Below are positions 1 to 36,201 of a DNA stretch of 36,201 nucleotides, piece after piece. The DNA comes from Candidatus Azambacteria bacterium (GTDB taxonomy: Bacteria > Patescibacteriota > Minisyncoccia > UBA10092), in the NCBI GenBank assembly GCA_030646675.1, contig JAUSKX010000029.1, positions 1 to 36,201 on the forward strand, in the 5' to 3' direction. The notes beneath the pieces are model-generated. The model was given only the letters and a program-made list of their open reading frames with translations, had not been told where the DNA came from and searched no databases. The position numbers and the translations under genes are program-made. Within the stretch, counting starts at the first letter, position 1. Each line of letters opens with the position of its first letter.

Positions 1-105
1 CCCCACAAAAGCAATGCTACTATTTTCATTAATAGACATTTTCTTAAGATCAAATTTGCTTCCGTAGCTGACTTCAAATAATTGACTGAGTGGGACAAGA
101 TTCAT
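1..105 (-). CDS. Type I restriction-modification specificity (HsdS-like) subunit, N-terminal fragment truncated by window edge
   Basis: My minus-strand translation from ATG at 105: MNLVPLSQLFEVSYGSKFDLKKMSINENSSIAFVG..., typical of the start of HsdS/TRD proteins; immediately downstream of a methylase gene. Confidence 0.65.
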   Translation of the reverse strand, partial: MNLVPLSQLFEVSYGSKFDLKKMSINENSSIAFVG

Positions 106-108
106 AAT

Positions 109-1944
109 TTATTTATCATTAAGCAATTTAAACATAAAGTATTTTTTCACTTCCTCCTCAAAACCTTTTTCTGTAAGTGATTCATAGTCGGTTTCAAGAT
201 ATGCCTCTGCACACCATTCATCATCTACGTCAACTTTTTTCCAAATGCTTTTACCAGCAATCTCTTTACGATGAAACATATCAAGCCATTCCTTGTGAAT
301 ATTTTGCCATCTTTCTGTTGGTATTCTTCCCTCTACTCTGTCTTTTTTAAATCCATCGTCTTTCCAATAGCCAAACCAACTTTCGTGATGTGGGTCGCTA
401 TTATGCGGGACATGAGCGGTAAAAACCATAATACAAGCAACGACACCGATTGGATAAAACAAATCATTAGGCATGCTCATTACCGCTTCAAGTCGATGTT
501 CTTTTAAAAGTTGTTCTCGCAACGGATGCGGCGCGATTGCTAAGCCCATCGGCACAATCACAATGCCAGTAGCGTTTTTTTGAAGCGCATTAAGTAAAGT
601 TATTACAAAATTCCACTCGTGCAAATTCTCGCCTTCTTGTGAGTATGGCGGATTGATAAAACCAATACTGGCTTGATTTTTTATTTGGTTAAAAATTTCC
701 TCGTCAAAACACGAACCTTGATAAAGATTGGTTTTACCATCGCCTCGTAAAATCATATTGGAAACCGCAAGCGCAAACATTGACGGTTCTTGTTCAATGC
801 CAATGAGAGATTTTTCCAAAATCTTCTTCCTTTCTTCCTCGCTTACTCCCTCCGTCATCTTTTTCATCGCCGAAATAAGAAAACCGCCTGTCCCGCAACA
901 GGTATCTAAAACCTTATCGTTTTTATCCAATTTTGCTAATTCAACAAATAATTCTGTTATATGTTTTGGCGTTAAAACAATGCCCAGACCTTGCGCGTCT
1001 CCGCCAGTATATCGAATAAACTCTCCATAAAAATTACCGATTATATCAAAATCGAAACGGTCATGTGTAAAAGGTTTCATTTCCGAATCTATTTCGCGAA
1101 CGATATGTTCTAATGGCGACTCGTTTTTCTTTTTGTCAATTTTCTGTAATTCGGGGTGATATTCAATAAAACTAAAGGCATTTATAATCGCTCGTTTTTT
1201 CTCATCCTGATTTACTCCAAGCGTTGTTCGGCTAATTTCATCTTTAATCGCTTGAAACGTTTTTTGAGCAAGTTCCGAACCAATATATTTCGGATATGCG
1301 ACCTTAAACCCTTTTTCCATAAGCGCGATAAGAACCCCGCTCACAAGCAATGGCATTTGCGCCACGGTAATTTTTGCGTAATCTCGCAAATAGTTATGTA
1401 AATCTCGAGAGAAGCGACTTAAATCTTTTTTTCTGGTATTGGCAAGGTTTTCATCATAAGTGGCAAAACGAATATAATCTTGCCAAGAAATAATATCGGT
1501 TACCGGAACCTTTTTTGTATCAGCAAGGATTGAATGTGAGCCAGAACCTTTAGGAAAAAGAAATGTGCTAATTTTTAATTCCTCATTCGTTTGTCCACTT
1601 ACTGCAATCGCGATTATATTGTATTCTTGTGATAATTTTGAGGCGTATAAAAGAACACCATCAACAGCGAAACTGGCATATTGGTCTTGGTTTGGCGACT
1701 CGTGAAATTTAGCGTCCGCCTTGCATTCAATAATAAGTAAAAATTCTTTGTCTTCTTTTTTGGAAACCAGAAACTCCGGCTTGCCAATTCCATCACCAGA
1801 TTTACTCGCGCTTTTTAGTAATTTTTCAATAAGCGGATTTTCGCTTTTCTGTTCTTCAATCAAAAAACCATTTTCAGTTGTAATTCCAACTGACCCTAAC
1901 TTTTTGCGAACGATATTCTCAGTTATTCGTTCATTTTTTGACAT
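109..1944 (-). CDS. N-6 adenine DNA methyltransferase (HsdM-like) with N-terminal restriction-nuclease-like domain
   Basis: Motif I-like DTCCGTGGFL, motif IV NPPY (FINPPYSQEG); N-terminus contains GKPEFLV...LLIIECKAD resembling a PD-(D/E)XK/HsdR_N core. Confidence 0.88.
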   Translation of the reverse strand: MSKNERITENIVRKKLGSVGITTENGFLIEEQKSENPLIEKLLKSASKSGDGIGKPEFLVSKKEDKEFLLIIECKADAKFHESPNQDQYASFAVDGVLLYASKLSQEYNIIAIAVSGQTNEELKISTFLFPKGSGSHSILADTKKVPVTDIISWQDYIRFATYDENLANTRKKDLSRFSRDLHNYLRDYAKITVAQMPLLVSGVLIALMEKGFKVAYPKYIGSELAQKTFQAIKDEISRTTLGVNQDEKKRAIINAFSFIEYHPELQKIDKKKNESPLEHIVREIDSEMKPFTHDRFDFDIIGNFYGEFIRYTGGDAQGLGIVLTPKHITELFVELAKLDKNDKVLDTCCGTGGFLISAMKKMTEGVSEEERKKILEKSLIGIEQEPSMFALAVSNMILRGDGKTNLYQGSCFDEEIFNQIKNQASIGFINPPYSQEGENLHEWNFVITLLNALQKNATGIVIVPMGLAIAPHPLREQLLKEHRLEAVMSMPNDLFYPIGVVACIMVFTAHVPHNSDPHHESWFGYWKDDGFKKDRVEGRIPTERWQNIHKEWLDMFHRKEIAGKSIWKKVDVDDEWCAEAYLETDYESLTEKGFEEEVKKYFMFKLLNDK

Positions 1945-2071
1945 AATGATATTATACCAACTATTTACTACTTTATGTAGTGCAAAACTCTTATTTCACT
2001 TTAGTTTAAGCTTGGTGTTATAGGCAGGATACTCGGGTTAATTACTCCAAATATACAGAAACTATAGGACT

Positions 2072-2725
2072 CTAAAGTCGTCCTTTACAAAAGGGTTCGC
2101 CAAAGGCTATAAATTTATAAAAACCGCTGAGCAACAACAAAATACCATACCATGTTGCTAATAAAAACATGAATATAAACAAGGAAACAAAAAACTCAGG
2201 TTTTAAATATAAATCGATAGATTTTTCTAAACTTACTCTTGCATTTTCAGAAATTTCCTCTTTCGTGTCTTCATAGTATCCCATGAAAGAATACTCAAAT
2301 TTATCTATTGAATTACTTGTTTCAAAATTATTTAAAATCTTTTTATTTTTACCTGAAGTTATTTCTTTATAGTTGCCATTTATATTTATTCTTATTGTTG
2401 TGTCTACATTTCTAGCATCCTCTGTTTTGGCCTTGATGTTATTTTTCAAGTATAAATTATATCTAAATAAATCTCCGGGTAGCTTTAATAATGAGCTTAG
2501 TTCTTTTTCTTTATCTTTTACGGCACTTATGCCGTCAGTAAATTTTTTCATATCATTATAAACTAGAAAGCAAGCATTTTGATCTTGTTTAGCCTTTACT
2601 AAATTAGTGATTTCTAAAGATGTGCGCGTAATATTTGGTATGAAATAAAAGGAAAAATAAAGAGTAAGTGCCAATGGTATTACTAATAAAATTAAGATTC
2701 TTAAAAAAAATTTGTTTATTAACAT
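2072..2725 (-). CDS. Hypothetical membrane protein (two TM segments)
   Basis: ORF track starts at 2818, but the first 31 codons lie in the repeat element; MLINKFFLRILILLVIPLALTLYF at 2725 is a credible signal/TM start. Confidence 0.55.
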   Translation of the reverse strand: MLINKFFLRILILLVIPLALTLYFSFYFIPNITRTSLEITNLVKAKQDQNACFLVYNDMKKFTDGISAVKDKEKELSSLLKLPGDLFRYNLYLKNNIKAKTEDARNVDTTIRININGNYKEITSGKNKKILNNFETSNSIDKFEYSFMGYYEDTKEEISENARVSLEKSIDLYLKPEFFVSLFIFMFLLATWYGILLLLSGFYKFIAFGEPFCKGRL

Positions 2726-2745
2726 ATAGTACGAAGTTAAAACTT

Positions 2746-2878
2746 GGCGGAGAGGGCGGGAGTCCTTTTCACCCGTCGCGAACCACCACTTCGTGGTTCC
2801 GGTTCGCTCCTCCTTCAAAGCCTGGGTTCCTCACCAAGCCACAACGTGGCTTGTTTCGGATACCCTTCGACTTCCGCC
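2746..2878 (-). repeat. Hairpin-rich tRNA-associated element with imperfect terminal inverted repeats
   Basis: Ends ggcgga (2746-2751) / tccgcc (2873-2878); internal hairpins aaccac-cacttc-gtggtt (2781-2798) and aagccac-aac-gtggctt (2836-2852); the 2745-2764 end resembles the 3' end of tRNA-Ser plus CCA. Confidence 0.6.
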
Positions 2879-2886
2879 TTCAATAT

Positions 2887-2923
2887 AACACAAAACATTG
2901 CCAAAAAGGCAATGTTTTGTGTT
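2887..2923. terminator. Perfect 16-bp hairpin just 3' of tRNA-Ser, candidate terminator/processing signal
   Basis: aacacaaaacattgcc-aaaaa-ggcaatgttttgtgtt; no good U-tract follows, so terminator function is uncertain. Confidence 0.55.
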
Positions 2924-2927
2924 AAAG

Positions 2928-3012
2928 CGGAGTGGGCGGGAGTCGAACCCGCGATACCTTTCGGTATACCCGCTTTCCAAGCGAGCGCACTAGGCCACTA
3001 TGCGACCTCTCC
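2928..3012 (-). tRNA. tRNA-Ser (anticodon GGA)
   Basis: Minus strand GGAGAGGTCGCATAGTGGCCTAGTGCGCTCGCTTGGAAAGCGGGTATACCGAAAGGTATCGCGGGTTCGACTCCCGCCCACTCCG; long variable arm, GGTTCGACTCC T-arm, anticodon loop CTTGGAAAG; one A-A mismatch in the acceptor stem. Confidence 0.93.
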
Positions 3013-3034
3013 ATATTATGGGCGAACCCTCCAA

Positions 3035-3601
3035 TTATAAATCCGATGCTTTGACGATTTTATTTTTGCCCGTTTGCTTGGCTTTGTAAAGCGCCTCGTC
3101 GGCTTTCTTAAATAAGCTGTCAAAATCCCCTCCTTCGGTAAAGCTGGCCACGCCTCCGCTAACTGTGACTTTTGTTTTTTCCTCTATTTTCTTTCTGATA
3201 TCGTCGAAAATTTCAAAAGCATGATTCTCGTCGGACCCAACCAATCCCACGATAATTTCTTCTCCTCCCCAGCGCGCCACTATATCGATTCCGCGCACTT
3301 TTTCTTTGATGATTTTACTGGCCTGTTTCAAAATTTCATCCCCCGCCTGATGGCCGTAAGTATCGTTAATTTTCTTAAAATTATCAATATCAAAAATTCC
3401 CAGGCTCAAACTTTTGATAAGAAAATTTTCCCGGCGCGACGGGTTTTCCAAATAACCTTTAACTTCGTCAATAAATTTCGCCGACTCCTCCTTAAAACCA
3501 TGGCGATTGTAAAGAGTTGTTAGTTCGTCCTGATAGGCCAGCCCTTTTAGCCGTGATACCTCTTCTTCCAGTTCTTTAATTCTTTTTTGTTCTTCGGTCA
3601 T
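3035..3601 (-). CDS. GGDEF-domain diguanylate cyclase-like protein
   Basis: DELTTLYNRHGF, FDIDNFKKINDTYGHQAGDEIL, RWGGEEIIVGL motifs. Confidence 0.92.
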   Translation of the reverse strand: MTEEQKRIKELEEEVSRLKGLAYQDELTTLYNRHGFKEESAKFIDEVKGYLENPSRRENFLIKSLSLGIFDIDNFKKINDTYGHQAGDEILKQASKIIKEKVRGIDIVARWGGEEIIVGLVGSDENHAFEIFDDIRKKIEEKTKVTVSGGVASFTEGGDFDSLFKKADEALYKAKQTGKNKIVKASDL

Positions 3602-3610
3602 ATAAATATA

Positions 3611-4519
3611 TTACACCGGCATTTCCCGCAAACGCTTAATTCTTTCTTCAATCGGCGGATGAGTCATAAAAAGTTTGCGCAGCCAAGAAGCTTTTTTCTG
3701 GCCTTTGAACGGGTCGTCCAACCATAAATGAGCCGTGGTATTATTGGCAACGCGCATAGGAGTTGCGTCTCCGGAAATTTTTTGCAAAGCCGAAGCCAGC
3801 CCTTCAGGATAACGTGTAAGTAAAGCGCCGGAAGCATCGGCCAAAAATTCTCTCTTGCGTGAAATCGCCAGTTGAATCAGCATAGCGCTGATTGGCGCTA
3901 AAATTGATAAAACTATGCCTGCAATCATTAAAATCGCTCCGGCCTGGCCATTTTCTCTGTCATCGCGCCTTCCCATGCCGCCCCAAAAAGCCGACCTTAA
4001 AAATATGTCCGAAACAATTGAAACAAAACCGACAAGAACGACTATAACCGTTGAAAGCAATATATCGCGGTTGCCGACATGCGACAATTCATGCGCCAAA
4101 ACCCCTTCAAGTTCGCTCCGGTCCAGTTTTTCAAGCAATCCTTCGGTTACGGCAACTACGGCGTGTTTTGGGTCCCTGCCAGTCGCAAAAGCATTCGGCT
4201 GCCGTTCTCGGATTAAATAAATTCTGGGCATCGGCAATCCTGCGGTAATGCTTAAATTTTCAACTATGTGATAAAGTTCGGGGGCGCTATTGTGTTCGAT
4301 TGGAACCGCGCGCGCCATTTTCAAAACTATTTTATCCGAATACCAATACGCCGCGACATTCATCAGCACGCTGAAAATAACCGCGAAATATAAAATCGAC
4401 GGGTCTCCGTAAATCCTTGAAAAGGCCCAACCGATACCGATAACGACAATAAGAAATGCCGTAAAAAGCAACCAGGTCCGCCTGATATTGGCCGACTGTT
4501 GGGTATAAAGCGTCGGCAT
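3611..4519 (-). CDS. htpX: HtpX-like M48 family zinc metalloprotease
   Basis: GVLAHELSHVGNRD (HExxH), multiple TM helices, adjacent to lemA. Confidence 0.93.
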   Translation of the reverse strand: MPTLYTQQSANIRRTWLLFTAFLIVVIGIGWAFSRIYGDPSILYFAVIFSVLMNVAAYWYSDKIVLKMARAVPIEHNSAPELYHIVENLSITAGLPMPRIYLIRERQPNAFATGRDPKHAVVAVTEGLLEKLDRSELEGVLAHELSHVGNRDILLSTVIVVLVGFVSIVSDIFLRSAFWGGMGRRDDRENGQAGAILMIAGIVLSILAPISAMLIQLAISRKREFLADASGALLTRYPEGLASALQKISGDATPMRVANNTTAHLWLDDPFKGQKKASWLRKLFMTHPPIEERIKRLREMPV

Positions 4520-4524
4520 ATTAT

Positions 4525-5079
4525 TTAGAATTTAACCGCTACCGGGTCTCTTTCCGCCGCATCGTCCAGTCCAAAAAATTCTTCTTTTTTGAATCCAAAT
4601 GTTCCAGCGACTAAATTGGACGGAAAAGTGTCAATTTTAGTATTGTATTCCAAAACGTTGCCGTTATAAAACCTTCTTGCCGCCTGAATTTTGTTTTCCG
4701 TGTCCGCCAGTTCTCTTTGTAATTCCAAAAAATTAGCATTGGCTTTTAAGTCCGGATAATTTTCGGAAACCGCGAAAAGCGTTTTCAAAGTGCCGGACAA
4801 AGCGTTTTCTGCTTCAAGTTTTTCATCTTTGCTTTTGGCGCCCATCGCTTGGGTTCGCGCTTCCGTAACTTTTTCAAAAACATTTCTTTCATGCTCCATA
4901 TAGCCCTTTACAGTTTCAACCAAATTCGGAATCAGGTCGTACCTTCTTTTGAGTTGAACGTCGATATCCGACCATGCTTCTTTGACCCTCGTTCTCAATA
5001 CAATAAATCGATTGTAAGCGAAAATAAGCCACAAAACAACTGCGGCGATAACGCCTAATAATATATATAAAATATTCAT
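4525..5079 (-). CDS. lemA: LemA family protein
   Basis: NRFIVLRTRVKEAWSDIDVQLKRRYDLIPNLVETVKGY signature. Confidence 0.93.
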   Translation of the reverse strand: MNILYILLGVIAAVVLWLIFAYNRFIVLRTRVKEAWSDIDVQLKRRYDLIPNLVETVKGYMEHERNVFEKVTEARTQAMGAKSKDEKLEAENALSGTLKTLFAVSENYPDLKANANFLELQRELADTENKIQAARRFYNGNVLEYNTKIDTFPSNLVAGTFGFKKEEFFGLDDAAERDPVAVKF

Positions 5080-5106
5080 ATTTTTCTTATTATTTTAATT
5101 TTTCTA

Positions 5107-7254
5107 TTATACCACGGCGTCCTCCAATTTCAAGGAGAATAATTTGGAAACGCCATCGTCACCCATGGTAACGCCGTAGAGAACATTGGCAATTTCCATT
5201 GTTGAACGATTGTGAGTTATTAGGACAAATTGGGTTTTTTCCGCCAAATCTTTCAAAACTTTAGCAAACTGCGCCGCGTTGGCTTCGTCCAACGCGGCGT
5301 CAATTTCGTCCAAAACCAAAAACGGCGGACGGCTGACAGAAACGATGGCAAACAAAAGAGCGATGGAAATAAGCGCCCGTTCGCCGCCCGAAAGGGCGGC
5401 AAGGTCGCGGATGCGTTTGCGCGGCACATTAACGTTTATGGTTACACCCGATTCGTTTTCCAATTTCGCGGAACCGCCGCCGAACATCAGTTTGAAATAA
5501 TGCTCGAATTCATCATTTATTTTCGCCAATCCCATTTTGAAATCGCTATTGATTCTGCCCGTCAAATTTTCTATCAAACTTTTTAGCGAACCTACAGCGC
5601 TTGTTAAATCGGAAAATTCTGTTGTTAAAAATACGTGACGCTTATCGGTCTCTTCATACTCGCGCATTATTTCTTCATCAAATCCTCCAATTTCGGCAAT
5701 TTCTCTTCTTAATTTTATAATTTTATTTTCCAGCCCGGATAAATATTCGGTTTCCGGTAAAACAAATTTTGTGTCGGCAGTGGCAAAAGTAGCCGTTAAT
5801 TCTTCGTAATCTTTCCCCGAACCCCATAATTCCGATTTCAAGTCCGCTTCTTTCAATTTGATTTTTTCTTCTTCCAGATTAAATCTTTGCGCCGCCTCCT
5901 GCGCCAGCATATATTCGCGCCGCGCCATTTCCAAATCTTTTTGAAAAACCGAATATTTGCCCCTCCATTCCATTTCTTCCGAACGAATTTTTGAAAGCGC
6001 TTTTTTGTTCTGATTTATTTGCTCGTCTATTCTGGCAAATTTCAATTTAAAATTTTCTTTGTCTTTTTCATACGGGCTTTCGTTTTTTTCTTCAATGTCC
6101 GCCAAATCAACAAGCGAAAGTATTTTTGAAATATCGTTCTTCTCCAGGCAGTCGCTGACGGTTCCGATTTCGCCGGCAAGATTTTTAATGGTTTCTTTAA
6201 TAGCAACTGCGTCGGCCAGTTGCGAAACGGCATCAAGACGTTTCGCCCAATATTTTATTTTAATCGCCAAGACCGCTTCAAGCGTTTTTATGTTTTTGGC
6301 ATTATTTCTTTTTGCCGATTCAATAATGCCCTCAATGCGGCCAAGCTCTCTTGTAATGTCATGCCGTTCGGTATTTAGTTTTTCCAGACTGGTTTCAAAC
6401 TGGCCATTTTTTTCTCCGGCTTTGGAAAATTTTGTTATTTGTTCTTCAAAAAGTTTTTCGTTTGTTTCAAAATTTTCTTTCGCCGTTGTTATTCTAGCGT
6501 CGACTTCTTCCCGCGCTTTTTGATTGTCGTTTCTTTGAGAATATATTTCCCGGATTTTTATTTTGAAAAATTCATTTTCCAAATTATTCAAATCAGTGAC
6601 CAAAATTTCTCTTTTTTGAAATTTCTCAACTTGGCGTTTTAGCGAACGCAGGCGCGGAGATATTTCATTTATCAAATTGGCGGTTTGTTCTAAATTCGCT
6701 CCGGTTTCCGACAATTTGGATTCGGCTTCGGATTTTTTAAGCTGAAATTCGCGGAGGCCGAGAGCTTCTTCCAAAATCCCCTGCCTTTCCGCGGGATCGG
6801 CTTTTAAAATTTCATCGGCCGAACCTTGGTTTACAATTGAGTTCCCCCTAAGCCCCAATTTTGAACGCGCCAGAAGCTCGGTTATATCTTTGAGCCGCAC
6901 CTGGCTGTCATTTAAATAATATTCGTTGGCGCCATCGCGATAAACCTTGCGGCCTATAACAACCTCATCAAAATCAACGGGGAAAAAACCGTCACGATTA
7001 TCAAAATGCAAACTGACGCTGGCCTTGCCCTGGGACGGCTTTGCCGCCGAACCGGCCCAAATTAAATCGGCGCCCGATTTGGAACGTAAATTTTTAAATC
7101 CTTGTTCGCCCAAAACCCAGCGCACAGAATCGACAACATTGGATTTGCCGGAACCGTTAGGCCCGACAATGGCGCTTACGGCGGTCGGAAATTCCAGCGC
7201 CGTTTTGTGGGCGAATGATTTGAATCCCGATCTGTCTAATTTCTTAAGCCGCAT
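5107..7254 (-). CDS. smc: Compact chromosome segregation protein SMC (no obvious hinge)
   Basis: Walker A GPNGSGKSNVVDSVRWVLGEQ, signature LSGGERALISIALLFAI, Walker B PFLVLDEIDAALDEAN; next to rnc as in many bacteria; only 715 aa. Confidence 0.9.
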   Translation of the reverse strand: MRLKKLDRSGFKSFAHKTALEFPTAVSAIVGPNGSGKSNVVDSVRWVLGEQGFKNLRSKSGADLIWAGSAAKPSQGKASVSLHFDNRDGFFPVDFDEVVIGRKVYRDGANEYYLNDSQVRLKDITELLARSKLGLRGNSIVNQGSADEILKADPAERQGILEEALGLREFQLKKSEAESKLSETGANLEQTANLINEISPRLRSLKRQVEKFQKREILVTDLNNLENEFFKIKIREIYSQRNDNQKAREEVDARITTAKENFETNEKLFEEQITKFSKAGEKNGQFETSLEKLNTERHDITRELGRIEGIIESAKRNNAKNIKTLEAVLAIKIKYWAKRLDAVSQLADAVAIKETIKNLAGEIGTVSDCLEKNDISKILSLVDLADIEEKNESPYEKDKENFKLKFARIDEQINQNKKALSKIRSEEMEWRGKYSVFQKDLEMARREYMLAQEAAQRFNLEEEKIKLKEADLKSELWGSGKDYEELTATFATADTKFVLPETEYLSGLENKIIKLRREIAEIGGFDEEIMREYEETDKRHVFLTTEFSDLTSAVGSLKSLIENLTGRINSDFKMGLAKINDEFEHYFKLMFGGGSAKLENESGVTINVNVPRKRIRDLAALSGGERALISIALLFAIVSVSRPPFLVLDEIDAALDEANAAQFAKVLKDLAEKTQFVLITHNRSTMEIANVLYGVTMGDDGVSKLFSLKLEDAVV

Positions 7255-7257
7255 TCT

Positions 7258-7950
7258 TTACCAATTTTTTAATTTCAAACCGTTTTCGGCCGCTTGCTGC
7301 TGGGCTTCGTTTTTTGAAGCCCCCTCCCCTTGGGCAATTAATTCTTTGCCCAAATAAACCCCGACATTAAAATTTTTATCATGGTCTGGGCCGCTTTCGG
7401 ATAAAACTTCGTAATTCGGAGTGACGCCGACCCGTTCCTGCGCCGCCTCCTGAAACAGACTTTTATGGTCGCGCCATAGTTTTTTGTCTATGATATTTTT
7501 TAGTTCGGGAAGCAGATTTTTGGCAATGAATTCCGCGGCCGCCGGGTAATCCTGGTCAAGATAGTAGGCGCCGGTAAACGCTTCAAACGTGTTGGCTAAA
7601 ATATATTGGCGGCCGCGGCCCGTTTCTTTGGTTTCGCCTTTTGATAAATACAAGTAATCGTTAAATCCCAATTGAGCGGCAATCTGGGCAAGCATCTGGG
7701 AATTAACCAAGGCCGCGCGAAGGCTGGTCATTTCTCCTTCGGCCAAGTCAGGATAGTTTTTATAAAGATATTCGGTAACGACAAGTTCCAGTACCGCGTC
7801 GCCTAAAAATTCAAGACGCTCGTTATGATTTAATTCAAATGCCGGATTTTCATTAAGATATGAACGGTGAACAAAGGCCTGTTTGAGCAGGTTTTCATTT
7901 TTAAATTTTATGTTAAGTTGTTTTTTTAAACTGTTAAAATCTTTATCCAT
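7258..7950 (-). CDS. rnc: Ribonuclease III
   Basis: [21 protein letters not shown] signature motif, dsRBD at the C-terminus ([17 protein letters not shown]). Confidence 0.96.
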
Positions 7951-8410
7951 TTTCTTTCCCCTTCCTTGGGCTTCCCTCTTCTTTTCCCGGTTCGCCTATC
8001 GCCCGATAAATTGTTCCCAAAACGCCATTGACGAATTTGCCGGATGTTTCCCCGCCAAAGCTTTTCGCCAGCTCGATAGCCTCGTTAATCGCCACCTTGG
8101 GTGGGACTTCTTCGCGGTTGCCAAGTAAAAGCTCGTAAATGCCAATGCGCAAAACATTGCGGTCAACCAAGTTGATTTGCTCAAGCGGCCATTCGGGAGC
8201 GGTTTTAACTATAATTTCGTCAATTTTATCTTTATTTTCCAAAACGCCTTTTATAAGAGCATGAACAAACTGGCTGTCTTCCAAGCCGGGGCCGAACTCT
8301 TCAAGATTCCTATCTAAAATCTCGTTTATTTTTAAATCGTTGCGATTATTAAAATCCCATTCGTAAAGGGTTTGCATCACTATTGAACGGGAAAGGTGCC
8401 TATTAGCCAT
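7943..8410 (-). CDS. nusB: Transcription antitermination factor NusB
   Basis: [20 protein letters not shown] ... LRIGIYELL ... [27 protein letters not shown]. Confidence 0.95.
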
Positions 8411-8448
8411 GTATAAAAAATATCACAAATCCCCCCAAAAATCAAAAA

Positions 8449-9621
8449 TTAAATCTGATTGTTTTTGATTTTTTGGCGGAGGGATTCGACAAAAGTGTTG
8501 AAAAAATAAAGATTGTGGAAAGTTAAAAGACGCATCGCGGTTATTTCCTTTGCCTTCACAAGATGAGCGATATAATTGCGTTTGTAATTCTGGCAGACGG
8601 AACAGCCGCATTTTGAGTCCAGAGGTTTTTTGTCTTTTAGAAAAACCGATTTATTTAAATTCAACTCGCCAGAATTTGTAAAAGCAATCCCCCGCCTTCC
8701 GTAATGCGTTGGCACGGTGCAATCAAATAAATCAATTCCGCTTTTGATAATATTTTCCATATCATCAAGCCGGCCGATACCCAGCATGTGCCGCGGCTTT
8801 TTTTCGTCAAGATTCGGAGTAATCCACGACAAAATTTTCGCCATATCTTTTTTTGTTTCGCCCAAATCTCCGCCGATGCCGAAGCCGTCAAAATTAAGTG
8901 AATTGATAAATTTGGCGCTCTCACTTCTTAAATCCTCAAACTTCGAACCTTGAATTATCCCAAATAATGCTTGCCTCGCCCTTCGTAGCCTTGGCGAAGA
9001 AGGGTTTCCATGAACATCAACACAAATTTTTGCCCAGTCGTGGGTTCTTTTTACCGCTTTTTTTACATATTCATAAGTAGAAAATGGCGGCGTGCATTCG
9101 TCAAAAGCAAAAATAATATCGGCGCCGAGCGCTTCCTGGATTTTAATTGATTCTTTCGGCCCAATAAATAGTTCTTCCCCATTTATCGGAGATTTAAAAA
9201 ATACGCCTTGCGATGTAATTCGGACTTTTTTCGGCTGGGCATTTTTATCTATAACTGCGCCTTTATGGCCGGGGAAAAATCCCATAACTTTACCCACTCC
9301 CAAATCATGGCCAAATCCCAAACTGAAAACTTGAAAACCGCCCGAATCCGTCATTAACGGCCAGCTCCAATTCATAAATTCGTGAAGTCCGCCAGATGTT
9401 TTTACGATTTTTTCGCCCGGCTTCAAATGCAAATGAAAAGTGTTGGCTATAAGAATCTGGCATTTCGCCGCCTTTGCTTCTTCGCTGGTTAAAGTTTTGA
9501 CAACCGCCTGCGTCGCCACCGGAACCAGAGCCGGCGTTTCAACCAGCCCATTAGGCGTCTTCAAAAGCCCGAGCCGCGCTCCGCTCTTTTTTGATTTTTT
9601 TATAATTTCAAACTTAATCAC
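8449..9621 (-). CDS. tgt: Queuine tRNA-ribosyltransferase (TGT)
   Basis: MTDSGGFQVFSLG, ADIIFAFDECTPP, FDCTVPTHYGRRG, zinc site CGCSVCQNYKRNYIAHL. Confidence 0.95.
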   Translation of the reverse strand: MIKFEIIKKSKKSGARLGLLKTPNGLVETPALVPVATQAVVKTLTSEEAKAAKCQILIANTFHLHLKPGEKIVKTSGGLHEFMNWSWPLMTDSGGFQVFSLGFGHDLGVGKVMGFFPGHKGAVIDKNAQPKKVRITSQGVFFKSPINGEELFIGPKESIKIQEALGADIIFAFDECTPPFSTYEYVKKAVKRTHDWAKICVDVHGNPSSPRLRRARQALFGIIQGSKFEDLRSESAKFINSLNFDGFGIGGDLGETKKDMAKILSWITPNLDEKKPRHMLGIGRLDDMENIIKSGIDLFDCTVPTHYGRRGIAFTNSGELNLNKSVFLKDKKPLDSKCGCSVCQNYKRNYIAHLVKAKEITAMRLLTFHNLYFFNTFVESLRQKIKNNQI

Positions 9622-9633
9622 TCAAAAAATATT

Positions 9634-10593
9634 CTAGTTTACCGGCGCCGGCATTGGTATCGATTTTCCTGACGGATATGTTTGTTTGTCAAAAGTTACG
9701 GTTTGAGTTTCGCATATTTGACCCTTATCATGTCTCTGCCATTTTCCATAATAGTCGGCGCTTGGAAATTCATTTACAGTTGACCGCGCAAATTCTCCGC
9801 AAAGTTCAAATTGATTATTTGAAACTACGCGATATTTGTATTCTTTCTGCGTCTCCGGGTCTGTTGTACTTGAGGCGCAATAAGTATATCTGACGCCGCT
9901 TTTCAATTCACCTAAGTCCACGGGCGGGCGGCCATTGTCATAAGCAAACGAATTGACGCAAGAGGATAGTTCCTGCAAATTATTCGTCCGTTGCGTATCT
10001 TGGTTTCTAAGCCGCGCTTCCAAAGGCGTCCCACCTACAATAAACCCAAAAATAATCGCAATAACTACGAATACAGCCGAAATAATTGCCGGTAAAATAA
10101 AATAATTTGAATAAATTTCTTTTTTATATTGAATTTTCTTTCTTTCAAAAAAGTAAAAACCGAAAACTAAGCCTGCAATAATTAAAATCGTCAGCGCTTT
10201 GAGCAGAAATCTCGCGCCATATTCACCCTGAAGAAAATTGAATACTACGGCAATAAGGTCGCCGATAATCAACCCGCTGGCAATTAATAAAACTATATAT
10301 GTGAGCCATTTTGACAGTCTTGATTCCGCTTTTTCCGGCAAATTTTCAAAACTTTTAAACCAGAAATACAACGCCCAAATATATATAGGGAAACCGATAA
10401 TCAAAGACGCAACCGCGTAATGAATGCCCGAGGCGTCAAAATAAACAAATTGATAATTCGTAAAATACTTATTGATTACCTGAAAATATAAAATACCCGT
10501 TGCGGTCGCGACAATCCCAAGCAAAATAAAAGACATAAAGTGGACGAATATTTCCGCCATGCCGCTTTTTTGTTGATTGTTTATTTCATTCAT
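9634..10593 (-). CDS. DUF5671-like multi-TM membrane protein
   Basis: Several hydrophobic helices, N-terminal region resembles DUF5671; C-terminal extracytoplasmic part with paired Cys. Confidence 0.6.
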   Translation of the reverse strand: MNEINNQQKSGMAEIFVHFMSFILLGIVATATGILYFQVINKYFTNYQFVYFDASGIHYAVASLIIGFPIYIWALYFWFKSFENLPEKAESRLSKWLTYIVLLIASGLIIGDLIAVVFNFLQGEYGARFLLKALTILIIAGLVFGFYFFERKKIQYKKEIYSNYFILPAIISAVFVVIAIIFGFIVGGTPLEARLRNQDTQRTNNLQELSSCVNSFAYDNGRPPVDLGELKSGVRYTYCASSTTDPETQKEYKYRVVSNNQFELCGEFARSTVNEFPSADYYGKWQRHDKGQICETQTVTFDKQTYPSGKSIPMPAPVN

Positions 10594-10610
10594 AATTTTA
10601 TTTTTAATTA

Positions 10611-11372
10611 TTATTGTGATAATCGGCCGCCATCAATATAAAGCGTGGCGCCCGTGATATAGCTCGCTTCTTCCGATGCTAAAAAAACCACTGCCGCGGA
10701 AACTTCTTCCGGCCTGCCGATTCTCTTAAGAGGAATGCTTGCCAGCATTTCCTTCATTTCTTCTTCGGGAACTTGAGAAGCTGAAATCATCGGCGTATCT
10801 ATCGCGCCCGGTCCGATGGCATTTACGTTAATCCCGAGCGGCGCCCACTCTACCGCTAGGGTCTCTGTCATGCCAATTATCCCTCCTTTTGAAGCTGTGT
10901 AGTGCGCTCCGCCAGCGTAACCTACTCCAACACCGCCTGAAGCAATCGAGGCGATATTGATAATCCGGCCCCAGTTATTTTTAGCCATTTCTTTTGCCGC
11001 TCTCTGGGCGCACAAAAACTCGCCTTTCAAATTTATATTAATGGTCTTGTCCCAATCTTCTTCAGACATTTCCAAGGCCGGTTTATCGGTATAAATTCCG
11101 GCATTATTAACTAAAATATCCAGCCGCCCGAATTGCTTTATAACTTCGTCAAAAACGGCGCCTACTTCTGCCTTGTTTGAAACATCCATCTTAAAAGCGA
11201 CCGCCTCTCCTCCGGCGGATTTTATTTCATCAACAACTGCTTGGCATTCTTCTTGGCTAATGTCCGTTACCGCCACTTTCGCGCCCTGCCGCGCTAAAGC
11301 TATTGCATGGCTTTTGCCCATCCCCCGCCTCGCGCCGGTTACTAAAGCAACTTTTTCCGTTAAATCAAACAT
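10611..11372 (-). CDS. SDR family oxidoreductase (FabG-like)
   Basis: VALVTGARRGMGKSHA, NNAG, YTASKGG, C-terminal ITGATLYIDGG. Confidence 0.94.
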   Translation of the reverse strand: MFDLTEKVALVTGARRGMGKSHAIALARQGAKVAVTDISQEECQAVVDEIKSAGGEAVAFKMDVSNKAEVGAVFDEVIKQFGRLDILVNNAGIYTDKPALEMSEEDWDKTININLKGEFLCAQRAAKEMAKNNWGRIINIASIASGGVGVGYAGGAHYTASKGGIIGMTETLAVEWAPLGINVNAIGPGAIDTPMISASQVPEEEMKEMLASIPLKRIGRPEEVSAAVVFLASEEASYITGATLYIDGGRLSQ

Positions 11373-11374
11373 TA

Positions 11375-11400
11375 AATCTATTAATTTATATTAATAGATT
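11375..11400. promoter_or_regulatory. Inverted repeat immediately upstream of SDR start codon
   Basis: AATCTATTAAT-ttat-ATTAATAGATT, perfect 11-bp arms. Confidence 0.5.
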
Positions 11401-11451
11401 AATTATATCCTAAATCTCTTAAGACACAAAGATAAGTTGCAAACACAAAAA

Positions 11452-11471
11452 AAACGGGAACGGTCCCGTTT
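11452..11471 (-). terminator. Rho-independent terminator downstream of 11481-12002 CDS
   Basis: Minus strand AAACGGGA-CCGT-TCCCGTTT followed by a T-rich run. Confidence 0.85.
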
Positions 11472-11480
11472 AATTAAAAC

Positions 11481-12002
11481 TTAGTTAAATGCTTCCGAAA
11501 GATTTGTACCAGAAACCTTTCCAATAAATTCTGCTCTTTCATCCCAGTCTTTCAATAAAAATTCAATAAATAATTTTCCTTCATTGCTTAAAGCGGTAAG
11601 CACTCTAATGGCTTCATTTAATTCCGTGTCCGTTAATAGCCAGTTTATTTTTAACTCAAGTTGTCTAGTTATCACAACATGACCAGGAAAATAATCTTTG
11701 CCCAATATATATCTAAAATAAGGAACAAAACTCGAATCCGTCTCATTTGCTCGTTTTTGAAACTTGTCATCAAAAAACTTACCGATTTTGGGATTTCTTA
11801 CCATTTTAATAAAATTACTTTGTGCAATTTCAAGTAATCTTTTAACAGTTAATACTTTTTCCTGCCTTTCAATTTCTTTTTCATCTTCCTTAATTTTTGA
11901 CAACAACTCCGTTTGTAATCTTTCCTGATTTTTATTCACCCTTTCTCTTTCAACATCAGATTGCACATTGTCAAAAACAGCAGAAATATTGGCATCAGTC
12001 AT
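11481..12002 (-). CDS. Hypothetical protein
   Basis: 173 aa ORF, helical/charged N-terminal half; no recognisable family. Confidence 0.6.
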   Translation of the reverse strand: MTDANISAVFDNVQSDVERERVNKNQERLQTELLSKIKEDEKEIERQEKVLTVKRLLEIAQSNFIKMVRNPKIGKFFDDKFQKRANETDSSFVPYFRYILGKDYFPGHVVITRQLELKINWLLTDTELNEAIRVLTALSNEGKLFIEFLLKDWDERAEFIGKVSGTNLSEAFN

Positions 12003-12108
12003 TTTGCGATTTTCTCCTTCCTATTCAATTGTTATAGAACATTCCTTTTGACTTCATATAGTCTACATACTTTAACCAAATAAGTCAACTAAAACTTCCC
12101 ATGCCAAC

Positions 12109-12142
12109 CCTTGTAGCGATGTATTGATACATAGGTACAAGG
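12109..12142. promoter_or_regulatory. Operator-like hyphenated palindrome between TrpR-like gene and the next gene
   Basis: CCTTGTA-gcg-ATGTAT-tg-ATACAT-agg-TACAAGG. Confidence 0.65.
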
Positions 12143-12159
12143 TGAATAAAAGTTATTTT

Positions 12160-12582
12160 TTATTTCAACCATTTTGTTCTTCCTTTTATGTCATTCTTTT
12201 GGGGAGGAACAATACTGACTAATTTCCCGATAAACTTATCAAATTGTTTTTCAAGTTTTTTCAGTTCGCTTCGCTTTTCTAATTTCTTAATAAAAATCTC
12301 ATAATCCCCCTCTGTTTTGTCCATTACTTCTTTTATCCTACACACAGTTGAGGTGCTAACCTTTAAAGCATCGCTGATGTCGCGCTGGCTATAATTCTTG
12401 TTTAATAAAAAGGCGATGGCTAATCTTTTTGCCAACATTATCTTTTCCGTCTTAGTTAAAAGACTATTCAAAAAATTCCTAATATCAGAGTCGTTGTCCA
12501 ATCTTGCCAATAACCACCACAAAGTGGCTTGAATTTCATAGTTGCTTTCTTTGCTTAATGGATTGCGAGAAACCTGACTCAT
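12160..12582 (-). CDS. TrpR/YerC-family HTH transcriptional regulator
   Basis: FLNSLLTKTEKIMLAKRLAIAFLLNKNYSQRDISDALKVSTSTVCRIKEVM matches the Trp repressor-like fold/HTH. Confidence 0.85.
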   Translation of the reverse strand: MSQVSRNPLSKESNYEIQATLWWLLARLDNDSDIRNFLNSLLTKTEKIMLAKRLAIAFLLNKNYSQRDISDALKVSTSTVCRIKEVMDKTEGDYEIFIKKLEKRSELKKLEKQFDKFIGKLVSIVPPQKNDIKGRTKWLK

Positions 12583-12590
12583 AATTATCC

Positions 12591-12620
12591 CTGTATCGAT
12601 GTATTAATACATGATAACAG
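12591..12620. promoter_or_regulatory. Operator-like palindrome upstream of the TrpR-like gene
   Basis: CTGTATCG-ATGTATTAATACAT-GATAACAG; 14-bp perfect core, 8 bp upstream of the start codon. Confidence 0.65.
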
Positions 12621-12651
12621 AGATTGTGCAGAAATTAAAATGATTTTAATT

Positions 12652-14934
12652 TTACACTTTAAATCCCTTAAGACGCAAAGAATTGAGGACGACTGAAATT
12701 GAAGAAAATGCCATCGCGGCGCCGGCTAAAATAGGATTCAAAACAATGCCCCAAACGGGGTATAAAACGCCGGCCGCCACCGGAATGAGAATAATATTAT
12801 ACACATATGCCCAAAAAAGATTCTGTTTGATATTCCGTAAAGTTTGTCGGCTTAGCTTTATTGCTTCGTAAACTCCCATCGGGTCGCCGGAAATCAAAGT
12901 AATGTCACTGGATTCAATGGCGATATCGGTGCCGGTGCCGATAGCAATACCGACTTCGGCTTGAGTAAGCGCCGGCGCGTCATTGATGCCGTCGCCGACC
13001 ATGGCCACTTTTTTGCCTTCGGCTTGAAGCGCTTTAATTTTTTCCGATTTTTCATTGGGTAAAACTTTTGCCATTATATTTTTAATGCCGATTTGTCCGC
13101 CGATGGCTTCGGCTGTTCTTTCATTATCTCCCGTAATCATCCATACTTCCAATCCCAAATTTTGCAATAATTTAATAGTTTCAACGGCGCTTTCTTTTAA
13201 TGTATCCGCAACGGCAATAGCGCCAAGCGGTTTATCGGATGCCAAAATTATTACTGTTTTTCCTTCTTTCTCAAGCTTCTGAATTTTATTTTCCTGTTCT
13301 TGAGAAATTTTTATATTTTTTTCGACAAGCAAAGCCCTGTTGCCGAAAAAGAATTTATTTATTTTGCTATCAGCGGCAATGTCGCCTTCCAGTCCTTTAC
13401 CGGGAGTAACCAAAAAATTTTCAACTTTGAAAAGCTCTATTTTTCCGCTTTCGGCCGTTTCTCTTATAGCTTTATCAAGAGGATGAGAGGATGCTTTTCC
13501 TAGACTCGCGGCATAAGCGACGACAGCTTTGGCAATCGGATGTTCAGAAAATTTTTCAAGCGAAGCGGCAACATGCAAAATATCTTCGCCCATTTTCTCG
13601 CTGAAAGCCATAATATCGGTAACTGACGGTTCGCCTTTTGTTAGAGTTCCTGTTTTATCCAAAACAATGGCATTAATTTTTCCCGCCAATTCAAGCGCTT
13701 CGGCGTCTCTTATGATAATGCCGCGTTCCGCCGCTTTGCCCGTTCCAACCATAATTGAAGTCGGCGTGGCTAGCCCTAAAGCGCAAGGGCAAGCCACCAC
13801 TAAAACTGCCACCGCGTTAATCAACGCAAAACTTAAAGAAGATTGCGCGCCCCAAAAAAACCAAACAATAAATGAACCTATAGAAATTACTAAAACAACC
13901 GGCACAAAATATCCGGTTATAGTATCGGCTAATTTTTGAATCGGCGCTTTTGACCCTTGAGCTTCTTCAACCAATTTAACTATTTGAGCTAAAAAAGTTT
14001 CTTTGCCCACTTTGGTTGCCTTAAACTTAAAAGCGCCTGTTTTGTTGATAGTCGCGCCAATAACTCCATCGCCTGTTTTTTTATCAACCGGCATTGATTC
14101 GCCGGTAACCATCGACTCATCAATCGCCGACGCGCCTTCAATAATAATGCCGTCAACCGGAATTTTTTCTCCCGGCTTAACTAAAATAATATCGCCGACT
14201 TTCACATCTTCAATCGGCATTTCCATTTCCTCGCCATTTTCGTGAATGATATGGGCGGTTTTCGCTTGAAGTTTTAATAATTTTTTAATCGCTTCCGAAG
14301 CCGAACCTTTGGCTTTCGCTTCCAAATACTTGCCCAAAATAACCAATGTCACAACTACAGAGGCAACGTCAAAATAGACCTCTAACGGCAATTTGAAAAT
14401 CGTTATGATGGCGCTGTAAATAAACGCCGCGCCAGTACCCAGCGCCACTAGAGTATCCATATTGGCGGTAAAATTTTTCAAGCCGAACCAAGCGCCGCGC
14501 CAAAATTGCCAGCCAATCCAAAATTCAATCGGTGTTGTCAAAATCAAAAGCAACGCGTATCGCCACGGGCCGGGGATTATTTCTGTAAAACTGAAAATCA
14601 TAATTAAAACGGATAATATAGCGCCGATGGTAAATTTCTTTTTCAAGAGCGCGATTTCCGCTTCTTTCAGCATTTTATGATGGTCGTGCTCGCCCTCTGC
14701 AGATTTGGCGGCGGCGGGCTCGCCATTTTGAATAATTAAGTGATAGCCGGTTTTCGCCACAGCGATTTCCATCAATTCCGGCGTTGCCGGTTCTTCATAT
14801 TCTATAACCGCTTTTTCCGACATCATATTTACCGAGGCGCTTTTGACGCCCGGCACTTTTTTTAGCGCTTGTTCAATCGTAAGCGCGCAGGAAACGCAAT
14901 GCATCCCCTGAATCGCAAAAGTTTCTTTTTTCAT
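12652..14934 (-). CDS. copA: Copper-translocating P-type ATPase
   Basis: HMA domain GMHCVSC, CPC motif [38 protein letters not shown]. Confidence 0.96.
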
Positions 14935-15188
14935 TAGGCTAAATCTTTCTTCATTCTTTCGAATTCTTCTCTGTTGATTTCGCCTTTAGCATATCGCTCT
15001 TTAAGAATTTCCAAGGGTATTTTACCGGAAATTCTGGATTTGGATTGATTAATCAACCAGCGGATTAAAACTGCTATTCCAACGATAATCAAAACCCAAA
15101 ACGCCAACATAAAAATCGGCCCAATAACACTAAAAATAGAAAACCCAACACCGCTTGTTCCCCAATCTCCCATCATATTTGAGTACAT
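14934..15188 (-). CDS. SHOCT domain-containing membrane protein
   Basis: One TM helix then [26 protein letters not shown] (SHOCT); overlaps copA start. Confidence 0.88.
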
Positions 15189-15234
15189 ATTTTTTATTCT
15201 AATTATAATGCTTATATCTATTATATCATGATTG

Positions 15235-15957
15235 TCAAGCTGCGCATCCTCCGCCTTCTTGGGGTTGGTCAGGAAACCAAAATGAGTTCATTTGGCGCCC
15301 TGCTTGATACATTTGGCTTTCACTCGCGCTCTGCGACGCCATAAGCTCCAAAAGCCCCAGCATGGCCATGCCGTGGTTGCAATCGGGAAAATACGCCGGA
15401 TTACTGCAGCATGGTCGATAGATATTTTTGCTTGTTTTTTCAACCAGCGCCTGCTGTTCCGGTGTTAGAACGACGAACAAATGCTTGCCATAATGATTCA
15501 TCGCGTTGCCATCGGCCAATGTCCATCCTCCGGTTGAGGCAAATCCGCCGGCGCCGCCGTAACGCGGGTCGTTCATCGGTCCTTTTTCAAGAATTTCATT
15601 TTTATTGCCAAGCCCCAACGCCCAAAATAAATTAAGCAGAAGGCCGGAATTTTCCTGATTTACCGTTAAATTGCCATTTTGCAAGCCGTCAAGAAGTTTT
15701 TTATCGGCGGCGCTTAATCCGCCCCGACTTTCATAAATCGCTTCAAACTGCGCGCGGTCGATTACGCCCGCGCTTATCATTTGTGCGCCAAGATTATTCC
15801 AAGCAACCGGCAATTCAACCGATTGAACGACACTTGGTGCGCGTTCGTTTTTATTTTCTTCATTCGAAACTATTTTTTGATTTACATTTGTCCAGCCGTA
15901 AACGACAACCAGTGTTGAAAGTATTATGCTTGCGGGTATTAGATAACTTTTTTCCAT
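15235..15957 (-). CDS. Secreted/anchored Cys-rich protein of unknown function in redox/copper cluster
   Basis: N-terminal signal-anchor; motif RPCCSNPAYFPDCNHGMAMLGLLELM; C-terminal GGGCAA. Confidence 0.65.
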   Translation of the reverse strand: MEKSYLIPASIILSTLVVVYGWTNVNQKIVSNEENKNERAPSVVQSVELPVAWNNLGAQMISAGVIDRAQFEAIYESRGGLSAADKKLLDGLQNGNLTVNQENSGLLLNLFWALGLGNKNEILEKGPMNDPRYGGAGGFASTGGWTLADGNAMNHYGKHLFVVLTPEQQALVEKTSKNIYRPCCSNPAYFPDCNHGMAMLGLLELMASQSASESQMYQAGRQMNSFWFPDQPQEGGGCAA

Positions 15958-15961
15958 TTTT

Positions 15962-16741
15962 TTATACTAAATAAATTATAATTCCTAAAATAATCATGGC
16001 TATACCGCTCCAAAATCTCATGTTCCCCATTTCTTGCTTCTGCCACTCTTGAACTTTATCAAGCACGTTTCTGTCGCTGGCGATAAGAAGCATCACAATC
16101 AAAGGCAGAACAAAAATAAAGTTGTACAAAATCAGATAGCCCAGCCCTTGCCAATAAGTTACCTGGTCATGAAGCAGACCCAAAATCATAACATACGGAC
16201 CGCCGCTGCAGGGCAGGGCGCAAATGCCGACCAAAGCGCCCAAGAGAAATGCGGTGGCAAGCGAACCTTTTTCCATAAGTCCGCCCATTTTTTGATGAGC
16301 AATTTGCGGGATTCTAAGCTTGAGCGGAAATCCGGGAAAAAATACATTAATTAGGTTTAGACCGCCAAGCGCGATAAGTAGTGCCGCTCCGAACTTTGCC
16401 ATAAAGAATGGGACATCAAACAGATGGAACGCCTGAAGAACGCCAACGCCGATTAAAACATACGCCGAAAAAATCCCGAAAACATATATGCCTCCGATTT
16501 TCAATATATTGGCGCGCAACCGGCCGATGCTGAAAAGAAAAGCAATGGTCACAAGAAGAATGGAGAAGGCGCACGGATGAATGCTGTTTACAATAGACGC
16601 CGCCAAAATCAGCGGAAAAAGAAATTTTCCCCCGCCGGATATTTGCCAGAGGAGCGGCGCGCTTTTCATTGAACCCAAAAACCATGCCGAAACGGCAAAA
16701 ACAACGGCAATTAAAACCAGCCAAAATAATCTTTTTTTCAT
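15962..16741 (-). CDS. CcdA/DsbD-like thiol-redox membrane transporter
   Basis: SIVNSIHPCAFSILLVTIAFL and ALVGICALPCSGGPYVMIL Cys-Pro TM motifs. Confidence 0.88.
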   Translation of the reverse strand: MKKRLFWLVLIAVVFAVSAWFLGSMKSAPLLWQISGGGKFLFPLILAASIVNSIHPCAFSILLVTIAFLFSIGRLRANILKIGGIYVFGIFSAYVLIGVGVLQAFHLFDVPFFMAKFGAALLIALGGLNLINVFFPGFPLKLRIPQIAHQKMGGLMEKGSLATAFLLGALVGICALPCSGGPYVMILGLLHDQVTYWQGLGYLILYNFIFVLPLIVMLLIASDRNVLDKVQEWQKQEMGNMRFWSGIAMIILGIIIYLV

Positions 16742-17247
16742 GGCGTTACAACTGCTTTAAACTGCAACGATATCGGTTCTTGCTCAGCGCCTGTGGAAAC
16801 CACAATTTGTCTTTCAATCGGGCCGACGCCGGACGGGCCATGGGCCGCGGGGTCAAAGATCGCTTTCACTATTAACGTTTCACCCGGTTTTACGACCAAA
16901 TTGGCCTTGCGCCCGCCTCCATGGCCTTGCATGCCGAATGGACCGGCAAATTTATTGCCTACTTTTAATTCGGCTTCGGTGCACATACAGGAAGTAAACA
17001 CTTCGCCGATTTGAACATTTTTATCGCTTTTATTTTCCAGCAAAAATTCTTTGTTCACTTTTCCTTTTGCCATTGATACCGTCCCGAAATCATAACTGTT
17101 TTCAATAACGAAAAGTGTCCCACCCAATTCTCCGCCGATAACAGCAGGAACTTCTTGCCCAACACTATTGGTAAGCCACGCGAGACCGGCGACAATAACT
17201 GCTATAATTCCCAGTAAAATCAATACTTGTTTAATTTGTTCTTTCAT
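16738..17247 (-). CDS. DUF1573 domain-containing protein
   Basis: YDFGTVSMAKGKVNKEFLLENKSDKNVQIGEVFTSCMCTEAEL; ORF-track start at 17268 is TTG, ATG at 17247 (MKEQIKQVLILLG) more likely. Confidence 0.85.
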   Translation of the reverse strand: MKEQIKQVLILLGIIAVIVAGLAWLTNSVGQEVPAVIGGELGGTLFVIENSYDFGTVSMAKGKVNKEFLLENKSDKNVQIGEVFTSCMCTEAELKVGNKFAGPFGMQGHGGGRKANLVVKPGETLIVKAIFDPAAHGPSGVGPIERQIVVSTGAEQEPISLQFKAVVTP

Positions 17248-17271
17248 ATTTTTCTTAATTAATAACAAAAA

Positions 17272-17288
17272 ATCCCTGAATCAGGGAT
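17272..17288 (-). terminator. Rho-independent terminator
   Basis: Minus strand ATCCCTGATTCAGGGAT followed by TTTTTTGTT. Confidence 0.8.
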
Positions 17289-17338
17289 ACAAAAACGCAG
17301 ACATAAAGCCGCCGACCAGCGAATTTTATATCTGCGTT

Positions 17339-17731
17339 TTATTCGGTATTCGGACTGTTTTCAAAAAGAGAAAGCCACGAAATTTGTTTGTGTTTTTTGA
17401 CGGTGGTATTTTCCAAAATTCCGCGCCCAAAAAAACGTTTATCTGTGTAAAAATCTCCGGCGGAAAAAACATAAGAAATAAAAACCGCCAAAATGGAAAC
17501 TGCCGCCAAAGCCGCCGTTAGAAGAGCTTCGGAAAAATTCCTGACAAAATTAACATGCATGCCTATGTAGGCCAGAACATTAAACAGAGGACAAGCCGTG
17601 CCCGCGGCGTAAGACGCGACGCAATCGCCATGTTCGCCCATGGTCAAAAGACCGATTACGACGCCGCCCGCAAGACCGGCAATTATTAGAATTGTTAGGA
17701 GAGATTTCATAGATATTTTGTATATTAGCAT
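17339..17731 (-). CDS. Small membrane protein, unknown function
   Basis: 130 aa, three hydrophobic segments, GEHGDC...GTACPLF cysteines. Confidence 0.55.
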   Translation of the reverse strand: MLIYKISMKSLLTILIIAGLAGGVVIGLLTMGEHGDCVASYAAGTACPLFNVLAYIGMHVNFVRNFSEALLTAALAAVSILAVFISYVFSAGDFYTDKRFFGRGILENTTVKKHKQISWLSLFENSPNTE

Positions 17732-18852
17732 TATTTGACCATTACTGCAACTTCAGCAGCGATTTGGGACATTTCGTCTGTCGTGATTACGGCGATTTTT
17801 ACCGGCGATTCGTCTTTACCGATAAAGCCATCTACACTAATAGTTTTGTTATTTTTTTCATTGTCCAAAACAATCCCCAGATTTTCGAGTTCCGAGCAAA
17901 TTCTTGCGCGCATAATCGCCGAACGCTCGCCGATTGTCGCCGAAAATACCAAAAGAACGGCGCCGTTTAACGCCGCAAAATAAGAACCGATATATTTTTT
18001 GATTTTATAAACCATAATTTCCAGCGCTAGTTTGGCATTTTCATCGCCATTCTTTTCCATTTCCAAAAGTTCTTTCACATCGTTGCTTTTCCCGGATAGC
18101 CCCAAAAGCCCGCATTGAGTATTCAAATAATTTTCCATTTCATCCGGTTCGTAGCCGAATTTTTTTGATAAATAAACAACCGCTCCGGCATCAATGTCGC
18201 CTACCCTGTTTGCCATAACAACGCCCTCAAGCGGAGTAAAACCCATCGAAGTGTCAATGCTTTGGCCTTCTTTAATTGCCACAATGCTTGAACCTCCCCC
18301 CAAATGACAAATTATTATTTTTTCCGGCAGATTGCCGCTGTAAATATTTTTCAATTTGCCGACAACGGATTCGAACGAAATGCCGTGATAGCCGAATCTA
18401 AAAATATCCAGTTCTTCGGCTGTATTTTTGGGAATGCCGTAAAGCCTCGCGCGGGCGGGCATCGAGCCGTGAAACGCGCTATCGGAAACTCCGACAACGG
18501 GAATGCCCGGCAATATTTGTTCAAGCGCTTTCAACTCGGCAAGCATCGGGTTTATATGAAGCGGAGCCTGTTCTTTCGCCGCCTCCAGTTTTGCCATATA
18601 CTCTCCGTCTATAATTTTATTTTGTAAAAAATAACTTCCGGGAGCGACAACGCGAAAACCGATTGCGAAAATTTCATTTGGAGCGCCGATTAATTTTTGT
18701 TCCAAAAGCTGGCCAATAACATATTCGGTGGAATTTTCAATAAGTTTGCCGTTTTCCTTTTCAAAATGCGCGGAAAATACGCATTCACCGTCTTGGTATA
18801 GCGCGTATTTTCTTGATTCGCTTCCGACATTAACTATAAAAATTTTATTCAT
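17731..18852 (-). CDS. ackA: Acetate kinase (divergent)
   Basis: HLGGGSSIVAIKEGQSIDTSMGFTPLEGVVMANRVGDIDAG; immediately downstream of phosphoketolase. Confidence 0.9.
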   Translation of the reverse strand: MNKIFIVNVGSESRKYALYQDGECVFSAHFEKENGKLIENSTEYVIGQLLEQKLIGAPNEIFAIGFRVVAPGSYFLQNKIIDGEYMAKLEAAKEQAPLHINPMLAELKALEQILPGIPVVGVSDSAFHGSMPARARLYGIPKNTAEELDIFRFGYHGISFESVVGKLKNIYSGNLPEKIIICHLGGGSSIVAIKEGQSIDTSMGFTPLEGVVMANRVGDIDAGAVVYLSKKFGYEPDEMENYLNTQCGLLGLSGKSNDVKELLEMEKNGDENAKLALEIMVYKIKKYIGSYFAALNGAVLLVFSATIGERSAIMRARICSELENLGIVLDNEKNNKTISVDGFIGKDESPVKIAVITTDEMSQIAAEVAVMVK

Positions 18853-21167
18853 TTAAATGACTTCCACTGCCAATTTTCTATTTCTTCGGGGTCAACGCCG
18901 TTAATTTTAATATATTCGCGGTGTTCGTTCAATTTTTGTCTGTATTTTTTAATCAAATTTTCCGCTTTGCCTGTTTCCAAAAAACCGCGCTTTGCCATTC
19001 GAGCAAACGCATCAATCGCCAAATGGTACCTGCTGGTTTCGTTTCTTACCTGCATGTCAAAAGGCGTGGTGGTTGAACCGTTTTCAATATAGCCGTGAAC
19101 ACAAAAATTCTCGTTTTTTTCGTAATCGAACAAAAATTGCTTAAGCGTCTGGGGATAGCCGTGAAAATTAAAAATAACCTGTTTATCGTCCGTAAAATAT
19201 TTTACGAAATCAACAGAATTGCCGAGAGCCGAAAGTTCCATGACATTAACAAACCTGACTTTTATTTCCGGCGCTTCGCTCTTTACTATGTCGATTGCCG
19301 CCAAGGATTCTTTGGTTAAATAATCCCCCGCCGCGGCGAAAATAATATGCGGATTTTCTTCGCTCGCGAAATCCCAAATCATCATGCCGCTGTTTAATTC
19401 TTTTTCGGCAAGTTCCGGCGTCAGCCATCGCGGTTCCAATGTTTTCCCGGCAACTATGATATTGATTTTATTTTTTGACGCCAAGCATTTTTTCAAAACA
19501 ACCAGCGCGCTATTGCCATCCGGCGGGAAAAAGACACGGACAAAACCGCCGGGTTTCTGGAGCATGTCGCTGATGAACCCCGGATTCTGGTGCGAAAAAC
19601 CGTTGTGTTCCTGCCGCCAGCCGGATGAAGTGAGAATATAATTAAAAGACGGGATATCACCGCGCCATGGAAATTCCTTCGCCGTTTTTAAAAATTTCGC
19701 GTACTGGTCAGCCATGCTCGCGACAATTTGGATAAATGCTTCATAGGAAGCGAAAACGGCGTGGCGGCCGGTCAAAGCGTACCCCTGCGCCATTCCTTGG
19801 AGCGAATGTTCGCTTAAAAGTTCCATTACTCGCCCATCGGGTGATAAATCTTTATCCCACTCTTTTTGGGGCATCGTGAAAGCGCGGGCGGTCGTCTCGA
19901 AAACCGCGTCTAGTTTATTGGAATAAGTTTCATCGGGAGAAAACAACCGCAGATTTTTGTTTTCTTTGTTTAATTTGAAAACTTCGTTCAAGTACGCTCC
20001 GATGCGGCGCATACTGCTGGAGCCGGCGGCGCCCGGCGCCGCCGCGTCTTCCGAAAATTGTTCCGCCGGCGGAAGAACAAGCGGTTTCATGTTACCGCCA
20101 AGCGCATGCCTACTTTCCCCCATTTTCAAACCGCTTTCCGGAACAAATTCTTTTATTTCATTTATAAATCCCCCTTCGGCAGAAAAAAGTTCATCAAATT
20201 TGTATGAACGAAACCATTTTTCAACCGCTTTCAATTCTATTTTATCCATTTTGGCATTCGGCGCCGGTACCTGGTGGGAAGGAAAATTTCCTTCCATTTT
20301 TATATCGCCAAGTTTTTTTATGCCTGTCCATCCCTTTGGGGTCTTTAAAATAATCATCGGAAATTTACCATCGCCGTTAAATAACTTATTGCTTCTGGCT
20401 AGTTCCCTAATTGATTTTATTGATTGATAACTTTTTTCAAGAGCGTCAATCATTTTTGGATAAACATTGGAGCCTTCAACAATAATCGGTTCGTAGCCAT
20501 AGCCCGTAAATAGCGCTTTCAATTCACGGTTTGTCATTCTGCCAAAAATTGTCGGCCCAGAAATTTTATAGCCATTCAAATGTAAAATAGGCAAAACGGC
20601 GCCGTTTCCAACCGGAGAAATAAGTTTATTCAAATGCCAAGAGGCCGCGAGCGGGCCGGTTTCAGCTTCGCCGTCGCCGATGACACAGGCGGCGATTAAA
20701 TCGGGATTGTCCAAAACTGCGCCGTAAGCGGTGGAAAGCGCGTAGCCGAGTTCCCCGCCTTCCAAAATAACTCCCGGCGCGCCAGGGTTGCTGTGGCTGG
20801 GAAATCCGTACGGCCAGCAGAAATTTTTCACGACATAACCAACGCCCTTTTCATCGCGCGCCGCCTCCGGATAATATTTTTCAAGCGTTCCTTCAAGAAA
20901 TAAATTTGCCTGAAGCGCCGCGAATCCATGCCCGGGACCCATTATAAAAAGAATATCGGCGCGGTGTTTTTTTATTAAATAATTTAAATTGGCGTAAATA
21001 AAATTTATGCCCGGGCAAGTGCCCCAATGGCCCAAAAGCCGCGGCTTGATATCGCCGAAAGAAAGTTTTCTTTTCAATAAAAAATTGTCTTTAAGATAAA
21101 CCTGCGTAGCGGCAAGATAATTTGTTGCCCTGACATATTTTTTTATTGATTCAACGGCGTCAAACAT
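18849..21167 (-). CDS. xfp: Xylulose-5-phosphate/fructose-6-phosphate phosphoketolase
   Basis: GHWGTCPGINFIYANLNYLI, MGPGHGFAALQANLFLEG, GDGEAETGPLAASWHLNK, SGWRQEHNGFSHQNPGF; likely start MFDAVESIKKY at 21167. Confidence 0.95.
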   Translation of the reverse strand: MFDAVESIKKYVRATNYLAATQVYLKDNFLLKRKLSFGDIKPRLLGHWGTCPGINFIYANLNYLIKKHRADILFIMGPGHGFAALQANLFLEGTLEKYYPEAARDEKGVGYVVKNFCWPYGFPSHSNPGAPGVILEGGELGYALSTAYGAVLDNPDLIAACVIGDGEAETGPLAASWHLNKLISPVGNGAVLPILHLNGYKISGPTIFGRMTNRELKALFTGYGYEPIIVEGSNVYPKMIDALEKSYQSIKSIRELARSNKLFNGDGKFPMIILKTPKGWTGIKKLGDIKMEGNFPSHQVPAPNAKMDKIELKAVEKWFRSYKFDELFSAEGGFINEIKEFVPESGLKMGESRHALGGNMKPLVLPPAEQFSEDAAAPGAAGSSSMRRIGAYLNEVFKLNKENKNLRLFSPDETYSNKLDAVFETTARAFTMPQKEWDKDLSPDGRVMELLSEHSLQGMAQGYALTGRHAVFASYEAFIQIVASMADQYAKFLKTAKEFPWRGDIPSFNYILTSSGWRQEHNGFSHQNPGFISDMLQKPGGFVRVFFPPDGNSALVVLKKCLASKNKINIIVAGKTLEPRWLTPELAEKELNSGMMIWDFASEENPHIIFAAAGDYLTKESLAAIDIVKSEAPEIKVRFVNVMELSALGNSVDFVKYFTDDKQVIFNFHGYPQTLKQFLFDYEKNENFCVHGYIENGSTTTPFDMQVRNETSRYHLAIDAFARMAKRGFLETGKAENLIKKYRQKLNEHREYIKINGVDPEEIENWQWKSFK

Positions 21168-21477
21168 TGCGTTTTGAATTATCAAATATAGTAATATCGC
21201 CCTTATCGTATCGTCCCATTTCAAATCCGTCGTAAATAAAATGGTCGCCGTCTTGGCCGAAATAAAGCGCTGTTTTTCTGTCCAGAACTACGATAAAGCC
21301 ACGTAGTCCCGAAGCCGAGGGCAAAATATCAATCCGTCTGACTTTGGAAAAAAGTTCCTGCGCCTCGTTAAACAGCGGGTCGCTGATGCCCATTTTTCTG
21401 GCCATTCTGAGCATCGCCCAACCCGGCCAAAGTTTGAAGATTAATTTTGTAAACCAAGTAATTTTTACTCCGCTCAT
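21160..21477 (-). CDS. Hypothetical protein upstream of phosphoketolase
   Basis: 105 aa ORF, slightly overlaps the xfp start. Confidence 0.55.
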   Translation of the reverse strand: MSGVKITWFTKLIFKLWPGWAMLRMARKMGISDPLFNEAQELFSKVRRIDILPSASGLRGFIVVLDRKTALYFGQDGDHFIYDGFEMGRYDKGDITIFDNSKRNV

Positions 21478-21484
21478 GTGTTTA

Positions 21485-23281
21485 TTATACTTCTTTTTGC
21501 CTTTTGGCGCGAGTACGCGCCAATTCCGTCAGAAATTGTTTTCTCAAGCGGATGCTTTTTGGCGTCACTTCCAAATATTCGTCGTCGTTTATAATCTCTA
21601 AACCGCGTTCAAGAGTAAGTTCCAGCGGCGGAGTTAATGTCAGCGCTTCGTCGGACGCTTTAGAACGCATATTGGTTAATTGCTTGCCTTTTGTCGGATT
21701 AACGGACATGTCGTTGCCCTTGGAGGCATTGCCGATAACCATTCCCGTGTAAACTTCCACGCCGGCGCCGATATATAAAACACCCCTGTCTTGCAAATTA
21801 TATAATGAAAAGCCCAGCGCTTTGCCGTCGGCCATTGAAACCATTGAACATAGCGTTTGCTTGCTAATTTCTCCGGCAAACGGCCGGAAACCGATAACAC
21901 GGCTATACATTATCCCCTCGCCCCTTGTGTCTATAACAAACTCCCCGCGATAGCCCAGCAAGCCCCGTGTCGGAATTTCAAAAATAATTCGCGAGTTGGT
22001 TTGGTCTTGGCTGACATCAATCATACTGCCTTTTCTTTTGGACATTTTTTCTATAACCGTCCCCATCATGTTAGCCGGCACCATAATTGTAACTTCTTCA
22101 AACGGTTCCAATTTTTTCCCTTCTTCTTCTTTATAAATAACCTGCGGCTTGGAAACCTGAAGTTCGTAACCTTCACGCCGCATATTTTCAAGCAAAATGG
22201 CAATGTGCAATTCGCCCCTGCCGTATACTTTAAAGTATTCCGAGGATGAAAAATCAATTTTCAATCCAACATTAACCTCCAATTCTTTTTCCAATCGTTC
22301 TCGTATTTGGCGGCTGGTTACAAGTTTGCCTTCCCGTCCCGCGAAAGGAGAATTATTTACCAAAAAATTAAGCGAAATTGTCGGCTCGTCTATACTAATC
22401 GCCGGCAATGCCTCCTGCGAGACATCGGCGCAAATTGTTTCGCCGATAAAAATGTCGGGCAATCCGGCAATCATAACAATATCTCCGGCAACCGCTTCCG
22501 AAACTTCTTTTCTTTTCAATCCTTCAAAAGTAAATATTTTGTTTATTTTGCCCGGGCGCGTTTCTCCAGTGCTATTTTTTATAAAAACATTTCCGCCGGT
22601 TTTGATAATACCGTCGTAAATTCTGCCTATGGCAAGACGGCCCATAAAATTGTCGTAAGCGAGATTAAACGGCTGAACTCTGAAAGGTTTTTTATTCAAT
22701 TCTTCCGATGATGCTTCGGGAACTTCTTTTAATATAATTTCCAAAAGCGGAGTGAGGTCTTTTGAATCGTCCGCCAAATTCAGTTTGGCAATTCCCTCCT
22801 TGGCGATTGCGTATATCACGGGAAAATCCAACTGGTCGTCATTCGCGCCGAGAGCCATGAAAAGTTCCAGAACTTTTTCATGCGCCCATTCCGGCCGGGC
22901 CGCCGGCTTGTCTATTTTGTTAATAACCACAATCGGTTTCAATCCGAGTTCCAATGATTTTTTCAAAACAAATTTTGTCTGAGGCATCGGCCCTTCCTGC
23001 GCGTCGACAACCAAAAGCACCGAATCAATGGAACGCAGAACGCGCTCGACTTCCGAACCGAAATCAGCGTGCCCTGGGGTGTCCACCAAATTTATTTTGG
23101 TATCCTTATAAAAAATAGAAGCGTTTTTTGAATAAATAGTAATCCCCCGCTCCTGTTCCAAAGCGTTTGAATCCATGCTTATGCCTTCTTCAATCATTCC
23201 TGTCTGGCGAAGTAAAGCATCTGTTAATTTTGTTTTCCCATGGTCAACATGGGCAATAATAGCGATGTTCCTGATTTTCAT
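21485..23281 (-). CDS. typA: GTP-binding protein TypA/BipA
   Basis: [46 protein letters not shown]; true start MKIRNIAII at 23281. Confidence 0.96.
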
Positions 23282-23349
23282 AAAAATAAAAAGCCGTTTA
23301 ATCAGCGGCTCTATTTTGCCATAAAAAATCCCAAAAGTCAAAAACAAAA

Positions 23350-23378
23350 GCCCCATAGTTACAGGGCTGTTTTTATAT
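23350..23378 (-). terminator. Rho-independent terminator downstream of 23383-24069 CDS
   Basis: Minus strand AGCCCTGTAACTATGGGGCT followed by a T-rich run. Confidence 0.7.
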
Positions 23379-23382
23379 TTTC

Positions 23383-24069
23383 TTATTCGCCTTTAAGATA
23401 TCTCAAAACAATCATTCTTAATCCTTCAAGATTGATTCTTTCTTTGCTAATAGAAACGTATTCCATCAAATGCGCCAGATTTTCTTTATCTATATTTATC
23501 TTTTTCAATATGGGGATAAAGGTTCTATCTTTAACGGCCGCTATCACAAAAAGAATTCGCGATATCAGTTGAGCTTTTCTATCATCGGAACCAAAAACGC
23601 ACTGTTCGTGGAATTTTTCTATAATCTCCCTGAAAAGTTTTCGCGCGTTTTCGTTGTACAGATTTTTTTCATGTAGCAACTTACCGCACAAGATAACAAG
23701 CATGTCTTTTATATTGTTGTAGGCATAACTACTACCCATTCCGGATCTTATGGAATCAACCATCAAGTCCAATATTCTTTGTTTTTGCGACCCTTGATGC
23801 CGGCACAACTCTCTAAATAGCATGCAGACCGTTTCATAATCATCTATTTTGAGATATGCTTCAACCCTTTTAATAAGCCAATTCACATTGTCTTCCCAAT
23901 CCGGATTAATCTCACTCAAACATGCTTCTCTAACTTCCCTGATTGGCATGTTATCAAATGCTTCTCTATAATCTTTAAACCCCCATCTTACTTCTTCTGT
24001 TTGCATACCCGCTTTTCCTGTTCGTCTAACCGGAAAATCTACAACCCCCACAACTTTCTTCTCTTCCAT
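23383..24069 (-). CDS. Hypothetical protein, helical
   Basis: 228 aa ORF with strong Shine-Dalgarno AAAGGAGG upstream of ATG. Confidence 0.7.
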   Translation of the reverse strand: MEEKKVVGVVDFPVRRTGKAGMQTEEVRWGFKDYREAFDNMPIREVREACLSEINPDWEDNVNWLIKRVEAYLKIDDYETVCMLFRELCRHQGSQKQRILDLMVDSIRSGMGSSYAYNNIKDMLVILCGKLLHEKNLYNENARKLFREIIEKFHEQCVFGSDDRKAQLISRILFVIAAVKDRTFIPILKKINIDKENLAHLMEYVSISKERINLEGLRMIVLRYLKGE

Positions 24070-24161
24070 TTTTGCCTCCTTTACAAGGAACTGATTTTTT
24101 ATCGTCTGCGACGATATACAGAAAATACCATTAAAAGATTAGGCTGTCAACACAACCGGAT

Positions 24162-24380
24162 TTATTTTATCTCAACGATTTTTTGGCGGGAGGTGTGGCC
24201 GATAATAATATTTACGGACGAAAGCGGAACGCCAAAACGATTAGCCAGCGCTTTGATAACCGCCACGTTCGCTTTTCCTTTACTCGGCGGTTCTTTTACG
24301 CAAATTTCAAAATTGGTTTCGCTTAGTTTTTTTATGCTCTCTTCCTTGGAATTCGGTTTTACTTTAACAAAAATTTTCAT
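24162..24380 (-). CDS. DUF167/YggU family protein
   Basis: MKIFVKVKPNSKEES...FEICVKEPPSKGKANVAVIKALANRFGVPLSSVNIIIGHTSRQKIVEI. Confidence 0.93.
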   Translation of the reverse strand: MKIFVKVKPNSKEESIKKLSETNFEICVKEPPSKGKANVAVIKALANRFGVPLSSVNIIIGHTSRQKIVEIK

Positions 24381-24382
24381 AT

Positions 24383-25215
24383 TTAGTATTTATTACTAAA
24401 ATCATTAAGAGCATTAATCAATACTTTGGTCATTTCGCCGACTTGGCCATTACCAATTTTTTTGTTATCTACTTCAACAACCGGAACGATGCCCTTATTG
24501 GTTGCCGTCAGAAATATCTCCGAAGCCGCAAAAAAATCTTTTTCTGGAATTTCTCGCTCTTCTATATCTATCCCTTCTGTTTTGCCAATTTAATAATAAA
24601 ATTTCTGGTTATACCTGAAAGTATGTTTTCTTTCGGAGTAATAATTTTATTATTTTTTACAATAAATAAATTACTGGTTGATGCTTCCAGAAAGTTTCCG
24701 TTTTGGAAGTAAACAATTTCAATCGCTTTATTTTTCTCTTTTATTTTCTGATGTTTTATAGCCGCCACATAATTGGTGGTTTTTGTTAAAGGAAATTGCC
24801 GGTTGTATTTTAGTGTCACTACTTTTGCTCCTTTTGAATAAATTTCCTTAGGAAGATCGATAAATTTTTCAATCAGAATTAAAAATGTTTCGTTTCCGCC
24901 AATATGACTAAAACCATTATCGCTCGGGCCGCCGGTCAAAATAGTTCTAATAACTGATTTTGAAAATTCATTAAGTTTGATGATTTTTTGCAGAATATTT
25001 TTGTACTCATTTTTGGCGATTGGAATTTTTAGATTTAATTCTTTGGCCGAGTTTTGAAGTCTTTCCCAATGCAAATCTAAAAGAAAAGGCTTTTTATTTT
25101 CAGTGCACATAACATCAAAAACACCATAGCCGCGAAGCAAGCCGATATCATACGGGTTAATGCCTACCTTATCCAGAGTGACAATTTTGCCATTAAAATA
25201 ACAATATTTTTTCAT
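24383..25215 (-). pseudogene. Class IV (branched-chain-like) aminotransferase, C-terminus in -1 frame (frameshift)
   Basis: ORF 24568-25215 ends NFIIKLAKQKG*; the -1 frame continues AKTEGIDIEEREIPEKDFFAASEIFLTATNKGIVPVVEVDNKKIGNGQVGEMTKVLINALNDFSNKY*, the expected C-terminal half of the family. Confidence 0.8.
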
Positions 25216-26186
25216 ATGATCACTGTTTTTTGCTTGATGATTTCACGCAGAATTTCTTCAACGCGCTTGATGCTGTTTTTATCGTTTATGGAAATGGCCA
25301 AGACTTTTTTACCTGTTGCTTCAAGCGCTTTTATTTTTTTCTCAATTTCTTTTTCCTCCAATAAATCCGATTTGCTCAAAAAAATGTATTCGGTTTTTTC
25401 CAAAAGTTCTTTGTTGTATGCCCCAAGTTCGTTTCTGATGATTTGATAGTCCCTGGCCGGGTTAACCGATTCCACGGAAATAAAATGGAAGAGAGTTTTT
25501 ACGCGTTCAATATGGCGCAAGAATTTTATGCCAAGACCTTTTCCGCCTGATGCTCCTTCAATAAGCCCCGGGATATCGGCCAAAATTAATTCATAATAAG
25601 TACCAAGATTCGGGTCAAGCGTGGTAAAAGGATAATTGGCCACTTTGCTTTTGGCGCTGGTTAATTCATTAAGCAAGCTTGATTTCCCGACATTCGGCAA
25701 GCCGATAAACCCCACATCGGCTATTAATTTTAATTCGAGCCGCAGTTGATGTTCCTCTCCCTGTGTGCCTTCTTCAAATTCTTTCGGAGACGTATTTGTT
25801 GACGAACGAAATTTGAAATTTCCTTTTCCGCCGATGCCGCTTTTGGCAATCAATGATTGCTGGCCGATTGCCATAATTTCCAAATTTTCTCCAGAAGATA
25901 AATTGTGCACTACCGTGCCAACCGGCACTTTTAAAATAAGATTCTTGCCATCGGCGCCGTCATTAAATTGTTTTTTTCCGTTTTCGCCGTTTTCCGCTTT
26001 TAATTTTTTCTGATAACGAAATTGGTTAAGCGCGCCCAAATCCGACACGCCTTCAAAATAGACACTTCCCCCATTGCCGCCATCGGCGCCGGCCGGCCCG
26101 AGGTTCATTTTGGTATTATTAAAAGCCACGGCTCCGCGGCCGCCATTTCCGGCTTTCACTTCAATTGTAACGTCGTCTATAAGCAT
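25212..26186 (-). CDS. obg: GTPase Obg
   Basis: N-terminal Gly-rich Obg fold, GFIGLPNVGKSSLLNELTSAKSKVANYPFTTLDPNLG, DIPGLIEGASGGKGLGIKFLRHIER. Confidence 0.96.
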   Translation of the reverse strand: MLIDDVTIEVKAGNGGRGAVAFNNTKMNLGPAGADGGNGGSVYFEGVSDLGALNQFRYQKKLKAENGENGKKQFNDGADGKNLILKVPVGTVVHNLSSGENLEIMAIGQQSLIAKSGIGGKGNFKFRSSTNTSPKEFEEGTQGEEHQLRLELKLIADVGFIGLPNVGKSSLLNELTSAKSKVANYPFTTLDPNLGTYYELILADIPGLIEGASGGKGLGIKFLRHIERVKTLFHFISVESVNPARDYQIIRNELGAYNKELLEKTEYIFLSKSDLLEEKEIEKKIKALEATGKKVLAISINDKNSIKRVEEILREIIKQKTVII

Positions 26187-26193
26187 TAAAAAT

Positions 26194-27096
26194 TTATTTT
26201 ATAAACTCATTTACCGTGTCCAAAAATTTTCTCGGGTTGACGCTGGCTCCGTTAATCTTAACAGTAAAATGAAGATGCGGGGCAAGAGAATAGCCGGTTG
26301 AACCGACAAGGCCGATAATTTCTCCTCTTTTTACTTTAGAATTTACAACGGTTTTAATTTCGGAAAGGTGAAGATATCCGGAAAATATTCCCAAACCGTG
26401 GTCAATTATCACGGTTTTCCCATAATCCGGGAGCTCTCCGATAAACTGCGCGACACCGTCGTTAATGCTGAAAACAGAATCGCCCAAATCCGCCTTTAAG
26501 TCAACTCCGAAGTGGCGCACGCTTCCGCCCGAAGATTGTCTCAAAGTTCCAAAATTCCCGACATCAGTCCATTTTTTGAGCGGATTTATAAAAGACTCGC
26601 TGAACCCGATTTTCGGAGTAAATATCTTGAATATCGAATCGAGAGTCGGTTTGTCGTTAGAAATAATATTATTGATAAGAGCCGCGGCGCCTATTCCTTG
26701 TTTAGTCATTTCTTTGGAAACAACAAGTTTTGTCTTTTTAACCGGACCAAGTAAAATAGTTAACTGGCTGGTTAATTCTTCTCCGGATGCAAGCTTAACA
26801 TAAAATGGTATTTTTTCCGGCTTTGATTTTGCGTCAATCCCGATAATCGCGAAATAACTTAACCCACGGCGAAAAAATGAAACCGGCTTTGAGCCAAGCC
26901 GGGCTTCTGCCGGAGCGCGCCAAACACCGTCAAGACGGACAACCAGCACATCCCCTTGTTCAATTTTTTCGCCGGAAAATACCAACTTTGGCCCTTCGAT
27001 AAATTTCCATGCAAAAAAAAGAGACGCCGCAATAATAATGCCAGCGACAAAGAACAAAATGGTTAAAAATTTTTTACGTTTGATTTTGAACTTCAT
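26194..27096 (-). CDS. M23 family metallopeptidase
   Basis: HFGVDLKADLGDSVFSINDGVAQFIGELPDYGKTVIIDHGLGIFSGYLHL ... GSTGYSLAPHLHFTV. Confidence 0.94.
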   Translation of the reverse strand: MKFKIKRKKFLTILFFVAGIIIAASLFFAWKFIEGPKLVFSGEKIEQGDVLVVRLDGVWRAPAEARLGSKPVSFFRRGLSYFAIIGIDAKSKPEKIPFYVKLASGEELTSQLTILLGPVKKTKLVVSKEMTKQGIGAAALINNIISNDKPTLDSIFKIFTPKIGFSESFINPLKKWTDVGNFGTLRQSSGGSVRHFGVDLKADLGDSVFSINDGVAQFIGELPDYGKTVIIDHGLGIFSGYLHLSEIKTVVNSKVKRGEIIGLVGSTGYSLAPHLHFTVKINGASVNPRKFLDTVNEFIK

Positions 27097-28813
27097 AAAT
27101 ATTAACCTCCTCTTTTCTTCCTTTAACGCTAACTTTACCCAAAAATTTAAAATTGTAATTTTCTTTGGCTTTATTTTTAACGCTTTCGCCGACTATTAAT
27201 TGCGTCCTGTACTCTTTATTAAGGCTCTCCAACCGCGACGCGACATTAACGGTATCGCCCATGGCAGTGTAATCAAATCTTAATTCCGAGCCGACATTGC
27301 CAACAACGGCCGGACCGCTATAAAGACCGATGCCTATATTTATTTCCGACTTGCCCAAAGAGATTAATTCACGATTCAAATCTTTCAATTTTTCTATCAT
27401 GCCTAAAGACGCTTTTATCGCGTTATCGGCTTGATTTTCATCTTTAAGCGGAGCTCCCCAAAAAGCCATAATGGCATCGCCGATATATTTATCGAGCACT
27501 CCTTTATTTTTTAATATTTCGCCGGTCATTAACGTAAAATATTTGTTAAGAATAGCGACCAGTTCCGTGGGGGTTGTTTTTTCGGAAAGCGAAGTAAATC
27601 CCCGGATATCGGAAAAAAGTACCGTGATTTCTTTTTCTTCTCCCCCTAAAGTTACTTTGTCACTGCTAAGAATATTTTCTAAAACTTCCTTAGAAACGTA
27701 TTTTGAAAAAATATTTCTTATTTGGCGTTTTTCTTTTTCAATAAAAAAATATCTGCAGGAAAATAGAAGAGCTGTTGAAAAAATCCAGGAAAAATTAATG
27801 TGAATTATATTAGCCGTAATACCTTTATCGAAAAGCAAAATGACAGCGATTAAATGGCCAAAACCCACAAAGAGACTCAACATTACCGATACTAATGAGC
27901 GCTTTGTAATTATAAAAAATAAAGCCGGAATAAGCGCCGCCATAAAAATCCATAGGAAAAAAACCCAGCGGTTAAGGGAAGAATAACGATAGCCTGAAAC
28001 AAGCATGTTGGCTATATTTGCCTGTATTTCCACGCCTGGCATTTCCGTGCCTTGCGAAAAAGGGGTGGGTTTTTCATCGTGAAGGTCCGGCGCCGTCGCT
28101 CCGATAAGAACAATTTTGTTTTCCAGGAACTTCGCGGCGTCGCCTTCCAAAACCCGCCAAAAAGGAATTCTTTGCACTGAACCGGACTGAACCGAAAAAA
28201 CAATCCGCGGGAATGCCTCCGATAATTCCCCGCCGGAAATGGTTATACCTGATTTTTTAACAATTTCGTAAGAAAAAGATTTGTAAGGAGATATTTCAAA
28301 AGGAAATTTCCTTACAATTCCGTCTTTATCAATCATTAAATTAACATGGCCCAAAAAAACATTTTTTGAATACCTAAAATTATCTATCGGAAGTAAAAAT
28401 CCACCGGAAGCTAAAGGCCTATTTTCTGAAATAACTAAATTTTTTGCTTCAATCGCCAAAACAACCGGATAAGAAACTTTAGCTAAAGCCTTTGCCAAAA
28501 CAAAGTCATCTTCGGCGCCGATTCTTGACGGTTCCGAAAAAACAACATCAAGGCCAACCGCGGCAGGCGAATTTTCTTGCATTTTTAAAAGCGCTTTGGC
28601 GAAAATTTCCCTGGGCCATGGCCACTGGCCTAAGCGGGTTATGGACTCGTTATCTATCGCCACTATAACCAAACTCTTATCTATCGGTTTAGGTGAAACT
28701 AAAGAATCTTCCAAAAAATATTCCCACCCGGTAAAGAGCCCAAAATTAAAAGACGCGCTGACAATTAAACCAGCCAATAATGCGACGCTGATGTTAGCCT
28801 GCGGTATTTTCAT
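27074..28813 (-). CDS. CHASE2 sensor-class III adenylate cyclase
   Basis: N-terminal CHASE2 (VIVAIDNESITRLGQWPWPRE), TM helices, cyclase core VLFSDIRGFTSLSE, LDKYIGDAIMAFWGAP, FDYTAMGDTVNVASRLE. Confidence 0.94.
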   Translation of the reverse strand: MKIPQANISVALLAGLIVSASFNFGLFTGWEYFLEDSLVSPKPIDKSLVIVAIDNESITRLGQWPWPREIFAKALLKMQENSPAAVGLDVVFSEPSRIGAEDDFVLAKALAKVSYPVVLAIEAKNLVISENRPLASGGFLLPIDNFRYSKNVFLGHVNLMIDKDGIVRKFPFEISPYKSFSYEIVKKSGITISGGELSEAFPRIVFSVQSGSVQRIPFWRVLEGDAAKFLENKIVLIGATAPDLHDEKPTPFSQGTEMPGVEIQANIANMLVSGYRYSSLNRWVFFLWIFMAALIPALFFIITKRSLVSVMLSLFVGFGHLIAVILLFDKGITANIIHINFSWIFSTALLFSCRYFFIEKEKRQIRNIFSKYVSKEVLENILSSDKVTLGGEEKEITVLFSDIRGFTSLSEKTTPTELVAILNKYFTLMTGEILKNKGVLDKYIGDAIMAFWGAPLKDENQADNAIKASLGMIEKLKDLNRELISLGKSEINIGIGLYSGPAVVGNVGSELRFDYTAMGDTVNVASRLESLNKEYRTQLIVGESVKNKAKENYNFKFLGKVSVKGRKEEVNIYEVQNQT

Positions 28814-30086
28814 CGGGAATAACTTTGGCTTTGACTTTAAAAATTGCTGATTTACCTAAAAGCACTTCGTTAGTTTTGGTATCTTTCCAAATAGCGGCAA
28901 CAGTTCCGGGGACTTCTCCGTATTCCGCGACATCGGGAGCAAGTTTCGCCGTAAAAACCCCCTGATTATTAATATCACCGATAAATCCCACGACTTTCCA
29001 TTCCACTTCCGTTGTGACATCGCGTTTTATTCCATTACTAATCATCATAGCTTTAAAATTTACCACCTCTTCCTCGGTAATTTCCCCAAGAGCGCGGTCC
29101 GGAACAATGGCGATAGAATTCACTCCCGAAGTGATTGGAGTGATTGCCTGTTTCTGGATTGGCTGTGGGGCGGGAAGTTTTGTGTCTATCTGTTTTTCGA
29201 CTTGTGTTTCTATTATATTTTTCTTTGGTTCCAAAATATTTATCCGCTCTTTAATTTTTTCTTTTATGGTTTCTCTGATTTCCTGTCTAAGTTCTTTCTT
29301 TATTTCTGGCATCTCTAGGCGGTTTTCTTTTAGTTGTTCAATTTTTTGGTTTATTTTTTCGTCCGCGGCCTTTGCTTTAACAATCCAATCTTCCTTTTTC
29401 ACTTCAACAGTAATAGCTATGGCCATTAATAATTTTTTTCCGGCTTTTATTTTTTCAACATCTTCTTTGGCAATACTTACCTGCTTATCCGGTTCAATCG
29501 TAACCATGGCATCTTTAATAGCCCTTTTCGTTTCCGGGTCCAAAACGGCAACTTCAACTTTGTTTTCCGAACCGATAACGCTGGACTGGCCGCTTACATA
29601 CTCCATTCCGAAAGCCGTTCCCCTAACCGTGGCAACCGCGTTGGAAGTTTCAACTTCCCACGAAGAATCCAGCGTGGCCAAAGAAAGAATTTTCGACCAA
29701 ACTTTTCCCAAAAGAAGGCTTATTTTTACGTTTAATTTTCCACTAGAGATGTCAAAATAACTGTTTTCAAGTACAAACTTTGTGTTTTCCGAAACGCGCA
29801 ATATTGAACCATCCGGAAAATAAAGATTGATAAAACCCTCTTTGGAAGTTTCTATCATGGCGCCGGCGGAAAGTTCATCGCCTGTTTGCAATTCTCTGAT
29901 TTGATTGCCGTTTTTAGCATCCAATTCAAAGGCCTTCGGAGTTAAGACCTCTACCCATACTTTCAGGGAATCAGCGGCAGGTAAAACAGTTAATTTTTCT
30001 TCATTGCGAGAAAATTTACCGGCAAGCGCAAAGCCAACAACGGCTAATATTATTAAAATTACGATGGCAATAATTATTTTTTTCAT
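28794..30086 (-). CDS. FecR domain-containing protein with Ig-like C-terminus
   Basis: IRELQTGDELSAGAMIETSKEGFINLYFPDGSILRVSENTKFVLE and VATVRGTAFGMEY; signal-anchor start at 30086. Confidence 0.88.
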   Translation of the reverse strand: MKKIIIAIVILIILAVVGFALAGKFSRNEEKLTVLPAADSLKVWVEVLTPKAFELDAKNGNQIRELQTGDELSAGAMIETSKEGFINLYFPDGSILRVSENTKFVLENSYFDISSGKLNVKISLLLGKVWSKILSLATLDSSWEVETSNAVATVRGTAFGMEYVSGQSSVIGSENKVEVAVLDPETKRAIKDAMVTIEPDKQVSIAKEDVEKIKAGKKLLMAIAITVEVKKEDWIVKAKAADEKINQKIEQLKENRLEMPEIKKELRQEIRETIKEKIKERINILEPKKNIIETQVEKQIDTKLPAPQPIQKQAITPITSGVNSIAIVPDRALGEITEEEVVNFKAMMISNGIKRDVTTEVEWKVVGFIGDINNQGVFTAKLAPDVAEYGEVPGTVAAIWKDTKTNEVLLGKSAIFKVKAKVIPDENTAG

Positions 30087-30090
30087 AAAC

Positions 30091-30567
30091 TTATTTAATC
30101 CCCAAAAGCTGGACTTCAAAAATCAGCGTCGCGTTTGGCGGAATTGCATTACCCGCGCCACCGGAACCATAGGCCAATTCCGAAGGGATAGTCAATTTTC
30201 TCGCTTCTCCAATTTTCATTCCCTCAACTCCGATATCCCAGCCCGGAATAACTTTGCCCGCCCCCAAGGGAAATTCAAACGGAGTCCCTCTGTCAACGCT
30301 GGAATCAAATTTCGTTCCATTTTCCAACATACCTATATAATGCACGGAAACCGTGTCGCCTTTTTTGGCAACTGCTCCCGCCCCTTCTTTTAAGATTTCT
30401 ATTTCCACGCCCTGTTTATTCATTTTTTGATTGTTTAATTTTAAGTCTATTATTTCATCCTGTTTTACTGTGCCGGTATCATTTTTATTTTTATCATAAA
30501 AAATAAAAAAACCGGAAACTATTAAAACTGTCGCTGTTGCAAAAGCTATAATTTGAGTTTTATTCAT
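30091..30567 (-). CDS. FKBP-type peptidyl-prolyl cis-trans isomerase
   Basis: VSVHYIGMLENGTKFDSSVDRGTPFEFPLGAGKVIPGWDIGVEGMKIGE; start MNKTQIIAFATA at 30567. Confidence 0.95.
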   Translation of the reverse strand: MNKTQIIAFATATVLIVSGFFIFYDKNKNDTGTVKQDEIIDLKLNNQKMNKQGVEIEILKEGAGAVAKKGDTVSVHYIGMLENGTKFDSSVDRGTPFEFPLGAGKVIPGWDIGVEGMKIGEARKLTIPSELAYGSGGAGNAIPPNATLIFEVQLLGIK

Positions 30568-30586
30568 ATTGATTATAATAACAAAA

Positions 30587-30608
30587 ACCGCTTGGTAAAC
30601 CAAGCGGT
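30587..30608 (-). terminator. Rho-independent terminator
   Basis: Minus strand ACCGCTTGGTTTACCAAGCGGT followed by TTTTGTT. Confidence 0.85.
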
Positions 30609-30620
30609 GAAAATAATTTT

Positions 30621-31256
30621 CTAACCTTTGAGCCGCCAGTGCCACGGCTCGAACATAATCCCATCCCTATTCCCTTCCGGATAAGATAAATAAAAACCAT
30701 ACTTGCTGGCATTTTGCGTCAGCCATTTGTACTCGATTGTCTTTTCAAAATTCGCCGGTCCAATATTCGACGAATCACCGCCCATGGCGCAGAAATCAAT
30801 CGCCTGATTTTTAGCGTCCCCGTGTTCGCTATAACCGGGAAAAGCAACTCCTTTTACCGTTCTTAAAAGGTCAAACTTGTTATCTTTCAAGTATCGCAAG
30901 AAAACAATTGATTGGTAAGCGGGCGACCTATAACCGGAAAAAATTGCTAATCTTTTTCCGATATCGTCTTCCAAAATTCTGTTCATTTCCCAAAATACCA
31001 AAAAGACCTGCTTAGGCAAGAAATGCCCGTTGATTCTTATCAGATTTTTGGGAATCGCCCCCACGCCTATAAACTTCCCATTGAATCCAAAATCTCTGGG
31101 ATTCAGTTTTATAAAGCTTTGGACGAGGCGGTTTTCGAATTCGTTTAAAAGCCTATATAATTCCGAAAAAGAAATAATTTTCAAATTTCTTTCCTCGCGC
31201 AGTTTTTCCAAAATGGCGCCAATTATCTTTTCATCTAAAAATGCCAATTTTTCCAT
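30621..31256 (-). CDS. M15/VanY-like D-Ala-D-Ala carboxypeptidase
   Basis: SGYRSPAYQS, GYSEHGDAKNQAIDF, FEPWHWRLKG; SD GGAGGTG positions the start at 31256. Confidence 0.85.
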   Translation of the reverse strand: MEKLAFLDEKIIGAILEKLREERNLKIISFSELYRLLNEFENRLVQSFIKLNPRDFGFNGKFIGVGAIPKNLIRINGHFLPKQVFLVFWEMNRILEDDIGKRLAIFSGYRSPAYQSIVFLRYLKDNKFDLLRTVKGVAFPGYSEHGDAKNQAIDFCAMGGDSSNIGPANFEKTIEYKWLTQNASKYGFYLSYPEGNRDGIMFEPWHWRLKG

Positions 31257-31319
31257 TTCCATCACCTCCAAAAAATAGATATCACGAATCCCCCCACGGT
31301 GTCAATTATTTGGCTTTAA

Positions 31320-31718
31320 TTACTCCGTAGTAACACCGTCGAATTCCGGGCTGTCGGCTTCGGCTTCTTCTTTGGTGGTTCGGACAACGCCGCCTTTGTG
31401 GTGCGCCGGGGAATAAATGGTATATAGTTTCAAATCTTCCGCGCCGGACACGTTGATAATATTATGCCGGGCGCCGGCCGGCACGACAATAACCGAGCCA
31501 TTTTCAAGATTGTATTCATTGCCGTCAATTACGCATTTCCCCTGTCCTTTTTCAAAACGAAAAAATTGGTCATTGTCCGTGTGGACTTCCATCCCAATTT
31601 CTTCATTGGGTTTCAAACTCATCAATACCAACTGGCTGTGCCTTCCGGTATATAACACCTTGCGGAAATCAGTATTTTCTAAAGTCTCTTTTTCAATATT
31701 CGCGTTAAATCCTTTCAT
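31320..31718 (-). CDS. Cupin domain-containing protein
   Basis: EIGMEVHTDNDQFFRFEKGQGKCVIDGNEYNLENGSVIVVPAGARHNIIN. Confidence 0.93.
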   Translation of the reverse strand: MKGFNANIEKETLENTDFRKVLYTGRHSQLVLMSLKPNEEIGMEVHTDNDQFFRFEKGQGKCVIDGNEYNLENGSVIVVPAGARHNIINVSGAEDLKLYTIYSPAHHKGGVVRTTKEEAEADSPEFDGVTTE

Positions 31719-31779
31719 AAAATTTTTAATTTTTTATTAAATAATACTGTTTATATTAACAGAATTTTTAAAAATTAAA

Positions 31780-31801
31780 AACCCCCGCCTTGGCGGGGGT
31801 T
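31780..31801 (-). terminator. Rho-independent terminator of SPFH gene
   Basis: AACCCCCGCC-AAGGCGGGGGTT followed by TTTAATTTTT on the minus strand. Confidence 0.9.
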
Positions 31802-31806
31802 ATGTA

Positions 31807-32898
31807 TTAATTCGATTTGGAAGCCTCAAAAACATTCACCAGGCCAGCCATTACCTTTGATACATCTCCGGCCGGAATGATAACTTTGGTCCCCGTCGCG
31901 AATGACTTGGCAACTTCTAGGCCAATTTGGAACTGGGCGTAGGCCTTGCCGTCTTCGGCTGTTGTCGGCTGGTCCTGTTTCTTTCCGACAAAAGCGGCTA
32001 TTTCGGCATTTTTGGCCAGCGCCTTATTTCTCGATTCTGTCAGTTCGGCCTCTGATTTATTAATCAAGGTTTTGGAATTAAATTCTTGGATTGCCAATCT
32101 CTTTTCGGCTTCAATTGTTTCCGATTCCTTCGCTAATCTTTGCTTCTTAACATTCTCCAAAGCGTCAAGCACATCCTGGGCATCTTTTTTAAACTTAATG
32201 TCCTCAATCCGCAAAATGAGAAGTTCCGCGCCCAGTCTTTCAAAATTGGGAATACAGATTATCTCGTTCCTGATTTTCTCGCCAATCGGTATGGCTATTC
32301 CATTTTCTTCCGTTGTACGGCTTAGAATAGCCGTGAGCTCCATTTTTGCCAGAACTCCTCTGGTGCCGCCCATAACAAGGTCATGAAACATTTCGGAAAG
32401 AAATGGCGAATCGCCGTTTGCATCAATGCCACCGCCAAGTTCAAATACTTTTCCCGGATTTACGATTTTATAGCTGAAAAAAATCTCGGGAAATATATTT
32501 ATACCTTCGGCGGTGGAAAACGATTCCGCCCTGTTCAAATACACGTCTTCGGTTTCGTCGATTTTCTTTGCGTTTATTTCTTCCTTATGTTGCCGCAAAG
32601 AAATCTCCACAATTCTTTCCAAAATCGGAAAAATAAATGTCCACCCTTCCTTTTTTACCAGATAATTATCGCCGACCATCACCCGGCTGCCAAACCGAAA
32701 CATCAATCCGGCGAAGGCCGGTTTTACGGTTCTGAACGCTAAAATGGCCCAGAACAGTCCGCCGATTAAAGCGGCTGAAGCCGGCAACCATCCATCCTCA
32801 AAGAAAAAGAGGCTACCACCGATAACCATAAACATCACAAAAATAGCTGGAACCAACAATCCGAACAAATCATCATCTTTCCCTTTATTCTCAGTCAT
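31807..32898 (-). CDS. SPFH/band 7 family membrane protein
   Basis: Two N-terminal TM helices then a band-7-like domain and coiled coil AKESETIEAEKRLAIQEFNSKTLINKSEAELTESRNKALAKNAEIA. Confidence 0.75.
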   Translation of the reverse strand: MTENKGKDDDLFGLLVPAIFVMFMVIGGSLFFFEDGWLPASAALIGGLFWAILAFRTVKPAFAGLMFRFGSRVMVGDNYLVKKEGWTFIFPILERIVEISLRQHKEEINAKKIDETEDVYLNRAESFSTAEGINIFPEIFFSYKIVNPGKVFELGGGIDANGDSPFLSEMFHDLVMGGTRGVLAKMELTAILSRTTEENGIAIPIGEKIRNEIICIPNFERLGAELLILRIEDIKFKKDAQDVLDALENVKKQRLAKESETIEAEKRLAIQEFNSKTLINKSEAELTESRNKALAKNAEIAAFVGKKQDQPTTAEDGKAYAQFQIGLEVAKSFATGTKVIIPAGDVSKVMAGLVNVFEASKSN

Positions 32899-32967
32899 AT
32901 TCTCCACCTAATCCCTTTCAATAAGATTGTTTATTTTTAATCAAAAGTTGTTAAAAAGCTAAAAACA

Positions 32968-32990
32968 AAATAGCACTTTTGGTGCTATTT
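32968..32990 (-). terminator. Second of two tandem terminators
   Basis: Minus strand AAATAGCACC-AAAAGTGCTATTTT followed by GTTTTT. Confidence 0.7.
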
Positions 32991-33003
32991 GTCAAAAAAT
33001 AAA

Positions 33004-33023
33004 ACCCGGGAATTCTCCCGGGA
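33004..33023 (-). terminator. Rho-independent terminator of 33029-33517 CDS
   Basis: CCCGGGAGAATTCCCGGG stem then TTTTATTTTTTG on the minus strand. Confidence 0.85.
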
Positions 33024-33028
33024 ATATT

Positions 33029-33517
33029 TTACATTTCGTCATTTTTCGGCCCCTTTTCGCCGATAATCCGGATAAGATTTTCAACGGTTTTGCCGGCGAA
33101 AATCCTTACCGACCTGACATCAATTAATTTACTCACTCTCTCACGATGGACTAATAAAGGCTCCTTCAAACTTTTATTCAAATCCAAGTATATAAAAATC
33201 ATTTTGTCATCCGGGTCCATGACCCTGTAGAACTCCAAAACAAACACTCTGTGCTGACCGGAGATTTTGTCGCGATTTTCTTTCATAAATCGCAGAAGTT
33301 CCTCGCTGAATACCACGAAAAAAGCTTTGTATGCCTGCGTTTCGGCGTAGCCATCATGAATGATATTGATATCTACCCGCAACTCCGACCCCAGTTCCCC
33401 TGCTTTTGTTTCCGGGATAAGCACAAAAATCAGCACCATAGCTACAAATACCGCAAAAACAATCAGTATAAAAATTGCGAAATAGCGTTTTGCTTCTTCT
33501 GCATTCATCTCAATCAC
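33029..33517 (-). CDS. Hypothetical single-TM protein
   Basis: 162 aa, N-terminal TM, strong SD (GGGGGAGGTGA). Confidence 0.65.
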   Translation of the reverse strand: MIEMNAEEAKRYFAIFILIVFAVFVAMVLIFVLIPETKAGELGSELRVDINIIHDGYAETQAYKAFFVVFSEELLRFMKENRDKISGQHRVFVLEFYRVMDPDDKMIFIYLDLNKSLKEPLLVHRERVSKLIDVRSVRIFAGKTVENLIRIIGEKGPKNDEM

Positions 33518-33631
33518 CTCCCCCTCATTGTTAAAGGTCTTTTCCGCCCTCTATCCTGCCCCTAGAGTACAAATCTTGACCCAAAAAGTCAAATTTATTC
33601 CCCACCCATCATTCCGCTTAATAAACTGTCT

Positions 33632-34030
33632 TTATTTGTTTAGATAAGTAATAGTGAGCTGCAAAACGGTAGCAAATGAAACCCAAAGTAAATATGGGAT
33701 TTGAATATAAGCAATCCAGCGCGCGTGCGGATAAATGGCCGCCATTGCCCAAATAAGCGTGCCTAAAATTAATAAAATATCAATCGCCGCTAATAAATTA
33801 TTTTTGAGCCCGAATTGCAAATAAGTGAAAGAAAAATTGAAAATAAGATTTAAAATAAACGGCAAAGCGACCAAAAACGGAATTTGATTCCGCCAAGCCA
33901 TATAAAATACCTTACCGAAAGAAACTGCAATTAAAATATAAAGAAAAGTCCACACCGGACCGAAAAGCCACGATGGCGGCGCCCATGTGGGCTTTATTAA
34001 AGTCGAATACCAACCATACGCGCTGTTCAT
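33632..34030 (-). CDS. tspO: TspO/MBR family tryptophan-rich sensory protein
   Basis: WYSTLIKPTWAPPSWLFGPVWTFLYILIAVSFGKV and five TM helices. Confidence 0.93.
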   Translation of the reverse strand: MNSAYGWYSTLIKPTWAPPSWLFGPVWTFLYILIAVSFGKVFYMAWRNQIPFLVALPFILNLIFNFSFTYLQFGLKNNLLAAIDILLILGTLIWAMAAIYPHARWIAYIQIPYLLWVSFATVLQLTITYLNK

Positions 34031-34058
34031 ATTTTTTATTTTTTATTTACTAATTTCT

Positions 34059-34096
34059 ACAACACTCTCACATTCTGCAGAATGTGAGAGTGTTGT
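34059..34096. promoter_or_regulatory. 38-bp perfect palindrome upstream of tspO
   Basis: ACAACACTCTCACATTCTGCAGAATGTGAGAGTGTTGT. Confidence 0.8.
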
Positions 34097-34374
34097 TAGT
34101 TGGGAAAGGTTTTAATAAACTTACAAAAGGTCTTGCCGTAAGGCGAAAGAGAATGAGCGACTTCCCTGCCCTGATATTTTTTATCAACCAAGCCGGCCTG
34201 AACTAATTTTCTGGTATGTTCGGAAATAGTTTTCATATTACAATCCAGCCTATCGGCAATCTTTTCTAAACAAATGCCGTCATTACCGGCAATTAAATTC
34301 AGTATATCAATACGGCGGTGATTGGCCACGCCTTTGAAATGTCTTTCCAATTGTTTGGCAGTTTTTATCTCCAT
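34096..34374 (-). CDS. ArsR-like winged-helix transcriptional regulator
   Basis: RIDILNLIAGNDGICLEKIADRLDCNMKTISEHTRKLVQAGLVDKKYQGREVAHSLSPYG. Confidence 0.88.
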   Translation of the reverse strand: MEIKTAKQLERHFKGVANHRRIDILNLIAGNDGICLEKIADRLDCNMKTISEHTRKLVQAGLVDKKYQGREVAHSLSPYGKTFCKFIKTFPN

Positions 34375-34399
34375 ATACCCATACTACAATATTATTACA

Positions 34400-34433
34400 A
34401 ACACTCCAACATTCTGCAGAATGTTGGAGTGTT
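34400..34433. promoter_or_regulatory. 34-bp perfect palindrome upstream of ArsR-like gene
   Basis: AACACTCCAACATTCTGCAGAATGTTGGAGTGTT, same core as 34059-34096. Confidence 0.8.
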
Positions 34434-34465
34434 GTGAATGGGAAAATGCAGGAGTGTTGTGAATG
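34426..34465. repeat. Direct repeat of operator half-site
   Basis: ggagtgttgtgaatg at 34426-34440 and 34451-34465. Confidence 0.75.
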
Positions 34466-34526
34466 AAGATATTTGCCGCATCGCTTTTTTTCATAAAAAT
34501 TTTTCTAATTATAAAATTTATTTTTA

Positions 34527-35369
34527 TTACAAAAAATACATATCCTGTCCGCGATCTCCAACGCCAAGATATTCCGCCCCTCCTTTTAAAATGGCTTCAA
34601 ATGGTTTGCAAGCGAAACAACCTCTATCTCCGCGAGGACAATTAAAAGTTTTTTTCTCCCGAGCAACTTTCACTTGCAAAGCAATCGCCAACACTTTTTT
34701 TCTTGCCTCATCAATATCGGGTAAAATCATATCAACAGGTTTGTCATTTCTATCGAGATACCAATATGACGCGCCGGAAACTTTACGATTTTGTAAGGCG
34801 TTCAAAAGCAGAAGATATATTGGAAGCTGAAGAGAATCCCCGCCCTCATCATGTTTGCCTGTCTTAAAATCAAGAATGCGGATACTATCGTCTTGTTCAA
34901 CGTATTCCAACCAGTCAATTAATCCACATAAAATTATATTTTCTTCATCAGATAGAAAAAAATTCGGCGGCATGCCATTGTGGCTTTCTTTGAGGCGTAT
35001 TATTTTTTGAGCAATCGGTCCCGGATTTTTTATAACTCGTTCCACCATGACCCTGCCGCGAATCTTTGCTTCAGATTCTTCCATTTCATTTTTGAATCCT
35101 CCCATTTTGCCGGAAACTTTCGCCCAAGCTTGTTCAAAATCCGCTAAAAGATCACACTTGGTTCTTTTGTTGAAAGGAATATTTTTTAGTGATTCAAGAG
35201 TTGTGTGAACCGCCTGACCAAGCGAAAGCGCTGGATTTACAATATTTATTTTTCTGCCTGTTTTGGGGTCTTTATAAACATTGCGCAGATAATAAGCTCG
35301 CGGACATTTCAAAAAGTCCCCCATGGAAGAGTGCGACACCCATATTGCCGTATATTTATCTTGAGTCAT
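34527..35369 (-). CDS. PD-(D/E)XK (RecB/Cas4-like) nuclease with putative Fe-S cysteines
   Basis: HSSMGDFLKCPRAYYLRNVY, LCGLIDWLEYVEQDDSIRILDFKTGK (active-site D...DxK), QLPIYLLLL, CPRGDRGCFACKPFE. Confidence 0.88.
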   Translation of the reverse strand: MTQDKYTAIWVSHSSMGDFLKCPRAYYLRNVYKDPKTGRKINIVNPALSLGQAVHTTLESLKNIPFNKRTKCDLLADFEQAWAKVSGKMGGFKNEMEESEAKIRGRVMVERVIKNPGPIAQKIIRLKESHNGMPPNFFLSDEENIILCGLIDWLEYVEQDDSIRILDFKTGKHDEGGDSLQLPIYLLLLNALQNRKVSGASYWYLDRNDKPVDMILPDIDEARKKVLAIALQVKVAREKKTFNCPRGDRGCFACKPFEAILKGGAEYLGVGDRGQDMYFL

Positions 35370-35392
35370 TATTATTTCTTCGTTCGTATATT

Positions 35393-36201
35393 TTACGCGC
35401 CCAATATCTCGCTCATTTTTTTTATGGCTTCTGAAAGCTCCTCTTCAGTATAATAATTTTTTCCCTTAGGAACTTGTTCCTTTTTTGAAACGCCACATTT
35501 AAATGTATTATTATTATCGCCACAATGATGTATCTGATGTCTTATACATTCCAACCCATTACATCCTTCCCGTTTTTTATTATCATTATCAATATATATC
35601 CTATCTTTCACGCCATCGATACTATCTATTTTTATTTCTTTAATTTTACCAATTTTTTCTAATTTAGAATATAAAAATATAAAAAGCAATTCATCTTCTA
35701 TACCAAAAATAATATTGTCTGAAAATGGTTTTGTGAGTCCATCTTCTCCTTTTTCAAAGGAAACAATTTTCTTTTTTTCTTCAAAATTTTGAAACACAAA
35801 ATATGGATCGTGAGTTGTTATTATGACTTGATGATTATCTTGTTCTGCAATCTTTTCCAATGTCGCATTAAGTGTCCTTTTTAATCTAGGATGTAAGTAA
35901 ATTTCAGGCTCTTCAAAAAGAATGAGTACTGGATTTTCGGTATGGATTTTACGTTCAACTAAAATATCCAAATACGCTTTTAAAATCGACGCAACGATTA
36001 TTCTTTGCGTCCCCTGACCCAACTCATTAAGTCCTCTTTTTACTCCATTTTCAATTCCTGAAATGTCTTTAATGAGAGCCTGAATTATTACGCTGGGGTC
36101 AAGTTCTTCCTCATTAAATGTTATTTCGAGTGCATGCTCATTTTTCCCATTGAAACTCTTGAGATTATCGCTCGCCTTTTTCATTAGATTTCCAATATCC
36201 C
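35393..36201 (-). CDS. AAA/OLD-like ATPase, C-terminal portion (truncated by window edge)
   Basis: ILFEEPEIYLHPRLKRTLNATLEKIAEQDNHQVIITTHDPYFV (Walker B, H-loop); frame stays open upstream of the listed ATG (DIGNLMKKASD) to the window end. Confidence 0.75.
   Translation of the reverse strand, partial: DIGNLMKKASDNLKSFNGKNEHALEITFNEEELDPSVIIQALIKDISGIENGVKRGLNELGQGTQRIIVASILKAYLDILVERKIHTENPVLILFEEPEIYLHPRLKRTLNATLEKIAEQDNHQVIITTHDPYFVFQNFEEKKKIVSFEKGEDGLTKPFSDNIIFGIEDELLFIFLYSKLEKIGKIKEIKIDSIDGVKDRIYIDNDNKKREGCNGLECIRHQIHHCGDNNNTFKCGVSKKEQVPKGKNYYTEEELSEAIKKMSEILGA

Follow-up and report, generated by a model that had tools for sequence, protein, structure and literature searches.

The DNA analyzed here, referred to as the window, is a stretch of 36,201 nucleotides from Candidatus Azambacteria bacterium. 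In it, a small ArsR-like gene located upstream of tspO is bracketed by two long, closely similar perfect palindromes, and the question arises whether these are the private operators of an autoregulated repressor that also controls tspO, as the initial annotation had proposed, or copies of something more widespread. The features concerned are the following.

33632..34030, (-) strand: tspO, 132 aa, the next gene downstream of arsR (Pfam TspO_MBR, E 1.6e-29)
34059..34096, no strand: 3' copy of the palindromic element, a perfect 38-bp palindrome with half-site ACAACACTCTCACATTCTG, overlapping the last base of arsR
34096..34374, (-) strand: ArsR-like winged-helix gene, 92 aa, without conserved metal-binding cysteines (Pfam, alignment, AlphaFold/Foldseek)
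34391..34396, (-) strand: AATAAT, a -10-like hexamer that lies 20 nt from the centre of the dyad and presumably belongs to the arsR promoter (sequence)
34400..34433, no strand: 5' copy of the palindromic element, a perfect 34-bp palindrome with half-site AACACTCCAACATTCTG, upstream of arsR and over the -35 region
34434..34465, no strand: degenerate extra half-site region, with AATGCAGGAGTGTTGTGAATG at 34445-34465 (direct repeat family D2)

The structural claims of the initial annotation were reproduced: both palindromes are exact, their 32-bp cores carry the same two changes in each arm with the symmetry left intact, and the additional direct-repeat half-site further upstream is present, being 90% identical over 21 nt to positions 34420-34440. 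No other perfect palindrome longer than 16 bp occurs in the window, and among 200 windows simulated with a first-order Markov model the longest palindrome measured 16 bp in the median and never more than 26 bp. The 34-bp palindrome ends 26 bp ahead of the arsR start. The 38-bp palindrome does lie upstream of tspO, as had been stated, but it abuts the arsR stop codon, and since base 34096 is common to both, the palindrome belongs at least as much to the arsR 3' end as to the tspO leader. The palindrome-arsR region gave no Rfam match above the gathering score. A cupin gene (31320-31718) is also located near arsR, and in the genome G209 a cupin gene directly adjoins the arsR unit (L092).

The 92-aa product is predicted to have the ArsR/SmtB fold. 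It matches Pfam HTH_5/HTH_20 (30.1 bits for HTH_5 at a cut-off of 22) and scores 48.9 bits with NCBIfam HTH_metalloreg, which is below the cut-off of 55; its AlphaFold model (pLDDT 87) retrieved CzrA, HlyU, CadC and SmtB in a Foldseek search, with TM values of 0.7-0.87 for CzrA, CadC and SmtB. No cysteine is conserved across the alignment of 29 homologues, in which no metal-binding Cys/His site was recognized. According to their recognition helix, the ArsR proteins form three groups (NFKTIS[EQ]HTR, NEKTIGEHTRR and NFKTASEH[LI]RR), and these groups also differ in dyad type (ACATTC, ACATCC/ACATACC and CTATTC).

The idea of a private operator pair did not survive the search of the host genome and its relatives for the palindrome. 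The dyad AnAACATTCnnACATTCTnnAGAATGTnnGAATGTTnT represents a dispersed repeat family in the relatives, the very outcome that the initial annotation had named as a refutation. It was detected with a degenerate core pattern in 95 of the 384 genomes searched within the class, with 1-17 copies per genome at unrelated loci, while the reversed control pattern gave no hits in the same 384 genomes. Further copies are present in Uhrbacteria, Kiritimatiellota, Lentisphaerae/Verrucomicrobia and Phycisphaerae, and none was found in 2.9 million viral contigs. The host itself has three copies in the genome sequence covered (several small contigs were masked), the third one being located inside cysS. A highly fragmented Phycisphaerae MAG (G390, L369-L377) contains 19 near-identical copies of the dialect TCTAAC-TA and no recognized arsR. 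Searches of the open-access literature brought up neither the element or its peptide nor a mobile unit made of ArsR and palindromes, and as far as this literature goes the ~36-bp element is previously undescribed.

The relation of the repeat to arsR was assessed with homologues collected by protein search alone, the palindromes being ignored, which yielded 67 distinct loci at 35-100% identity. A strong dyad (match at 13 or more of 17 positions) was found upstream of arsR in 70% of the loci, downstream in 70% and on at least one side in 88%, as compared with 9.5% of random stretches from those loci, a control that itself contains elements; the weaker loci inspected have decayed inverted repeats. 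Judging from sequence, bracketing from both sides is nearly universal among the arsR homologues. The downstream copy runs into the end of arsR, and at several loci the stop codon TAA lies inside the copy, with the TAA-making change present in both arms. tspO adjoins arsR in only 6 of the 67 loci; elsewhere the 3' copy is followed by msrA, endonuclease III, PDDEXK nuclease, UvrD helicase and other genes (named by eye; many neighbour names were read from translations, others come from Pfam or PDB), at L107 it is present though the following gene is convergent, and in G257 the arsR unit is located between atpH and atpA. Dedicated control of TspO is thus not supported, as the 3' copy is there whatever gene follows. 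At the other end of the gene, -10-like hexamers are most frequent, over 56 arsR loci, at a distance of 20-21 nt from the middle of the 5' dyad, which puts this dyad over the -35 region, and the AATAAT of the window fits the peak distance. Given this fixed spacing, autorepression of arsR via the 5' dyad seems likely, so that the proposed autoregulated regulator of TspO retains its putative autoregulatory promoter site and loses its private operator pair. In the ArsR tree, a clade of Patescibacteria sequences includes the two from Kiritimatiellota (support 0.92), whose loci have the same dyad dialect, which speaks for transfer of the unit between phyla; from this nesting, the patchy distribution and the changing neighbours we infer that the arsR unit moves between genomes and phyla.

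A plain regulon would be one alternative account of these data: the dyads would be ArsR-family operators, the dispersed copies selected regulatory or stoperator-like sites, and arsR-tspO an autoregulated operon. The position of the 5' copy and the co-variation of the ArsR recognition region with the dyad agree with it, and by eye some copies stand ahead of stress- or repair-type genes (tspO, msrA, nudix, endonuclease III). The distribution of the other copies does not. Among 238 elements, 67 bracket arsR, 28 lie in coding sequences, and 91 tandem, 27 convergent and 9 divergent copies are intergenic; the convergent copies thus outnumber the divergent ones (27:9, p 0.004), and the proportion of solitary copies with a stop within 50 bp was 74/145 versus 37/109 for starts. 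Since solitary copies shun promoters and sit mostly at gene 3' ends or in genes, they behave as insertions, not as operators. The heterogeneity of the downstream genes, the copies lodged within the coding sequences for housekeeping enzymes, most of which use a single frame, and a symmetric covariation that extends even to flank position -1, which is free to vary between loci of one genome, also weigh against a plain regulon, and we regard it as unlikely.

As many as 22 of the 28 intragenic copies are read in one frame, encoding HSNIL[QEK]NV[GR]M (peptide QHSNIL-NVGM), and the host genes of such copies include those for CysRS, FBA, MurC, MurD, MurE, MurG, PGK, GltX, YchF, PrmC, TsaD, MnmA, PurL and TspO. 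Set against PDB homologues, MurD is longer by 13 residues precisely where the element lies; the surplus is ~19 residues in MurC, ~16 in GltX and ~11-14 in PGK. In CysRS, FBA and TspO the element occupies a variable loop that exceeds that of relatives by just 0-6 aa; these three cases therefore do not prove exact insertion, and no precise boundary of an insert emerged when FBA and TspO were compared. The third copy of our host (C7:99-134) comprises a 16-bp core within a near-palindrome with one arm mismatch, is in frame in cysS and encodes QHSNILQNIGVLKK. At the same place, cysS of the same-genus genome G004 and of the same-family genome G007 contains perfect but different palindromes (AACACTCTGACATTCTCGAGAATGTCAGAGTGTT and CAACATTCCAACATTCTCAAGAATGTTGGAATGTTG), and cysS of five other relatives has no element. 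Unrelated inverted repeats were noticed in the same CysRS loop of G001, G003 and G006 (L053, L055 and L054; ATGTATTAATACAT, GGCGCGGCCGGCCGCGCC and CAGTAGCGAAG..CTTCTGCTACTG). The host cysS is split over two contigs, and its two parts (G000:C3:23200-23279 and G000:C7:1-98; L059, L036) overlap at 69% protein identity just before the palindrome, which suggests strain variation or an assembly break at the site. Three TspO genes from different families (L082, L169, L302) have the element in one and the same loop, where LFLVWK/R is followed by HSNIL, which suggests that the gene was transferred together with its insert or that the site is a preferred one. Among the loci compared, none qualified as a clean empty site bearing a target-site signature, flank -1 displaying inverted symmetry and no direct duplication; G004 was considered as an empty site and rejected, since the interval between the same flanking genes is unrelated there, has its own palindrome and lacks arsR and tspO.

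Across genomes, the repeat follows the regulator. At least one copy is present in 59 of 81 arsR-positive versus 36 of 303 arsR-negative genomes (OR 20, p 3e-26; the test ignores phylogeny), and five or more copies in 23 of 81 versus 2 of 303, phylogeny again being ignored; the near-complete genomes G196 and G079 have many perfect copies and no recognized arsR. ArsR distance correlates with the distance of the 5' dyad (Mantel r 0.70) and of the 3' dyad (0.72), and the two dyads correlate with each other (0.81; 0/2000). The comparison of variants within genomes shows that presumed new copies carry the dialect of their own genome's arsR unit: for 54% of solitary copies, an arsR-bracketing copy of the identical variant is present in that genome, with 18.5% expected when bracket sets were shuffled among genomes (0/2000).

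The initial annotation had further suggested that the dyad itself is selected or subject to a correcting process. Since the first palindrome detector required symmetry, covariation was recounted without this requirement, using a pattern of 26 fixed positions only, on 238 unique elements. At the two free dinucleotide positions the arms agree with each other in 87% and 83% of the elements versus 49% in shuffled sets (1000 shuffles), and they do so with many different symmetric dinucleotides. Flank -1 matches in 51% versus 30% (maximum 40% in 1000 shuffles) and differs from locus to locus, even within one genome. Beyond -2 there is no excess over chance, that is, the symmetry ends ~2 bp outside the 32-bp core; the longer locus-specific symmetric extension, striking by eye, was accordingly discarded as chance. 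This symmetric covariation at several positions, along with that between ArsR and the dyad, bears the suggestion out: the dyad as such would be selected or would be the form that is copied, and template-switch correction at hairpins would also do.

On these grounds we consider it fairly probable that the ArsR-like protein is an autorepressor whose palindromic site became, or rides on, a mobile repeat resembling RPE and REP sequences. The palindrome-arsR-palindrome segment of ~0.4 kb would then be one unit, and the palindromes of the window would be copies of a mobile repeat with a perfect dyad of ~36-38 bp. Most likely, a dimer of the ArsR-like protein binds the dyad; the 5' copy, centred on the -35 region, would serve for autorepression, and the 3' copy would be a part of the unit and not a dedicated tspO operator. 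Comparison of genomes indicates that copies spread from, or together with, arsR units to unrelated loci, in most cases to the 3' ends of genes and, if this is tolerated, into the reading frames of essential genes. The dyad would stay symmetric because it is the dyad, as a dimer-binding site or a hairpin intermediate, that is recognized and propagated. In such a system the repressor would hold the place that the transposase has in REP systems. It speaks against this reading that the ArsR-like protein lacks a catalytic domain and thus cannot alone account for movement. A stronger version would make the ArsR-like protein itself, with no transposase belonging to it, responsible for copying its palindrome, for keeping it symmetric or for its retention, e.g., through attachment to cruciforms or hairpins at replication forks. 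This version appears doubtful to us.

The presumed mobile repeat tied to a repressor shares features with several known systems. Mycobacteriophage L5 stoperators are repressor-binding sites scattered in many copies over a genome and matched to one repressor. The element resembles them in its many scattered putative sites and a single matching repressor, and it differs from them in that stoperators are short, asymmetric and phage-borne. With the ArsR/SmtB autorepressors CzrA, SmtB, SdpR, HlyU and NolR it shares the winged-helix fold and an inverted repeat, here a putative operator, over the gene's own promoter; conserved metal- or sulfur-sensing residues are lacking, in contrast, the ~36-bp perfect dyad stands on both sides, and the site is a dispersed repeat. 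RPEs are palindromic repeats located between genes and in frame in conserved protein genes, their mechanism of movement being not known (PMC2229807). Our element is likewise found both between genes and in frame in conserved protein genes, but RPEs are 105-146 bp long and Rickettsia-specific, whereas the element is ~36-38 bp long, occurs in Patescibacteria and PVC bacteria and is tied to a repressor gene. In REPtrons, a RAYT/TnpA-REP gene is bracketed by REPs that are also scattered elsewhere, and repeat and protein co-evolve (PMC8266576, PMC3733652). Short palindromes that flank one gene and are also scattered, and repeat-protein co-evolution, recur in our case; the bracketed gene, however, encodes an ArsR-fold regulator and not a Y1/HUH transposase, the copy number is low and many copies are intragenic. 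The element thus works like a REPtron in architecture and like an RPE in targets, and it is a member of neither, as there is no Y1 transposase nearby, no GTAG/CGTC tag (the flanks of 235-238 elements contain no conserved tetranucleotide), and size and hosts are different.

An ordinary REP- or MITE-like repeat, moved in trans by a transposase, would have arsR units as frequent passengers, or its arsR-side copies would have been co-opted as operators. The element does resemble REP and RPE in its size, its palindromic form, its place at the 3' ends of genes and its in-frame insertion (PMC3733652, PMC2229807), and arsR-negative genomes with copies exist. Such a repeat does not predict the bracketing of nearly all arsR homologues, nor the tracking of ArsR sequence by the dyad and the own-genome dialect. 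A RAYT/IS200 source found no support, as 4 of 15 high-copy or related genomes lack Y1_Tnp and no element lies within ~1.5 kb at 20 Y1_Tnp loci. We therefore hold a purely trans-mobilized repeat to be quite unlikely. That the copies are RNA hairpins, i.e., bidirectional terminators or 3'-end stabilisers under transcript-level selection, is highly improbable: the window palindromes are predicted to fold into perfect stems (-26 and -22 kcal/mol) and many copies lie right after stop codons and between convergent genes, but the window copies have no T-tract and no intrinsic terminator was called at either, the conserved primary sequence and the half-site repeats go beyond terminator needs, and copies are found in frame in genes and, as the 5' copy, at the arsR promoter.

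It has long been asked by what route RPEs and similar palindromic elements come to lie in frame within essential genes, and we know of no candidate protein for this. Here, an intragenic palindrome family is statistically tied to one small predicted DNA-binding protein that co-varies with the repeat, which offers a concrete protein-DNA pair, and this in Patescibacteria, a group about whose regulation and mobile DNA little is known. The element also accounts for the otherwise puzzling presence of QHSNIL-NVGM inserts in their essential enzymes. If ArsR-driven copying were true, a regulator gene with its two dyads, ~0.4 kb in all, would make up a new type of mobile element, and an exceptionally small one.

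Several minor observations concern the arrangement of such units. In L177 (G201:C9:1831-4981) six elements within 3.2 kb separate successive genes, including arsR and tspO, which gives the locus the look of a string of cassettes. In G071 an unrelated 28-bp perfect palindrome (TAAATGGGAAAACCGGTTTTCCCATTTA) occurs twice (L012:1266-1293 and 2959-2986), enclosing the arsR unit and two more genes. Finally, very distant ArsR-like genes (28-34% identity) in L388 and L123 are bracketed by other palindromes (ATTCGCTCATTCGCACGAATGAGCGAAT; CTATTCTCTAATTCGCGCGAATTAGAGAATAG), so that bracketing may extend to a much wider family of regulators.
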